This document shows positions 1-64,000 of a stretch of DNA of 64,000 nucleotides, piece after piece. Both the position numbers and the translations under genes were made by a program. The DNA is from Sutcliffiella horikoshii. GTDB taxonomy: Bacteria; Bacillota; Bacilli; Bacillales; Bacillaceae_I. The notes beneath the pieces were generated by a model. It saw nothing but the letters and a program-made list of their open reading frames with translations, was not told the origin of the DNA and ran no database searches. How positions within the stretch are numbered: position 1 is the stretch's first letter; each line of letters begins with the position of its first letter. The stretch lies in assembly GCF_002157855.1 (NCBI RefSeq), contig NZ_CP020880.1, positions 2,976,001-3,040,000 on the forward strand, read 5' to 3'.

Positions 1-24
1 CATGAGATTCTCGTCGTCATCCAT
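1..24 (-). CDS. Possible start of a gene cut by the window edge (comEB by position)
   Basis: An ATG at 24-22 on the minus strand is preceded by a GGGAGG ribosome binding site and opens a frame reading MDDDENLM before the window ends. It lies 68 bases downstream of comEA, where related bacilli carry comEB (dCMP deaminase-like). The eight visible residues do not resemble the usual ComEB N-terminus, so the assignment rests on position only. The real start could be the second in-frame ATG at 3-1. Confidence 0.35.
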
Positions 25-92
25 CTGTCCTCCCAGTTTCTAAAACATTTACAATACCTCTAGTGTATCGGCTATCCTTTCATTTCGTCAAT

Positions 93-755
93 TCAATTTG
101 CAACCGTTATTTCATTTCTTAATTTTTCAAAAGACTTTTGACCGATGCCAGAAACCTGCATGATATCTTCTTCTTTCTTAAACAGCCCATTTTCTTTTCT
201 ATAGTCTACAATCGCTTTTGCTTTTGAAGGGCCAATTCCAGTTAAGCTTGTCAGCTCTTCCTCAGATGCTGTATTAATATTGACTAGCCCGCCAGAGTTT
301 CCAGTAAGATCGCTTTCATTTGTCACCGGTTGCTGAACGACTTCATCAATCACTTCGCCCTCTTTTGGAACAATAATCACCATTTCATCGGCTAACAACG
401 CAGCCAAGTTCACTTTATCTGAGTCGGCTCCCTCCATAAACCCTCCTGCTTTTTCTACCGCATCGATAATCCTGTCCCCTATTTTCATTCGATAGACGCC
501 GGGCTGCATGACATGACCTTTTATATCAATAAGAACTTCTTGAGTGACAACCTCTCCTTCCTCAGGCTCTTCTATTTCTTCAGAGTTGTTTCCTCCCACT
601 TCCTCCCCTTGCACTTCCTCGATAAAGCTTATCTGCTGCATGGAAGAGTCAGATTTACTTTCATTTAGACTAGACCAGCCAAGGACGGAGATCAGCGCCA
701 ATACGCTGATCGATACCAATACTTTCATTTTATGGACAGACCATATTTCTTTCAT
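93..755 (-). CDS. comEA: Competence DNA receptor ComEA
   Basis: Membrane-anchored receptor that binds double-stranded DNA during natural transformation and hands it to the ComEC channel. The protein has one N-terminal membrane segment (about residues 11-29), an acidic linker, an SLBB beta-grasp domain (KGHVMQPGVYRM onwards) and a C-terminal pair of helix-hairpin-helix motifs containing NINTASEEEL and GIGPSKAKAI. The ATG at 755 has AGAAGG eight bases upstream and is preferred over the GTG three codons earlier. It is divergent from comER, as in B. subtilis. The family and domain order are clear. Confidence 0.93.
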   Translation of the reverse strand: MKEIWSVHKMKVLVSISVLALISVLGWSSLNESKSDSSMQQISFIEEVQGEEVGGNNSEEIEEPEEGEVVTQEVLIDIKGHVMQPGVYRMKIGDRIIDAVEKAGGFMEGADSDKVNLAALLADEMVIIVPKEGEVIDEVVQQPVTNESDLTGNSGGLVNINTASEEELTSLTGIGPSKAKAIVDYRKENGLFKKEEDIMQVSGIGQKSFEKLRNEITVAN

Positions 756-837
756 TGATTTCACCTTCTATTCATATTAGTAAGCCTGAAAACATATAGT
801 GTATGAGAAACTTTTTTGGATGGAGGAGGGAATAAAC

Positions 838-1656
838 ATGAAGATTGGAATGATCGGCACAGGCAACATGGGGAGAATCTTGGTTGAATCATTTGTCGAC
901 TCGAAAGCAGTACCTCCTGAAAATATCACCATAACTAATCGCTCAATAGAAAAGGCGTTTAAAATACAAAGTAAATACCCTGATCTACATGTTGCGGAGA
1001 CTGCCGAAGAGGTGGTTAGAGCTTCTGATATTATTTTTTTATGTGTAAAGCCATTGGATATTCACCCCCTTTTAACAAAGATAAATAAAAACCTTACGTC
1101 TGATAAATGTGTCATTTCCATCACAAGCCCAGTTTCTGTCACACAACTTCAAACTTTGGTCACGTGCCAAGTGGCTAGAATTATCCCGAGCATTACCAAC
1201 CGTGCACTAGCGGGAGTCACTTTAGTCACATTCGGAGATAATGTTGAGGAGGACTACCGAGAATTCCTGCTTTCCATTTGTTCGAAAATCTCTACACCGA
1301 TTCATATTAAGGAAAACGTTACGAGAGTTGCCTCTGATATAGTGAGCTGCGGACCTGCATTTTTCAGCTATATTTTACAAAGGTTCATAGACGGAGCGGT
1401 AAGTGAGACGGCCATTTCCAAGGAACAGGCGACAGATCTGGCAAGCCAGATGATCATCGGCATGGGGAAATTAATTGAAAAGGATATTTATACATTACAG
1501 ACTTTACAAGAAAAGGTATGTGTTAAGGGTGGTGTCACCGGAGAAGGTATCAAGGTGTTAGAAAACGAGCTTGGTGATGTGTTCCATCATGTTATACAGA
1601 AGACGCATGAGAAGTTTGATGAAGATATTACAGAGGTTAAAAAACAGTTTCACTAA
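838..1656 (+). CDS. comER: ComER, pyrroline-5-carboxylate reductase-like protein
   Basis: NADP-binding protein of the ProC family. The N-terminus has the dinucleotide-binding pattern MKIGMIGTGNMG, and the C-terminal half keeps the dimerisation helices with the GVTGEGIKVL stretch. In B. subtilis comER lies divergently next to comEA and has been linked to sporulation and biofilm rather than proline synthesis; that role is carried over from the family. The ATG at 838 follows a GGAGGAGG box at about 821-828. An upstream in-frame ATG at 799 has no such site. Confidence 0.88.
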   Translation: MKIGMIGTGNMGRILVESFVDSKAVPPENITITNRSIEKAFKIQSKYPDLHVAETAEEVVRASDIIFLCVKPLDIHPLLTKINKNLTSDKCVISITSPVSVTQLQTLVTCQVARIIPSITNRALAGVTLVTFGDNVEEDYREFLLSICSKISTPIHIKENVTRVASDIVSCGPAFFSYILQRFIDGAVSETAISKEQATDLASQMIIGMGKLIEKDIYTLQTLQEKVCVKGGVTGEGIKVLENELGDVFHHVIQKTHEKFDEDITEVKKQFH

Positions 1657-1717
1657 TAAAGGTATTCGCTATTACTCGACAAAATCCTTTAAGTTTTTAT
1701 AAATTTCTTCACCAAAA

Positions 1718-1740
1718 AGGCGCCCTATAAAAGGACGCCT
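1718..1740. terminator. Bidirectional terminator between comER and yqeM
   Basis: The arms 1718-1725 (AGGCGCCC) and 1733-1740 (GGACGCCT) form an eight-pair stem with one wobble. It is flanked by five A on the left and five T on the right, so it can stop transcription from both converging genes. The yqeM stop codon lies inside the right arm. Confidence 0.75.
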
Positions 1741-2491
1741 ATTTTTGTGCAACAAAGAACACTCTTTCTGCATGGTCAGCCATATGGTCGGTTGAATAAT
1801 CGCCAGTTATGGACTTGACGGAAAATCCTGCTTCTTCTAACCACTTTTTATATGTTTCCACATTGAAAGTCCGTTGGAAATGCAGTTCGTCAAAACGCAA
1901 ATAGCGGTCTGATTCATCTTCTTTTACAAAAAAGGACAGCTCATGTTCCACACTATTTGGATGTTCTCCAGGAAAACTGTTCCAAATATATGACACATCT
2001 TCTTCGACACTCGTAAAAGTATTGTTCATAAACACTTGTGTCATTTTATAAAGGGAGTGAACATCAAAAAGCAGCAGTCCGCCCACTTTCAGCTGGTTGA
2101 AGGCGGATTTAAAGGTGTTTTTCACGTCTTCTTCTGACTCCAAGTAATTTAACGAGTCACAAAAAATCGTGATACAATCCACATCCTTAAAGCCTTCAAG
2201 TTCTGCCATGTTTTGCTCAAAAAGAGGGATGGATAGTCCTGAAGCCGAAGCTTTTTCATGAGCAATGGCCAACATGCTTTCCGAAAGGTCAACACCTGAC
2301 ACTTCCCATCCTGCTTGAGCAAAGCGAATAGCAAGCTCTCCTGTCCCACAACCAACATCTACGACACAAAAGCGATCAGAATCATCAGCCATATACTTTT
2401 GTTTAACGGTTTGGACAAAGGAGACCCACTCGTCATAAGGAACGTCCTGCATTAATTGATCATAAATATAGGCAAATTGACCGTAAGCCAT
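1739..2491 (-). CDS. yqeM: Class I SAM-dependent methyltransferase YqeM
   Basis: Predicted cytosolic methyltransferase with a Rossmann fold. Motif I is VVDVGCGTGELA near residue 45, followed by the acidic motif GVDLSES and a post-I segment CITIFCDSLNYL. It is the last gene of the yqeG-yqeM operon, starting one base after rsfS, which suggests translational coupling. The substrate is not known from sequence. Position next to rsfS and the terminator at 1718-1740 support the YqeM name. Confidence 0.88.
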   Translation of the reverse strand: MAYGQFAYIYDQLMQDVPYDEWVSFVQTVKQKYMADDSDRFCVVDVGCGTGELAIRFAQAGWEVSGVDLSESMLAIAHEKASASGLSIPLFEQNMAELEGFKDVDCITIFCDSLNYLESEEDVKNTFKSAFNQLKVGGLLLFDVHSLYKMTQVFMNNTFTSVEEDVSYIWNSFPGEHPNSVEHELSFFVKEDESDRYLRFDELHFQRTFNVETYKKWLEEAGFSVKSITGDYSTDHMADHAERVFFVAQK

Positions 2492-2492
2492 G

Positions 2493-2843
2493 TTACGTTA
2501 ACTCTATTTGAATATCTTCTCGAGGAGCGTCTCCCCAAAGACGTTCTAGGTTGTAATAGCCTCGCTCATCTTTATGGAACACATGGGCAACGACATCACC
2601 TAGGTCCACAAGGATCCAGCGAGCTTCATCAAAGCCTTCCATTCTGCGTACATGTTGACCGTTTTCTTCTGCCACTTCTTTAATCGCACGGGCAATAGCC
2701 TGGACTTGTTTGTCTGAGTTACCGTGGCAAATCAAGAAATAATCTGAAACAAGGGAAATCCCCTGCATATTTAATGCAACCAATTCTTCTGCACGTTTAT
2801 CATCTGCAGCCTTTGCTGCGAGCTGTAATAATTCGTTTGACAT
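2493..2843 (-). CDS. rsfS: Ribosomal silencing factor RsfS
   Basis: Small cytosolic protein (116 residues, normal length) of the RsfS/Iojap family, which binds ribosomal protein L14 and blocks joining of the 30S and 50S subunits when nutrients are short. Family patterns DYFLICHGNSDKQVQAIA and GDVVAHVFH are visible. It sits directly behind yqeK (adjacent end and start) and immediately before yqeM, the standard Bacillus order. Confidence 0.95.
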   Translation of the reverse strand: MSNELLQLAAKAADDKRAEELVALNMQGISLVSDYFLICHGNSDKQVQAIARAIKEVAEENGQHVRRMEGFDEARWILVDLGDVVAHVFHKDERGYYNLERLWGDAPREDIQIELT

Positions 2844-3422
2844 TTATGTTAACTTCCTTTCTTTTACCTTCATAGTCATATCGTTATAAGCATGGAATGT
2901 ATCGGGATAGACTGGTTGATTACGCGTTAATAAGTATGTAATCGTATTCTTCATAGCCTGGATAACGGCAATATCAAGCGAGGACTTAGCAGATTCCCTA
3001 ACTTGTTCAACTCCGGGAAAGTCCCGCCCAGGTTCGATATAATCGGCTACATACAAAACCTTATCCAACGTACTCATGTTTATTTTACCCGAAGTATGGC
3101 ATCGTATCGCTTCAAGAACTTCGTCATCTGAAACCCCAGCTTCTTTTTCCACAAGATACGCACCAACAGGGGCATGCCATAGTTCATCATGAAACTGCAA
3201 CAAATCCTGGGGCATCTTTTGATCGATGATGATCCTGCGCATTTCCTCTTTATCGCGAAACTTGGCGTAATCATGGAAAATGGCAGCAAGCTCTGCTTTG
3301 TCTTTATCAACGCCATATCGCTCCGCAAGTTCTATCGCAGCTTCCATGACTCCAATTGTATGAACATAACGCCGCTCTGTTAATTGCTCTTTCACCAGTC
3401 TTAACGCTTTCTCTCTATTCAT
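2844..3422 (-). CDS. yqeK: HD-domain hydrolase YqeK, probable symmetrical Ap4A hydrolase
   Basis: HD-superfamily metal-dependent phosphohydrolase. Histidines in RRYVHTIGVMEAA, the HD pair in FHDYAKF and downstream conserved HAPVGA and HTSG segments form the metal site. YqeK proteins cleave diadenosine tetraphosphate symmetrically to two ADP; that activity is inferred from the family. The gene overlaps nadD by eight bases and abuts rsfS, so the three are co-translated. Confidence 0.92.
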   Translation of the reverse strand: MNREKALRLVKEQLTERRYVHTIGVMEAAIELAERYGVDKDKAELAAIFHDYAKFRDKEEMRRIIIDQKMPQDLLQFHDELWHAPVGAYLVEKEAGVSDDEVLEAIRCHTSGKINMSTLDKVLYVADYIEPGRDFPGVEQVRESAKSSLDIAVIQAMKNTITYLLTRNQPVYPDTFHAYNDMTMKVKERKLT

Positions 3423-3981
3423 ATAGGCGTTTCTCCTCTATGATTTCTTTTACATTATCAGGCACTAAGTATTGAGAAGTCCATCCTTCTTGCACACGCT
3501 TCCTTATTAAGGTCGAACTAATGTCCATTTGAGGGGTTTCCACCTCTAGCACTGGGTATTCTGATGAGAAAGTATAGCCAGGGCGTTTTACCCCAATAAA
3601 TGTGATGATTTGTAGCAGTTTTTCTATGTTGTGCCATTTAGGCAGGTATTCCACCATATCTGCCCCAATTATAAAATAGAAGCGGGTATCGGGATACTTT
3701 TTTGCTAATAACATTATTGTATCATATGTATAGGAGGGACCCTCCCTTTGAAGCTCAATGGTTTCCACCCGAAAGCTGCTATTTGACGCGACAGCAGCTT
3801 CGATCATTTTAACCCTAATGGGCGTCGGGGTTACGGATTTATTTTGCTTATGGGGAGGAATATGATTTGGCATAAACCAGATTTCATCTAATGACAGCTT
3901 CTGCCGTACATCGTTTGCAATAAGAAGATGACCGACATGTGGTGGATCAAATGTTCCGCCGATTATGCCCACTTTATTCAT
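3415..3981 (-). CDS. nadD: Nicotinate-nucleotide adenylyltransferase NadD
   Basis: Essential NAD biosynthesis enzyme joining nicotinate mononucleotide and ATP into deamido-NAD. The nucleotidyltransferase signature GIIGGTFDPPHVGH is at the N-terminus, and the second signature SSTLIRKRV near the C-terminus. The start at 3981 has a GGAGGG box at 3988-3993; an upstream in-frame ATG at 3999 precedes that box and is unlikely. It overlaps yqeK by eight bases. Confidence 0.95.
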   Translation of the reverse strand: MNKVGIIGGTFDPPHVGHLLIANDVRQKLSLDEIWFMPNHIPPHKQNKSVTPTPIRVKMIEAAVASNSSFRVETIELQREGPSYTYDTIMLLAKKYPDTRFYFIIGADMVEYLPKWHNIEKLLQIITFIGVKRPGYTFSSEYPVLEVETPQMDISSTLIRKRVQEGWTSQYLVPDNVKEIIEEKRLYE

Positions 3982-3999
3982 GATGATCCCTCCATCCAT

Positions 4000-4293
4000 T
4001 TATCTTGGTAAAACGATTTGTTTGTTTTCTTTTGATTCTTTATAAAGTATGATTGTACTTCCGATAACTTGTACTAGTTCAGCCTTCGTACCGGCAACAA
4101 GTTCTTGGGCCACATCTTTACGGTCTTCATCACAGTTTTGCAGCACACTGACCTTCAATAGCTCTCTTACTTCTAAAGCTTCTGAAATCTGCTTTGTCAT
4201 ATTCTCATTTACTCCGCCTTTTCCTACTTGAAAAATCGGATCAAGATGATGTGCTTCTGCTCGTAAAAATCTCTTTTGTTTACCTGTTAACAT
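4000..4293 (-). CDS. yhbY: Ribosome assembly RNA-binding protein YhbY
   Basis: CRM-domain RNA-binding protein of 97 residues, associated with pre-50S ribosomal particles in related bacteria. The conserved start LTGKQKRFLRAEAHHLDPIF, the GKGGVNENM loop and the C-terminal VQVIGSTIILYK are typical. It overlaps aroE by seven bases in the yqe operon, whose neighbours yqeH and rsfS also act on ribosomes. Confidence 0.93.
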   Translation of the reverse strand: MLTGKQKRFLRAEAHHLDPIFQVGKGGVNENMTKQISEALEVRELLKVSVLQNCDEDRKDVAQELVAGTKAELVQVIGSTIILYKESKENKQIVLPR

Positions 4294-5123
4294 GTTTTTC
4301 CTCCTAGATGTTCTTCTACTAATTTTTTCATTCTAACTGTATCCGGGAACTTCCCTGTCCAAATTTCAAATGCTAAAGCTGCCTGATAGGCAAACATATG
4401 AATCCCATTTTGTGTAATAGCACCAATAGATTTTGCTTCTTGCAATAACTTCGTTTCTATCGGGTTATAAATGATATCACTAAATACTGCATGGTGTTTA
4501 ATCGATTTTAGTGGCAATGGAATGTCATTGATCTTCGGGTGCATTCCCACCGAAGTGGTCTGAACTACCACATCATAACGTTGGATCTCCCTTGCGGCTT
4601 GATCGACAGTTATACTTCGTGCAATCCGCTCCAATGAGAATTCTTTAATTAAATCCTCTGCCTTGGATACGGTCCGATTACAAATATCGATTTGCACCCC
4701 TTCTTCCAATGCCAATGTATAAAATATGGCCCTGGCAGCCCCACCGGCACCGATAATAAGTACATGCTTATCCTTAAGCTTCACCACTTCTTTTAAAGCC
4801 TCCACGAACCCTCTGCCGTCAGTATTGTAACCGATGAGCTCGCCATTTCTATTTACCACCGTGTTAACAGCGCCAATTTGAAGAGCTGCATCTTCCACTC
4901 TATCTAACAAAGGTATAATCGCTTCTTTATGAGGGATGGTTACATTGAATCCATTGACACCAAGGGCACGCATACCTGCTACCGCCGTCTCTAACTCCTC
5001 AGGATCCACATGAAAAGCATGATAATAGGCGTCCACCCCTTTTTGAAGAAAGGCATCATTATGGATGAGTGGAGACATGGAATGTGCGATGGGAGACCCG
5101 ATCACTCCGTAAAGACTCTTCAT
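4287..5123 (-). CDS. aroE: Shikimate dehydrogenase
   Basis: NADPH-dependent reduction of 3-dehydroshikimate to shikimate in aromatic amino acid synthesis. The substrate-binding segment GVIGSPIAHSMSPLIHN, catalytic lysine in FNVTIPHKE, NADP loop GAGGAARAI and the C-terminal NGIHMFAYQAALAFEIWTG are all present. Length (278) is normal. It lies between yqeH and yhbY as in B. subtilis. Confidence 0.95.
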   Translation of the reverse strand: MKSLYGVIGSPIAHSMSPLIHNDAFLQKGVDAYYHAFHVDPEELETAVAGMRALGVNGFNVTIPHKEAIIPLLDRVEDAALQIGAVNTVVNRNGELIGYNTDGRGFVEALKEVVKLKDKHVLIIGAGGAARAIFYTLALEEGVQIDICNRTVSKAEDLIKEFSLERIARSITVDQAAREIQRYDVVVQTTSVGMHPKINDIPLPLKSIKHHAVFSDIIYNPIETKLLQEAKSIGAITQNGIHMFAYQAALAFEIWTGKFPDTVRMKKLVEEHLGGKTC

Positions 5124-5139
5124 CAGTCTTTCCTCCCTT

Positions 5140-6243
5140 TTAGATCAACGATTTTCTTACCATGACCCCTACCCCTTTTGGTACGTGAGCTACCACTTTA
5201 ATTCCAGGTTCATTGATGGTAACCCAACCGAGTCCAGAGAAGACAATATCCGTTTTCTCCTCTTTAATTGTAAACTCATGTGCGACCAGTTCAGGGAATG
5301 ATTCTACAACGTCTTTTCCAGGTGGCTGCAGTAAATCACCTAAGTGTTCTTTATAAACATTGTCAGCATTTTCAAGCTTTGTACGATGAATATAAAGGTC
5401 ATTTGAAACGTAGCATGTAAAAGAATTACGCCCGCCTTTTACATAATCAAATCGTGCTAATCCGCCAAAGAATAATGTTTGACCTTCATTTAATTGAAAA
5501 ATCTTTGGTTTGATTTCTTTTTTAGGCGAAATGATTTTCAGTTCTTTTTTATCAATAAAATGCGCCATCTGATGACGATTGATAATCCCAGGTGTATCAA
5601 ACAGTGATGCTCCATTATCCAATGGAATGTCTATCATATCAAGCGTCGTACCAGGGAACTGGGATGTTGTGATGACATCTTCTTCGCCAGAGAATTCACG
5701 GATGATGCGGTTGATAAAGGTCGATTTTCCTACGTTTGTACAACCAACAACATATACATCTTTCTCTTCGCGATAATCTTCAATGGCCTGAGCCAGCTCT
5801 TTCACACCAGTTCCTTTATCCGCACTAATCAGGAAAACATCCTCGGGTTTCAGGCCGAGCTCTTTTGCTGCTTGCTTCATCCAATTGATTACTTTATTTG
5901 GCTTAACTGACTTTGGCAGTAAGTCCACTTTATTACCAACGAGCAATACTTTGTTGTTTCCGACAAATCGGTGTAAACCAGGCAACCAACTGCCGTCAAA
6001 ATCGAATATATCGACAATCTTGACCACTAAGCCTTGTGTTTGACCGATGGAATTTAAAATGCGGATAAAATCATCATCTGTCAGGGAAACATCTTGAATT
6101 TCATTGTAATGCTTCAGGCGAAAGCACCTTTTACAGATAACCGCTTCCTTATCTAATGAGGAAGGTGGCGCATAACCCAAACCTTCTGGGTTTTCTGTCT
6201 GAATAGCGACTCCACACCCGTAACATACTATTTGTTCTTCCAT
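5140..6243 (-). CDS. yqeH: Ribosome biogenesis GTPase YqeH
   Basis: Circularly permuted GTPase required for 30S subunit assembly. An N-terminal zinc finger (CYGCG and CKRC pairs) precedes the permuted G motifs: G4 NKVDLLPKS, G5-like ISADKGTG, G1 GCTNVGKSTF and G3 DTPGI. A C-terminal beta-rich RNA-binding region follows. The ATG at 6243 has GGGAGGA about ten bases upstream; an in-frame TTG six codons earlier overlaps that site. It follows yqeG by five bases. Confidence 0.94.
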   Translation of the reverse strand: MEEQIVCYGCGVAIQTENPEGLGYAPPSSLDKEAVICKRCFRLKHYNEIQDVSLTDDDFIRILNSIGQTQGLVVKIVDIFDFDGSWLPGLHRFVGNNKVLLVGNKVDLLPKSVKPNKVINWMKQAAKELGLKPEDVFLISADKGTGVKELAQAIEDYREEKDVYVVGCTNVGKSTFINRIIREFSGEEDVITTSQFPGTTLDMIDIPLDNGASLFDTPGIINRHQMAHFIDKKELKIISPKKEIKPKIFQLNEGQTLFFGGLARFDYVKGGRNSFTCYVSNDLYIHRTKLENADNVYKEHLGDLLQPPGKDVVESFPELVAHEFTIKEEKTDIVFSGLGWVTINEPGIKVVAHVPKGVGVMVRKSLI

Positions 6244-6248
6244 ATTCG

Positions 6249-6764
6249 TTAATCCTCCCAATTAATCATACCTTTTCGTTTCATCCACGATAGGATTCGT
6301 CTTTCTAGACGTCGGTTGAACTTTGTAATAAAACCGTCCGTTTGAGCAACAGGAACAACAAGGATTGTATGTAACCCAATCCTATTGCCTCCGAGCACGT
6401 CTGTTAGAAGCTGGTCTCCAATCACTACCACTTCTTCTTTTTGAAGTTTCATATCTTTCAACGCTCTTCGAAACGCACGGCGCATTGGCTTTCTTGCTCC
6501 ATAAATATAGTTGATACCAAGCGGGTCAGAAAACATCTTTACTCTTTTTAACTTATTATTGGAAACAATCGTCACTAAGATGCCTACCTCTTGCATTTCT
6601 TTAAACCATTTAATCAATGCAGGAGTCGCTTCCGGTCGATCCCATTCGACAAGCGTATTGTCTAGATCTGTAATGATCCCTTTGATTCCCTTTTCTTTCA
6701 AATCCATTGGCTTTATTTCAAACACGCTCTTTACGTGTTGTGCAGGTAGAAAATACTTAATCAT
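6249..6764 (-). CDS. yqeG: YqeG family HAD-IIIA phosphatase
   Basis: Predicted cytosolic phosphatase of the HAD superfamily, first gene of the operon. Motif I DLDNTLVEWD, motif II VSNNK and motif III GDQLLTDVLGGN are intact. The physiological substrate is not known from sequence. The upstream 477 bases carry DnaA boxes and the divergent sda gene. Confidence 0.92.
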   Translation of the reverse strand: MIKYFLPAQHVKSVFEIKPMDLKEKGIKGIITDLDNTLVEWDRPEATPALIKWFKEMQEVGILVTIVSNNKLKRVKMFSDPLGINYIYGARKPMRRAFRRALKDMKLQKEEVVVIGDQLLTDVLGGNRIGLHTILVVPVAQTDGFITKFNRRLERRILSWMKRKGMINWED

Positions 6765-6975
6765 TTAATCACCCTCAATTTGTTTCTATAGTTGGTATTG
6801 TTAACATATTTAAATAGACGTTTTACGGTCAAAATTAACACTTTACCATCTTACCTAAATATCTTCTCCGTGTTAAGCATATTATTGATATTTCTAGTGT
6901 TAGCATGCTTCTATTTTCTAATAAAAAGTAACGAAAATAAAAATTTTTCGACAATTTCTCGTCACTTTCAACACC

Positions 6976-7074
6976 TGTGGATAAACTTATCTACATTATA
7001 CATTGTGCCCTGCAACGTTTACTGGTAATTATAAACAATATACCCACATGTTATCCACTGTTAACTGTGGATAA
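6976..7074. promoter_or_regulatory. DnaA-box cluster between yqeG and sda
   Basis: Two perfect boxes TGTGGATAA (6976-6984 and 7066-7074) and a near-match TTATCCACT (7051-7059) are visible, with a weaker TTATCTACA just after the first. The last two face each other as a 26-base almost perfect palindrome (7050-7075). In B. subtilis the sda promoter is controlled by DnaA, so control of sda by replication initiation is the likely role. The rest of 6765-7241 is AT-rich and holds no credible gene. Confidence 0.85.
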
Positions 7075-7241
7075 CAGAACGGTTGTTCTAAAAAAAAATA
7101 CGTGGTAGAGTAATCGTACAACCTAACAGAACTTACAATTATATGCGCAACATATAGAGAATAGAACTTACCATAAAACATAATGCATACAACCATACAT
7201 AGTGACGTAATTATAGGAGGTGTAGGGCAGAGGCCAATCTG

Positions 7242-7382
7242 ATGAGAAAACTTTCCGATGAACTTTTACTAGAATCCTATCACAAAGCGACCGAATTAAA
7301 ATTAAGCACAGATTTTATTCTACTGATCGAGTTAGAAATTAAACGCCGTTCCCTAAGCTACAAAATAAAAGCAACATCTTAA
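7242..7382 (+). CDS. sda: Sporulation checkpoint histidine kinase inhibitor Sda
   Basis: A 46-residue helical hairpin protein that inhibits KinA-type sporulation kinases and delays sporulation while DNA replication is active or damaged. The translated N-terminus [20 protein letters not shown] and the tail [11 protein letters not shown] match the Sda family end to end. The ATG has GAGG eight bases upstream; a stronger GGAGG at 7216-7220 is too far away. It is divergent from yqeG as in B. subtilis and followed by its own terminator. Confidence 0.95.
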
Positions 7383-7384
7383 AT

Positions 7385-7408
7385 GAGCCGGTCATCTGGC
7401 TCTTTTTT
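7385..7408 (+). terminator. sda terminator
   Basis: The stem GAGCC (7385-7389) with GGCTC (7398-7402) is followed by six T. It lies three bases after the sda stop codon. Confidence 0.85.
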
Positions 7409-7425
7409 GTATTAATAAGTTTCTA

Positions 7426-7553
7426 GCTGTTGATTGGAGCAAAAGCCGAAGACTCCTGCGGGGGAGTAGCGACAATGTTGAGACCCCTGAAGCGTTGTGA
7501 AGAGGCTCAAGGTCACCCCGCGGAAAGCAAAGCCATTTGCGGAAATCAACAGC
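7426..7553. repeat. Dispersed intergenic repeat, copy A
   Basis: A 128-bp element between sda and psd with perfect 10-bp terminal inverted repeats GCTGTTGATT (7426-7435) and AATCAACAGC (7544-7553). The interior is GC-richer than the surroundings and contains ACTCCTGCGGGGGAGTAGCG and GAGGCTCAAGGTC. The same core recurs in opposite orientation at 27785, 37889, 40819, 46504, 52091 and 58337. No coding potential is credible. Confidence 0.85.
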
Positions 7554-7584
7554 CGTATAAAAAGAAAGAAAGCTAGTGCTCTCA

Positions 7585-8367
7585 CTAGCTTAGCCAAGTA
7601 CCGATTCTTTGACCGACCCTTACCTCTTCCTTCTCTTTCAATGTATCCTCCATCATAAAACCGTCTTTCTCAAACAACAAAATAACTGTGGAGCCAAAAG
7701 AGAAATACGCCATTTCTTCCCCTTTTACAAGCTGCTCACTTTCGTGCGTCAACTCGATACTATTAACAAACATCGCCCCAACTTTCACCACCACCACGTG
7801 TTTCCCATTGTGTTCGATTTCCGTTAACCTGCGATAGTTTTTGGCAAGCGGTTCCTTTCCGTACTTTAATCCCATCTGATTAACAGGATAGGATTTTCCA
7901 CCTAACGTCCATTGTTTTGTAACATTCCCGGAAATAGGTGTATGAATTTTATGGTAGTGGCTTGGACTTAAATAAAGGACCATATAGGAACCACCCATAT
8001 ATTTTTTTGCTAATTCCGGATCTGAAAGCATTTCCCCAACAGAATAATCGATCCCTTTTGCTCTCAGTTGAAGAGCATCGGTAATTGTACCTTTCTTTTC
8101 AATGACGGCATCAACTGGGCTTACTATCGAGTTTTTCCCAGAATCTATCGGCCTAACATGAGGCTTTAAGTTTCGGATGAAGAATTGTTGCAGAGTAGGG
8201 AACGTATCAATCTTTTCCTGCATTTCCTCTATATTAATATTGTATACCTTGGCAAACGACGGGATAAACCGCTTGCTAAGTTTCGAACTGGCAAAATGCT
8301 TAACAGCCATGGAAGAGAACTTATGATTGGTCAATTCAATAGCAAGTCTGTATATACTTTTCAACAA
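7585..8367 (-). CDS. psd: Phosphatidylserine decarboxylase
   Basis: Makes phosphatidylethanolamine from phosphatidylserine at the membrane. The self-cleaving pyruvoyl site appears as the GST in YFSFGSTVILLFEK near the C-terminus, and the family motif SPSHYHKIHTP lies mid-protein. A GGAGG box at about 8377-8381 has an in-frame TTG eight bases downstream (8367), chosen as start; a TTG five codons earlier overlaps the box. Length of about 260 residues is normal for Bacillus Psd. It is a single-gene unit. Confidence 0.92.
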   Translation of the reverse strand: MLKSIYRLAIELTNHKFSSMAVKHFASSKLSKRFIPSFAKVYNINIEEMQEKIDTFPTLQQFFIRNLKPHVRPIDSGKNSIVSPVDAVIEKKGTITDALQLRAKGIDYSVGEMLSDPELAKKYMGGSYMVLYLSPSHYHKIHTPISGNVTKQWTLGGKSYPVNQMGLKYGKEPLAKNYRRLTEIEHNGKHVVVVKVGAMFVNSIELTHESEQLVKGEEMAYFSFGSTVILLFEKDGFMMEDTLKEKEEVRVGQRIGTWLS

Positions 8368-8472
8368 ATTGCATTCCTCCAAGCTAATATTTCTTCTATA
8401 TAAACAAGATAATCTGTTGTGTGTGATAGTCTATTAAACTCCATGAGTGATATTATAACATTTGAACATAAG

Positions 8473-8504
8473 AAAAGGCATCCCTATATTCAGGAATGCC
8501 TTTT
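8473..8504 (-). terminator. Terminator after the M3 peptidase gene
   Basis: Perfect nine-pair stem AAAAGGCAT (8473-8481) and ATGCCTTTT (8496-8504). It sits eight bases beyond the peptidase stop codon, with T-runs possible in both directions. Confidence 0.8.
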
Positions 8505-8511
8505 CTTCTAC

Positions 8512-10287
8512 CTATTTGCTTGTAAGTTGTAAGAATTCTTCCACATCTTCAAGCGATTTTTTGACAGCCTTTTCCCAGAAGTCTCTTTGTGTCAAATCGA
8601 CACCCAAATGCTTCATCGCTAAATCTTCCACTGTCATGGAAGCTGTATCTTTCAATAGTGCAATGTATTTTTCTTCATAGTTCGTTCCTTCTTCTAATGC
8701 TTGGGAATAGATGCCCAATGAGAACAAATAACCAAACGTATAAGGGAAGTTATAAAAAGGAACTTGTGTGATAAAGAAGTGCATTTTGGATGCCCAGAAT
8801 GTTGGATCGTACTCCCCTAGTGCGTCGCAATATGCTTCTTTTTGCGCTTCTACCATAAGTTCGTTTAACTTTTCCACACTTACCAATCCGTTTTTGCGTT
8901 CGTCATAGAATCTTGTCTCGAAAAGGAAGCGAGCATGGATATTCATGTAGAATGCAACACTGCGTTGAATCTTGTCTTCTAGAAGAGAGATTTTTTCTTG
9001 CTCATCCTTCGCATATTTAACTGCAGCATCCGCTACAATCATTTCTGCAAACGTAGAAGCCGTCTCTGCCACATTACTTGCGTAAAAACGGTTCAAGGTT
9101 GGAACTCCGTGCATAGCATGCTGGTGGAAAGCGTGTCCCAATTCATGAGCCAAAGTGGAGACATTTGAAAGAGTACCAGAGTATGTCATGAAAATTCTTG
9201 ATTGACCGGATACTGGGAAACTTGTGCAGAATCCACCCGGTCGCTTTCCTGCTCTATCTTCTGCCTCAATCCAGCTGTCTTCGAATGATTTCTTTGTAAA
9301 TTCCGTAAGTTCTGGTCCGAACTTGGAGAACTGTTCAATGATGAACTCTGCTCCCTCTTGATAAGAAAGAATCGTCTCTTCTGAAGATAATGGCGCAGAA
9401 ACATCATACATATTCAATTTTTCAAGTCCTAAAAGCTCCGCCTTGCGTTCTAGGTACTTTTTCAATGTGCCTTTATGGTCGGTGATCACTTGCCACATCG
9501 TATCTAGCGTTTCTTGCTTCATTCTATTGTTCTCAAGCGGTTCCTTCAGCACAGAGTCCCAGCCTCTTTGTTCATATACCTGCAGGCGGAATCCTGCAAG
9601 ATGGTTTAAAGCAGCGGCGATTGTTTCTGCTTGGCCTTCCCACGCTTTTTTCCATGCATCCGAAACTTTCTTTCGAACACTGCGATCACCATTTGAAAAA
9701 CGATTATGTGCTTGGCCGACAGATAGCTCTTTCACTTCTCCATTTTCCTCAACCGGTATCTTAATAGTACCAACGATGGAGTTGTATAATTTCCCCCAAG
9801 CATGATAACCGTCTACAGCTAACGAAGTTACCAGCTTCTCTTGTGCTGCAGGTAGTTTGTCACTAGCTCTTCTTCTTCTCTCATTTAAAACATATTCTAA
9901 TGGTTGGAAGACTTCTCTTTGAATAAGACTTGCCCATGTCGCTCCATCCACTTCAACTAGCTTCTCATCCAATGCACCTAGCTGAACCTGTAACTTGGCA
10001 TGCAGTTGTGCTACTTTACCTTGAAGTTGTGAAGCAGCTTTGTCCTTAACGTCCTGTGCAAGCAAACAGCTGATGAATGCGGAAGCTTGTACTACTTTTT
10101 TAACGACATTTTCATAAGAAACCAAGATTTCCTCAAGATTATCAGTCGAGAATGATTCTATTTGCTTTTCAAACTTACCAAGTTCTGTGTGTATTTCTAT
10201 TAAATATGTATGGAATTCTTCTGAATTGCTTCCTCCTTGGAAAAATACATCTAAATCCCAAGTTTCACTGTATGTTTTTGTTGTCAC
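8512..10287 (-). CDS. pepF: M3 family oligoendopeptidase (PepF type)
   Basis: Cytosolic zinc metallopeptidase degrading short peptides. The zinc motif HELGH is at residues 381-385 (encoded at 9133-9147), with a downstream glutamate in the NVAETASTFAEM helix. The N-terminal helical half matches the oligoendopeptidase F layout, and total length (591) is typical. The start is GTG at 10287 behind AAGGGGG. A single gene with its own terminator; substrate range cannot be read from sequence. Confidence 0.9.
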   Translation of the reverse strand: MTTKTYSETWDLDVFFQGGSNSEEFHTYLIEIHTELGKFEKQIESFSTDNLEEILVSYENVVKKVVQASAFISCLLAQDVKDKAASQLQGKVAQLHAKLQVQLGALDEKLVEVDGATWASLIQREVFQPLEYVLNERRRRASDKLPAAQEKLVTSLAVDGYHAWGKLYNSIVGTIKIPVEENGEVKELSVGQAHNRFSNGDRSVRKKVSDAWKKAWEGQAETIAAALNHLAGFRLQVYEQRGWDSVLKEPLENNRMKQETLDTMWQVITDHKGTLKKYLERKAELLGLEKLNMYDVSAPLSSEETILSYQEGAEFIIEQFSKFGPELTEFTKKSFEDSWIEAEDRAGKRPGGFCTSFPVSGQSRIFMTYSGTLSNVSTLAHELGHAFHQHAMHGVPTLNRFYASNVAETASTFAEMIVADAAVKYAKDEQEKISLLEDKIQRSVAFYMNIHARFLFETRFYDERKNGLVSVEKLNELMVEAQKEAYCDALGEYDPTFWASKMHFFITQVPFYNFPYTFGYLFSLGIYSQALEEGTNYEEKYIALLKDTASMTVEDLAMKHLGVDLTQRDFWEKAVKKSLEDVEEFLQLTSK

Positions 10288-10408
10288 GTTGTAATTCCCC
10301 CTTTTAGCATTATGAATCTATTATATACGAAGAGTGTAAATATTTCTACAATTCCAAACTATTTGATTTACGTAATTTTCGCATCTCGAAATTTATTTGC
10401 CATCACTC

Positions 10409-10440
10409 AAAAAAAAAGCCTATGCCGATAGCATAAGCTT
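10409..10440 (-). terminator. Terminator after the 53-residue small protein gene
   Basis: On the minus strand AGCTTATGC pairs with GCATAGGCT (one wobble) and is followed by eight T. The left end of the stem overlaps the stop codon at 10439-10441. Confidence 0.8.
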
Positions 10441-10600
10441 ATCTGTATAAGTGGTTTTTGCAATAATAAGCGCCGCCAATAAGCAACAAGATAAACAAAA
10501 TTACTAGAAGCCCATATAACCATCCACCATAATATCCAGGTCCATATGGCCCAGGATAAGGAGGAGGACAACACCCAAAACCTCCAGGGTACCCGTACAT
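10439..10600 (-). CDS. Small Gly/Pro/Tyr-rich membrane protein, YjcZ-like
   Basis: A 53-residue protein. Its first half is rich in Gly, Pro, Tyr and Cys (MYGYPGGFGCCPPPYPGPYG), followed by one strongly hydrophobic segment (WLYGLLVILFILLLIGGAYY) and a short basic tail. This layout recalls the YjcZ/sporulation small-protein families of bacilli, but no exact family is assigned. An AAGGGGG box precedes the ATG. Upstream, CATATGGTA fits a sigma-K -10 pattern, though no matching -35 was found. Likely expressed in the mother cell during sporulation; that is inference. Confidence 0.75.
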   Translation of the reverse strand: MYGYPGGFGCCPPPYPGPYGPGYYGGWLYGLLVILFILLLIGGAYYCKNHLYR

Positions 10601-10743
10601 ACCAACAACCCCCTTCTCAAACTAGGTATCTACACTACTACCATATGCACATCCCACAAAAGAGACAGGGCAAACGCGGAGAAAACCCCAATTAATTTCG
10701 GGAAAGTTCATTATATTTTTGTTACAGGAAGATTAAAATTCTG

Positions 10744-10764
10744 TGTGGGGGTCAGACCCCCACA
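10744..10764. other. Perfect GC-rich hairpin
   Basis: TGTGGGGGTC (10744-10753) and GACCCCCACA (10755-10764) form a ten-pair stem with a one-base centre. It lies between the small membrane protein and the sigK terminator. A role as a second terminator or a dispersed short palindrome is possible; no T-run directly follows. Confidence 0.5.
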
Positions 10765-10786
10765 GGATTTTCCCCCTTCACGTCGA

Positions 10787-10818
10787 AACCCCCTGGCAGG
10801 TTTGTTAGCCAAGGGGTT
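10787..10818 (-). terminator. sigK terminator
   Basis: AACCCCCTGGC (10787-10797) pairs with GCCAAGGGGTT (10808-10818) with one internal mismatch, nine bases beyond the sigK stop codon. The trailing T-run is short (TTT). Confidence 0.6.
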
Positions 10819-10826
10819 CGTTTGTT

Positions 10827-11540
10827 TTATTGTTTTTTCTTTTCCTTTTCGGCTCGGTAGAATTCGTGGAACATTTTCATGAGGGCACGCTTTTCGATCC
10901 GTGATACATAGCTTCTGGAAATGCCTAGTTCTTTTGCTATTTCACGTTGCGTTTTTTCATCTTTAAGATCAAGTCCAAATCGGCCGACAATGACCTCTCG
11001 TTCCCTTTCATCCAGCACATCAATGTATACCTTTATCTTTTCCAATTCCATATTTAGCTGGATGGTATCGATGACATCCTCAGATTCGGATTTAAGCACA
11101 TCTATTAAACTGATTTCGTTCCCTTCCTTATCTTGACCAATGGGATCGTGTAAAGAAACATCTTTTTTTGTTTTCTTAAGCGCCCTTAAATGCATCAGTA
11201 TTTCATTCTCAATACAACGAGCAGCATAGGTTGCTAGCTTCGTCCCCTTTCCGGAGTGGAAGCTTTCAATCGCTTTTATCAACCCAATCGTCCCGATCGA
11301 AATCAGATCTTCTGAATCTTCTCCTGTATTCTCGAACTTTTTCACAATATGCGCCACAAGTCTCAGGTTATGCTCAATAAGTAGATTCCTTGCCTCTTCA
11401 TTCCCTTCTGCCATCAATTTCAGGTATTTCGCTTCATCCCCTGATGACAATGGTTGTGGAAATGCATTGTTCTTGACGTAAGAAACTAGGAAAACAAGTT
11501 CTTTGATTAAGTATCCTACCGATGCTAATATGCTTGACAC
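10827..11540 (-). CDS. sigK: RNA polymerase sporulation sigma factor SigK (continuous gene)
   Basis: Late mother-cell sigma factor. The pro-sequence [20 protein letters not shown] is followed by [11 protein letters not shown], where pro-sigma-K is processed in related bacilli. Region 2 ([31 protein letters not shown]) and region 4 ([31 protein letters not shown]) are intact. The GTG at 11540 with GGAGG seven bases upstream is chosen; a longer frame opening at 11621 lacks a site. Unlike B. subtilis 168, no prophage-like insertion splits the gene. Confidence 0.95.
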
Positions 11541-11741
11541 ACTTTCACCTCCATAGAAATGCTTAGGCAAGAGCCTAGTAATAATTCTTATGTAGGAAAA
11601 GGCATTCATGTGCAAGTACACTTCAAAATTAATCCAAATAAAAATGTCATATCAACTCGTCATCAAAATGTTATATTTATGTTACAATTCTGACGATTAA
11701 TGGTACAATTTCATTTAGAAGAACAAATGTTCAATAAATAG

Positions 11742-11774
11742 AAAAAAGACCTCCCCAGTAATTAGGGAGATCTT
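11742..11774 (-). terminator. Terminator after the 78-residue protein gene
   Basis: On the minus strand AAGATCTCCC pairs with GGGGAGGTCTT, followed by six T. The stop codon of the 78-residue gene lies at the stem base. Confidence 0.8.
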
Positions 11775-12009
11775 AATACTTAATATAAGGATACTTTTTC
11801 AACTTGGAAGGTATAGTACCTTTGCCGACTTTCACCACACTGTACTCTTGAAACAATGTTTCAAACCACCTAGAAACTTCTGCATATGTTTTATTCTTGT
11901 AATCTACAAGCTGGGCAACACGGTAACGCCTACGCGCCTTTTGCTCACGATCAACAACGATAAACCAAAAGCATGTAAGCTCAAAAGTGTTTGTACTAGC
12001 AGCTGACAT
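11773..12009 (-). CDS. Uncharacterised 78-residue basic protein downstream of the peptide precursors
   Basis: Not recognised. The protein begins MSAASTNTFELTCFWFIVVD, has a basic centre (REQKARRRYRVAQ), a WFETLF segment and a KKYPYIKY tail. It has no signal peptide or clear membrane helix. AAGGAAGG precedes the ATG. No obvious terminator separates it from the tandem-repeat precursor 54 bases upstream, so it may be the last gene of that transcription unit, ending at the terminator 11742-11774. A role as effector or immunity factor of the peptide system is speculative. Confidence 0.65.
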   Translation of the reverse strand: MSAASTNTFELTCFWFIVVDREQKARRRYRVAQLVDYKNKTYAEVSRWFETLFQEYSVVKVGKGTIPSKLKKYPYIKY

Positions 12010-12063
12010 GGTATCAACCTTCCTTTTTATATTAGGATGTATTACTCATTAAATTATTTAGAC

Positions 12064-12327
12064 TCACATATGAATAGGTGGCAGTTCCTTCATGTGAATA
12101 GAAGGTAATTCAGCTGTCAACTCTTTCATATGAATTGGTGGTAGTTCCATGTGAATGGGCGGTAGCTCGCTCATATGAATTGGTGGCAATTCCATATGAA
12201 TCGGTGGTAATTCACTCATATGAATTGGTGGTAGCTCTTTAGCATTAGAATTTTCTGCATGAGATACTGCACTTGCTCCTAGGCTAACTACAGAGAATGC
12301 TAATAAGGAAATAAAATACTTTTTCAT
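12064..12327 (-). CDS. Secreted tandem-repeat peptide precursor, likely multi-unit PapR-like pheromone
   Basis: An 87-residue protein. It opens with a Sec signal peptide (MKKYFISLLAFSVVSLGASA, likely cut after VSHA), has a short linker ENSNAK and then, to the stop codon, seven units of ELPPIHM (one ELPSIHM), separated by nothing, S, K or KELTA. Leucine is coded by CTA, TTA, TTG and CTG in different units, so the repeat is kept at protein level. GAGG lies exactly eight bases before the ATG at 12327. The divergent PlcR-like gene and the E-L-P core resembling PapR (ADLPFEF type) suggest a signalling peptide precursor. Processing and activity are inferred. Confidence 0.85.
   Translation of the reverse strand: MKKYFISLLAFSVVSLGASAVSHAENSNAKELPPIHMSELPPIHMELPPIHMSELPPIHMELPPIHMKELTAELPSIHMKELPPIHM
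12067..12237 (-). repeat. Seven-unit coding tandem repeat
   Basis: Codons for ELP[P/S]IHM repeat seven times with period 21 or 24 bases. The sixth unit is preceded by KELTA and carries Ser for the second Pro. Third-position differences among units exclude a very recent slippage product. Confidence 0.9.
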
Positions 12328-12419
12328 CTTCATTACCTCTTTCTAATTTTATTTAATTAGATTACTAATAAAGTTACTCTTACAAAAGACTGACAATATA
12401 TTAACATCAAAGCCTAAAA

Positions 12420-12542
12420 TTAATGTATTGATGGTAATTCATTTGTTTTTACATCATCCAAAGTGGTTACATGAGAAGATACTGTATTAGCTCCGAATAA
12501 AGTGATAGTAACGACTAAAAATGTGATAATAAATCTTTTCAT
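12420..12542 (-). CDS. Second, single-unit PapR-like peptide precursor
   Basis: A 40-residue secreted peptide gene. A hydrophobic signal sequence (MKRFIITFLVVTITLFGANT) is followed by VSSHVTTLDDVKT and the terminal residues NELPSIH. The last six residues equal one repeat unit of the adjacent 87-residue precursor without its Met, and the size matches PapR precursors. The leader GAAAGAGGT and the eight-base spacing from GAGG to ATG are shared by both genes, suggesting duplication. Two extra in-frame ATG codons precede the chosen start. It lies upstream of the larger precursor on the same strand. Confidence 0.82.
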   Translation of the reverse strand: MKRFIITFLVVTITLFGANTVSSHVTTLDDVKTNELPSIH

Positions 12543-12588
12543 CATCATAACCTCTTTCTATTATTTTTTCTGTTATTATCAAACTATG

Positions 12589-12598
12589 CTTATATAAG
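12589..12598. promoter_or_regulatory. Palindrome upstream of the peptide genes, candidate regulator site
   Basis: CTTATATAAG is a perfect 10-bp palindrome, 41 bases from the 5' edge of the second precursor's first ATG and about 144 bases before the divergent regulator. It lies roughly one -35 distance upstream of GATAAT on the minus strand, which has no good -35 hexamer, as expected for an activated promoter. It does not match the B. cereus PlcR box well. Confidence 0.35.
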
Positions 12599-12741
12599 TA
12601 TTTTACACTATTAAAAAAAAACAGTATTTCCTCAATATTTAAGGTTTACTGTAAGAAAGACACGTTTTCCTTCTGTTTTCTACGTATTTTAATTCAAATT
12701 ATAACTCTAGGAATATTTTATTAGATAGGATGTGATATATT

Positions 12742-13629
12742 GTGGATTTTTCTTTAATCGGAAAAGAGATAAAAATCCTACGATCTGCACTAAACTTATC
12801 ACAGGCGGAGCTGAGTGAAGGGATTTGTACACAATCACAAATCAGTAAAATTGAAAAAGGAGAGGTATTTCCTCTTGCTAACACTTTATATTATATAGCA
12901 GAAAGACTAGGTGTGGATATAAATTATTTTTATGACTTAGCAACTAACCCCCAACTATCCTATATTGAAGAGGTCTTTACACAAGTAAGAGAGTTGTTAC
13001 ATCGTAATGAGTACGAGGAAGTTTTTAATATTGTTGAAAATGAAAAGAAAAATCCTTTGTTTATAAATAATCGCAAGAATAAGCAATTTCTCCTATGGAC
13101 TGAAGGTATATGCATCTACCATCTTAAACGAAATAAACGAGATGCCTTAAAACTTTTACAAACTGCTCTTGAATTAACTAAAATGACCTCTAAACTGATG
13201 GGAGAAAGAGAAATAGAAATACTTAATAGCATTGCTATTATTCATTTTGAAACTAAAGCATATGAAGATGCTTTAGAAATTTACAACTATGCAATAAAAA
13301 ATTACATGAAAATCCCATATCATCAGGACCCCACTATTAAGATAAAAATTTTGTATAACAAATCTAAAACTCTCACCAGGTTAAATATGTTAGAAGAATC
13401 TACTCAAGCATGTAAAGAAGCAATAAAGTGGTGTGTTAAACATAATAGTATGTTTGCTCTTGGCAGCCTTTACTATCATATAGGCTACAATTACAGCCTA
13501 TTGCACAGTCACGACATAGCCATCGAATATTACAATAAATCCATTCAAATCTTCATGATTCAAGAGAACAAGGTTTTCGTTAAGCATATTAAAGAAAAAA
13601 TAGATGAACTTTCTGTCTTACTTGACTAA
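12742..13629 (+). CDS. PlcR-type HTH-TPR quorum-sensing regulator
   Basis: A 295-residue cytosolic transcription factor of the RRNPP group. An N-terminal XRE helix-turn-helix (about 6-60: IGKEIKILRSALNLSQAELS, QSQISKIEKGEVFP) is followed by helical TPR-like repeats that would bind an imported peptide. Alignment from memory with B. cereus PlcR shows shared stretches such as ELSE-IC-QS, and NSM-ALG-LYY-G in the last repeats; length is close to PlcR (285). The GTG start has AGGATGTGA six bases upstream. It is divergent from two peptide precursor genes, the classic layout for a receptor-pheromone pair. Target genes are unknown. Confidence 0.88.
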   Translation: MDFSLIGKEIKILRSALNLSQAELSEGICTQSQISKIEKGEVFPLANTLYYIAERLGVDINYFYDLATNPQLSYIEEVFTQVRELLHRNEYEEVFNIVENEKKNPLFINNRKNKQFLLWTEGICIYHLKRNKRDALKLLQTALELTKMTSKLMGEREIEILNSIAIIHFETKAYEDALEIYNYAIKNYMKIPYHQDPTIKIKILYNKSKTLTRLNMLEESTQACKEAIKWCVKHNSMFALGSLYYHIGYNYSLLHSHDIAIEYYNKSIQIFMIQENKVFVKHIKEKIDELSVLLD

Positions 13630-13631
13630 CA

Positions 13632-13661
13632 AAAAAACTAGGCCTCGCAGCCTAGTTTTTT
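13632..13661. terminator. Bidirectional terminator between the regulator and opuFB
   Basis: AAAAAACTAGGC (13632-13643) pairs perfectly with GCCTAGTTTTTT (13650-13661). It serves both converging genes. Confidence 0.9.
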
Positions 13662-13666
13662 CGTGT

Positions 13667-15190
13667 CTATTCCCCCAACAACCCTTTCTTCTCCAAAAAG
13701 TCCTTGGCCACTTCATATGTGGTCTTTCCTTCAACGGTTACCTGATAGTTCATGTCACGCATTTCGTCATCATTTATTAGGTTTTCCAATTGATTTAGGA
13801 TTTCTTCTAGTTCTGGATGCTCATCAAGGGTTTCTTTTCTGAGCAATGCCGCTCCTTGATATGGAGGGAAAAGGTTTTTGTCATCTTCCAACACTCGTAA
13901 ATCAAATTGTTTGATTTCTGCATCTGTGGAGTAGGCGTCCACTAGGTTTACATCTCCATTTTCCACTGCCTGATAGCGCAGTTTGGCCTGCATGGTAGTC
14001 AGGTTAGGGAACGTGATGCCGTACACTTCTTGAATGCCTAGATATCCGTCTTGACGATCGGAGAACTCTAGGGTGAATCCTGCCTTTATTTCATTTTTGG
14101 CACCATTCAGATCAGATATCGTATTAATTTCATTTTGTTCAGCAAAATCTTCCGGGATTGCCAGGGCATATGTATTGTTAAAGCCCATAGGCTGTAGGAA
14201 CACAAGCTCATCCTGTTCCATCAGGCCTTTTTTCGCCTGTTCAAATACTTCCTCATCATCAATGCTGACAGGTTCTTCTTCCAGTAAGGTGACAATGGCA
14301 GTTCCCGAATACTCCGGATAGATGTCGATGTCTTTATTTTTCAGGGCTCGGTACACAAAGCTCGTGTTTCCAAGCGATGGACGTAATTCAACTTTCAAAT
14401 CCGTTTCTTCTTCGATCAAGAGTTTATACATGTTAATGATAATGTCAGGCTCTGCACCTATTTTCCCACTGATAACAAGATCCGCTTCTGTTGCTTTCAT
14501 CACCGCAAAAGGAGATAGGAAAAGAAGAACCACAACAATCCCAATGATAAGGGCTTTTTTGCCAGATCCTTTTCTAGCTGCCGTTTCAATCATACGTAAA
14601 ATGATATCAAATAAAATGGCAAGAAGTGCTGCAGGAATTGCTCCTAGCAAAATTAATGCATTGTCGTTTCGGTCAATCCCTAGAAGAATGAGGCTACCTA
14701 ATCCTCCTGCTCCAATTAAAGCCACAATGGTTGCGGTACCGATAATCAATACCATCGCTGTTCTTATACCAGCCATGATAACCGGCAACGCAAGCGGGAG
14801 TTCCACTCGAAATAATCTTTTCATCGAAGTCATTCCCATTGCTTTCGCCGCTTCACGCAAGGATGGATCTACTTCTTTTATTCCTGTATAGGTATTTCTT
14901 AATATTGGAAGTAAAGCATAAAGAAATAGTGCAATGACAGCCGGAACGAATCCAATTCCTACAAGAGGAATTAACAGTCCAAGTAATGCAAGGGATGGAA
15001 TGGTCTGCATGACAGCCGTTATTCCAATTATCGGCTCAGCAATTCGTTCTTTTCTCGTTAATAGCACGCCAAGTGGAACAGATATAAAGACTGCTATCGC
15101 CAGTGCAATGACCGAGATTTGTATATGTTCTAATAGCGCTGTCCAAAGTTGATCGCCTCGGGCTGCATATAGTTCTTGAAGGAATGTCAT
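13667..15190 (-). CDS. opuFB: Compatible-solute ABC transporter, permease fused to substrate-binding domain (OpuFB type)
   Basis: A 507-residue membrane protein. The first ~215 residues are a six-helix betaine/choline-type permease with the EAA-like loop EAAKAMGMTSMKRLFRVELP. The remainder, after one more membrane segment, is an extracytoplasmic OpuCC/ProX-like binding domain (YPEYSGTA, VNLVDAYSTDAE). This permease-binding fusion matches OpuF-type osmoprotectant importers. The ATG overlaps the ATPase stop codon by one base. Substrate (glycine betaine or relatives) is inferred from family. Confidence 0.85.
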   Translation of the reverse strand: MTFLQELYAARGDQLWTALLEHIQISVIALAIAVFISVPLGVLLTRKERIAEPIIGITAVMQTIPSLALLGLLIPLVGIGFVPAVIALFLYALLPILRNTYTGIKEVDPSLREAAKAMGMTSMKRLFRVELPLALPVIMAGIRTAMVLIIGTATIVALIGAGGLGSLILLGIDRNDNALILLGAIPAALLAILFDIILRMIETAARKGSGKKALIIGIVVVLLFLSPFAVMKATEADLVISGKIGAEPDIIINMYKLLIEEETDLKVELRPSLGNTSFVYRALKNKDIDIYPEYSGTAIVTLLEEEPVSIDDEEVFEQAKKGLMEQDELVFLQPMGFNNTYALAIPEDFAEQNEINTISDLNGAKNEIKAGFTLEFSDRQDGYLGIQEVYGITFPNLTTMQAKLRYQAVENGDVNLVDAYSTDAEIKQFDLRVLEDDKNLFPPYQGAALLRKETLDEHPELEEILNQLENLINDDEMRDMNYQVTVEGKTTYEVAKDFLEKKGLLGE

Positions 15191-16143
15191 TATGCAAGCC
15201 TCCCTTCTACACTTTGCTCATGAAGGAAGTGAAGGACATCTTTTCGAGATAGGACGCCCAAAGGTTCATTAGCTTGCATGACGGTAACGGCCTCTTCTTC
15301 GGCCAAGATTGCAAGAAGTTCACCAATCGTCAAGTTACTGTCCACTTCTCGGAAAGGCGTAACAGGAGAATTCATTGTTAAATCCTCTAATAATTCTTCA
15401 ATGGTTTTTTGAAGAATGCTGCGTCTATTACCTATAAAACTCTTCACAAAATCGTTCTTTGGGTTATTTACAAACTCTTCCGGGGTTCCTACTTGTACTG
15501 CCTCCCCATCTTTCATTAAACAAATTCGGTCGCCAAGCGTTAAGGCTTCGTTCATATCATGTGTAACAAACACGATCGTTTTTTGGATTTTCTTTTTTAA
15601 GCTCAGGAAATCTTGTTGCAACTGTTCCCTACTAATCGGATCAAGTGCACTAAATGGCTCGTCCATAAGGATGATAGGAGGATTGGCAGCTAGAGCTCTA
15701 GCTACTCCCACTCTTTGTTGTTGGCCTCCCGATAATTCAGATGGCTTTCGTTTTTTATACGTAGACGGTTCTAAACCAACAAGATCGAGCAATTCGTCCA
15801 CTCTTTTGGAGATGTCTCCTTTTTTCCAGGATTTAAGCTCTGGGACGATGGATATGTTCTCTTCAATGGTCATATGTGGAAAAAGAGCTATTTGTTGAAG
15901 AACATAGCCAATATTCCAGCGAAGTTCGTGGATATTATGGTCTGAGATACTCTTTCCATCAATGAGGATATCCCCATTTGTTACATTATGTAATCGATTG
16001 ATCATTTTTAATGTAGTTGTTTTTCCGCATCCACTTGGTCCTATCAGAACAAAGAATTCTCCTTCTTTTATTTCCAAATTAAAGGATTGGACGGCGGTCG
16101 TTCCGTCTTCATATGTTTTTGTTACATCTTGAAAGGTTATCAA
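15190..16143 (-). CDS. opuFA: Compatible-solute ABC transporter ATPase (OpuFA type)
   Basis: ATP-binding subunit for the fused permease downstream. Walker A GPSGCGKTT, signature LSGGQQQRVGVARAL, Walker B IILMDEPFSALD and the H-loop FVTHDMNEAL are intact. The C-terminus carries a CBS-like segment (TVMQANEPLGVLSRKDV) common in osmoregulated importers. The chosen TTG at 16143 has GGGAG about ten bases upstream; an ATG six codons earlier (16161) is an alternative with a poor site. A sigma-B-type promoter lies upstream at 16209-16234. Confidence 0.88.
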   Translation of the reverse strand: MITFQDVTKTYEDGTTAVQSFNLEIKEGEFFVLIGPSGCGKTTTLKMINRLHNVTNGDILIDGKSISDHNIHELRWNIGYVLQQIALFPHMTIEENISIVPELKSWKKGDISKRVDELLDLVGLEPSTYKKRKPSELSGGQQQRVGVARALAANPPIILMDEPFSALDPISREQLQQDFLSLKKKIQKTIVFVTHDMNEALTLGDRICLMKDGEAVQVGTPEEFVNNPKNDFVKSFIGNRRSILQKTIEELLEDLTMNSPVTPFREVDSNLTIGELLAILAEEEAVTVMQANEPLGVLSRKDVLHFLHEQSVEGRLA

Positions 16144-16208
16144 AACCTTCTCACTCCCCATACAATTAATTATTTCTCTACAGTATTTCCTAAAAGCACA
16201 AACTATAA

Positions 16209-16234
16209 ATACCCCACTTCTAACAGTGTTAAAC
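16209..16234 (-). promoter_or_regulatory. Sigma-B-type promoter of opuFA-opuFB
   Basis: On the minus strand GTTTAA (16234-16229) and GGGTAT (16214-16209) are separated by 14 bases, matching the sigma-B general stress consensus in both hexamers. It stands about 40-70 bases before the opuFA start candidates, so osmotic or general-stress induction is likely. Confidence 0.75.
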
Positions 16235-16270
16235 TTTGTTTTAGAAAATGCCCCAGTACATAGCTTATTG

Positions 16271-16279
16271 CGTGGTATA
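16271..16279 (+). promoter_or_regulatory. Extended -10 promoter element of the nuclease gene
   Basis: TGGTATAAT is a consensus extended -10 element for sigma-A. No strong -35 hexamer is seen 17 bases upstream, which extended -10 promoters do not require. The start codon follows 37 bases later. Confidence 0.55.
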
Positions 16280-16315
16280 ATGAGGAATACTTTTTTGCAC
16301 CGAAAGGAGACACCT

Positions 16316-17146
16316 ATGAGAATTAAATTATATACATGGTGCTTGATTCTTGTTCTTATTTTAACAGGCTGTTCTTTGGATGAGAGTTCATCCACTGCAA
16401 CAAAGAACGATATACCTGAGTCAGTTCAAGAGCAAGTTGAATCACCTGATGAGAGTTCTTCCGAAACAGAGATAGAGAGCCTTGAAGATACCGAACCTGA
16501 ATATGAAAGAACGGAGGTTCCTCTCGTTCGTGTCATAGACGGCGATACGATAAAGGTGATAATTAATAATAAAGAAGAGAATATCCGGTTTTTACTTGTA
16601 GATACTCCTGAAACGAATCACCCTAGAATGGACGGTCCCCAACCGTTTGGACCTGAAGCGAAAGAATTCATGGAAGAGTTCATGGAAGGCGGAAAAATAG
16701 AAATAGAACTGGATGTAAGTGAGCGCGACCACTATGGACGAATTTTAGCATATGTATATGTGAATGGTGTGTCAGCACAGGAGGAGCTTCTAAAGCGCGG
16801 GTTGGCACGTGTAGCTTATATTTTCCCACCTAATACCCGCTATGTAGATACTTATCAAGCCATTCAAGAGAAGGCTCAAGCTGAAGGTATAGGCATTTGG
16901 AGTGTGGAGAACTATGCACAGGAAGATGGCTTTTATCCTGAATACGTGGAGGATCCTGATCTTAAAGCTCCTACCGAGGAAAATCCTGTGACGGACAATT
17001 GTACAGTAAAAGGGAATATCAGCTCAAGCGGAGAAAAAATCTATCACGTGGAGACAGGTGCCTACTATGACCGGACCATTCCAGAAGAATGCTTTAACAC
17101 CGAACAAGAAGCACAAAAAGCCGGCTACCGAAAGTCTATGAGATAA
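16316..17146 (+). CDS. Thermonuclease-family lipoprotein with C-terminal sunset domain
   Basis: Predicted cell-surface nuclease of the staphylococcal nuclease (SNase) fold. A lipoprotein signal (lipobox LTGC near residue 17) and a Ser/Glu-rich linker precede the nuclease domain: VPLVRVIDGDTI, the Arg and Glu in IRFLLVDTPET, and the second Arg in DHYGRILAYVYV. The C-terminal CTVKGNIS, EKIYHVETGAYY and GYRKS pattern is a sunset-type domain often attached to such nucleases. The ATG at 16316 follows AAAGGAG; earlier in-frame ATGs lack a site. It overlaps the sigma-B promoter region of divergent opuFA. Confidence 0.88.
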   Translation: MRIKLYTWCLILVLILTGCSLDESSSTATKNDIPESVQEQVESPDESSSETEIESLEDTEPEYERTEVPLVRVIDGDTIKVIINNKEENIRFLLVDTPETNHPRMDGPQPFGPEAKEFMEEFMEGGKIEIELDVSERDHYGRILAYVYVNGVSAQEELLKRGLARVAYIFPPNTRYVDTYQAIQEKAQAEGIGIWSVENYAQEDGFYPEYVEDPDLKAPTEENPVTDNCTVKGNISSSGEKIYHVETGAYYDRTIPEECFNTEQEAQKAGYRKSMR

Positions 17147-17169
17147 GATGCTAAGGTTAAAGTAGTCCC

Positions 17170-17237
17170 TTGTTGATTGGAGTGGAAGGCGCGCAGACGC
17201 CCGCAGGTAAGCGAAGCGCTGGAACGGAAATCAACAA
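17170..17237. repeat. Dispersed repeat, short derivative (copy B)
   Basis: A 68-bp element with 9-bp inverted ends TTGTTGATT (17170-17178) and AATCAACAA (17229-17237). The left half (GATTGGAGTGGAAGGCGCGC) recurs at 52027. It looks like an internally deleted member of the longer family and has no coding potential. Confidence 0.75.
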
Positions 17238-17242
17238 ATTAA

Positions 17243-17272
17243 AAGAAGAGGAACATGAGGGTTCCTCTTCTT
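17243..17272. terminator. Terminator after yrhC
   Basis: A perfect 12-pair stem AAGAAGAGGAAC (17243-17254) and GTTCCTCTTCTT (17261-17272) with a six-base loop. The yrhC stop codon overlaps its right end. Confidence 0.75.
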
Positions 17273-17504
17273 ATTGTTCATCCTGTTCTTGCAACAACCT
17301 TTTCAACTTTCTGGCTCTCAAAACAAAAAACACTGCCCCACCAAGTAAAACAACAGTGGCACCCATCATCGTAAAAATCTGTAAAGCCTCTTTCCCTGCA
17401 TGCTGAAAAGCAACTCCTATATATAAAAACACACTGACGGTCGTTAATATTATGGCATATCTAGTATAATCCTGAATCTTCGCTTGTAAAGCCTTCGTAT
17501 TCAT
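17271..17504 (-). CDS. yrhC: YrhC family membrane protein
   Basis: A 77-residue protein with two membrane helices (YAIILTTVSVFLYIGVAF and FTMMGATVVLLGGAVFFVL) and charged ends (N-terminal ALQAKIQDYTRY, C-terminal RARKLKRLL). The pattern matches YrhC, which in B. subtilis closes the mtnN-mccA-mccB operon. Here it lies 2.1 kb downstream of mccB, with two unrelated genes between. Function unknown. Confidence 0.75.
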   Translation of the reverse strand: MNTKALQAKIQDYTRYAIILTTVSVFLYIGVAFQHAGKEALQIFTMMGATVVLLGGAVFFVLRARKLKRLLQEQDEQ

Positions 17505-17717
17505 CTAGACTCCCCCCATCTATTATTCACTTTAACATAGATTCCTAGGTTTGCCGGTATGTAATTTCTTCCTTACGGTGAAGAAAGTAGCTAGCTATTG
17601 CCGTATTATTCCTGTACGGCGACCATATTCCCTATTACACATCATTAACCATATAGGCACTTCCTATCAATATACTTTTTTTCGCCCCCTAAACTTTTTT
17701 CCTAAAGGATATCCCGT

Positions 17718-17723
17718 TATAAT
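17718..17723 (+). promoter_or_regulatory. Probable -10 element of the small lipoprotein gene
   Basis: TATAAT stands 32 bases before the start codon. The hexamer 17 bases upstream is TTTTTT, a weak -35. The surrounding 17505-17755 holds no credible gene. Confidence 0.45.
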
Positions 17724-17755
17724 GGAACAATAAATTGTGAGCGAGGAGGAACTAA

Positions 17756-17932
17756 ATGAAGAAATTAGTCACAGCCTTTTGCCTTTTAACCTTTCTGACA
17801 GCCTGTTCCTCTGGAAGCGAGAGCACAGAGGAAATCATCATTGTTGATAATCCAAGCACTTCTAACAATACCGATGAAAATGTAAAAGATGGCACTCTTT
17901 ATACCAAGAAGGATGAGGACGAAAAAAAATAA
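17756..17932 (+). CDS. Small acidic lipoprotein
   Basis: A 58-residue predicted lipoprotein. The signal peptide MKKLVTAFCLLTFLTAC ends in the lipobox LTAC, followed by a short hydrophilic tail rich in Ser, Asp, Glu and Lys. The family is not recognised. AGGAGGA lies five bases before the ATG, a TATAAT is at 17718, and a strong terminator follows, so it is a complete monocistronic unit. Confidence 0.78.
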   Translation: MKKLVTAFCLLTFLTACSSGSESTEEIIIVDNPSTSNNTDENVKDGTLYTKKDEDEKK

Positions 17933-17946
17933 CGAATGACCACGTA

Positions 17947-17977
17947 AAAAGCCTTCTGCAGCTAAACAGAAGGCTTT
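17947..17977. terminator. Bidirectional terminator between the lipoprotein and ypwA
   Basis: AAAAGCCTTCTG (17947-17958) pairs perfectly with CAGAAGGCTTTT (17966-17977). It serves both converging genes. Confidence 0.9.
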
Positions 17978-17985
17978 TCCTTTTA

Positions 17986-19521
17986 TTAAAATTGATAGAT
18001 TGCGGAATACTTTTCTTCTAAGTATCTCACCAAATATTTTGCATCCAGTTCTTCTCCTGTCACATTTACAATCAATTCGTTTGGAGAATAAAGTTTTCCA
18101 TATTGATGGATATTCTCTCTTAACCACCCACGGATTGCCATGAAGTCACCCTGTTCGATTTTGTCATAGAAATCTGGCATTTCCTTGATAAAAGTATAAA
18201 GGATTTGCGCTGCGTAAAGATTGCCCAATGAATAAGAAGGGAAATAACCGAACCCGCCAAAGGACCAGTGCACATCCTGAAGGACACCGAGCGTGTCTGT
18301 TGGTGGTGTAATTCCCAGGTATTCCTCTATCTTTTCATTCCAAACCTTTGGAAGATCCTTCACTTCATATTCCCCGGCAAATAAACCTTTCTCGATTTCA
18401 TAGCGAATCATGATATGAAGATTATATGTCAGCTCATCTGCTTCCACCCTAATGAAAGATGGATCCACCCTGTTTGTAGCAGCATAGAAATCTTCGAGTG
18501 AAACATTTTGCAGCTGTTCTGGAAAATGTTCTTGTAAATCTTTATAAAAATAAGTCCAAAATTCCTTACTGCGCCCCACCATGTTTTCTAAGAAACGGGA
18601 TTGAGATTCATGGATACCAAAGGATGTCCCTCGACGAATCACTCTTCCTTCAAATGCAGGATTGACTCCCTGTTCATACATTCCGTGGCCTGCCTCATGG
18701 ATGGTGCCAAAAATGGCAGAACGGACATTATCTTTTAAGTAACGGGTCGTGATACGAACGTCGCCCGTATTGACAGAAGAAGCAAAAGGGTGCACCGTTT
18801 CGTCTAAGCGACCACCTTCCATATCAAAACCGATTAGAGGCAGAATATATTGATTGAATTTCTTTTGAGCTTCTACATCATATTCCTGCGCGAAAATATC
18901 CTCACGCGGTTGGGACTGTGAAGCTTTTATTTTATTCAAGAGCTCTACACTTTTTTCTCGAAGCTCCTTAAACAATGGATCTAGCTTTTCTACAGTCAAT
19001 CCAGGCTCAAACTCATTTAACATCGCATTGTATGGGTGCCCTTCATAACCATAATATTCACCAAACTTCTTCTTGAACGCCAATACTTTTTCCAGTACAG
19101 GTGCGTAAGATGCGAAATCATTCTTCTCACGCGCTTCTTCCCATGCCTCATTCGCATCATTAACAAGAATGACATATTCTTGATACTCTTCTGCCGGGAT
19201 TTTGATGGACTTGTCATAGTTCTTTTTCCTCTCGGCCACACACGCCTTTGTCGCTTCATCCAACTGCTCCCATACCTTCTCTTCAGTCAAGAAAGTAAGC
19301 AACTCTCCCATTTCTTCCGAGATTGCCAGCTTGAAAGCTTCTGTCGACAATGTTCCTCTAGCTTTTCCAAACAAGGAACGTCCTTTTTTAGGAGCTTTCG
19401 TTTTAGAATCCCAGCTAAGAAGACCCAACACATCATTATAATGGCAAAGCTTCTCATCCAATCTATTGAAGGCATCCACTTTTTCTTGAACATTCTTTTC
19501 TAATACAGGTACTGTAGACAT
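17986..19521 (-). CDS. ypwA: M32 family metallocarboxypeptidase
   Basis: Zinc carboxypeptidase of the Taq/Pfu family releasing C-terminal residues from peptides. The zinc motif HEAGH is at residues 275-279 (encoded at 18685-18699), with the family pattern GIHESQSR following and DPSFIRVEADE further on. Length (511) matches B. subtilis YpwA. The protein is cytosolic with no signal peptide. Confidence 0.93.
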   Translation of the reverse strand: MSTVPVLEKNVQEKVDAFNRLDEKLCHYNDVLGLLSWDSKTKAPKKGRSLFGKARGTLSTEAFKLAISEEMGELLTFLTEEKVWEQLDEATKACVAERKKNYDKSIKIPAEEYQEYVILVNDANEAWEEAREKNDFASYAPVLEKVLAFKKKFGEYYGYEGHPYNAMLNEFEPGLTVEKLDPLFKELREKSVELLNKIKASQSQPREDIFAQEYDVEAQKKFNQYILPLIGFDMEGGRLDETVHPFASSVNTGDVRITTRYLKDNVRSAIFGTIHEAGHGMYEQGVNPAFEGRVIRRGTSFGIHESQSRFLENMVGRSKEFWTYFYKDLQEHFPEQLQNVSLEDFYAATNRVDPSFIRVEADELTYNLHIMIRYEIEKGLFAGEYEVKDLPKVWNEKIEEYLGITPPTDTLGVLQDVHWSFGGFGYFPSYSLGNLYAAQILYTFIKEMPDFYDKIEQGDFMAIRGWLRENIHQYGKLYSPNELIVNVTGEELDAKYLVRYLEEKYSAIYQF

Positions 19522-19609
19522 GATAATCCTCCTAGTAAAAATAGTATGAAAATTATGTATTATCTTTATATTATATCAGATTTCCACCGGAACGCTAAGC
19601 AACTGTTAC

Positions 19610-19650
19610 AAAAAAAAAGCCCTATAAGAGTTGTTCTCTCATAGGACCTT
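19610..19650 (-). terminator. Terminator of the mcc operon
   Basis: On the minus strand GGTCCTATGAGAG pairs, with wobbles, with CTCTTATAGGGC, followed by nine T. It lies about ten bases beyond the mccB stop codon. Confidence 0.85.
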
Positions 19651-19660
19651 TAATCTTGAA

Positions 19661-21722
<2,062 letters not shown>

Positions 21723-21755
21723 CCTTTATCCCCCCGCAGACATTCCTTCTATGTG

Positions 21756-22457
21756 TTAAGCGTTTCTTAGCTCACTTAGCATATTTTCAATTAACATGGA
21801 AGAATGCAATGCTGCTTTGCTTAAGAATTGATCGAAACTGATGTTGGACTCTTTCCCTGCGATATCAGATAGTGCACGAATTACCACAAACGGCACCTCA
21901 AACGCATGGCATACCTGTGCAATTGCCGCCGCTTCCATTTCCGCAGCCTGCAGTTCAGGCATCTTTTCACGCACCGCTTCCACACGGACCGGATCATTCA
22001 TAAAGGAATCACCTGTTGCGATAAGTCCTTCCACAACCTGCATCCCGCTCACATTTTCCGCCGCTTTTTTCGCAACAGCCATAAGCTTTGCATCTGCTTC
22101 AAATGCTGCCGGCAAACCCGGAACTTGTCCGTATTCATATCCAAAAGCCGTCACATCCACATCATGGTGACGAACTTCTGTAGAAATAACAACATCTCCA
22201 ACATTTAAGGACGGCGAGAACCCACCAGCGGAACCAGTATTAATCACTACTTCCGGTTTGAAACGTTCTAAAAGTAAAGACGTGCTGAGTGCCGCATTCA
22301 CTTTACCAATCCCTGATTTAGAAAGAATAACATCCACGCCATTCAATGTTCCTGTATAATATTCACAACCTGCAACAGTTGTTGTCTCCATACCTTCAAT
22401 TTTTTCACGCATGATTGTTACTTCTTCTTCCATTGCTCCGATAATTGCTACTTTCAT
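21756..22457 (-). CDS. mtnN: 5'-methylthioadenosine/S-adenosylhomocysteine nucleosidase
   Basis: Cleaves MTA and SAH to adenine and the thioribose sugar, feeding the methionine-to-cysteine route. [13 protein letters not shown], the ribosyl-binding [11 protein letters not shown] and the catalytic Asp in [12 protein letters not shown] are present. The ATG at 22457 has AGAGGG upstream; an in-frame ATG seven codons earlier lacks one. Confidence 0.95.
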
Positions 22458-22539
22458 TATGAGAATCCCTCTTTTCATAAAATTAGTGGACGGATCGACT
22501 CACTTTTTCAAAAAAAGAGAGAATGTGATTGCCCGCCTA

Positions 22540-23181
22540 CTATTGTTTTGTTGCTTCCATTACCCAGACAAAATGGTTAAAACGCTGGTACTCCACTTCA
22601 AATCCATGCTTTTCGAAAATATCAGTGAGTACCCTTATCGTTGTATAGTATTCCGTTTTCAAGTCGTTCGCCAAATTCAAAAACGTATGCTTTTTTGCCT
22701 GTTCAATTGTCGCTCTGTACGCATCATCATTTTCAAAGACCGTATCAGCAAATACTATTTTACCACCTTTATCAAGCAACTTTCCATAGTGCGCCACCGC
22801 TTCTTCTTTTTCAACATCTGTCAAATGATGAAACGCATAGGTGCTTACAATGGATTGAACCTGATCTGACGGTTCAGAAAAGCTCAAAAAGTCCCCATCC
22901 TCGATACTGACGGTCTGTGGCAGCTTTTCTGCCGCCTTTTCCCTCATAGTTTTAGAAGGCTCAATGGCATACACTTTTTTACCTTGTTTCAACAGCTCGG
23001 CTGTGAGATTCCCTGTCCCCACTCCAAATTCAACGACAGGACTTAAAGCTTTAGAGGCTACATCTTTCAAGATATCATCATAGCCACGAAAAACCTCTGC
23101 ATATTCCTGGTCTTTGCCGCTTACCGTCGCATCATAATAGTTTGCCCAGTCATTAAACAGTTCGACGAATTCACGTCCCAT
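22540..23181 (-). CDS. yrrT: SAM-dependent methyltransferase YrrT
   Basis: Class I methyltransferase with motif [16 protein letters not shown] and motif II-like [10 protein letters not shown]. It is the first gene of the yrrT-mtnN-mccA-mccB operon, so its product probably links SAM use to homocysteine supply. The acceptor substrate is unknown. GGAGTGAT precedes the ATG. Confidence 0.92.
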
Positions 23182-23197
23182 TAATGATCACTCCACT

Positions 23198-23230
23198 TAT
23201 AATTTATATAATTCCTATCAGTATAGTATG
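23198..23230 (-). promoter_or_regulatory. yrrT promoter with possible CymR half-site
   Basis: On the minus strand TATACT (23225-23220) is a plausible -10, followed directly by GATAGGAATTATA. A GGAATT core is part of the CymR operator as I recall it from B. subtilis, where CymR represses this operon. A cymR gene is at 59728 in this window. The match covers one half-site only. Confidence 0.35.
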
Positions 23231-23394
23231 CTTTAATAAAATAACTGTTCTCAATCTAACACATCTTTCTATTTTCTTCAATGAAAATGTTTGGTAGAAT
23301 ATACATGGGACCCTTATAGGAGAAGGTTGAGAGCGGTTGCAAACGTTCTGATTTTTCTGCAAAATAAACCCGATGAAAGGACTAGGAATTATTA

Positions 23395-23607
23395 ATGAGG
23401 AACTTTGAATTTAGTTTATTAGAAGATAAAGTAGAGTTTTTTGAAGCACTTGACTTGAAAACGTTAGAAAAGAAAATAAATGAACAGATTGATCACAACC
23501 GCGCCATCATGCTCGGAGTCCACTCCGTATCTCATCAAATGCATGTAGATGAGGAAGGCAGACGCTTTTACAGTGCCGTGGTGCATTTTAGGTTGAAGGG
23601 GAAATGA
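23395..23607 (+). CDS. yrzA: YrzA family (DUF2536) protein
   Basis: A 70-residue soluble protein, divergent from yrrT as yrzA is in B. subtilis. The pattern LLEDKVEFFEA, NRAIMLGVHSVSHQM and FYSAVVHFRLK matches the DUF2536 family. Function unknown. A short terminator follows. Confidence 0.82.
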   Translation: MRNFEFSLLEDKVEFFEALDLKTLEKKINEQIDHNRAIMLGVHSVSHQMHVDEEGRRFYSAVVHFRLKGK

Positions 23608-23621
23608 ATAGGTTGTGCGAG

Positions 23622-23646
23622 AACGCTCGGGAGGGGGCGTTTTTTT
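23622..23646 (+). terminator. yrzA terminator
   Basis: AACGC (23622-23626) pairs with GCGTT (23637-23641) around a GC-rich loop and is followed by a run of seven T. Confidence 0.65.
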
Positions 23647-23655
23647 GTTTGGTTA

Positions 23656-24618
23656 TCACTTTAAGAAATACTTTCGACCTTTATAATCCCCTTCAAATCT
23701 AAGGTTTAATGAGGATAAGTATTTGGAAGTAGCTGTTGGAGAAGGTAGTTGAAGAAACCACCTTATTTCTTTATTTGTAACGATTTCTCCTAACAATAAT
23801 TTGTGATCTAAAAGTGCTTCTAGATGTGTAACTTTAGAAGATGCTCCACATTTAAAGCAGTACCATGTTGATCTTTTCTTTTGCATTGGGGCACTTGTAC
23901 AAGAAGTGCAAATTACTCCAAGTATAAGTTCTTGAGGTGGAATTTTGTAGTTGACAAGAAGATTGAACTTATCAGGAGTATGCTTTTTAATCATCAGTTT
24001 TGAGAGTTTTTGAAGATTTTTCTTACAAAGTTTTTCATGGGTATGTATACCGTTAATTTCTTTTATTCTGTTTGGAAGATTCGTTTGAAAAGTGACTTTT
24101 TTCATAATGGAGGGTGTGGTCTTAATAAGAGTAGCACTAGTATGAGTTAAAGCGATGAGACTTGCGATTGGGATGGGGGGAAAACCATGCTTATCAAACC
24201 AAAGTGCAAGCTGATGTCTTTGCCGTGCCATTTGAGAGATTGGATCACTTAACTTTTCTATACCGCCATTATCAGGTAAGTGCCTTAATAGTTGATTTGC
24301 TTGTTCATCAAACTCTAAAACTCCATTTATATACTTTGAATCAACTATAATGCAGTGGGTCTGGGAGAGAAGTACAGTGTCCATTTGAAAATATCTACCT
24401 TTTGGATCTTCAAGCCTGAGACTATTTAGAATTAAATACTCATTATCAGGGAGAAAGGTTAAAAAGTAATCCATTGCTTCTTCCCCTTTATGACCGTAGA
24501 ACAATTTGCCATGTTCTTTTTCTAACATTGGGTATTTAGAGTGATTTTTGGGGATCCTTCGCATTGCTGCCTCGTGAGTTAGAAGCCTATGCGACTTTTC
24601 CCTTTGCTTTTTGATCAT
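23656..24618 (-). CDS. NERD (nuclease-related domain) protein with C-terminal zinc ribbon
   Basis: A 320-residue protein. The NERD domain lies in the first half: GHKGEEAMDYFL, then the acidic metal-site pattern QMDTVLL followed by IIVDSKYINGVLEF, as in restriction-like nuclease folds. Near the C-terminus CTSC and CFKCG pairs form a zinc ribbon, followed by a helical tail. The role is unknown; NERD proteins are often plasmid- or defence-associated. The ATG at 24618 follows GGAGG. It sits beside a gene-free, compositionally odd region, so horizontal acquisition is possible. Confidence 0.82.
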   Translation of the reverse strand: MIKKQREKSHRLLTHEAAMRRIPKNHSKYPMLEKEHGKLFYGHKGEEAMDYFLTFLPDNEYLILNSLRLEDPKGRYFQMDTVLLSQTHCIIVDSKYINGVLEFDEQANQLLRHLPDNGGIEKLSDPISQMARQRHQLALWFDKHGFPPIPIASLIALTHTSATLIKTTPSIMKKVTFQTNLPNRIKEINGIHTHEKLCKKNLQKLSKLMIKKHTPDKFNLLVNYKIPPQELILGVICTSCTSAPMQKKRSTWYCFKCGASSKVTHLEALLDHKLLLGEIVTNKEIRWFLQLPSPTATSKYLSSLNLRFEGDYKGRKYFLK

Positions 24619-24639
24619 TTTCCACCTCCGCTTTTTCAT

Positions 24640-25030
24640 TCTTAACTATATTCTCTTTATCTCACTTAATTCCCTGCTCTAAAGTATCTTTTTTCTATGT
24701 ATTTGTTTTGAGTGACCATTTAAAGTAACCTCTCTAAATTGGTTATTTTCCAAACTCCTAATTTTATTTTCATTTACGTAAAAATACGAGCCGAAACGCA
24801 CATTTTATTTTCCGTTATTCATAAATACGAGCCGAAACACGTCACTTACGAGCCGTTCGACAAAATACATCAACATTCGACACTCCTGTCTTTGCTCCAA
24901 CCAAACCCCTCAGTTACCTATTTCCAAAAACCCCACCCCAAAACCTCATGCCAACCAGCCTCCCCCCACCAAAAGCCCTTCAACACTTCAATCCCTTGAC
25001 CTTCCCAAAAGTCGAACACCATAACCACAA
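24640..25030. other. Gene-free region with TACGAGCCG direct repeats and strand-skewed composition
   Basis: No credible gene is seen. TACGAGCCG occurs three times (24785-24793, 24826-24834, 24847-24855). From about 24890 to 25050 the plus strand is rich in C and A and almost free of G. The open frame 24739-24999 lacks a ribosome binding site and known features. Confidence 0.6.
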
Positions 25031-25031
25031 T

Positions 25032-25061
25032 AAAAAAGACCCACCCCCAATGGGATAGGTC
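25032..25061 (-). terminator. yrrS terminator
   Basis: On the minus strand GACCTATCCC pairs with GGGTGGGTC (with wobbles), followed by six T. It is about 25 bases beyond the yrrS stop codon. Confidence 0.75.
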
Positions 25062-25086
25062 CGCACCACTATTTAATTCACACACT

Positions 25087-25809
25087 TTACAACGACTTAA
25101 CCTGCTCCACCTTTGTTGGTTTCCAACCTTTGTTGGTCACCCATTCCAGATAGACTTTGAAGTTTTCGCCCGTTGATTTATTTTTGATGGACGCTATGGA
25201 TGAGTGCTCACTGCCGCCATTGCCTAAGAAAATCAATGTGTAGTCGCTGCTGCTCAAACGGGTAGCTGCTTCCACGGCTTTTAATTTTTCATCCCAGTCA
25301 ACATGGCCTTCGTCATAGACGGATGTATGTGGCTCGGATTGAGAAGTTCCACCAGGTCCCCAGCCTGGGTTAGTCATTGTTTTGATGACATTAGGGTCAT
25401 CGGAGTTTTCGGAAACCTCTGTTTCGGAATCGTCCGCTTCGTTGGAATCTTCTTCTTTTTCCTCTTCTTTATCTTTATCTTTTTCTTCTTTTTCTTTTTC
25501 TTCTTCCGCGTCTTGCTCAGCGGATTCTTCCGCTTCCTCAGATTCAGCTTCTTCCTCGTCAGTAGGAGCAGCTTCCTCGGATTCTTGTTCTGCTGCGTTC
25601 TCTTCTGTTTCACTTAATTCCTGTTCCCCTGTAGCCAGCTGATTTTCGTTATCTGTGGCTGGGTCATTCTTTCCAAAGAACAAGGAAGAAGCAAGAACGA
25701 CGATAAATATGAATACAACACCAATCAGGATGTTCAAAATCATGTTTGTTTTTTTGCGTTTGGTTGTTCGGCCGTAACGTGAGCCACCTTTGTTAAAGTC
25801 TAAAGACAC
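25087..25809 (-). CDS. yrrS: YrrS, single-pass membrane protein with DUF1510
   Basis: A 240-residue protein. It has a short basic cytosolic end (RTTKRKKTN), one membrane helix (MILNILIGVVFIFIVVLASS), a long Glu/Asp/Lys-rich linker (about residues 50-140) and a conserved C-terminal DUF1510 domain starting near TMTNPGWGPGGTSQSEPHTS. It lies downstream of pbpI as in B. subtilis, suggesting a role at the cell wall or division site. The acidic linker is unusually repetitive (EEEKEKEEKDKDKEEEKE). Confidence 0.9.
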   Translation of the reverse strand: MSLDFNKGGSRYGRTTKRKKTNMILNILIGVVFIFIVVLASSLFFGKNDPATDNENQLATGEQELSETEENAAEQESEEAAPTDEEEAESEEAEESAEQDAEEEKEKEEKDKDKEEEKEEDSNEADDSETEVSENSDDPNVIKTMTNPGWGPGGTSQSEPHTSVYDEGHVDWDEKLKAVEAATRLSSSDYTLIFLGNGGSEHSSIASIKNKSTGENFKVYLEWVTNKGWKPTKVEQVKSL

Positions 25810-25902
25810 GACAGTCCCTCCTAGTCAAAGCCATATATAGTATAATTACAATAGCTTATTGTACCATCAATACTATAAAAAGCACAGTGAAAAGGATTGC
25901 CA

Positions 25903-27678
25903 TTATCTTTCTTGGTTTTCCCAGTTGTATATTTCTTGAACCATTTTTGAGTAAACTGATGAGACATTGTTCTCATCCACAACATCTAATTCCACCATAA
26001 CCATAGCATATTTAGGACTTTGGATTGGAAAATAACCTGCAAACCATCTATTGTATAACTCTCGACCGTCATCGGTAAATTTTCCTGTCTGCGCCGTACC
26101 GCTTTTTCCTGCAACTTCATAAGAGAGGCCTTTCATTCTCCATCCGGTCCCAGTATCACCTTCCACTACTTCTCTTAAAAGATGTTGAAGCTGCATGACC
26201 GTGTAGGATGAAAGCTTTTCAACATCTCTTTCATGCTCAGGAAATGTAAACAAGGTCGTCCCGTTTTTGTATAGGATGTCACTGACCAACTTAACTTCTT
26301 TCGACTCTCCACCCCGCGCTATCGTGGCCATCATATTCGCGACGGCAAGTGGCGTTACTTTTACATCTTTTTGTCCGATTGATGTCTGCGCTATAGCAAG
26401 AGGCACCCCTTTATCTTCATCGTTATCCCACACCACATTTTCTTTTTCATGAGGGATCTGAACAAAATCATCAAAACCAAACATATCCCCCTTCCATCCA
26501 ACAGTTCCCGTTAACCCGAGCATAGCTGCATACTTATCCAATGCGCCCTTATCTTTTTGAGCCAACTGTTTACCAATCTCACCAAACGTATAGTTACAAC
26601 TTTGGGCAAAGCTTTTTTCGAGGTTGATCGTACCCATACGCTTCTTTACATCCTCGTGCAGATTTCCCCTTATATCCAAATCACAGTTGAACATCATTTC
26701 ATTGTCCACAACGTTTTCCTCGATTGCTGCTGCCGTTACAACCGTTTTAAACACAGAGCCAGGAAAATGGGGTTCTAGCAAATAATTATGTGCACCCGCT
26801 CCCTTTGAAGGGTTCTCAGGGTCCATGGATGGTTTGGATACCATCGCGACCACTTCATTTGTTTCAATATCAATGACGACAAGCCCACCCTTTTTAACTT
26901 GATATTCATTAAGGGTTTTCTCTGCCAGTTGCTGGATGTTTCTATCAAGGGTTGTTTGGACAGTAAGAGGGTAATAGGGATTGGACGGCGACATATACCG
27001 AACATCGATTCCGAATAATGGACCGCCAAAACGGTCAACATGGTAGAGCAATTTTGTTGAGCCTTCCGGTAAAATAATTTCATCGAACGCTTCTTCTAAT
27101 CCGGATACTCCAATCGGCGTATGTGGCGAATAGTTTTCTTTCTCGACTTTATCAGCATAACGTTTCATAAATGTATCAACATCTTCCCCAGTCAAACCTA
27201 TGACGTGTTCTGCTATTTTTTCATCAAGTTCAAACTGACGATACAAGGCGACAATTCCAGGATAATCAAGCTCGTTAATTTGTTCCATTTTCTCATCTGT
27301 TAAACTTTCTGATAACACGACTGGTTTATCCGCATCAGCAAGCAGGCTGTCAATCTCAGATGCATTCATCTGCAAGATGCCAGCGAGCTTCTCTTTCGGC
27401 CAATCAAGACCGTTCAGGAAAGGAAATAAGATGACACTTGGAAAATAGTCATGCGTTAATGGCAAGCCATTCCGATCAATGAATCTTCCACGGCCTTCAT
27501 CAATCACAAGTGATTGTGTTCGTTGTTTGACGCTTGCTTCAATTAAGTTTATATGTTGATCTGTGAAGGATTCTGTGCTGATGAGCTGCACTTGAACAAG
27601 CCTTCCGACAAGCAGGCTTAAGAGCAGTACGACACAGATTCCGAGTTTATTAATTCTCCCTTTTATTAACCGTTGCAT
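25903..27678 (-). CDS. pbpI: Class B penicillin-binding protein PbpI
   Basis: Peptidoglycan transpeptidase anchored by one N-terminal membrane helix (LGICVVLLLSLLVGRLVQV). A dimerisation domain is followed by the transpeptidase domain with active-site SVFK (in FPGSVFKTVVT), SCN (in FAQSCNYTF) and KSGTAQTG. Length (592) agrees with YrrR/PbpI. The ATG at 27678 is used. Its ribosome binding site GAGGTG lies in the right arm of a strong hairpin (27686-27712). Confidence 0.93.
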   Translation of the reverse strand: MQRLIKGRINKLGICVVLLLSLLVGRLVQVQLISTESFTDQHINLIEASVKQRTQSLVIDEGRGRFIDRNGLPLTHDYFPSVILFPFLNGLDWPKEKLAGILQMNASEIDSLLADADKPVVLSESLTDEKMEQINELDYPGIVALYRQFELDEKIAEHVIGLTGEDVDTFMKRYADKVEKENYSPHTPIGVSGLEEAFDEIILPEGSTKLLYHVDRFGGPLFGIDVRYMSPSNPYYPLTVQTTLDRNIQQLAEKTLNEYQVKKGGLVVIDIETNEVVAMVSKPSMDPENPSKGAGAHNYLLEPHFPGSVFKTVVTAAAIEENVVDNEMMFNCDLDIRGNLHEDVKKRMGTINLEKSFAQSCNYTFGEIGKQLAQKDKGALDKYAAMLGLTGTVGWKGDMFGFDDFVQIPHEKENVVWDNDEDKGVPLAIAQTSIGQKDVKVTPLAVANMMATIARGGESKEVKLVSDILYKNGTTLFTFPEHERDVEKLSSYTVMQLQHLLREVVEGDTGTGWRMKGLSYEVAGKSGTAQTGKFTDDGRELYNRWFAGYFPIQSPKYAMVMVELDVVDENNVSSVYSKMVQEIYNWENQER

Positions 27679-27685
27679 AAAAAAA

Positions 27686-27712
27686 CACCTCATCAACATT
27701 GTTGACGAGGTG
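27686..27712 (-). promoter_or_regulatory. Hairpin containing the pbpI ribosome binding site
   Basis: On the minus strand CACCTCGTCAAC and GTTGATGAGGTG form a 12-position stem (one wobble) with a three-base loop, followed by a T-run that ends at the pbpI ATG. It has the form of an intrinsic terminator, but its 3' arm is also the only Shine-Dalgarno sequence for pbpI. It may be an attenuator, a translational switch, or simply the terminator of the upstream unit. Confidence 0.55.
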
Positions 27713-27784
27713 CGTTCTTTTTAATCAAGTCGGCTGTTTTCTATAGAAACTGATGTTATCGGCTTGTAAGGTTGACCGTTTCTT

Positions 27785-27905
27785 TTCGCTTCAGTCACTC
27801 GCTTTCCGCGGGGCGGTGCTTGAGCCTCCTCACTTCGTTGCGGGGTCTCAAGTCTACCGCTACCTCCCGCCGGAGTCGAGTGCCTTTCGCTACAATCCAC
27901 TCTTC
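27785..27905. repeat. Dispersed intergenic repeat, copy C
   Basis: Located between greA and pbpI. It shares the core GGGGCGGTGCTTGAGCCTCC, GGGGTCTCAA and CCGCTACCTCCCGCCGGAGT with the copies at 37889 and 46504. Its ends are less clearly inverted than in other copies, so the borders are approximate. Confidence 0.75.
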
Positions 27906-27949
27906 CATCTATCTTTTAGATTGCAAGAATCTTTCATAAACAGCCTTGC

Positions 27950-28423
27950 TTATTTTACGGAAACAATCTTCACGTTCATTTCTCCACCTGGAGTTTGGAT
28001 GGTTACTTCATCGTTTACGCGTTTGCCCATTAGGGAGCTTCCCATTGGAGATTCGTTGGAGATGTTGCCTTCGAACGGATCAGCTTCAGCGCTTCCTACG
28101 ATTGTGTAAGTTTCTTCTTCGCCGTCTGGCAGCTCCACAAACGTTACAGTTTTACCAAGGCCGACTGCGTCTGTATCCTTGTCTTCTTGGATGATTTTTG
28201 CGTTACGGACCATTTGTTCAAGAAGCGTGATGCGTCCTTCTACGAATGCTTGCTCTTCTTTTGCAGAATCGTACTCAGAGTTCTCAGAAAGGTCTCCGAA
28301 ACTACGTGCTATTTTAATACGCTCTACCACTTCTTTACGTCTTACGGATTTTAAATTCTCTAATTCTTGCACAAGCTTGTCTTTCCCTGCTTGTGTCATT
28401 GGATATACTTTCTCTTGTGCCAT
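27950..28423 (-). CDS. greA: Transcription elongation factor GreA
   Basis: Rescues backtracked RNA polymerase by stimulating transcript cleavage. The N-terminal coiled coil has [19 protein letters not shown] and the acidic tip region [15 protein letters not shown]. The C-terminal globular domain has [20 protein letters not shown]. Length 157 is standard. It follows udk in the same orientation. Confidence 0.96.
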
Positions 28424-28585
28424 GACTTTTCACTCCTTCTAGTAATTGCATTCCCCAATTTACGTTGTATCTTTATGGCAATAAAGTTCAAAGCCTATGT
28501 AAATGCGGAAAAAGATGTACCCATTAAATGGAATACATCGTCGCTCCTTCCACAATTGGAAAATTCTCTAGCTTATCATATGTTA

Positions 28586-29221
28586 TTACAAAATCTCTTT
28601 TTGTTCAAGAATTGTTTGAATTTTTGTTACCATCAGGTCGATGGCAACATGATTTTGTCCACCTTCAGGGATGATAATATCTGCGTATCGCTTTGTTGGT
28701 TCAATGAATTGATTGTGCATTGGGCGGACAACGGTCACATATTGTTCGATGACAGAATCAATCGTACGTCCGCGTTCTTTAATGTCACGCAACATGCGGC
28801 GGATAATGCGTAAATCTGCATCTGTATCTACAAAAAGCTTTATATCCATTAAGTTACGCAAACGTTCGTCTTCTAATACCAAAATTCCTTCCACAATGAT
28901 AACATCTTTCGGTTCTACTTCGATGACTTGTGTGGATCTTGTATGAAGCGTGTAATCATAGACAGGTTTATTGACGTTATCATAGTTTAATAAATGCTTA
29001 ATGTGTTCAATCAATAAATCATTATCGAATGCCAAAGGATGGTCATAATTTGTTTTTAATCTTTCCTCCATCGGCACGTCTGTCTGGTCTTTATAGTAAT
29101 AATCTTGCTCAAGCATTAGGATGGACTTCTCTGTAAAATGATCAAAGATAGCTTTTGTTACACTCGTTTTCCCTGAGCCAGATCCTCCGGCTACACCGAT
29201 TACGATCGGTTTTTTCCCCAT
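28586..29221 (-). CDS. udk: Uridine kinase
   Basis: Phosphorylates uridine and cytidine to UMP and CMP in pyrimidine salvage. The P-loop [15 protein letters not shown] and the family segments [20 protein letters not shown] and [14 protein letters not shown] are intact. It starts four bases after trhP2 ends, so it belongs to the trmR-trhP-udk operon. Confidence 0.96.
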
Positions 29222-29225
29222 GGTA

Positions 29226-30497
29226 TTACTGCCCCTTTCGCATCATGTTGTTCGGATAAATCGGCTTTTCCACTTTAAATTTCACGATTTGTAATGGATG
29301 GCGGGCAGCATCTAGTTCATTGCCTTTTTCATCCCAAACCTTCTCTATTTTTTGTGTGAAGTTTTCAATTTCCGGACCAAAAAATTCCACTTCATCGCCT
29401 GGTTTAAAAAAGTTTCGTTGCTGTAAGGTCACCATTTGAGTTTCCTTATCATAATCAAGCACCAATCCAACGAAGTCAAAGTCTGTCTTCTTGCTATGGT
29501 TGCCAAACATTTGCTCTTTATACCCCGGAACACCTTCAAAGAAAGCAGGTGCCGTCTCGCGGTTTGCACATTTATCAAGTTCTTCCAACCATTCTTGTTG
29601 AATCGTGAAGTTCTCAGGATCGGCACAATAAGCGTCGATTACTTTGCGGTATACACTTACTACTGTTGCTACATAGTGAATGGATTTCATGCGGCCTTCA
29701 ATTTTCAAACTGTCAATTCCAAGTTCAATCATTCTAGGAATAGATTCGATTAACTTTAAATCTTTAGGACTCATAGCAAATGGTGAATCACCTTCTGCAA
29801 ATAACGGTTTTTCTTCTCCGCCGTTCAATTCATATAAGTCGTAATCCCAACGGCAAGACTGACAGCAGCCTCCGCGGTTAGAATCTCGTGCGGTCATATG
29901 ATTACTTAGCGTACAGCGTCCAGAGTATGCGATACACATGGCACCGTGAATGAAGGTCTCAATTTCGATGTCCACTTTCTCTTTCATCTCACGGATTTCT
30001 TCCGCGCTTGTTTCACGAGCAAGCACGACACGCTCTAGGCCCTCCTCTTTCCAAAACTGAACTGCTTTCCAGTTGGACAAGGATTGTTGGGTACTTAAGT
30101 GAACTTCAAGCTTAGGTGCCACTCTTCTGCATGTTTCAATGATGAGCGGGTCAGCAACGATGATTCCATGAACTCCAGCGCCTTCAATGCCGCGAAGGTA
30201 ATCATCCAACCCGTCCATGTTTTCATTGTGAGCAAAAATATTGGTGGTAACGTAGATGCGCGCGCCAAATTTTTCAGCAAATTGAACACCTTCTGCCATT
30301 TCTTCAAAGGTGAAATTTCCAGCATTGGAACGAAGTCCGTATTCTTGACCACCGATGAAAACAGCATCTGCACCATATTGAACAGCTATTTTTAATTTCT
30401 CTAGGTTTCCTGCCGGGGCAAGTAGTTCTGGTTTTTTAACAATTACCCGTTTTCCGTCAACTATCTTAGAAATCTTATCATTTACATAGGTTGTCAT
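29226..30497 (-). CDS. trhP2: tRNA hydroxylation protein TrhP2 (U32 family)
   Basis: U32 'peptidase' family protein, now linked to prephenate-dependent hydroxylation of uridine-34 in tRNA. It has a TIM-barrel N-half ([20 protein letters not shown]), the U32 signature [20 protein letters not shown] with Fe-S-type cysteines (GGCCQSCRW), and a C-terminal beta domain. Next to trhP1 and trmR, which completes 5-methoxyuridine, the set makes pathway sense. Confidence 0.9.
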
Positions 30498-30519
30498 AAA
30501 AGGCTACCTCCTTTTCACA

Positions 30520-31446
30520 TTAATAGACTGTTTCTTTAAAGAAGAACCCTGTGTCGAGTGGACGGTGGTCTTGTTGAAGTTCTTCCATTTCATTTAACAG
30601 ATCATCTTTGATATCTTCATAGGCTTCTCTGTCATCTGCACAAAGGTCTATTGCTTTTCTATATCTCTTTGTTACTTCAACGATATATTCCGGTGTTTGA
30701 AGTACACCGTCAATTTTAAAGCTGTCCACTTCTGCATCCATCATTTCTTCCAGTTCGTCAATGATGCACATGTCATTTGGACTCATGATATGGGTGCCGT
30801 TTTCGTCTTCATAGACAGGATATTTATTGCTTCGTTCCTTGTCATGGAGAAGCATGGCGCGTTCCTTGCCTTTTTCCACTTCCATTTGTTTGCCCTGGTA
30901 TTCAAAATAATGCCCAAGCAATGAACGCTTGGATTGGAACATACATGTCATGCCATGGACTTGAACTTCTATTTCCACTTCTGCGTTTTCCTTGATTTCA
31001 ACAATGGCATCCATGTTGAGTTCGCGGGCCAATACGGCACGTTTGGAGCCTTTTCTGCCCCAGTAATTACAGGTGTAGTAGTTGGTTGCTGTGGTCTCTG
31101 TATTCCAATGCAGCGGCATGTTTGGAGCAACTTCTTTTGCTGCCATTAATACAGCCGGATCTCCGAAGATAACCCCATCTGCACCTGCTTCATTCAAGAT
31201 TTGAAGATAGTCGGACAACTCGTCCACTTTTTCATTATGGAAAAGGGCATTCATTGCCACATACACTTTTTTCCCGTTCTCATGAGCAAGATCAATGGCT
31301 GCCTTCACTTCGTCCTTTTTGAATTCTCCAGCCAAGCGCAAGCCGTAGCGCTCTTCTCCGACAACAAATGCATCTGCACCGGCGTCTATTAAGTCTTTTA
31401 AATTCGTTAAGTCTAGCGGTGTCACTAATAACTCAGGTTTTTTCAA
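30520..31446 (-). CDS. trhP1: tRNA hydroxylation protein TrhP1 (U32 family)
   Basis: Shorter U32 partner (308 residues) of TrhP2, lacking the C-terminal domain. KPELLVTPLDLTNLKDLIDA and the signature EVQVHGMTCMFQSKRSLLGH are seen, with fewer cysteines than TrhP2. It overlaps trmR by four bases (translational coupling) and is followed by trhP2 after 22 bases. In B. subtilis the pair is yrrN/yrrO. Confidence 0.9.
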   Translation of the reverse strand: MKKPELLVTPLDLTNLKDLIDAGADAFVVGEERYGLRLAGEFKKDEVKAAIDLAHENGKKVYVAMNALFHNEKVDELSDYLQILNEAGADGVIFGDPAVLMAAKEVAPNMPLHWNTETTATNYYTCNYWGRKGSKRAVLARELNMDAIVEIKENAEVEIEVQVHGMTCMFQSKRSLLGHYFEYQGKQMEVEKGKERAMLLHDKERSNKYPVYEDENGTHIMSPNDMCIIDELEEMMDAEVDSFKIDGVLQTPEYIVEVTKRYRKAIDLCADDREAYEDIKDDLLNEMEELQQDHRPLDTGFFFKETVY

Positions 31447-32105
31447 CGTTCTTCACCTCTTTTTTTACTGATTGCGATCCCATCACCAACAGGCAAGATC
31501 GTGGTGATATAGTCTGGGTGTTCCATCAACCATCTATTGTATCGGTCAATCTTTTTGACCAGGTTTCTGATTCTTTTTGGTTCAATCAATTCGTGGTCCT
31601 CTGCTACCATCCCCCGAAAGAGGACGTTATCGGTGATGATGATGCCCATTTCGTTTAACAGGGTTTCATACATCGTAAAGAACCGTTCGTATTGCCCTTT
31701 TGCTGCATCAACAAAAATGAAATCAAACGGTGCTTCTTTTTTCACTTGATCGAGCACTTCCAATGCGTCCCCGAATATCAAATGAATTCTATCTTGGAGC
31801 CCGGCTTGTTCTATATGTGATTTTGCTTGCAGGTATCTGTGTTCGTCACGCTCTATTGTTACAATGGTCGCTTCTGGTAAAGCTTGTGCCATTCTGATAG
31901 CGGAGTATCCGATAGCTGCGCCTATTTCCAGAATTCTTTTTGGTGCGGAAAGCCTTAGGAGCTGAAGGAGTGTTTCCATTCCGACCAGGTCCATAATTGG
32001 GACATTTTCTTTTTCAGCAAGCTTTTCCATGTTGCTGACTAATTCATTCCTTTGGGGAGTGAGTGTATTTAAGTAGGATATTACTTTATTTTCATTGGCT
32101 TCCAA
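31443..32105 (-). CDS. trmR: tRNA 5-hydroxyuridine methyltransferase TrmR
   Basis: SAM-dependent O-methyltransferase of the catechol-OMT-like family. It converts 5-hydroxyuridine-34 to 5-methoxyuridine in tRNA (YrrM/TrmR in B. subtilis). Motif I ILEIGAAIGYSAIRMA, the acidic TIERDEHRY and the metal-site DFIFVDAAKGQY are present. It heads the trmR-trhP1-trhP2-udk run. AGGAGG lies upstream of the ATG. Confidence 0.92.
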   Translation of the reverse strand: MEANENKVISYLNTLTPQRNELVSNMEKLAEKENVPIMDLVGMETLLQLLRLSAPKRILEIGAAIGYSAIRMAQALPEATIVTIERDEHRYLQAKSHIEQAGLQDRIHLIFGDALEVLDQVKKEAPFDFIFVDAAKGQYERFFTMYETLLNEMGIIITDNVLFRGMVAEDHELIEPKRIRNLVKKIDRYNRWLMEHPDYITTILPVGDGIAISKKRGEER

Positions 32106-32146
32106 CGGTGGACGCCTCCTTTAATCTTGCTAAAAACAAAGAAAAT

Positions 32147-32174
32147 AGAGGTGACCTCAACGGAGGAACCCTCT
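32147..32174. other. Nested hairpin in the trmR leader
   Basis: AGAGG (32147-32151) pairs with CCTCT (32170-32174), and inside it CCTC (32155-32158) with GAGG (32163-32166), with three-base internal loops. It is 42 bases upstream of trmR. T-rich tracts flank both sides, so attenuation is possible but unproven. Confidence 0.4.
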
Positions 32175-32223
32175 TTTTACGTTAAAACATTTTAGTTCAA
32201 AACAACTCGATATATTTTACCAC

Positions 32224-32262
32224 AAAAAAATAGGGAATGCGAATTAATTTCGCACTTCCCTA
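32224..32262 (-). terminator. mltG terminator
   Basis: On the minus strand TAGGGAAGTGCGAA pairs with TTCGCATTCCCTA (one mismatch), followed by seven T. It lies seven bases beyond the mltG stop codon. Confidence 0.88.
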
Positions 32263-32268
32263 TCAGAC

Positions 32269-33408
32269 TTATCCGTTGTCCTGACTTGTGATATGTTCAT
32301 TTTTATCGATGTTGTGCTCTTCTAGCGTTTCGTTGAATAGGACTTCGCCATCTGGTGTTGCCAAAAAGTAGTAATACTCAGTTTCAGCAGGCTTCAATGC
32401 AGCTTGAATGGATGTAAGACCGGCATTGGCGATAGGTCCCGGTGGTAGACCTTGGTTCTTATACGTATTGTAAGGTGAGTCCACTTCAAGATGCTCATAT
32501 AATGTCCGCTCTTTATGTTCACCAAGCGCATATAACACAGTTGGATCTGTTTGAAGCGGCATTCCTACGTCAAGTCGATTATAGAATACACTTGAAATGT
32601 AATCACGGTCTGTTTGAACAGTTGCTTCTGCTTCTATCAAACTTGCCATCGTCAGCAATTCATGTGGAGTTAAATCCATATTGCCCATCCCTATTCTTAC
32701 TTCGTCATACTGTAGAATCTCATCAGTCTTTTGAAGCATGATATCAATCACTTCTTCTGCCGTCGGATTTTCTACATAGAAAGGATAGGTTGCAGGGAAT
32801 AGATAGCCTTCCAAAGCATACTTAACATCTTCATCGAACATTTCATCTGTAATAACTTTTGGATATTTCTCCCTCATCTTTTCGAGGAAATCCTTGTCAT
32901 TTGCTTTTTCGAGGAATTCTTTTTCCGAAAGCCCCATTCTATTTTCCAGGATGACAGCAATTTGCTCCAATTGACGACCTTCAGGAATGGTAATCTGGAA
33001 GAGGACTTCCTGTTGAACTTTACCTTCTTTTAAGAAACCTATGATCTCATCAAGGTTCATGGAAGGACTTAGCTCGTATTCTCCCGCCATAAATCCTGAT
33101 TCATTTTTAAACTTTACATAGTATCGGAATACTTTACCATTATTAATGATACCATTTTCCTCTAAAATACGACCGATGGATGTCGGAGAGGATCCTATAG
33201 GAATTTCCACTTTTTCTGTTTTGGTATCTTCTTCATTCACAGGCTGCAATGCATTTTTTATATAAAAATAACCGCCGCCAATAATACCAGTCAGGGCTAG
33301 CATAAGTAAGACAAATACTGTAAAGACAATGCGGCGCACAATCTTTGCTTCAAAATGTTTTTCTTTCAATTTTTCTTGAATATAGTCTTTGTTGTTTTTT
33401 TCAGACAA
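32269..33408 (-). CDS. mltG: Endolytic transglycosylase MltG
   Basis: Membrane-bound lytic transglycosylase that cuts nascent glycan strands and may set chain length. A cytosolic N-terminal stretch and one membrane helix (IVFTVFVLLMLALTGIIGGG) precede a LysM-like region and the YceG catalytic domain with the glutamate in LLTMASLIEAEA. The typical NTYKNQGLPPGPIANAG and EYYYFLATPDGE follow. It has its own terminator. Confidence 0.95.
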   Translation of the reverse strand: MSEKNNKDYIQEKLKEKHFEAKIVRRIVFTVFVLLMLALTGIIGGGYFYIKNALQPVNEEDTKTEKVEIPIGSSPTSIGRILEENGIINNGKVFRYYVKFKNESGFMAGEYELSPSMNLDEIIGFLKEGKVQQEVLFQITIPEGRQLEQIAVILENRMGLSEKEFLEKANDKDFLEKMREKYPKVITDEMFDEDVKYALEGYLFPATYPFYVENPTAEEVIDIMLQKTDEILQYDEVRIGMGNMDLTPHELLTMASLIEAEATVQTDRDYISSVFYNRLDVGMPLQTDPTVLYALGEHKERTLYEHLEVDSPYNTYKNQGLPPGPIANAGLTSIQAALKPAETEYYYFLATPDGEVLFNETLEEHNIDKNEHITSQDNG

Positions 33409-33653
33409 AAAAATACCCCCTCTCGTACAACTAACAATTATACAACAAATTCATTAATTTTTTGACAAAAAAGCATGTATTTTCTCTTTTCCGACACATT
33501 CCCACATCATATTTTACCATTTTTTTCGCATTATTCATTACTTTTTTCCTAAATATTTTGAATTTATTAGGGTGAACAACATACAGTCATTTAGTAGTTT
33601 TACCATTTTCATTGAGAATAAAGGGTATGGTAAAATAAAATTGGAGGTAGAAT

Positions 33654-34130
33654 ATGAAACTTACACTATACACTGACTACTCATTACGAGTTCTATTATA
33701 TTTAGCAAGCGCACCTCAAAACAACAAACTAATCCAAATAAAAGAAATAGCAGAAGCTTATGGCATTTCGAAAAATCATCTTATGAAGGTTACCTTTCAT
33801 CTTGGAAAGTTAGGCTATGTGGAGACTATCCGCGGCCGTAATGGGGGATTATTGTTAGCCAAGGAACCAAAGGAATTGAATATTGGTGAATTGGTACGGC
33901 AAACGGAGGAAGACTTTCATATTGTTGAGTGTTTTCAAGATAATGCGTCTTGTATCATATCGCCACATTGTAAGTTAAAAGGCGTATTATATCAGGCGAC
34001 ACAAGCGTTCATATCTGTCTTGGATCAATACACTTTAGCTGATCTGATAACAAACAAAGAGCAATTGACCACTCTATTGTTTACAGAAGAAAAAAACATG
34101 GACAAAAATAAAGAGAGCAAACAGGAGTAA
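33654..34130 (+). CDS. nsrR: Rrf2 family regulator, NsrR-like
   Basis: A 158-residue iron-sulfur transcription regulator. The N-terminal winged helix (KLTLYTDYSLRVLLYLA, AEAYGISKNHLMKVTFHL, VETIRGRNGGLLLA) is typical of NsrR. Three cysteines (ECFQDNASCIISPHCKLK) fit the Fe-S ligand cluster. NsrR senses nitric oxide and represses NO-response genes; that role is inferred from the family. TGGTAAAAT may be an extended -10 upstream. It runs opposite to its neighbours. Confidence 0.85.
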   Translation: MKLTLYTDYSLRVLLYLASAPQNNKLIQIKEIAEAYGISKNHLMKVTFHLGKLGYVETIRGRNGGLLLAKEPKELNIGELVRQTEEDFHIVECFQDNASCIISPHCKLKGVLYQATQAFISVLDQYTLADLITNKEQLTTLLFTEEKNMDKNKESKQE

Positions 34131-34149
34131 CCTGCTTGCTCTCTTTTTT
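34113..34149. terminator. Terminator after nsrR
   Basis: GAGAGCAAACAGG (34113-34125) pairs with CCTGCTTGCTCTC (34131-34143) with one mismatch, followed by six T. The nsrR stop codon lies in the loop, and the yrzB stop is just beyond. Confidence 0.85.
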
Positions 34150-34150
34150 C

Positions 34151-34435
34151 TTACTCTTCTTCTTCAGCCAAGAAAGTGTTTAACATTTCTTCAATCATGT
34201 CCCACTCTTCATCCGTTTCAACCGGTTGAAGGTCGCCACCTTCTTCTGATTCGCTAGGAACGAAGCTTGATGCATGGATTTCGATGTCATCCTGGTCATC
34301 ATTTTCCGCACCTACTGGGTAATAAAGTACATAGGACTTTCCAAATTCCTCAGAATCAAATGTGAAAAGCACCTCACATAATTGCTCATTCCCGTTTTCG
34401 TCTACTACTGTAATATTTTGTTCTCCGTGTTCCAT
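34151..34435 (-). CDS. yrzB: DUF1292 protein YrzB
   Basis: Small acidic cytosolic protein (94 residues from this start) of the DUF1292 family. [20 protein letters not shown] and KSYVLYYP are typical. The ATG at 34435 follows GAGGTG; a longer frame opens inside ruvX without a site. It is the last gene of ireB-ruvX-yrzB, a widely conserved order. Function unknown. Confidence 0.9.
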
Positions 34436-34451
34436 TATGCTCACCTCTAAT

Positions 34452-34868
34452 TTATTGTTGGCTGTCAAGATATCCTTGTAAAATGACAACGGCAGCCATC
34501 TTGTCTATTACTTGCTTTCTTTTTTTTCTACTTACGTCAGCAGAAAGCAGAATTCTTTCTGCTGCTACAGTAGAAAGCCTTTCATCCCAATAGATGACCG
34601 GCAGTCCCGTTTTAGCAGTCAGCATTTCACCATAATGCTGACTGGCTTCGCCGCGGGGACCGATAGAACCGTTCATATTCTTTGGTAAGCCAACTACGAC
34701 TTTCTCAGGCTTATATTCAGCGATGATCTGCTTCAATCGCTTAAACCCTAAATTTTTTATTGCTTCATCAATTTTTATCGTTTCCAAGCCCTGTGCTGTC
34801 CATCCCATTTCATCACTGATGGCAACACCGACTGTTTTGGAACCGACGTCTAAGCCCAAAATGCGCAT
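34452..34868 (-). CDS. ruvX: Holliday junction resolvase-like RuvX (YqgF)
   Basis: RNase H-fold putative Holliday junction resolvase and pre-16S rRNA nuclease. [19 protein letters not shown] carries the first catalytic Asp. [20 protein letters not shown] and [13 protein letters not shown] are the other family motifs. AAGGAG precedes the ATG, three bases after the ireB stop codon. Confidence 0.95.
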
Positions 34869-34871
34869 GTA

Positions 34872-35138
34872 CTACTCCTTGCGGTGCTGTTCTAGGTAAG
34901 ACTTCACTAATTCTTCAATTAGCTCGTCCCTTTCAATTTTCCGAATAAGCGTTCTTGCTTCTTTATGACGCGGAATGTATGCTGGGTCTCCAGATAGCAA
35001 GTAACCGACAATCTGGTTGATGGGGTTGTACCCTTTTTCCTGCAACGCCTCATAAACTGTTATTAATACGTCATCCACATTAGCTTCCAATGCATCTTCC
35101 GGAAAGTTAAACTTCATTGTTTTGTCAAAGGAGCTCAT
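34872..35138 (-). CDS. yrzL: IreB family regulatory phosphoprotein (YrzL)
   Basis: An 88-residue protein. In enterococci the homologue is phosphorylated by the PASTA kinase IreK and tunes cell-wall stress resistance. The conserved [20 protein letters not shown] and [20 protein letters not shown] are present. The ATG at 35138 is eight bases after GAGG; two earlier ATGs are in frame. It is followed directly by ruvX. Confidence 0.92.
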
Positions 35139-35220
35139 CATTTGCACCTCTCTCTTAGACTTCTTTTTTTCTATCTGCTTGTCAATTGTTACCTATATTG
35201 TACACCAAATGTCGGCAATG

Positions 35221-37854
35221 TTAAACGGATTTTATCCAATCTTCAACAGATTGTAATGCAGAATCGACTTGTTCCGGGTTTTTACCGCCTGCTTGTGCCA
35301 TGTCAGGACGACCTCCGCCGCCGCCACCGCAACGTGTAGCCACTTCTTTTACAACCTTGCCGGCATGGTAACCTTTTTCAATTAGATCTTTTGTTACCCC
35401 TGCAGAAATATTCACTTTACCATCTTGGACGCTTGCAAGTACTATGATACCAGAACCAAGCTTATTTTTTAAATCATCCACCATCGTACGCAGATTATTC
35501 ATGTCTGTTCCTGCTACCTTGCTCACTAGCATTGTTACGCCATTAACGTCTTTCGCTTTGGAAGAAAGGCTGGATGCTTCAATGTTTCCAAGCTTCGAAG
35601 CCAAGGATTGGTTTTCTCTTTGCAGTTCTTTCATATCAGATAAAAGAACATCGATTCTTGTTCCAACTTCCTGTGGTTTCGTTTTCAGCTTCGCCGCTGC
35701 ATCTTTTAACAGTTGTACTTGATCATTTAGTAAACGGTAAGCCCCTTCACCTGTGACAGCTTCCATACGGCGTGTTCCTGCTCCTATTCCAGATTCAGAA
35801 ACAATCTTGAATAAACCAATTTCAGATGTATTTGGAACATGGCAACCACCGCATAGCTCAAGGCTGTATTCTCCAACTTGGACAACACGGACAATATCTC
35901 CGTACTTTTCACCGAACAATGCCATGGCACCCATTGCTTTTGCTTCTGAGATGGATTTGTTTTCAATGACAACATTGATGCTAGCCCAGATTTTTTCATT
36001 AACAATCGCTTCGATTTTCTCGATTTCCTCTTGTGTCACTTGACCAAAATGAGAGAAGTCAAAGCGAAGACGATCTGCCGTCACTTGTGATCCCGCTTGG
36101 TTTACATGAGTCCCAAGCACGTCTTTTAATGCTTGATGCAAAATATGTGTAGCTGTGTGATTTTTAATAATTTGTGCACGGTTTTTCGCATGTACTTCTG
36201 CTTTAACGGCCTGTTCTCTATTTAACACGCCTTCTTCCACTACGATGGTATGAAGGTTTTGGCCGTTTGGAGCTTTTTGAACATCCTTTACAAATCCTCT
36301 GCCAGATTCGGTTACGATGTAGCCGTGGTCAGCAATCTGGCCTCCGCTTTCCGCGTAAAAAGGTGTTTCCGCCAAAATTACTTGAACCTCATCACCTGTT
36401 ACAGCTGAATCTGCTAGCTCGCCGTCTTTAACAATAATAGATAAAGTCGTTTCTGCAGTAAGCTGGTCATATCCGACGAAACTGCTTTCTGTACGGATTT
36501 CCCCAAGCACACCTGATTGAACTTGCATGGAATTAGAGTCTTGACGGGCGGAACGAGCACGATCACGTTGCATTTCCATTTCCTTTTCGAAACCTTCGTG
36601 ATCAAGCGTCATACCCTGTTCTTCCACATATTCTTCTGTCAGTTCAACAGGGAAGCCATACGTATCATACAGTCGGAATGCGTCTGAACCAGAAACCACC
36701 GTACTTCCATCTTCTTTAGCCTTTGCTATGACAGTGGAAAGGATCGCCAACCCGTCATTCAATGTTTCATGGAAACGCTCTTCTTCGGTTTTCACTACAC
36801 GCTGAATGAAGTCTTGTTTTTCTTTTACCTCTGGGTAGAAATCGACCATGATTTCCGCTACAACCGGTACAAGCTCATACATAAATGGGCGGTTGATGCC
36901 AAGTTGTTTTGCGTAACGAACAGCTCTTCTTAGTAAACGGCGAAGTACATAGCCACGTCCTTCATTAGAAGGCAGGGCTCCATCACCTACTGCAAATGTC
37001 ACGGTACGGATATGGTCAGCGATTACTTTGAATGCCGTATCTTTTTCAGCATTTGTGCGATATTTTTCACCGGACACATTTTCAGTCGCTTCGATAATAG
37101 GAATAAAAAGATCTGTATCAAAGTTTGTTGGTACGTCTTGGATAACAGCTACCATACGCTCAAGGCCCATACCTGTATCAATATTCTTCTTTGGAAGCGG
37201 TGTGTATGTATGGTCTGGGTTGTGATTGAACTCAGAAAATACAAGATTCCAAATTTCAAGGTAGCGTTCGTTCTCTCCACCTGGATATAGTTCTGGATCA
37301 TTCAGGTCATTGCCATAGCTTTCACCACGGTCATAGAAAATTTCTGTGTTTGGTCCACTTGGGCCTTCTCCAATATCCCAGAAGTTACCCTCTAGGCGGA
37401 TAATTCTTTCAGCAGGAACGCCAATTACTTCATTCCAGTACTTATATGCTTCTTCATCTTCTGGATGAATGGTGACGGATAGCTTTTCCGCTTCAAAACC
37501 AATCCATTTTTCGCTCGTAAGGAATTCCCAAGCCCAGTCGATCGCTTCTTTTTTGAAGTACTCTCCAATGGAGAAGTTACCAAGCATTTCAAAGAATGTA
37601 TGGTGGCGTGCTGTTTTTCCTACGTTTTCAATATCATTGGTACGGATGGATTTTTGTGCATTGCAAATACGGGGATTTGCTGGGATGACACGGCCATCAA
37701 AGTATTTTTTTAGGGTTGCCACGCCACTGTTGATCCATAATAGGGATGGGTCTTCGTGTGGGACAAGGGATGCGCTAGGTTCAACAGCATGTCCTTTTTC
37801 TTTAAAGAAGTCTAGGAACATTTGTCGTACTTGAGCAGATGTTAGATGTTTCAT
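35221..37854 (-). CDS. alaS: Alanyl-tRNA synthetase
   Basis: Class II synthetase charging tRNA-Ala, 877 residues. The N-terminal catalytic domain starts [19 protein letters not shown]. The editing domain has [11 protein letters not shown] and CGGCHV zinc ligands, and the C-terminal C-Ala/DHHA1 region ends with [16 protein letters not shown]. Expression is controlled by an upstream T-box leader (38035-38281), with a dispersed repeat lying between that leader and the start codon. Confidence 0.97.
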
Positions 37855-37888
37855 TTGATTTTCCTCCTTTAGGTGTTACTGATTAAAC

Positions 37889-38018
37889 TCCTGTTTCCTT
37901 TCGTTCCAGGTGGTCGCTTATCCAGAGGGCGGTGCTTGAGCCTCCTCGCTGCGCTGTGGGGTCTCAACCTACCGCTACCTCCCGCCGGAGTCTCACACCT
38001 TGCACTTCAGTCAACAGG
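37889..38018. repeat. Dispersed intergenic repeat, copy D, inside the alaS leader
   Basis: About 130 bp with core GGGCGGTGCTTGAGCCTCCT, GGGGTCTCAACCTACCGCTA and CTCCCGCCGGAGT. The ends CCTGTT and AACAGG are inverted. It occupies the transcribed region between the T-box terminator and the alaS start codon. Confidence 0.8.
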
Positions 38019-38034
38019 GAAATTTGAAGAAAAC

Positions 38035-38281
38035 AAAAAACTCCCGTCCCTAATAACAGGGACGAGAGTGTTCTCGCGGTACCACCCTGATTATGACAGA
38101 ATGGTTCTGTCATCTCTCAGATTGCTTTAACGGTGCAAGCCGGCAGGATTTTACCCTGCTCTCCGGATTAGCTTTCCATTACCCTTCACCCTGGAATCCT
38201 TTCAGCCGTGGAATTCCTCTCTTTCAGGATGGTCTGTAATGTACTCAGATCCTTCTTTGAATTGGTTTATGTAGCTAGTAT
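38035..38281 (-). promoter_or_regulatory. T-box riboswitch leader of alaS
   Basis: On the minus strand the leader carries the T-box sequence AGGGTGGTACCGCGAGAAC (38088-38070), which would pair with uncharged tRNA. It is followed by the terminator arms CTCTCGTCCCTG and CAGGGACGGGAG-like TAGGGACGGGAG with a T-run. The likely specifier codon is GCT (38172-38170, in AAAGCTAATCC), fitting alanine. The gene behind it is alaS. Confidence 0.92.
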
Positions 38282-38287
38282 GCTTCG

Positions 38288-38316
38288 ATTATATGCAACA
38301 GAAAGACCGTTGTCAA
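38288..38316 (-). promoter_or_regulatory. Sigma-A promoter of the alaS leader
   Basis: TTGACA (38316-38311) and TATAAT (38293-38288) are both perfect consensus hexamers with a 17-base spacer. The -35 element overlaps the yrrI stop codon. Transcription would begin near 38281, at the start of the T-box leader. Confidence 0.9.
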
Positions 38317-39371
38317 TGTTTGATGAAATGAGCAGTAAGATGTGTTAAAGTAACCTTCAGCACAGCGAATACAGGTACTGCCAAAATCAATCCTACCACC
38401 CCTGCGACCTCTCCTCCAATTAATAGAGCCAAAATGATGAATACCGGGTGAATATGAAGACTTTTGCCCACGATTAATGGCGATAAAATGTTCCCTTCTA
38501 TAAATTGCAGACCAAAAATAATGACGATTACCCATAGTACCATCTTCACAGAAATAGTCGCAGCGATGATAACTGCCGGAAAAGCTCCGATAATCGGTCC
38601 AAAATAAGGGATGATGTTCGTGATTCCTATTATCACACCAAGCACGAGTGGGTATTTCATGCCAGTCAGCCAGAGACTTGCGGTTGCAAGTATGCCTATG
38701 ATCAAACATACCGTCAACTGTCCTCTTATATAGCTGCCTAGTGAGATGTCTACGTCCTTCAAAAAGGCAATTCCCGGTTCCCTCCATTTTCGAGGGGTCA
38801 AGTACCAGACCGTTTTTTTCACTTGATCATAATCCTTCAACAGGTAAAACACTATGAAAGGAATGACAATCAATATAAAAAAGGAGTTTAATACCCCTTT
38901 TAATCCGGCTACAACTTTTGTCAAGAGATTGGAGAGCATTGCTTCAAATTCACTAAAGGTTTGATCCACTCTATCGTGGATTCCGTCCGGCCAACTAGAA
39001 GTGGAACTATGAATCTGCTTGATCCAACCGCTATATGTTTGAGACAGTCGCGGGAAGTTTTCTGAAAGCTCCCAAAGCTGGTCAATGATGACAGGTATCC
39101 CTTTATAAGCTATGAGACCGATTCCACCAAAAAATAATAGGTAAATGATTAAGATAGCAATTGGTCTAGGCATCCCTCTGTTGTGAGTGTATTCTACAAC
39201 GGGATGCAGCAGGTATGTAATGAAAATACTGATGAAAAATGGGATGCTGATGATGAAGATAACCTTCAAAACGGGCGCCCACAATGGACTCAGTTTCATA
39301 AAAACATACAAAATGATCATAACGAGTAGAAGTGTACCTAGGCGTAACAGCCATTTCTTCTGATTTTCCAA
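38313..39371 (-). CDS. yrrI: AI-2E family transporter YrrI
   Basis: Polytopic inner-membrane protein (352 residues, about seven or eight helices) of the AI-2E/TqsA superfamily. LLRLGTLLLVMIILYVFMKL opens the first helices, and LGVIIGITNIIPYFGPIIGA is the family signature in the second half. Substrate is not predictable; some members export small molecules or act as Na+/H+ antiporters. It is upstream of alaS as in B. subtilis. Confidence 0.92.
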   Translation of the reverse strand: MENQKKWLLRLGTLLLVMIILYVFMKLSPLWAPVLKVIFIISIPFFISIFITYLLHPVVEYTHNRGMPRPIAILIIYLLFFGGIGLIAYKGIPVIIDQLWELSENFPRLSQTYSGWIKQIHSSTSSWPDGIHDRVDQTFSEFEAMLSNLLTKVVAGLKGVLNSFFILIVIPFIVFYLLKDYDQVKKTVWYLTPRKWREPGIAFLKDVDISLGSYIRGQLTVCLIIGILATASLWLTGMKYPLVLGVIIGITNIIPYFGPIIGAFPAVIIAATISVKMVLWVIVIIFGLQFIEGNILSPLIVGKSLHIHPVFIILALLIGGEVAGVVGLILAVPVFAVLKVTLTHLTAHFIKH

Positions 39372-39426
39372 GAGAAACGCCTCCTACTCGTTATTCTCTA
39401 TTTAGTTAAAGGTATTTATACGTTAT

Positions 39427-40788
39427 TTACTTCAACTCTGAAATAGAATCGGCCACCGTTTTCATAATAAATTGCAGGTCTTCATCACTGATGGACAGAG
39501 GTGGTGACAGAGTAAGGACATTATTAAATCCAGCCACGGTCGCTCCGTTTTTTCCAACTATTAAGCCCCTCTTTTTACATGCGGCAATGACTCCGTTAAT
39601 CTTGTCTATTTCAATCGGCTCTTTTGTTTCCTTGTTTTTAACAAGTTCCAATCCTATTAACAGCCCTTTTCCCCGGACATCTCCAACAAAGGGATGATCA
39701 GACAGGCGGGATTTGAGTTCGCTTAATAATATTGCCCCTTTTTCTGCAGAGCGCTCTATCAGCTTTTCATTTTCCATTATTTCAAGGTTTTTTAATGCCA
39801 AAGCACATGATGCCGGACTGCCCCCAAAAGTATTCACATGGCGCAGGTAGTCATATTCCTCAGATCCTTTGAATTGGTCATAGATTTCTTTTTTCACTGC
39901 AGTGGCCGAAAGGGGCAGATAGGCACTTGTAATGCCTTTGGCCATGGTGATGATGTCTGGTTTCACGCCATAATTCATGAATCCAAATGGCTTTCCTGTT
40001 CTTCCAAAACCGCAAATCACTTCATCTACAATCAAAAGGGCACCATGCTTTTTACAGATTTCAGAGACTGCTCCCATGTAGCTGTCTGGTGGAGTGAGGA
40101 TTCCTCCGCCTGTAATGATTGGTTCCATGATCATTGCTGCAATGGTCTCGCTGAGCTCCCAAGTCATCACTTGATCCACGTCTTTTACGCATCTCATCCT
40201 CATGGGATCTCCTGTTTGCGCATCTTCCATTCTATACGTGTCGGGAGGAGGGATGTGTACAAACCCTGGTGCCAGTGGTTCATATTTATATTTTCGTTGC
40301 GCCTGGCCTGTTGCTGCTAATGAACCCATGGTGTTTCCGTGATAAGAACGGTATCTGGATACAATTTTATAGCGGTTGCTCTCACCGCGCTGAGCATGAT
40401 ATTGTCTTGCAATTTTAAAGGCTGTTTCATTTGCTTCCGATCCGCTGTTGGAAAAGAAAATGACATAATCTTCTCCAAGCCACTCGTTAAGTTTTTCAGC
40501 AAGTTTTATTGCCGGGACGTGACTTTGTGTTAGTGGAAAATAAGCGAGTTCTTTCAGCTGTTCGTACGCCGCTTCTGCAAGTTCCGTTCTGCCATAGCCG
40601 ACGTTGACACACCAAAGCCCTGACATCCCGTCCAAATAACGGTTTCCATCGATATCGGTGATCCAAGCGCCTTTTGCTTCTTTTACTACCATGGTGGAGG
40701 AGGGACTATAGGGTTTCATGGAATGCCATAGATAGCGGTCATCTTGAGCCAATAAACTTTGTTCTTGCGTTTGATTTATTTTAGCCAA
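39427..40788 (-). CDS. Class III omega-aminotransferase, probable beta-alanine transaminase
   Basis: PLP-dependent class III aminotransferase of ~453 residues. Cofactor-site patterns SNSGSEANETAFKIAR, LLIVDEVICGFGRTG and the lysine in ITMAKGITSAYLPLSA are intact. Beside a semialdehyde dehydrogenase and pyrimidine-degradation genes, the likely job is to convert beta-alanine (or beta-aminoisobutyrate) to a semialdehyde. The TTG at 40788 follows AAAGGGTG and is preferred; ATG at 40812 is an alternative. Longer frames run into repeat copy E and are unlikely. Confidence 0.85.
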   Translation of the reverse strand: MAKINQTQEQSLLAQDDRYLWHSMKPYSPSSTMVVKEAKGAWITDIDGNRYLDGMSGLWCVNVGYGRTELAEAAYEQLKELAYFPLTQSHVPAIKLAEKLNEWLGEDYVIFFSNSGSEANETAFKIARQYHAQRGESNRYKIVSRYRSYHGNTMGSLAATGQAQRKYKYEPLAPGFVHIPPPDTYRMEDAQTGDPMRMRCVKDVDQVMTWELSETIAAMIMEPIITGGGILTPPDSYMGAVSEICKKHGALLIVDEVICGFGRTGKPFGFMNYGVKPDIITMAKGITSAYLPLSATAVKKEIYDQFKGSEEYDYLRHVNTFGGSPASCALALKNLEIMENEKLIERSAEKGAILLSELKSRLSDHPFVGDVRGKGLLIGLELVKNKETKEPIEIDKINGVIAACKKRGLIVGKNGATVAGFNNVLTLSPPLSISDEDLQFIMKTVADSISELK

Positions 40789-40818
40789 CGGAAACACCCT
40801 TTCTATCTTCATTACACC

Positions 40819-41003
40819 GCTGGTGATTTCCCCAAATGGCTTCGCTTTCCGCGGGGCGACCTTGAGCCTCCTCGGTTCCCTGCGGAGTCTCAACATTGTC
40901 GCTACTCCCCCGCAGGACAAGGAAAGCTTCGACAGCGATGCATCGCACGAAGAAAATGCGTAGCATTTTCGAGGAGTCTACGCCTTTTGCTCCAATCACC
41001 AGC
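40819..41003. repeat. Dispersed intergenic repeat, copy E (insert-bearing type)
   Basis: A 185-bp element with perfect inverted ends GCTGGTGATT (40819-40828) and AATCACCAGC (40994-41003). Compared with copy A the ends differ by a change on one side matched by the complementary change on the other. It carries an extra ~60-bp block near 40914-40976 with its own hairpin (AAAATGCGTAGCATTTT), also present in copy H. Confidence 0.88.
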
Positions 41004-41034
41004 TAGAAAACTTTTCTATACTCTACACCTTATT

Positions 41035-42501
41035 TTAAAAATCGTATCTTGATGTGATCATTTTTTTACGGGTGAAGAAGTTGACGCCGTCTTTTCCGTT
41101 TACATGTAGGTCGCCGTAAAACGAATCTTTCCAGCCGGAGAATGGGAAAAATGCCATGGTTGCAGGAACTCCTACATTGACACCGATCATTCCAGCATCC
41201 GCTTCTTCCCTGAACTGCCTTACAGCCTTGGCATCTTTTGTGTAGATGGTTGCGCCATTTCCGAATCGGGATTTTTCGATATGAGCAAGCGCCTCGTCAA
41301 GGTCTTTTGCCCGCAAGAGACTAAGTACAGGAGCAAAGATCTCTTCCTTGGCAATCGTCATTTCTGGGGTCACATGATCAAAGATGGTTGGCCCAAGGTA
41401 ATTTCCTTCTGTCATTTCATCCATTTCTTTCCGCCCATCGCGAATCAGAGAAGCTCCTTCGGAAACGCCCTTTTTAATATAGCCTAGTACTTTTTCTCTG
41501 TGACTTTCCCTAATAACCGGTGTCAGCAATACGTCTTCATCCATACCATTACCGATTGTCAGGGAATTTGATTTGTTTTTCAGCTCTTCCACAAATGAAT
41601 CATTATCACCGACCACCACTACTGCACTGCATGCCATGCAACGCTGCCCAGCACTTCCAAATGCAGAGGTTAAAATATGTTGAGCAGCTTTTTCTATGTT
41701 GGCATCCGGCATGACGACATGGTGGTTTTTCGCACCAGATAATGCCTGAACCCGCTTCCCATTTTTGGCGGCAGTTTCAAACACATATTTTGCAACCGGC
41801 TGGGATCCTACAAAGGATATAGCTTTAACATCCTCATGATCTAACAGCCCATTGACTACATCATGTGCACCGTGGACAATATTCAACACTCCGTCTGGTG
41901 CTCCTGCTTCTGTAAACAACTCGACCAATCGATTGGCAAGCATCGGGGTCCGTTCTGAAGGCTTCAAAACAAATGTATTACCACAAGCGATGGCAAGCGG
42001 GAACATCCATAGCGGAACCATCATTGGAAAGTTAAAAGGCGTTATTCCGCCTACAACTCCCAGCGGGTATCTGTACATGCTAGAATCAATATCTTCCGCA
42101 ATATTGGATAAGGTCTCCCCCATCATCAATGTTGGTGCACCAGCTGCAAACTCTACACACTCCAACCCTCTCTGCACTTCTCCATGTGCTTCTTTGAACG
42201 CTTTTCCGTTTTCAAGAACAATTAACTTTGCCAGTTCGTCATGATTTTTTGTTAATAGGTGATGGTAGGCATACATGATGCGTGCACGTTTAGGTACAGG
42301 CATATCCTTCCATGTTTTAAATGCCAGCTTGGCTGCCTTCACTGCCTCCTCTACATCTTCTTTGGTAGATATCGGCACCTTTACCAAACATTCTTTTGTT
42401 GCGGGATTGATGACTTCCATCTTCTCTGAACCTTTGGAATCCACCCATTTTCCATCTATGAAATTTTGCAATACCCTTGTGTCTTTTGAAGTAATTGCCA
42501 T
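41035..42501 (-). CDS. mmsA: CoA-acylating (methyl)malonate-semialdehyde dehydrogenase
   Basis: NAD-dependent aldehyde dehydrogenase forming acetyl-CoA from malonate semialdehyde or propionyl-CoA from its methyl form. The active cysteine lies in [13 protein letters not shown], and [17 protein letters not shown] and [15 protein letters not shown] are class-specific. It lies just upstream of the aminotransferase, so it ends the beta-alanine branch. An inositol-pathway role (iolA) is possible elsewhere, but no iol genes are here. A repeat lies between the two genes. Confidence 0.92.
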
Positions 42502-42581
42502 AATATTGTCCTCCTCATTCGTTAATAGAATATTTAGAACTTATGACTATTATCTGACAAAATAGAAAGGCTTTCATTAGA

Positions 42582-42621
42582 CAAAATGTAAAATGGATAA
42601 GGTTTCGTTCCTGACATTTTG
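42582..42621. promoter_or_regulatory. Inverted repeat upstream of mmsA, candidate PucR-type operator
   Basis: CAAAATGT (42582-42589) and ACATTTTG (42614-42621) are inverted repeats about 80-120 bases before mmsA. Overlapping them, AATGTAAAATGG (42585-42596) recurs exactly at 52006-52017, upstream of the other pyrimidine operon. Binding by the nearby PucR-type protein is inferred. Confidence 0.5.
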
Positions 42622-42625
42622 GCAG

Positions 42626-42657
42626 AAAAAAAGTTGGTCCCTTCAGGAAACCAACTT
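42626..42657 (-). terminator. Terminator of the PucR-type regulator gene
   Basis: On the minus strand AAGTTGGT pairs with ACCAACTT (42657-42650 and 42638-42631), followed by seven T. It lies ten bases beyond the regulator stop codon. Confidence 0.85.
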
Positions 42658-42667
42658 TGTCAGCATT

Positions 42668-44275
42668 TTAAAAACTAAATGTTTTACTATCTCCGTCTAA
42701 ATACGAATTGGTTGTGTTCAAATATTCATATACCATTACCATGAACTCAATCACAAGCCTTTTTTCAGAAGTCATGAAGTCCTCCCCAAGTAAGCTTTCA
42801 AGTTTTTGGATCCGATGATAGAGAGTCTGTCTAACAATATAGAGCTTACTTGCCGTCTCTTTTTTAGAACCATTGCAGGAGAGATAGATCTTCAACGTCT
42901 CAAGAAGCTTCCCATTATGCTTTTGATCATAAATAATGACAGGCTCCAAATATTCCATGACAAAATCACGAAGATCATGATGTTTTTGCATGAAAGAAAT
43001 CAAGCGGTAAATATGAAGGTCCTCAAAAAAGGAGAAATATTCATCCTTCAACAGTTGCTCCTGAATTTGCATAGCCTCCCATGAAGACTGATAACTTTTG
43101 GATAGTTGATCAAGAGGCAGAACATATTTCCCAACAGCAAAACGGAGTGAATAATTTCCTTTGGAGTCCTTTTGTTTGCCGAGAATGTTGGCTACTCCTT
43201 CAGATAGCCTATCCTTCCAACCTTTCTCCTCTCTTCTGTTTATAAGAATGACCGTTAGCGTATTTTTCATTTCTGTAAAGAACACAGAGAAACCTTGTTG
43301 TTCAAAGATGGAGCGAAATAAAAGGGTTAAATAAGTTTTGTCCAGCGCCGGGGCATGTTGGTTTTTCTTTTTACAAAGAAGTACCACTCCGCCTTTATGA
43401 AAAACAGCCTCATTTCGACCAAGGAAATCCCGGATGGATTCTTTGCTCTGACCACCTTCAAGCCAACTGCGAAGCCACTCGCTTTCTTCAAGTCTTCTTT
43501 TCTCCTCCACATACAATCCTCTTAAAATATGCTGAGCAAGCGCTGTGATGGTTCGATCTAATAGTAAATGATCGAACTCGCTCAACACACGGTCGTGAGA
43601 AAGAATATGTATGATGCCATGTTGCTTGTCCATTACTTGAACAGACTCCCTTAAGTACCTTTCTTTCAAAAGATCAGCATTCATCGAGCATACGATTTTT
43701 TTCCGCTCGTGAATAGGAACGTCCGGTATGAAGAACCTTTCTCCCGATTTATTTTCATATATAATTTGAGTTTCCAAATGTTCTTGCAAATAATGTAGTA
43801 TTTGCATTTCATGGGTAATGGTCAAAAGTTTCTTGTTCAACGTTTGAGAGTAACTTTCGAGTTGAGAGATCATTTGATATTGCTGGTTAATCAACACAGA
43901 ATGAATATCTTGCGTAATATCTACAAATGACACTTCCTGATGAAAGAGGATGAGAGGGAATGCTTGTGCATTAGCTAAGTTAATGATTTCTTGTGGGATG
44001 GAGGGGATATAGGCACCTTTTTCAATACACAATCCGGCAGCCTGACAGTTTATAAGCTGCTGAACAAACGACTTAAATTTCTCCATATTATTTCCAAAAG
44101 AAACCCCAGTGGATAAAATTAGTTCTTGTCCATTCAACAACTTTTCTATATTGGTGATTTCCACGACATGCACCCATTTTACTTGACGGTGGATGCCTTG
44201 TTTCCCTGCGACTACCTCAGATTTTTCAAATTGCTTCCGCTTCATGATCTCCTGTAGGGACAACATGGTTTTCAT
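42668..44275 (-). CDS. PucR family transcriptional regulator of pyrimidine catabolism
   Basis: A 535-residue regulator. The N-terminal PucR domain (SLQEIMKRKQFEKSEVVAGK to about residue 130) senses a nucleobase catabolite in relatives. A GGDEF-like/CdaR middle region follows, and the C-terminal CdaR-type helix-turn-helix (LETLKIYLSCNGSKKETASK, RQTLYHRIQKLESLLG) is clear. B. subtilis PucR controls purine use; the surrounding genes suggest pyrimidine use here. GAGGTG precedes the ATG at 44275. It is flanked by terminators on both sides. Confidence 0.86.
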   Translation of the reverse strand: MKTMLSLQEIMKRKQFEKSEVVAGKQGIHRQVKWVHVVEITNIEKLLNGQELILSTGVSFGNNMEKFKSFVQQLINCQAAGLCIEKGAYIPSIPQEIINLANAQAFPLILFHQEVSFVDITQDIHSVLINQQYQMISQLESYSQTLNKKLLTITHEMQILHYLQEHLETQIIYENKSGERFFIPDVPIHERKKIVCSMNADLLKERYLRESVQVMDKQHGIIHILSHDRVLSEFDHLLLDRTITALAQHILRGLYVEEKRRLEESEWLRSWLEGGQSKESIRDFLGRNEAVFHKGGVVLLCKKKNQHAPALDKTYLTLLFRSIFEQQGFSVFFTEMKNTLTVILINRREEKGWKDRLSEGVANILGKQKDSKGNYSLRFAVGKYVLPLDQLSKSYQSSWEAMQIQEQLLKDEYFSFFEDLHIYRLISFMQKHHDLRDFVMEYLEPVIIYDQKHNGKLLETLKIYLSCNGSKKETASKLYIVRQTLYHRIQKLESLLGEDFMTSEKRLVIEFMVMVYEYLNTTNSYLDGDSKTFSF

Positions 44276-44395
44276 GTATTCACCTCTTTTTCTAAAATGG
44301 TTGCTACCTTTATGTATGACTAGGTCCTAAAACGATACTTTAATTATAACGTAATCAAGGGTGTTATTTAATTAAATATTCTGACAAAAATACAC

Positions 44396-44436
44396 AAAAG
44401 ATGACATGTTGGCCTTTTCTCCACATGTCATCTTTT
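44396..44436. terminator. Strong bidirectional terminator
   Basis: AAAAGATGACATGT (44396-44409) pairs with ACATGTCATCTTTT (44423-44436), extended by GG/CC after a bulge. It ends the permease-side operon on the minus strand, upstream of the PucR-type gene. Confidence 0.88.
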
Positions 44437-44441
44437 GTCTC

Positions 44442-44675
44442 TTAATTATTTATCGGAAAATATAACTGAATCTCCTGGACCATTTCTTGAAATTCACCTT
44501 CATCATTAAAGTCGCTTGAATCCCAGTTTTCCAAAATCCAATTGACAAGTTCTTCAGGTGAATTAAAAAACTCGCCACTAGAATCTGCTTTGCGGATGGT
44601 GAACCTGTTGTTGTCTTCATCAATTGTTACCTCGCAAGGGTAGGCGCTCTCTTTGCATTTCAATTGATACTCCAT
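44442..44675 (-). CDS. Uncharacterised 77-residue acidic protein
   Basis: Not recognised. From the ATG at 44675 (AGGAG ten bases upstream) the protein reads MEYQLKCKESAYPCEVTIDE, then FTIRKADSSGEFFNSPEELVNWILENW and an acidic tail. It is soluble, mostly beta then helical. It is the last gene before the terminator 44396-44436 and is likely co-transcribed with the permease. A longer frame from 44732 has no site. Confidence 0.7.
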   Translation of the reverse strand: MEYQLKCKESAYPCEVTIDEDNNRFTIRKADSSGEFFNSPEELVNWILENWDSSDFNDEGEFQEMVQEIQLYFPINN

Positions 44676-44747
44676 ATAAAGAATACTCCTTTCACGATGC
44701 AGTTTGCATGATTTTATTCGCAGCAAGATCAAACTATGAAGGTTTCG

Positions 44748-44978
44748 TTAATTTTCTTGCCGTTGTTGCTTAATCAATAGGGAGGCAAAGTACTTCCTTG
44801 AATCTGCATGCTTAATGTGTAGGGTCTCTTCATGGGAAATCTCTTTCTTACCATCGTTTCGTTCCAGAACAAGAAAGGAGCCTTCTAAGTTCTCTTCTAC
44901 ATCTTTAATACGAAACCCTTTATTTATGAAAAAATCTATCTTTTCTTTTTCTGCTATATATTGTTGATAATCACTCAA
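44748..44978 (-). CDS. Uncharacterised 76-residue protein
   Basis: Not recognised. A soluble, charged protein beginning (M)SDYQQYIAEKEKIDFFINKG, with a beta segment (SFLVLERNDGKKEISH) and a basic helical end. The start is TTG at 44978, eight bases after AGGAGG. It lies 20 bases after the NCS1 permease gene and is probably part of the same operon. A role with the permease or in pyrimidine use is speculation. Confidence 0.72.
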   Translation of the reverse strand: MSDYQQYIAEKEKIDFFINKGFRIKDVEENLEGSFLVLERNDGKKEISHEETLHIKHADSRKYFASLLIKQQRQEN

Positions 44979-44998
44979 ATTATATTCCTCCTAACAGG

Positions 44999-46465
44999 TT
45001 AACTTGAAAGTTCTTTTGGTTCGTCATAAGTTTCCGCTTCGTCCAAGATAACCCAGTCTCTACCAACTGTAATTCCAAGATACTTCTCATCATCAGGATC
45101 CTCAATTTCAGCCTGCTGATACTTTTTAAAGTACCAATATTTTGCAAGAATATAATATAGACCCCCACCCACTACAAAACCGACAATAAACGAATAGTTT
45201 GCAAGATAGTATGCTGCCGCTCCTCCTACAAACCAAGAAATAAATCCTGCTAGATTAAAGCCTTTTGTATATTTGAACTGACCATTGTTTTCATAAAGAT
45301 CATGCACGTTCACGCGGCGTTTCCTCAATAAATAGTAATCCGCAAACAGAATCCCCACGATTGCTGAAAGAATTCCCCCAACAACCAATAAAACCGGAAT
45401 TAATATTCCAAAAAGGTTCCAAGGTTGAACAACAGAACCTACTATCCCAGCGATGACAACACCAGCCCAGAACGGAACTTTTGGACCTCCAACATTGGAA
45501 AAAATGGTTGCAGCCGGGATAAGGTTGGCTGAAGCATTGGTAGACCATTGGGCAAAAATAATCATTAATAAAAGAACACCTAGAACAATTCCACTGGCTG
45601 CCTCCTGCAACGCGACAACAGGATCATAGTTTGATACGGCAATATATGAAACACCGCCGATGGCTACCATGAATGTTTGTGTAATCGGCAAGGCAATGAC
45701 GCTTCCGACAATGCTGGATTTGTTTCGTTTTAACCAGTTTCGTTCATATTTAGGTGCTTTAATGAAACGCGAGATAGATGGAATATCTGCTGCCAATGTT
45801 GCCCAGAATCCCATGTTACTGAATATGACTATCAGGAAAGCTGTTACGGCAGCTCCTCCTGTTACCGGGCTTTCGATCCACGACCATACTTCCCTGCCTT
45901 GATCCAGTGCTCTATCAGATAGGGTGGTGTACATCCAGGCAGAAATGATGATTATGATTGGTGCTGCAAGATCAGCAAAGCGCTCAACCGCTTTAATGCC
46001 AAGTGCGGTATTAAGTAGTTGAACAGCTGCAAAAATGAGAAAACACACAAACCAGTTATCAAATCCTGTTAGTGTAAATAGTATGGCATTCATGGCGGTG
46101 GCGCCAAAGTAGGTGTTGATACCAAACCAAAAGGATGCCGCCAAGCCACGGATGATAGAAGGGATATGTGTTCCTATCGTTCCGAATGGTGCCCGCATAT
46201 AAACCGGGAAAGAGAGTCCGTGTTCAATTCCTATATCCCCTGTAATGGTCATGAACAATCCAATGGCTACGCTACCGATGATGGTAGCAACGATTACCCA
46301 GCCAAGCGATAAGCTTTGTACGCCTGCTCCTCCTATTGCAAAGGCAGCGAGTACGACTGCCATCCCGACCCACATGACTGCAAATCCGACTGTGCCGATT
46401 TTTCTGTTTGCGTGAGAGATTGGGAGTAGGTCTGGCGATTTTAAGTAACTTTCATTCTTTTTCAT
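44999..46465 (-). CDS. NCS1 family nucleobase/hydantoin permease
   Basis: A 488-residue membrane transporter with about twelve helices. The N-terminal family pattern (PISHANRKIGTVGFAVMWVG), GLAASFWFGINTYFGATAMN and FWATLAADIPSISRFIKAP resemble Mhp1/PucI transporters. In this gene cluster the likely substrate is uracil, thymine, dihydropyrimidine or a related base. It follows hydA with a repeat (copy F) in between. Confidence 0.9.
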   Translation of the reverse strand: MKKNESYLKSPDLLPISHANRKIGTVGFAVMWVGMAVVLAAFAIGGAGVQSLSLGWVIVATIIGSVAIGLFMTITGDIGIEHGLSFPVYMRAPFGTIGTHIPSIIRGLAASFWFGINTYFGATAMNAILFTLTGFDNWFVCFLIFAAVQLLNTALGIKAVERFADLAAPIIIIISAWMYTTLSDRALDQGREVWSWIESPVTGGAAVTAFLIVIFSNMGFWATLAADIPSISRFIKAPKYERNWLKRNKSSIVGSVIALPITQTFMVAIGGVSYIAVSNYDPVVALQEAASGIVLGVLLLMIIFAQWSTNASANLIPAATIFSNVGGPKVPFWAGVVIAGIVGSVVQPWNLFGILIPVLLVVGGILSAIVGILFADYYLLRKRRVNVHDLYENNGQFKYTKGFNLAGFISWFVGGAAAYYLANYSFIVGFVVGGGLYYILAKYWYFKKYQQAEIEDPDDEKYLGITVGRDWVILDEAETYDEPKELSS

Positions 46466-46503
46466 AACAACACCCCATTTTAAAATTTAAAGTATCTTTC
46501 AAC

Positions 46504-46640
46504 TCTTGCAGTTCTGCGTTCCGGGTGATCGCTTTCCACGGGGGGCGTGTGCTTGAGCCTCCTCCCAACGCTTCAGGGGTCTCAACCTACCGCTACCTCC
46601 CGCCGGAGAGAGTCTCTCACCCTGCACTTCGAACTGCAAG
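46504..46640. repeat. Dispersed intergenic repeat, copy F
   Basis: A 137-bp element with perfect inverted ends CTTGCAGTTC (46504-46513) and GAACTGCAAG (46631-46640), unrelated in sequence to the ends of copies A and E but still fully complementary. The core GTGCTTGAGCCTCCTC and GGGGTCTCAACCTACCGCTA is shared. Confidence 0.88.
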
Positions 46641-46666
46641 GAAATCTTTTTTGTTATATAACAAAT

Positions 46667-46697
46667 GCTTGACCTAGGGTGATTGTGTAGGTCAAGC
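46667..46697 (-). terminator. Possible terminator after hydA
   Basis: GCTTGACCTA (46667-46676) and TAGGTCAAGC (46688-46697) form a perfect ten-pair stem 41 bases beyond the hydA stop codon. The following tract on the minus strand is ATTTGTTA, only weakly T-rich. It may lower, not abolish, read-through into the permease gene. Confidence 0.55.
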
Positions 46698-46737
46698 ATA
46701 CGGAGGTTGGTTGAATAGAATTGTTAGGTTAGTTGGG

Positions 46738-48162
46738 TTAGATGGACAAGGTCTCGTTCTGTTTCAGTTGGGATGCTGCTCCATATCTGTTGCGTTTAAT
46801 ATATTGCCCGCTTCCTGCTTTACCGACAAATTGCTTATCTCGAACGACAAAGTCACCTCGCACGAGTACAGAAACAGGTTCACCGGTGATTTTCATTCCT
46901 TCAAATGCATTATAATCAACAGCCATATGGTGGGTCGTAGCGGATATCACCCTTTCATGGTTCGGGTCAAAAATGACGATATCGGCATCAGCTCCAACGG
47001 AAATGGTGCCTTTTTTTGGAAACATTCCAAAAAGCTTTGCGACTCTTGTGGAAACAATGTCGACGAACTGATTGATGGATATCCGCCCTTTTTTCACACC
47101 TTCTGAAAACAGAATGCTGACCCTGTCTTCGATCATCGGCCCTCCATTTGGTATTTTTGTAAAGTCACCTTTTCCTAGCGTTTTTTGTCCTTCAAAGTCA
47201 AACGAGCATTGATCAGAGCCAAGTGTCTGAAGCTGACCGCTTTTTAAGGCATTCCATAAAACTTCTTGATGCCATTTATCACGCAAAGGAGGGGACCAGA
47301 CATATTTGGCACCTTCAAAGTTCGGTTTTTCTAAATAGCTTTTATCAAGAGCCAAGTATTGCGGACAGGTTTCTCCCCAGATTTCCACCCCTTTGTTTCT
47401 TGCTTCGGCAATCTTCTCTACCGCTTCAGCACAGGACACATGAACCACATAAAGCTGAGAATCTGCAAGCGAAGTAAGTTGGGCAGCCCTTCCAGTTGCT
47501 TCCCCTTCCACTTCAGGAGGCCTTGTTAAGGCATGGTAAATTGGGTCTGTATTTCCGTTTTCCAATGCTTCCTTTGTTAAGTAATCAATAACATCTCCAT
47601 TTTCTGCGTGAACCATGACAAGAGCACCAAGGTCCTTCGCCGCCTTTAACGTATGAAAGAGGGTTGCATCATCTGCCTGGAACACATTTTTATAAGCCAT
47701 AAATACTTTAAAAGAAGTGATGCCTTCTTTTTCAATTACTTGTGGAAGCTCCTTCATGACCGTTTCATTCATTTCACCAATCATTAAATGAAAGCTATAG
47801 TCGATAACCGCTTTATCCTTTGACTTCTCATGCCAAGTTTTAATCGCATCTTTAAGTGGACGACCCTTTTCTGTAAGGCAAAAATCAATGATGGATGTCG
47901 TTCCTCCAAAAGCTGCGGCCATTGTTCCACTTTCAAAATCATCTTTTGTAACAGTTCCCCCAAAGGGCATATCCAAGTGTGTATGAGGATCAATCGCACC
48001 AGGAAAGATATAACAGCCTTTCGCATCAATCACTTCCGCATCCGCTGAGGAAAGGTTGAGTCCGATAGAAGAGATCGTTTCCCCGTCAATTAAAATATCT
48101 GCTTCATACTGGTCGCTTGCTGTCACAATGATTCCGTTCTTTATTAGTTTTTTTGCTGCCAT
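46738..48162 (-). CDS. hydA: Dihydropyrimidinase
   Basis: Zinc amidohydrolase opening dihydrouracil or dihydrothymine to the N-carbamoyl beta-amino acid. The metal ligands DPHTHLDMPFGG, the carboxylated lysine in TSFKVFMAYKN and HAENGD are intact. Length (474) is standard for D-hydantoinase/dihydropyrimidinase. preA, preT and the beta-ureidopropionase support the pyrimidine role over hydantoin racemate use. GGGGG lies about ten bases before the ATG at 48162. Confidence 0.93.
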   Translation of the reverse strand: MAAKKLIKNGIIVTASDQYEADILIDGETISSIGLNLSSADAEVIDAKGCYIFPGAIDPHTHLDMPFGGTVTKDDFESGTMAAAFGGTTSIIDFCLTEKGRPLKDAIKTWHEKSKDKAVIDYSFHLMIGEMNETVMKELPQVIEKEGITSFKVFMAYKNVFQADDATLFHTLKAAKDLGALVMVHAENGDVIDYLTKEALENGNTDPIYHALTRPPEVEGEATGRAAQLTSLADSQLYVVHVSCAEAVEKIAEARNKGVEIWGETCPQYLALDKSYLEKPNFEGAKYVWSPPLRDKWHQEVLWNALKSGQLQTLGSDQCSFDFEGQKTLGKGDFTKIPNGGPMIEDRVSILFSEGVKKGRISINQFVDIVSTRVAKLFGMFPKKGTISVGADADIVIFDPNHERVISATTHHMAVDYNAFEGMKITGEPVSVLVRGDFVVRDKQFVGKAGSGQYIKRNRYGAASQLKQNETLSI

Positions 48163-48177
48163 TTTATTCATTCCCCC

Positions 48178-49464
48178 TTATTTAACCGTATCCACTTCGC
48201 ATTGTTTCAATAAACCAAGAGCAGATTGCCTGTCATTCCATGTCATTGGCGGTTGTTCATGTGGCAGCTCCACCATGGTGATAGCGTCTTCCACCGGGCA
48301 GACAATAGAGCAAAGGTTACACCCTACACAATCTTCTTCTCTTACTTGCAAATATGATTTTCCTGAGGAATCCTTCAACATATCAATACACTGGTGGGAA
48401 GTATCTTCACAGGCGATATGGCATTTATTGCAGTTAATACAGGTATCCTGATTGATTCTTGCCACAATCTTGTAGTTCAAATCAAGATTTCCCCAGTCCG
48501 AATATTTCGGTACAGATTTTCCTACAAGGTCCATCACCCTGGCAATTCCTTTTTCATCTAGGTAATTATTCAGCCCATCCAACATGTCTTCCACAATTCG
48601 GAATCCATGATGCATAGCTGCGGTACAGATTTGAACACCAGTTGCCCCCATTAGCATAAACTCCACCGCATTTTGCCAGTTAGAGACACCGCCCATTCCG
48701 GAGATCGGAACATTTATTCTTGGGTTTCTTGCACATTCCCCCACCATATTCAGTGCGATTGGTTTTACAGCTGGCCCGCAATACCCGCCATGGGCCCCTT
48801 TACCGCCCACATGAGGTATAGTGTTCCAACTATCAAGATCCACACCAGCGAGGCTGTTGATTGTATTGATCATACTGACAGCGTCCGCTCCTCCTCTAAC
48901 TGCTGCCTCTGCCGTCACTGTGATGTCGGTGATGTTTGGTGTCAATTTAACGATGACAGGTGTATTTGCTGCTTCTTTTGCCCAATAGGTTTGCTTTTCG
49001 ACAAGGTCCGGAACCTGACCGGATGCAGAACCCATTCCCCTTTCAGCCATTCCGTGCGGACAGCCGAAGTTCAACTCCAGTCCATCCACTCCTACCGCTT
49101 CCACCTTTTTCACAATTTCATGCCATTTTTCTTGTTTTGGTTCTACCATCAAAGAGGCAATGACCGCTCGATCTGGAAACTTCTTTTTGGTTTCTTCTAT
49201 TTCTCTTAAGTTCACTTCTAAAGGTCTGTCGGTAATGAGCTCAATATTGTTGAAACCCGCTACTCTCTGTCCATTAAAACTGACTGCAGCAAACCGAGAA
49301 GACACATTAATAATCGGATCACCAAGCGTCTTCCATACAGCGCCTCCCCACCCTGCTTCAAAAGCACGCTGCACCTGATATCCCGAATTAGTTGGCGGTG
49401 CTGAAGCGAGCCAGAATGGATTAGGTGCTTTAATACCTGCCAAATTTATTGATAGATCTGCCAA
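48178..49464 (-). CDS. preA: NAD-dependent dihydropyrimidine dehydrogenase, PreA subunit
   Basis: FMN-containing subunit reducing uracil and thymine to dihydropyrimidines. The N-terminal dihydroorotate-dehydrogenase-like barrel (NPFWLASAPPTNSGYQVQRA, LELNFGCPHGMAERGMG) is followed by two C-terminal 4Fe-4S motifs, CINCNKCHIAC and CVGCNLCSIVC. It pairs with PreT, encoded 24 bases upstream. Confidence 0.94.
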   Translation of the reverse strand: MADLSINLAGIKAPNPFWLASAPPTNSGYQVQRAFEAGWGGAVWKTLGDPIINVSSRFAAVSFNGQRVAGFNNIELITDRPLEVNLREIEETKKKFPDRAVIASLMVEPKQEKWHEIVKKVEAVGVDGLELNFGCPHGMAERGMGSASGQVPDLVEKQTYWAKEAANTPVIVKLTPNITDITVTAEAAVRGGADAVSMINTINSLAGVDLDSWNTIPHVGGKGAHGGYCGPAVKPIALNMVGECARNPRINVPISGMGGVSNWQNAVEFMLMGATGVQICTAAMHHGFRIVEDMLDGLNNYLDEKGIARVMDLVGKSVPKYSDWGNLDLNYKIVARINQDTCINCNKCHIACEDTSHQCIDMLKDSSGKSYLQVREEDCVGCNLCSIVCPVEDAITMVELPHEQPPMTWNDRQSALGLLKQCEVDTVK

Positions 49465-49488
49465 ATGCTTTCCCCCTCACACTATTTT

Positions 49489-50859
49489 TCAGGCCGTCTC
49501 CACCTTGTTTTTTACAAATTTTTCATACAGAGCATATGCTGTGAGTTTTCCTTGTTCCGCAGCAGTTACCACCATTGCCTCTCCTTGGCCCTTACCGAAA
49601 ACGACATCGCCACAGGCAAATATTTTATCATTAGAGGTTTGATGGGTACGTTTGTCTATCTTCACTACTCCATCGTCATGAATGAGACCGAATTGCTCTA
49701 TAAGATTGGTGTATCTGGTCTGACCGATTGCCTTAATGACAGCATCAACTTGCAATGTGAATTCGGAACCATCCACTTTCATTGGTCTTCTTCTACCGTC
49801 AGCCCCAGGCGCCCCAAGCTCCATTCTTACGCATTCAATGGCCGTGACTTCGCCTTTTTCGTTTCCGATAATTTTACTTGGCGCTGTAAGCCAGCGGAAT
49901 TCTACACCATCCTGCTTTGCAAACTCATACTCAAAGTCATAAGCAGTCATCTCTTCTTGCGTCCTGCGATAAAGAATTTTTACATTTTCTGCACCAAGCC
50001 GAACTGAACATGTCGCACCATCGATTGCAGTATTTCCGGCACCAATGACCACGACATTTTTCCCTTTGAATTTATCTGTAATGCTAGTGGTTTTTGTTTC
50101 TTTTACAAAATCAATGGCATCATACACTCCATTTAGATTTTCGCCGTCAATACCTAGCATCGGGACACTGGCCATGCCGACAGCTAAAATAACACCATCA
50201 TAGTGAGTCAGAATATCATCTACTGATATGTCCACTCCCACTCTTGTATTGGTTCGTATCTCCACATCTAAGCTTTTAACCTGTTCCACTTCCCAAAAAG
50301 AAACACTTTTAGGTAGGCGGAAGGAAACAATTCCATACGTATTCAGGCCTCCTGCTTCTTTCTCTGCTTCAAAAATAGTGACTTGAAATCCAAGTAGAGC
50401 CAGTTCACGAGCTGCAGAAAGCCCCGCTGGCCCCCCACCGACAATCGCTACTTTTTTTCCGTTGGATTTCCCTTTTTGGAAAAGAACCTGCTCGTTTCGA
50501 ATGGCCCAGTCTGTTGCATAGCGTTGAAGATCGCCTATTGCAATTGGTTTTGTATGATGATTAAGAACGCATGCCCCTTCACACAACTCCTCCGTCGGGC
50601 ATACCCTCGAACAGCTTGCTCCGACAGGATTGGCACTCATAATTGTTTTGGCGGAACCTTTTAAGTTACCTGAAGCAATTTTTTTGATAAAAGAAGGAAT
50701 ATCAATACTTGTCGGGCACGCTACAATACAAGGTGCATCGTAGCAATATAAACAGCGGTTAGCCTCCTCCAACGCTTCCCGATCTGTTAGACCAGGTTTT
50801 GCTTCCATAAAATTCACCGTTAAATCTTCTAAATCAATTCGTTTCATTGCCCCTTTCAC
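49489..50859 (-). CDS. preT: NAD-dependent dihydropyrimidine dehydrogenase, PreT subunit
   Basis: FAD/NAD-binding, Fe-S electron-transfer partner of PreA. N-terminal cysteines (CLYCYDAPCIVACP, CSRVCPTEELCEGAC) bind 4Fe-4S clusters. VAIVGGGPAGLSAARELA binds FAD and VVVIGAGNTAIDGA binds the nicotinamide cofactor. The GTG at 50859 has GGGGAG seven bases upstream and is preferred; ATG at 50847 is an alternative. A candidate attenuator lies just upstream. Confidence 0.93.
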   Translation of the reverse strand: MKGAMKRIDLEDLTVNFMEAKPGLTDREALEEANRCLYCYDAPCIVACPTSIDIPSFIKKIASGNLKGSAKTIMSANPVGASCSRVCPTEELCEGACVLNHHTKPIAIGDLQRYATDWAIRNEQVLFQKGKSNGKKVAIVGGGPAGLSAARELALLGFQVTIFEAEKEAGGLNTYGIVSFRLPKSVSFWEVEQVKSLDVEIRTNTRVGVDISVDDILTHYDGVILAVGMASVPMLGIDGENLNGVYDAIDFVKETKTTSITDKFKGKNVVVIGAGNTAIDGATCSVRLGAENVKILYRRTQEEMTAYDFEYEFAKQDGVEFRWLTAPSKIIGNEKGEVTAIECVRMELGAPGADGRRRPMKVDGSEFTLQVDAVIKAIGQTRYTNLIEQFGLIHDDGVVKIDKRTHQTSNDKIFACGDVVFGKGQGEAMVVTAAEQGKLTAYALYEKFVKNKVETA

Positions 50860-50888
50860 ATACCCACTCCCCTTTATCCATTCTCGCA

Positions 50889-50970
50889 AGAAAAAAAGGC
50901 AACTCATATCGACGGATGTGCCCAATATTAACTACTGGAATCAGGTTCACAAACTGCGAATGAATTACCT
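50889..50970 (-). promoter_or_regulatory. Candidate structured leader and attenuator before preT
   Basis: In the 119-base gap between the beta-ureidopropionase stop and preT, the minus strand has GGGCACAT and ATGAGTTGCC arms (with a bulge) followed by seven T, resembling an intrinsic terminator. Upstream is a conserved-looking segment with GAACCTGATTCC and GTTAATA. It recalls half of a TPP aptamer, but the CTGAGA half is missing. The RNA class is unassigned. Confidence 0.4.
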
Positions 50971-50978
50971 CTTGTCCT

Positions 50979-51869
50979 TTACGGCAAAAGTGCGGTCATT
51001 TCTTCATATGTCTCCGGTCTTCTGTCACGGTAAAATTGCCACACATCTCTCACTTCACGGATTAATTTTTTGTTCATTTCACCAATGATTACTTCGTCTT
51101 GATCTCTGCTGCCGATGGAAACGAAGGATCCTCTTGGGTCAACCAGATAGGACTGTCCATAAAACTCGCCCATTTTCCATGGACCTTCCACCCCAACCCT
51201 GTTGATGGCACCGACATAATAGCCATTTGCCACTGCATGTGCAGGTTGCTCCAATTTCCATAAGTATTCTGAGAGACCGGCCACTGTAGCGGAAGGGTTA
51301 AAGACGATTTCAGCACCTTTTAAACCAAGCAGTCTTGCACCCTCAGGAAAATGTCTGTCATAGCATATGTACACACCAACTTTTGCATATGCTGTATCAA
51401 AAATCGGATATCCAAGGTTGCCCGGTTTGAAATAAAATTTTTCCCAGAAGCCGTGGCCTTGATCTCCTACCCCAACTTGAGGAATATGTTGTTTACGGTA
51501 TTTTCCGAGATACTTGCCATCTGCATCAATTACTGCTGCCGTGTTGTAATACGTGGCAATGCCTTCTCGCTCATAGATTGGAAGGACTATTACTACACCA
51601 AGCTCCTTTGCAAGGTCTTGGAATAGTTTTGTTGTAGGACCATTCGGTATTTCCTCGGCAGCCTCGTACCACTTGGCATTCTGTTCACTGCAAAAGTATG
51701 GACCATAAAAGATTTCCTGAAGACAGATAATCTGCGCGCCCTTCGCTTTTGCATCTCTAACAAGGTTGATATGCTTTTCGATAGCCGCCTTTTTATGGAC
51801 CGCAACGGCCTCCGAACCATCCACATCATTGGATGCTTGAATTAAACCTATCATCACTTTGTCGGACAT
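50979..51869 (-). CDS. Beta-ureidopropionase (nitrilase superfamily)
   Basis: Hydrolyses N-carbamoyl-beta-alanine to beta-alanine, CO2 and ammonia, third step of reductive pyrimidine breakdown. The nitrilase triad is visible: Glu in ICLQEIFYGPY, Lys in YRKQHIPQVG and Cys in GVYICYDRHFPEGAR. N-carbamoylputrescine amidase is a close alternative, but the preTA-hydA context decides. The ATG at 51869 follows GGGAGG. It is the first gene of the operon. Confidence 0.9.
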   Translation of the reverse strand: MSDKVMIGLIQASNDVDGSEAVAVHKKAAIEKHINLVRDAKAKGAQIICLQEIFYGPYFCSEQNAKWYEAAEEIPNGPTTKLFQDLAKELGVVIVLPIYEREGIATYYNTAAVIDADGKYLGKYRKQHIPQVGVGDQGHGFWEKFYFKPGNLGYPIFDTAYAKVGVYICYDRHFPEGARLLGLKGAEIVFNPSATVAGLSEYLWKLEQPAHAVANGYYVGAINRVGVEGPWKMGEFYGQSYLVDPRGSFVSIGSRDQDEVIIGEMNKKLIREVRDVWQFYRDRRPETYEEMTALLP

Positions 51870-52005
51870 ATAAGAACCTCCCTTTGATGATTGCATGCGA
51901 AAAATAAATTATTAGAATAATTAGAACTTTATGTATATTCTACTGTCTTTAGGCTTGTTTTTCACTATACATAATGTTAAATGATACAAGGGCAAGACTG
52001 TCCAC

Positions 52006-52017
52006 AATGTAAAATGG
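52006..52017. promoter_or_regulatory. Shared 12-mer upstream of the pyrimidine operon
   Basis: AATGTAAAATGG is identical to 42585-42596 upstream of mmsA and lies 137 bases before the first gene of the operon. A common PucR-type site is the simplest reading. Confidence 0.45.
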
Positions 52018-52024
52018 CAGTAAC

Positions 52025-52063
52025 CTAGTTGATTGGAGTGGAAGGCGCGCAGAAGTCAGCGGA
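52025..52063. repeat. Fragment of the short-type dispersed repeat
   Basis: TTGATTGGAGTGGAAGGCGC and the following bases repeat the left half of copy B (17170). The rest is missing or diverged, so this is a remnant next to full copy G. Confidence 0.65.
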
Positions 52064-52090
52064 AATGTAATTAAGTGTTGCTTTAACTCC

Positions 52091-52217
52091 GCTGTTGATT
52101 TCCGCAAATGGCTTTGCTTTCCTAGGGGCGCTGCTGGAGCCTCCTCGGCAAGCCTGCGGGGTCTCCACCTAGCGCTATCTCCCTCAGGAGTCTTCGCCTT
52201 TTGCTCCAATCAACAGC
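52091..52217. repeat. Dispersed intergenic repeat, copy G
   Basis: A 127-bp element in opposite orientation to copy A, with identical 10-bp ends GCTGTTGATT (52091-52100) and AATCAACAGC (52208-52217). The core CTGGAGCCTCCTCGG, GCGGGGTCTCCACCTAGCG and CTCCCTCAGGAGTC is shared. Copies E and G are followed by GCTAGAAA-type flanks. Confidence 0.85.
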
Positions 52218-52235
52218 TAGAAATTAAGTAAAAAA

Positions 52236-52258
52236 CCCGCTCCTATAAAAGGAACGGG
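52236..52258 (-). terminator. yrzQ terminator
   Basis: On the minus strand CCCGTTCCT pairs with AGGAGCGGG (one wobble), followed by six T. It lies eight bases beyond the yrzQ stop codon. Confidence 0.85.
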
Positions 52259-52265
52259 CTTCACA

Positions 52266-52421
52266 TTAAGAAAACAATTTCTTTGCTTGCTTTCTCATCT
52301 TCTTCATATTACGTTTGGAAGTCATATCTCCCAAAAAGTTTTGCACGTCATTATTTCGGCTAAGTCGAGTGGCAGCGGCTCCAAGGCCGATCATTAACAA
52401 GGATGTCATAGCTCTGTTCAT
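52266..52421 (-). CDS. yrzQ: Small DUF3918 protein, YrzQ-like
   Basis: A 51-residue protein with an alanine/leucine-rich N-terminal helix (MNRAMTSLLMIGLGAAATRL) and a very basic tail (KRNMKKMRKQAKKLF). Such short proteins are conserved near recD2 and yrrD in bacilli. GGGAGTGA lies five bases before the ATG and a terminator follows. Function unknown. Confidence 0.78.
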   Translation of the reverse strand: MNRAMTSLLMIGLGAAATRLSRNNDVQNFLGDMTSKRNMKKMRKQAKKLFS

Positions 52422-52443
52422 GCGACTCACTCCCAAGTTTTAG

Positions 52444-52641
52444 TTACATACTAATTTGTCGATCGTCTTCATGAAACAAATCATCCAAAGAACTCAACGT
52501 TCCATCCTCTTCCACCTGATGAGTATGGACCATTCCTTTGGATACGGAAAGCTCAATAAAACAACCCCAACAATAATACTGATTCACACCGATTTTACCG
52601 ATATCTTTACTTTTGCAATTAGGACAACTAAGGACCATCAT
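52444..52641 (-). CDS. Small zinc-ribbon protein (YrzR-like position)
   Basis: A 65-residue protein with paired cysteines CPNCKSKDIGKIG and YYCWGCFIEL forming a zinc ribbon, then an acidic tail. Two adjacent ATG codons (52641, 52638) follow GAGGTG; either may be used. It lies between yrzQ and yrrD. Exact function is not known. Confidence 0.75.
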   Translation of the reverse strand: MMVLSCPNCKSKDIGKIGVNQYYCWGCFIELSVSKGMVHTHQVEEDGTLSSLDDLFHEDDRQISM

Positions 52642-52653
52642 TGACACCTCGCG

Positions 52654-53127
52654 TTAGGATAGTACAGAAACGACGACGGTATCTTTTCCGATGATAAGAT
52701 CTGAAGGATTCTTTACAATTTTCTTTCCCTCCGACAAATCTGCGAAAAAACCGTCCGTTACCTCATATCCTACGATTGTGCCCGTTTCCTCTTCGAAATA
52801 TACATCATCCAACAGCCCGAGCTTATCCCCTTCTCCGGTTATAAAAGACTTCCCTTTTATCCCGTGAAAATGGTGATAATACACTTGTCCGTCCTTTTTG
52901 GCAATGGGTGTAAGAGCATGTTCTCCCACCATGATTGCTTCCTCGCCAAACGAATGAATGTATTCAAAGGGTAGAAACTTGGCTCGTTGGAACAGGCCTT
53001 TTCCATCGATGATCAGTCCATTAATGTGCCCTGGTTCTTCTATACAAAGATCTTTTACCCGGCCAATCTTATTCCCTGATGCCATATCGTAAATTAGCAT
53101 CCCAATCACTCGAGAAAATGTTCTCAA
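52654..53127 (-). CDS. yrrD: PRC-barrel domain protein YrrD
   Basis: A 158-residue protein with two PRC-barrel-like halves: FSRVIGMLIYDMASGNKIGR with HINGLIIDGKGLF, then LGLLDDVYFEEETGTIVGYE. The TTG at 53127 is eight bases after GAGG and gives the N-terminus typical of YrrD (LRTFS); a longer frame from 53181 lacks a site. Related proteins are spore- or photosynthesis-linked, but the role here is unknown. Confidence 0.85.
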   Translation of the reverse strand: MRTFSRVIGMLIYDMASGNKIGRVKDLCIEEPGHINGLIIDGKGLFQRAKFLPFEYIHSFGEEAIMVGEHALTPIAKKDGQVYYHHFHGIKGKSFITGEGDKLGLLDDVYFEEETGTIVGYEVTDGFFADLSEGKKIVKNPSDLIIGKDTVVVSVLS

Positions 53128-53313
53128 AGAATCCACCTCTTTTCGAACATTACTAGCTTTTGTCTGATTGATTCTCCTCATACCGCGAAAGGTTTTCCAT
53201 TTTAAAATAGGTGTTTCAATTCAAAAACAGGCCAATTTATTCCACCTTTGACCAAGCAGTATTTCGTAAGTCGAATAGTATGTATAGAATTCAATTAAAG
53301 GAGGTGAAAATAT

Positions 53314-53925
53314 ATGCCTAAATATTATTATTACTACAAAAATGAACACAAAGTGGTTATGGAAGATGACGCAGCAGAATTCGACTACAATAAGCATGAT
53401 AAAAAGGACCATTGTGACAAGCATGATAAGAAGCATGACAAGAAGGAGCATTGTGACAAGCATGACAAAAAAGACCACAAAAAGGAAAGTTCAAAATTAG
53501 TGGAATTTGCTTATGAAACATCCGACCCCATTACAGAACTACCGTTACCTCTAACGTTCCCCCTAAGTACGCAACCACAAGTCATTGCTACAGCCACTCT
53601 GAAGGATGTCGAAAAAGGGAATGTCGTATGGCTAAATGGCCTTTACCATGTAAACAACAACTCGCCGGAATTTGCAGATGTATTTACAAGAATTTATCGG
53701 GGGAACATCTCTCCAGCAAATCTAATTTATCAAAGCATTGTAGAAGTTGACGCAGAAGGAAACGATGACGCAACAGAATCAGTTACTCAGTTTGTGGATG
53801 TGGTTCCTACTGATGCAAAGAATGTGACCTATTATCTGACAGCTCAAAAAGGTCCGTTTTCTGACGACTTAAGCGTCTTTGCCTACGGCCCTATCACTTT
53901 TACTGCTGCAGAAATCAAACAGTAA
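53314..53925 (+). CDS. His/Asp/Lys/Cys-rich repeat protein with beta-rich C-terminal domain
   Basis: A 203-residue protein with no signal peptide. After MPKYYYYYKNEHKVVMEDDA there is a low-complexity block (about residues 27-59) built from KHDKKDHCD-type units. This potential metal-binding tract is followed by a beta-strand-rich domain (TQPQVIATATLKDVEKGNVV to FAYGPITFTAAEI) resembling outer spore-layer or exosporium jelly-roll domains. AAAGGAGGTG precedes the ATG. A spore surface role is an inference. It runs opposite to its neighbours and has its own hairpin terminator. Confidence 0.78.
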   Translation: MPKYYYYYKNEHKVVMEDDAAEFDYNKHDKKDHCDKHDKKHDKKEHCDKHDKKDHKKESSKLVEFAYETSDPITELPLPLTFPLSTQPQVIATATLKDVEKGNVVWLNGLYHVNNNSPEFADVFTRIYRGNISPANLIYQSIVEVDAEGNDDATESVTQFVDVVPTDAKNVTYYLTAQKGPFSDDLSVFAYGPITFTAAEIKQ

Positions 53926-53943
53926 GATGAACAAGTTATAACC

Positions 53944-53979
53944 GAAAGAAGCTTGCCCATTGGTGGACAAGCTTCTTTC
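53944..53979. terminator. Terminator after the repeat protein
   Basis: GAAAGAAGCTTG (53944-53955) pairs perfectly with CAAGCTTCTTTC (53968-53979). The following T-run is poor, so efficiency is uncertain. Confidence 0.65.
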
Positions 53980-54010
53980 CCATTGGTATTTACCCTATTG
54001 ATTACATTCA

Positions 54011-56413
54011 TTATTCTTCATCCATAAAGTCATATGGACTGACGTTTTCCATGCCGATGTTGGCGTCTTTCCAGAAAGGGACCTCTTGAAGAACAGGATC
54101 AATGACTTCATCATCTGGTAAAGCTTCAGACTGCTTCATTTGAAGTCTGTCTTTTAACGATGTTTGCCTTGCCATTTCATCGGCCCGTTGCACACCAAGT
54201 TTTAAGGCTTCTTCTTCGCCGCAAAGAATTAAAAAACGCTTGGCACGTGTCACAGCAGTATACAGTAGATTACGCCTGAGCATCCTGTAATAACTTTTCA
54301 CTACAGGCAATACGACAATCGGAAATTCACTTCCTTGGGACTTATGTATGGAACAACAATATGCGTGAGTTATCTGCCCAAGATCCTGCTTGGTATAAGT
54401 AACTTCATTGCCATCAAAAGAAACGATGACCATATCTTGTTTTTCTGTATTTTCCTTCGCGTAAAAGATGGAAACCACTTCACCGATGTCACCGTTAAAA
54501 ACATGACTTTCCGGTTGATTGACAAGCTGCAAGACTTTATCACCTGTCCGGTACACCACATCCCCAAAACTTAACTCACGCCGCTGCTCACTTTTGGGAT
54601 TGAAAAGTTCTTGGAGCATTTCATTAAGTTTATCTATCCCAGCTGTCCCTCTATACATTGGTGCAAGCACCTGGATATCCCGAGCAGTATAGCCTTTACT
54701 TTGCGCGTTTGCACATACTTTTTTTACTACATCCAATATTTGTGATTGTCCGCATTTGATAAAAGAACGGTCCTTCTGTCCAGATGAAATATCTGCCGGC
54801 ACAACCCCGTCTTTCATATCGTGTGCCAATTCAATGATTGAGGAACCATCTGCCTGTCTGTAGATATCGGTCAATTGAACAGTAGGAATCACACTGGACG
54901 CGAGTAAGTCTTTTAATACTTGACCTGGACCAACGGAAGGAAGTTGATCTTCATCTCCCACTAATACAACTTGGATATCCTCAGGGAGAGACTTAAACAG
55001 TTGATTCGCAAGCCAAATATCAACCATCGAAACCTCATCAACAATCAAAAGCTTACCTGGTATGGGGTTTTCTTCATCATGCTGAAACCCTTCCGAACCA
55101 TTCCAACCGAGTAGCCTATGTATAGTCAGAGAAGGCAGCCCAGTTGCTTCGCTCATGCGTTTGGCAGCACGACCTGTTGGGGCGACAAGCATAATAGGAA
55201 AAGGATCATCCTTGCTGTAATCATTAGGTTCCAATGAACAACCATGAAGGTCTGCGTATAGTTCTACGATTCCCTTAATCACGGTCGTTTTACCTGTCCC
55301 AGGCCCACCTGTCAAAAGAAGCATGGGAGTCATTAATGCTTGCTGAATGGCTTCTTTTTGCGAAGGAGCATACTGTACCTTCAATCTGTCTTCTAGTTCA
55401 CCTAATGCAAGGAGGAACTCTGACTCAGGGAACTGGTCGGCATATTGGGTCTGCTCCAGTACCCTTTTGATATTGGTAACCACACCTTGCTCTGAAAAAT
55501 AGAGGCTAGGTAAATATACTTTCCCTTCTTCTGCTTTAAGCTTTCCTTCTTCCGTCAGTTGCATAATTTCCCGAGAAATGTCAGACTCTGCGACAAGGCC
55601 ATGCTGCTTTTCATTCAAAAGTCTGACGACCGCTTCTGTAAGTTGTTCCTCAAGCACATAACAGTGACCTTCCTGCATAGAATGCTGTTCGAGCATATAC
55701 AGGCAGCCTGCTCTGATGCGGTCTGGATGATTTCCGGATATTCCGAAATGATTTCCAAGCTCATCTGCTCTGGCAAAGCCAATACCTTCTACTGTTTCCA
55801 CCAGCTCGTACGGATTTTTTTGAAGGGTTTCAATCGTTTGATCTTTATAAGCTTGATAAATTTTCATGGACAATTGCGGGCCAAAACCAAACTGGGACAG
55901 GGCAATCATGACCTGTTCCAATCCTTGATGTTCCATCAACGTGTCATAAAGCAGTTTGGCTTTATCACCAGCAAGCTTGGGAATGGTATCCAGTACAGAA
56001 GGATTCTCAAGTATTTTGGAAATGGCATTTTCACCAAGTGCATCTGCAATTTTCTCGGCAGTTTTTCTTCCGATACCTGAAAACAGATCGCTTGAAAGAT
56101 ATTGGACAATACCGTGTCGTGTTTGAGGAATGTCCTTCCGAAAGTGCTCTACATGAAATTGAAGGCCAAACCTGGGATGTTCCTTCATTTGACCAAAAAA
56201 TATGTAAGTCTCGTCTTCATGAATGCGAGGGAAATAACCAGTGACGACCGCTTCTTTTTCATCATACGCAACATTCGTCTCCGTCACTCTGATTCGCACT
56301 ACTGAATACATATTGGATTCATTATGGAAGATGGTGACGAGATGCGACCCTTTAATAAACTTTTCATGTTCCTCAAACAAATCGAGGGAGGATTGCTGCT
56401 TTTGGTCCTTCAT
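54011..56413 (-). CDS. recD2: ATP-dependent DNA helicase RecD2
   Basis: SF1B 5'-3' helicase (800 residues) with the long N-terminal extension typical of RecD2, including a helix-hairpin-helix region (SSDLFSGIGRKTAEKIADAL). Helicase motifs are clear: Walker A MLLTGGPGTGKTTVIKG, Walker B LLIVDEVSMVD, motif III LVGDEDQLPSVGPGQ, and a C-terminal motif GQITHAYCCSIHKSQGSEF. It supports replication fork and DNA repair functions. Confidence 0.95.
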   Translation of the reverse strand: MKDQKQQSSLDLFEEHEKFIKGSHLVTIFHNESNMYSVVRIRVTETNVAYDEKEAVVTGYFPRIHEDETYIFFGQMKEHPRFGLQFHVEHFRKDIPQTRHGIVQYLSSDLFSGIGRKTAEKIADALGENAISKILENPSVLDTIPKLAGDKAKLLYDTLMEHQGLEQVMIALSQFGFGPQLSMKIYQAYKDQTIETLQKNPYELVETVEGIGFARADELGNHFGISGNHPDRIRAGCLYMLEQHSMQEGHCYVLEEQLTEAVVRLLNEKQHGLVAESDISREIMQLTEEGKLKAEEGKVYLPSLYFSEQGVVTNIKRVLEQTQYADQFPESEFLLALGELEDRLKVQYAPSQKEAIQQALMTPMLLLTGGPGTGKTTVIKGIVELYADLHGCSLEPNDYSKDDPFPIMLVAPTGRAAKRMSEATGLPSLTIHRLLGWNGSEGFQHDEENPIPGKLLIVDEVSMVDIWLANQLFKSLPEDIQVVLVGDEDQLPSVGPGQVLKDLLASSVIPTVQLTDIYRQADGSSIIELAHDMKDGVVPADISSGQKDRSFIKCGQSQILDVVKKVCANAQSKGYTARDIQVLAPMYRGTAGIDKLNEMLQELFNPKSEQRRELSFGDVVYRTGDKVLQLVNQPESHVFNGDIGEVVSIFYAKENTEKQDMVIVSFDGNEVTYTKQDLGQITHAYCCSIHKSQGSEFPIVVLPVVKSYYRMLRRNLLYTAVTRAKRFLILCGEEEALKLGVQRADEMARQTSLKDRLQMKQSEALPDDEVIDPVLQEVPFWKDANIGMENVSPYDFMDEE

Positions 56414-56431
56414 GGGATTTCCCTCCGTTCC

Positions 56432-57088
56432 CTAGTTTTCTTCTGTGAGAATTTTTTTCGCATGGGCCGCCAGCATATGATCTGCCTGTACGTCCAATGC
56501 CTTATCCAGATTCTCCAATGCTTTTTCCCTATTTTCTTGGTATGCATATGCAACGCCTAAATTATAATAAGCATCTGCGTGCATTGAATCTTCCTCTACT
56601 ACCATTTCAAACTCCGCTGTCGCTTCTTTTATGAGCCCCAGTCCAGCTAAACACATTCCGTATTGAAATCTTGCTTCTGCATCTTCAGGCTTTAATTCGA
56701 CTGCACGTTGAAAATATGGAAGGGAAAGCTTTGGCTGTTCAAATTGCAATAGAGTCATCCCCAGCATAAAAAAGATATCACTGTCATTAACACCTTTCTT
56801 CATCGCAAGTTCAAACTGATCTTTTGCTTCATTCCATTTTTCAAGCTGATAATAGACATTACCAAGACCGTAGTGCGCTGTTCCGATGGCGTCGTCTTTT
56901 TCCAACGCACGTTCGAAAAACTTCATGGCTTTTTCTAGCTCCCCGACAGCACTGAGTACATTTCCAAAGTTTACATATGCTACCGCATTCTCCGGATTCT
57001 CTTCAATTTCTTTTGAAAAAGCGGCAAGTGCCTCTTCGTATTTTCCTTCTTGAAGGTATTGAATACCTAATGCATTATTATCTTTCAT
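56432..57088 (-). CDS. yrrB: TPR-repeat protein YrrB
   Basis: A 218-residue helical protein made almost entirely of tetratricopeptide repeats (for example EEALAAFSKEIEENPENAVA, GTAHYGLGNVYYQLEKWNEA). YrrB probably acts as a protein-protein scaffold; in B. subtilis it lies between recD2 and mnmA, as here. The ATG at 57088 follows GAGGTG; an ATG seven codons earlier precedes that box. Confidence 0.9.
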   Translation of the reverse strand: MKDNNALGIQYLQEGKYEEALAAFSKEIEENPENAVAYVNFGNVLSAVGELEKAMKFFERALEKDDAIGTAHYGLGNVYYQLEKWNEAKDQFELAMKKGVNDSDIFFMLGMTLLQFEQPKLSLPYFQRAVELKPEDAEARFQYGMCLAGLGLIKEATAEFEMVVEEDSMHADAYYNLGVAYAYQENREKALENLDKALDVQADHMLAAHAKKILTEEN

Positions 57089-57137
57089 TTGTACGTACAC
57101 CTCATCCATTTCATCAGTCTTTTTAGTATATCATAGA

Positions 57138-57171
57138 GAAAACCTCCATTCCTTATGGAATCGAGGTTTTC
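57138..57171. terminator. Terminator after mnmA
   Basis: GAAAACCTCCATTCC (57138-57152) pairs with GGAATCGAGGTTTTC (57157-57171) with one mismatch and a four-base loop. It is four bases beyond the mnmA stop codon. Confidence 0.75.
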
Positions 57172-57175
57172 ACTT

Positions 57176-58522
<1,347 letters not shown>

Positions 58523-58532
58523 GGAATTTTCA

Positions 58533-59681
58533 TTAACTCTTTCGTGTTAGTCTTTTTACGACTTTGGCTGTTTCTTTGGCAGCGTGTGTGATGTCTTCTA
58601 GTGTGTTTCCCAGTCCGAAGCTAAAGCGGATGGAGGAAGCAGTTTTGTCTGAGTCTTTTCCGAACATGGCAACAAGGACATGGGACGGGTCGATGGATCC
58701 TGCTGTGCAAGCAGATCCGCTTGAGACTGCTATACCTGCCAAATCCATGTTGACCAATAAGGACTCAACATTCGTTCCTGGAAAATAAACGTTCAGCACA
58801 TGCGGCAATGTTTCTTCTGTTCCGCTGTTAATCTGAAACGTAACATCTTCTTCCTGCCAAATTTGAAGCATCGTTTCTTTAAAATTCTTATACAATGCCA
58901 CTTTTTCTTTTGCTTGCTCCAAGCTTAATTCAATCGCTGTTTTCAATCCGACGATTCCAGCGACATTTTCTGTACCTGCCCGGCGTTTCCGTTCTTGTTC
59001 GCCGCCATATGTCAAGGTAGAGAAGGAGACTCCCGCTCTTGCATATAAGAAGCCAACTCCCTTAGGCCCATTGATTTTATGGGAAGACATAGATAGAAAA
59101 TCAATGCCTTGTTCCTTCACATTGATTGGCAGAAGTCCGAAAGCTTGTACAGCATCCGTATGAAAATAAGCTTGATGTTCTTTAACAATTTCCCCAATTC
59201 CCTTGATAGGCTGAACCGTTCCTACCTCATTATTGCCATACATGATGGTGACAAGAATGGTTTTGTCTGTAAGTGCATCCTTTAAATCAGCCAGTTTAAT
59301 CTGACCGTGTTCATCAACAGGCAAATAGGTTACTTCAAAGCCTTCTTTTTCTAGTTGTTCACATGTATGAAGGACAGCATGGTGCTCTATTTGCGTTGTA
59401 ATGATATGATTTCCACGTGATTTATTGGCGCGCGCGACCCCGATAATGGCTAAGTTGTCTGCTTCTGTCCCGCCGCTTGTAAAAATGATTTCTGTTTCTT
59501 TCGCACCAATGGAATTGGCTGCAACGTGCCTTGCTTCATCCACGAGATGCCTTGTTTTTCTACCAAATCCATGGATGCTTGAAGGATTTCCGAAATCCTC
59601 TCTCATAACAGGAAGCATACTATCGAGGACAGCTGGATGCATGGGGGAGGTTGCTGCATGATCTAAATAAATCTGTTTCAA
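58533..59681 (-). CDS. yrvO: Cysteine desulfurase (YrvO/IscS type)
   Basis: PLP enzyme taking sulfur from cysteine for MnmA. The N-terminus YLDHAATSPMHPAVLDSM, the PLP lysine in SMSSHKINGPKGVG and the active cysteine in SSGSACTAGSIDPSHVL are intact. It sits between cymR and mnmA, exactly as yrvO does in B. subtilis; no iscU is adjacent, which argues for dedicated tRNA thiolation. A repeat (copy H) separates it from mnmA. Confidence 0.93.
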   Translation of the reverse strand: MKQIYLDHAATSPMHPAVLDSMLPVMREDFGNPSSIHGFGRKTRHLVDEARHVAANSIGAKETEIIFTSGGTEADNLAIIGVARANKSRGNHIITTQIEHHAVLHTCEQLEKEGFEVTYLPVDEHGQIKLADLKDALTDKTILVTIMYGNNEVGTVQPIKGIGEIVKEHQAYFHTDAVQAFGLLPINVKEQGIDFLSMSSHKINGPKGVGFLYARAGVSFSTLTYGGEQERKRRAGTENVAGIVGLKTAIELSLEQAKEKVALYKNFKETMLQIWQEEDVTFQINSGTEETLPHVLNVYFPGTNVESLLVNMDLAGIAVSSGSACTAGSIDPSHVLVAMFGKDSDKTASSIRFSFGLGNTLEDITHAAKETAKVVKRLTRKS

Positions 59682-59727
59682 TGAGGACGCCTCCTTTCTA
59701 ACTAATTAATATTCCCTGTTCTTCCCC

Positions 59728-60144
59728 TTAGATGTAGAACATATATGCTTCTTGATCTCCGCCTTCATAATTGGCCAAATCATCAAGTGTTGTACTATCC
59801 AATACGTCTTTAACCGCATCACGAATTCTGATCCACAGTTCACGTTTTGCTGGTTCCTCATCATCAATCACTTCAACCGGACTGATTGGTCCTTCTAGTA
59901 CACGAATGATATCACCAGCTGTAATTTTCGCTGGTTCATCTGCTAAAATATAACCACCATATGCGCCTCTTATACTTTTTACAAGCCCTGCATTACGAAG
60001 AGGTGCAATTAATTGCTCCAAATAATGCTCAGAGAGGTCATGTGTTTGTGCAATCGTTTTTAACGAAAGTGGACCTTCCCCCACATTTTTTGCAAGTTCA
60101 ATCATTATGGTCAATCCGTATCGTCCTTTAGTTGAAATTTTCAT
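59728..60144 (-). CDS. cymR: Rrf2 family cysteine metabolism repressor CymR
   Basis: A 138-residue winged-helix repressor that, with CysK, controls cysteine synthesis genes in B. subtilis. STKGRYGLTIMIELAKN, the recognition helix HDLSEHYLEQLIAPL and the wing VKSIRGAYGGYIL are typical. It lacks the cysteine cluster of Fe-S Rrf2 members. One probable target, the yrrT-mccB operon, is in this window at 19661-23181. Confidence 0.93.
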   Translation of the reverse strand: MKISTKGRYGLTIMIELAKNVGEGPLSLKTIAQTHDLSEHYLEQLIAPLRNAGLVKSIRGAYGGYILADEPAKITAGDIIRVLEGPISPVEVIDDEEPAKRELWIRIRDAVKDVLDSTTLDDLANYEGGDQEAYMFYI

Positions 60145-60176
60145 CCACGAACACCTCTACTTTTTCTATTCTGATT

Positions 60177-60851
60177 CTATATTTGAAAGGTTACCTTTTT
60201 TTCTTTTTTATGTTGAATCTTATCAAGTAATGAGTCCGTTGCCCTTTGACAGGCAGGCAGCGTCAGGCCGACGATGCTTCCGATGGTAAGACTGAATAGA
60301 ATGGTACCGATAAAGATAGGTCCACCTAAAAGCCAACCTAAACATAATACTACTAATTCCATTCCTAATCTAATATATTGCACTTTCCATCCTGTCACTT
60401 CCGTCAAGGCAATCATCAAGCTATCCCTTGGCCCTGCACCACATCGTGAGGAAATGTAGACTCCTATTCCGATTCCGATCACCAATACACCTATTAGGAG
60501 CATAATCAGTTTTAAAATAAACAGGTCCGGTGTGTGTAACTGTGGGATCATCATATACAAATCAATGAAGATTCCGACCATTAGCATATTCAAAAAAGCA
60601 CCTAATGGAGGAAGCTTTTTGGTAATCATGGAAGAGATCATCAAAATAAAAAAGCCCACAATGATGGACCAGGTACCAATCGTCAATCCAATTTGGTAGA
60701 AAAGTCCGATATGAAAGACATCCCATGGCGCACTGCCCAAGTCAGCACGTATCATTAAAACAATGCCAAAGGCCATAATCAACAGTCCGATAAAATAGAT
60801 GGACCATTTTGTCAAAAAAAACCTTCTGTCTATACTCCGCTCTCCTTGCAT
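60177..60851 (-). CDS. YczE/YitT-like integral membrane protein
   Basis: A 224-residue protein with five or so hydrophobic helices. GIVLMIRADLGSAPWDVFHIGL near the start and SRCGAGPRDSLMIALTE in the middle are the family repeats of the YczE/YyaS group. Function is unknown; B. subtilis YczE affects surfactin-type antibiotic production. It lies upstream of cymR and divergent from rarA. Confidence 0.85.
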   Translation of the reverse strand: MQGERSIDRRFFLTKWSIYFIGLLIMAFGIVLMIRADLGSAPWDVFHIGLFYQIGLTIGTWSIIVGFFILMISSMITKKLPPLGAFLNMLMVGIFIDLYMMIPQLHTPDLFILKLIMLLIGVLVIGIGIGVYISSRCGAGPRDSLMIALTEVTGWKVQYIRLGMELVVLCLGWLLGGPIFIGTILFSLTIGSIVGLTLPACQRATDSLLDKIQHKKEKKVTFQI

Positions 60852-61023
60852 GCAGCCTCTACCCTTCTGTCTTTACTCGTTTCTGTCTCTGATTTAAATC
60901 TATCCTATTATAGCATAATTTCAAAGGATTTACATTTTGTCTGTTTTGTTTTAATGCATGATGATAATTGTGGTACAGTGGGTATGGGACACTAGATGTC
61001 ATTGCATGCAGGAAGGTGTTTAA

Positions 61024-62295
61024 ATGAACAATAAACCATTGGCCTTTCGTATGAGGCCACGCACAATAGATGAAATGGTGGGTCAGGAACATCTTGTAGG
61101 AGAAGGTAAAATCATTCATAGAATGGTAAAAGCAAAACACCTCTCCTCTATGATTCTTTACGGTCCACCGGGTATAGGAAAAACGTCCATCGCCACTGCC
61201 ATTGCCGGCAGTACACAATATGCATTCCGGACATTGAATGCTGTGGTACACAATAAAAAGGATATGGAAATAGTAGCAGAAGAAGCGAAGATGTCAGGCA
61301 AGGTGATTCTTATTTTGGATGAAGTGCACCGACTTGATAAGGCGAAACAGGACTTTCTGTTGCCTCACCTTGAAAATGGACGAATTGTTCTGATTGGGGC
61401 TACCACAAGCAACCCTTATCATGCAATCAACCCGGCCATTCGGAGCAGATGCCAAATTTTCGAGCTGCATCCTTTGTCAGTATCGGAAATTAAACATGTC
61501 ATCATGCAAGCATTGGAAGATGAGGAACGTGGTTTAGGAGAATATCCAGTCGATTTAGCTGTAGGCGCTTTGGAGCACTTTGCAAATGGGTGCGGCGGGG
61601 ATGTTCGTTCTGCTTTAAATTCATTGGAACTTGCGGTACTATCCACTACTCCAAATGAAGATGGAAAAATAGTGATTGGGGTTGAAACGGCTGAAGAATG
61701 CCTGCAAAAGAAAAGCTTTTATCATGACAAGGACGGTGATGGTCATTATGACGTACTGTCCGCGTTCCAAAAGTCCATTCGAGGCAGTGACGTGGATGCC
61801 GCTTTGCATTATTTAGGACGCTTGATTGAAGCAGGAGACCTTGTGAGCATAGGTAGACGTCTGCTTGTTATCGCCTATGAAGATATCAGCCTGGCCAATC
61901 CACAAGCAGGTGCACGGACCCTTTCTGCCATTGAAGCCGCAGAAAGACTAGGGTTTCCTGAAGCACGCATTCCTTTAGCTAATGCCGTTATTGAACTTTG
62001 TCTGTCTCCTAAGTCCAACTCCGCCTATAAAGCATTAGACGAAGCATTGGCTGACATCAGAAAAGGACTTGTCGGCGAAGTTCCTGCCCATTTGAAGGAC
62101 GCACATTATAAAGGTGCCTCCGCACTTGGCCGAGGCATTGAATATAAATATCCACATGACTACCCAAGCGGATGGGTAGCTCAGCAATACTTGCCCGACA
62201 AATTGAAGCACAAATCCTATTATAAGCCCAAAGATACTAGTAAATTCGAATCAGCCCTTGGGCAAATATATGAAAAAACGAAGAAGAAAAGATAA
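61024..62295 (+). CDS. rarA: Replication-associated recombination protein RarA (MgsA)
   Basis: AAA+ ATPase related to clamp-loader and RuvB proteins, acting at stalled forks. The N-terminus PLAFRMRPRTIDEMVGQEHL, Walker A GPPGIGKTS, Walker B ILILDEVHRLD, sensor GATTSNPYHAINPAIRSRC and the C-terminal tetramerisation region are intact. Length 423 is standard. It is followed at 110 bases by an rsfA-type gene. Confidence 0.95.
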   Translation: MNNKPLAFRMRPRTIDEMVGQEHLVGEGKIIHRMVKAKHLSSMILYGPPGIGKTSIATAIAGSTQYAFRTLNAVVHNKKDMEIVAEEAKMSGKVILILDEVHRLDKAKQDFLLPHLENGRIVLIGATTSNPYHAINPAIRSRCQIFELHPLSVSEIKHVIMQALEDEERGLGEYPVDLAVGALEHFANGCGGDVRSALNSLELAVLSTTPNEDGKIVIGVETAEECLQKKSFYHDKDGDGHYDVLSAFQKSIRGSDVDAALHYLGRLIEAGDLVSIGRRLLVIAYEDISLANPQAGARTLSAIEAAERLGFPEARIPLANAVIELCLSPKSNSAYKALDEALADIRKGLVGEVPAHLKDAHYKGASALGRGIEYKYPHDYPSGWVAQQYLPDKLKHKSYYKPKDTSKFESALGQIYEKTKKKR

Positions 62296-62406
62296 GGGGA
62301 ACTGTTTCTCCTTATTTTTTTTATGTTAATCTAGCAAACTTTCGTATACTCTTTCGCTTTTCTGGAAAAGATGGTAGAAAACGACCGTTTTAAGGAGTGG
62401 ATTTGA

Positions 62407-63120
62407 ATGAAAGTTAGACAAGATGCATGGTCTCACGAAGATGATCTATTACTTGCAGAGACTGTTTTACGATACATAAGAGATGGTGGCACCCAGCTTG
62501 CTGCCTTTGAAGAAGTCGGAGATGCACTAAATCGCACATCAGCTGCATGTGGATTCAGGTGGAATGCAGAAGTGAGGAAAAAGTATGAACCTGCCGTCGC
62601 CATAGCCAAGAAGCAACGAAAAGAGAAAAAGCGAGCGCAAGAAAAGATAGCAAAAATGCAACAAAAAAGCGAGTCAGCTCCAACAAAGAAAGCTACCAAT
62701 CAACCATTGGAGATGGAATGGCTACCTGCACCTGCACCAAAAGTTGCTTCTGACGAAAAAGTCAGCCTGCCGTTTGAATATGATATGGAAGATGAAGAGT
62801 ACGCACCACTTCCAGTGCGAAATGCAGCAACGACTTTTTCAGCACCGTCTGCTGCGTCTACTATTACCCTTGACGACTGCATTCACTTTTTGCAAAACTT
62901 CCAACAAAACCAGAATTCCGATTATCGTTTGCAGTTGGAAAGTGATAGGCTTCTAAAAGAAAATCAATTGTTGAAGCAAAAAAATCAATCCCTTGAAAAG
63001 CAGCTTAAGAATTTAGAAGAACAACAAGTTGCGATAAACGAAGACTATGAAATGCTCGTCCAAATCATGGACCGTGCCAGAAGATTGACCGGCAGCAGCA
63101 TGCAGGATGAAGTGATGTAA
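62407..63120 (+). CDS. RsfA family prespore-type transcription regulator
   Basis: A 237-residue protein with an N-terminal Myb/SANT-like domain (DAWSHEDDLLLAETVLRYIR, FEEVGDALNRTSAACGFRWN), a Lys/Gln-rich linker and a C-terminal coiled coil (about residues 170-225: LLKENQLLKQKNQSLEKQLK). RsfA and its paralogue YlbO modulate sporulation gene expression in B. subtilis. Which paralogue this is cannot be fixed; the location beside rarA is unlike either in B. subtilis as I recall. Confidence 0.88.
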   Translation: MKVRQDAWSHEDDLLLAETVLRYIRDGGTQLAAFEEVGDALNRTSAACGFRWNAEVRKKYEPAVAIAKKQRKEKKRAQEKIAKMQQKSESAPTKKATNQPLEMEWLPAPAPKVASDEKVSLPFEYDMEDEEYAPLPVRNAATTFSAPSAASTITLDDCIHFLQNFQQNQNSDYRLQLESDRLLKENQLLKQKNQSLEKQLKNLEEQQVAINEDYEMLVQIMDRARRLTGSSMQDEVM

Positions 63121-63129
63121 AACTGTAAA

Positions 63130-63165
63130 GAAGGCCTCGTCACCGATTGACGAGGCCTTCTTTTT
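63130..63165. terminator. Bidirectional terminator between the rsfA-type gene and tcdA
   Basis: GAAGGCCTCGTCA (63130-63142) pairs perfectly with TGACGAGGCCTTC (63148-63160), followed by five T. Confidence 0.9.
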
Positions 63166-63166
63166 A

Positions 63167-63934
63167 TTATTGTTGTCCACCAACACGCTGTATTTTTATA
63201 TCCTTTAATATATCATTGATGACATAACCACCAAGGATAAGTCCCGCTACTGAAGGAACGAATGCATTGGAGGAAGGTGGCATTTTTGCTTTACGAATTT
63301 CTGCATTATCATTACCGACCGTTTTCCGAACATCCTCACGAATGACAATTGGGCTCTCATCAGAGAATACTACTTTGATGCCTTTGTGAATCCCTTCTTT
63401 ACGAAGGCGAGTTCGGATGACTTTAGCGATAGGATCTGTGTGAGTTTTGGAGATGTCCGCCATTTTGAAACGGGTTGGATCCATCTTATTTGCCGCTCCC
63501 ATACTGGAAACCATCGGAATTTTGCGCTTTAGACACTCTTTCATTAAATGAATTTTATAGGAAATTGTATCTGATGCATCAATAACATAATCGAGGCCAT
63601 AGCTGAAGAACTCTTCGTACGTTTCTTCTGTATAGAACATTTTAAGTGCAATTACTTCACAGTCAGGATTGATGTCCTGGATTCGTGCTTTCATCAGGTC
63701 AGCTTTTGGTTGACCCACTGTGGACATAAGTGCATGAATCTGACGGTTAACATTTGTAATATCGACATCATCTTTATCTACTAAAATAAGGCGGCCAACG
63801 CCAGAACGTGCTAATGCTTCTGCTGAAAACGATCCTACTCCGCCTATTCCTAATACTGCAACCGTGCTATTTTTAAGGGTTTCTAAACCTTCTTTACCTA
63901 TAGCCAATTCGTTTCGTGAAAATTGGTGTAACAC
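63167..63934 (-). CDS. tcdA: tRNA threonylcarbamoyladenosine dehydratase TcdA
   Basis: E1-like adenylating enzyme that cyclises t6A-37 in tRNA. The ATP-binding VAVLGIGGVGSFSAEALARSG, the LVDKDDVDITNVNRQIHAL segment and VIDASDTISYKIHLM are family features. The start is GTG at 63934 with GGAG ten bases upstream. Length 255 matches B. subtilis YrvM. It is followed by a strong shared terminator. Confidence 0.93.
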   Translation of the reverse strand: MLHQFSRNELAIGKEGLETLKNSTVAVLGIGGVGSFSAEALARSGVGRLILVDKDDVDITNVNRQIHALMSTVGQPKADLMKARIQDINPDCEVIALKMFYTEETYEEFFSYGLDYVIDASDTISYKIHLMKECLKRKIPMVSSMGAANKMDPTRFKMADISKTHTDPIAKVIRTRLRKEGIHKGIKVVFSDESPIVIREDVRKTVGNDNAEIRKAKMPPSSNAFVPSVAGLILGGYVINDILKDIKIQRVGGQQ

Positions 63935-64000
63935 TGCATATCAACTCCATTTATCGCTTGTTTCATTTTTAATGTCTTTTAAAGATTGTACCCGAAATCG

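Follow-up and report, generated by a model that had tools for sequence, protein, structure and literature searches.

Why a pheromone should be amplified inside its own precursor is a general question in bacteria, and a small gene cassette of Sutcliffiella horikoshii bears on it. Does a secreted protein with seven copies of a short peptide provide the signal for the PlcR-like receptor encoded beside it? The window, by which we mean the whole stretch of DNA that was analysed (64,000 nucleotides), covers positions 2976001-3040000 of contig 1 of a 4.3 Mb genome. The initial annotation had described a quorum-sensing pair in this window, consisting of a 295-residue HTH-TPR regulator and a divergent, secreted repeat protein. 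The features that the argument needs are:

12742-13629, plus strand: PlcR-like HTH and TPR receptor (the regulator), 295 aa, GTG start, with Pfam, PDB sequence and fold matches
12700-12715, unstranded: 16-bp imperfect dyad TATAACTCTAGGAATA, 5' of the regulator, candidate operator
12586-12601, unstranded: palindrome ATGCTTATATAAGTAT, 5' of the single-copy precursor, weaker candidate operator, called by eye and from an aligned block
12420-12548, minus strand: single-copy PapR-like precursor of 42 aa, or 40 aa if read from the third ATG, C-terminus NELPSIH
12064-12333, minus strand: seven-unit PapR-like precursor of 89 aa, or 87 aa if translation begins at the second ATG (12327)
12067-12237, minus strand: overall span of the seven ELP[P/S]IHM units, from DNA pattern positions and codons
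12067-12087, 12091-12111 (the ELPSIHM unit), 12127-12147, 12148-12168, 12172-12192, 12193-12213 and 12217-12237, minus strand: the single units
11773-12009, minus strand: gene of a conserved 78-aa protein without family match, downstream of the precursors
11746-11774, minus strand: terminator-like stem-loop, 3' of the 78-aa gene
13632-13661, plus strand: terminator-like stem-loop, 3' of the regulator

The regulator is PlcR-like, as judged from its sequence and its predicted fold. It combines an N-terminal HTH with a C-terminal TPR peptide-binding domain of PlcR type, as in the PlcR subfamily of RRNPP regulators, and matches the Pfam families RNPP_C (PF18768, E 3.4e-20), HTH_19 and TPR_2, all over the cut-off. 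Among PDB structures, PlcR (2qfc) is the sole full-length sequence match (E 2.3e-23). For the predicted model, made from 47 sequences (mean pLDDT 90.1, pTM 0.72), the best PDB match found by Foldseek was the PlcR-PapR7-DNA structure 3u3w (E 2.3e-12, TM 0.74 by query length). Ranks one to five were all PlcR chains, and the identity to PlcR in the structural alignment was 28%. N206 of the receptor aligns with N201 of PlcR, and an Asn is present there in 40 of the 47 aligned sequences and absent in seven. A passage of a Rap structure paper describes one Asn as strictly conserved in RNPP proteins, and N206 is taken to be this family-conserved asparagine of the TPR groove. Searching named genomes with the regulator brought up 11 loci. 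Seven of them, at 81-83% identity, were closest and belonged to Sutcliffiella (Bacillus) horikoshii strains and two further Bacillus; Bacillus tianshenii, Bacillus sp. RO2 and Rossellomorea aquimaris came next.

Much of the initial description was borne out. The regulator (12742-13629, plus strand) does diverge from a secreted repeat protein (12064-12333, minus strand), and the seven units, six ELPPIHM and one ELPSIHM, are confirmed by the codons and were called as tandem repeats by TRF too. The proposed size of 87 residues is acceptable, as the second ATG has the better Shine-Dalgarno spacing by eye. A degenerate 21-base pattern for ELP[P/S]IHM occurred 7, 6 and 8 times in three of the 16 genus genomes, always within this cassette, and not at all in the other 13; it lies beyond chance, since the reversed control gave zero in all 16.

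The initial annotation had missed a second precursor gene, closer to the receptor. This reading frame (12420-12548) sits between the repeat gene and the regulator, so that the repeat gene is not the nearest divergent partner, and its product has a signal-like hydrophobic start; secretion signals were assigned by visual inspection and a simple script rule, without SignalP. With its terminal NELPSIH, it is the small, adjacent, secreted precursor that a PlcR-subfamily receptor usually has. Neither precursor, nor the 78-aa protein, had an above-cut-off match in Pfam or NCBIfam; the single-copy precursor matched the PhrK family below threshold, with E 0.018 and 15.3 bits where the cut-off is 35.

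Comparison within the genus bears on the two candidate partners. A full-length regulator at no less than 61% identity was found in 15 of the 16 genomes, our own included, the exception being an 80% complete one (G011). In all 15, a divergent single-copy precursor gene lies about 200 bases upstream of the regulator. Its endings are ELPSIH in three genomes, ELPPLY or ELPPLH in eight, ELPTRH in two and ELPYQH in two. The multi-copy gene is present in only three of the 15 (G000, G001 and G015), where it is inserted between the single-copy gene and the 78-aa gene; elsewhere the 78-aa gene directly follows the single-copy gene. These three genomes hold the window receptor and the two receptors nearest to it (97 and 93%), and the three form a supported clade in the receptor tree. 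The repeat gene is thus rejected as the sole partner of the receptor, and by sequence the single-copy gene is the ordinary, conserved, PapR-like one. Of the proposed pair, a PlcR-like receptor beside a secreted precursor stands, whereas the seven-unit protein is neither its sole nor its standard precursor. Likewise, the genome search that had been suggested for regulator and motif found 12 of 15 homologous regulators without the repeat gene, but their partners are not unrelated. The ELP core of the repeat units is common to the single-copy precursors of related loci.

The two precursor genes and the 78-aa gene may be transcribed as a single unit. A scan of 11650-13750, where 1.0 terminator-like sites were expected, found four, of which one follows the 78-aa gene and none separates the two precursor genes, which suggests a shared message. 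A promoter scan of the locus did no better than chance, with 9 hits against 9.7 expected from shuffled sequence. The 78-aa protein is at least 84.6% identical across the 15 regulator-bearing genus genomes, ends in PYI[KQ]Y and was found at 17 of 124 loci in the order (E below 1e-20); its gene lies downstream of the precursor genes, and any role of it in signalling would be putative. Next to the module lies a sporulation sigma-factor-like gene (10827-11621, minus strand), which was named by eye and is apparently uninterrupted. A few kb away, at 8512-10287 of the window (minus strand), is an oligoendopeptidase F-like reading frame, also named by eye. PepF-type enzymes degrade signalling peptides in B. 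subtilis.

The candidate operator TATAACTCTAGGAATA is aligned at the equivalent place across the genus. The pattern TATAACTNTAGGAATA occurs once per genome, at the regulator, in 13 of the 16 genus genomes; if one mismatch is allowed, two further genomes have it there too. With a single exact site per genome, a broad regulon by the exact box is rejected. The box was also rejected as a whole-genome count signal, since one-mismatch matches over the 16 genomes did not exceed the control (32 against 48). Across genera, the conserved dyad upstream of the receptor is mostly TATAACTNTAGG[AC]ATA, and 49 of 83 receptor rows have TATAA[CT]TNTA[GA]G[AC]ATA in the 120 bases before the receptor. Counted over all 83 rows, a precursor is present in 47 of the 49 rows with the box and in 4 of the 34 without it. 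A link independent of ancestry was not found, with two independent pairs on supported branches and five on all branches (sign test p 1), and the association is largely one of shared ancestry.

The dyad shares its length and its TAT...ATA ends with the PlcR box of B. cereus, but the inner letters of TATGNAN4TNCATA do not fit, and an exact B. cereus box is rejected. That box characterises the targets of PlcR in B. cereus and not the whole receptor family; PlcRa, too, is reported to lack it. The dyad starts with TATAAC, a hexamer that could be the receptor's own -10, which would suggest autoregulation through an overlapping operator.

A near-identical site, TATTACTNTAGGAATA, lies upstream of yqgU-yqgV (YqgU and Thiamine_BP families). 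Of the 15 genus genomes, nine have it exactly and 13 with no more than two changes, and it was not found in the other two; in 11 it lies 91 bases before the start. In the species of the window it reads TATTCCTGTAAGAATA. By eye, it stands just 5' of a TTGTAT-17-CATAAT promoter. The site was seen at loci L171, L172, L174-L180 and L186-L198, in the window genome at about 2868300 (G000:C1), and where one contig carries both it is about 105-135 kb from the receptor. In windows from 12 of 15 loci, identity in the box was 0.90 against 0.29-0.41 upstream of it, a value inflated by aligning on the box pattern. The operon is therefore a lead, as a candidate receptor target. The open-licence literature yielded nothing on YqgU with Bacillus.

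Taken together, we favour, as the probable explanation, a PlcR/PapR-type (RRNPP) quorum-sensing module in which papR was duplicated and amplified into a seven-unit paralogue. When the two precursors are aligned in their signal parts, the score beats all 500 shuffles in each of two species, and although a make-up common to signal peptides may raise this score, the repeat gene is probably a paralogue of the single-copy gene. Both precursors would be exported by Sec. One cut would free the C-terminal peptide of the single-copy precursor, and each unit of the repeat precursor, presumably the mature peptide itself, would need cuts on both sides. The peptides would re-enter through an oligopeptide permease and bind in the TPR groove of the receptor, and binding would change its hold on the 16-bp dyad, with its own promoter among the sites. 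Candidate genes for import and proteolysis are present in the genome, with eight SBP_bac_5 matches and one Peptidase_M4 match. The repeat gene could raise the signal per transcript, or provide the variant ELPPIH(M) alongside ELPSIH.

Details of the units speak against a simple gain model. In the window gene, M follows all seven units and is also the last residue of the protein, so that, without trimming, this protein could not give a peptide with a free His at its C-terminus like the single-copy one. A tentative reading within the same module is that the repeat gene encodes a second dialect, in which ELPPIHM acts unlike NELPSIH (as a weaker agonist, an antagonist or the signal of another receptor) and the duplication is an intermediate of divergence. 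The three multi-copy genes have 7, 7 and 9 units, of which 21 of 23 are followed by M (7/7, 6/7 and 8/9), and both exceptions are ELPSIH copies. Moreover, ELPPIH is closer than ELPSIH to the ELPPL[YH] of other species. A passage of PMC6568020 reports that changes at several positions of PapR7 convert PapR from an activator into an inhibitor of PlcR, and PMC9765709 already describes dissimilar copies within RRNPPA propeptides. Yet each of the three genes has ELPSIH as its last unit but one, with M, Q or K after it, while the remaining units are ELPPIHM. This one retained copy matches the ending of the single-copy precursor and fits one shared signal.

Signal and receptor differ together between two clades of the genus. 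At 22 receptor positions, 87, 89 and 91 included, species with ELP[PS]IH (three) and with ELPPL[YH] (eight) have no residue in common, which could be explained by ordinary divergence too. A wider and more doubtful reading joins several of these elements. One receptor would hear two paralogous precursors of different dialect and dosage (NELPSIH against six ELPPIHM and one ELPSIHM), as an intermediate of a pherotype change, with the amplified gene buffering or opposing the single-copy signal and the receptor also controlling the distant yqgU-yqgV through the common dyad.

It is improbable that the repeat gene arose by recent, passive tandem expansion and has no effect. Such an expansion would suit a gene that is present in three of 15 regulator-bearing genomes and varies in copy number. 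In contrast, the units differ strongly at synonymous sites and keep their peptide nearly constant. Between units of the same gene, pS is 0.761, 0.889 and 0.716 and pN 0.021, 0.021 and 0.016 in the three genes (pN/pS 0.028, 0.023 and 0.022), and the repeat part compared between two species gives pS 0.43 and pN 0.014. This argues for purifying selection rather than fresh polymerase slippage and, by these codon comparisons, the unit peptide is held by strong purifying selection. Even less probable is a secreted metal-binding or structural protein with no signalling tie, to which the seven HM pairs and the signal-like start would be suited, because the signal part is similar to the one in the single-copy precursor and other multi-copy precursors in the same divergent place have the ELP core without HM.

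The favoured module, a duplicated and amplified papR beside its receptor, has relatives across the order. Regulator matches with E 1e-30 or better were found in 152 of 348 genomes; the better-scoring part of these matches and of those in the genus, 148 regulator matches at 124 loci, was sampled, and 83 rows with at least 42% identity were kept. One row repeats another (L133 and L084), leaving 82 distinct, with near-copies among them (L085, L090, L092 and L093). Precursors were sought by a script that required a signal-like start, bases resembling a Shine-Dalgarno sequence, an xLP core and a position 150-470 bases upstream, and odd precursors may escape it; L077, dropped by the script's 160-aa limit, was scored as multi-copy by hand. 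A divergent precursor with an xLP core was found at 50 of the 82 distinct loci, single-copy at 31 and multi-copy at 19. The latter have two units at eight loci, four at two, five at three, six at one, seven at two, eight at one and nine at two, with ELPSVY, ELPGVH, AELPPIYKP or ELPPML among the other unit types. On a quick maximum-likelihood receptor tree, the single or multi label needs seven changes. Among the kept rows, two precursor genes occur only at L002-L004, which are the three species with the repeat gene. Judged by these gene neighbourhoods, the order holds a family of divergent receptor and xLP-precursor pairs, usually with the conserved 16-bp dyad.

Some loci differ from this picture. 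L077, L078 and L079 encode 9, 8 and 6 AELPPIY units with KPSSLGLV-type spacers at the same divergent position, and the common box was not found upstream of their receptors. At L024 (2556-2915; 41% identity), a divergent precursor has five AIPFPPRM units and falls outside the ELP code. Between three and five PlcR-like receptor genes stand side by side in arrays at L103, L114, L148 and L149, where the script found neither an xLP precursor nor the box; it is possible that these receptors listen to foreign signals.

Related species have the receptor, the single-copy precursor and the dyad in common and differ in the presence of the amplified gene, so effects on gain, threshold and dialect could be separated by removal of one gene. 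The doubled layout could set the signal strength or carry two dialects. In addition, the 50 receptor and peptide pairs, which range from one to nine units and change seven times between single-copy and multi-copy along the quick tree, form a set for the study of receptor-peptide co-evolution.

How does this module compare with known systems? Fungal alpha-factor precursors, to which the initial annotation likened the repeat protein, contain tandem units with dibasic (KR) spacers between them. The likeness holds for the tandem units in one secreted precursor and not for the spacers, as the ELPxIH cores of the window gene are separated by M, MS, MK or MKELTA instead of a dibasic KR/EA-type spacer. 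The fungal systems are not known to be related to the window module in protein or receptor class.

The closest counterpart is PlcR-PapR of the B. cereus group, which likewise has an HTH and TPR receptor, a short secreted precursor that carries an xLP peptide at its C-terminus and a 16-bp operator with TAT...ATA ends. Published passages give PapR7 as ADLPFEF and TATGNAN4TNCATA as the PlcR operator consensus. The window module differs in its divergent precursors, two in number, in a receptor of only 28% identity and in the letters of its dyad. PlcRa-PapRa of B. cereus shares a PlcR paralogue, an upstream precursor gene and a long precursor, described in PMC3519770 as 93 aa with an internal proposed heptapeptide. 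It has a single precursor gene and a single proposed unit, whereas the window locus has two genes and seven units.

Several identical or near-identical pheromone copies per secreted propeptide, as in the seven counted units of the window gene, are described in passages of PMC9765709 and PMC11343458 for RRNPPA systems. The former reports several copies, up to six, in propeptides of AimR, NprR, Rap and PlcR, with three multi-copy cases among 15 long PlcR propeptides, and the latter up to eight for Phr. For two Rap-Phr systems, PMC11343458 also describes extracellular proteases that free several active pheromones from tandem propeptides. Since multi-copy RRNPP precursors, the PlcR subfamily included, are already published, the idea of an amplified precursor is not new in kind. 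What sets the window locus apart is that its multi-copy gene stands beside a separate single-copy gene, probably of the same receptor.

Four unit strings were not found in the open-licence papers searched, and none of the titles and abstracts listed there describes a two-precursor PlcR-type system; passages of PMC10075063 and PMC12700828 that were considered hold nothing on such a layout. In its relevant passage, PMC9765709 mentions more than one propeptide gene next to a receptor only for Rap. Compared with these neighbouring Rap precursor genes, a multi-copy and a single-copy gene at one PlcR-type receptor may be new, and may also be listed elsewhere. The locus thereby adds a PlcR-type case to a layout that this one survey reports for Rap only.
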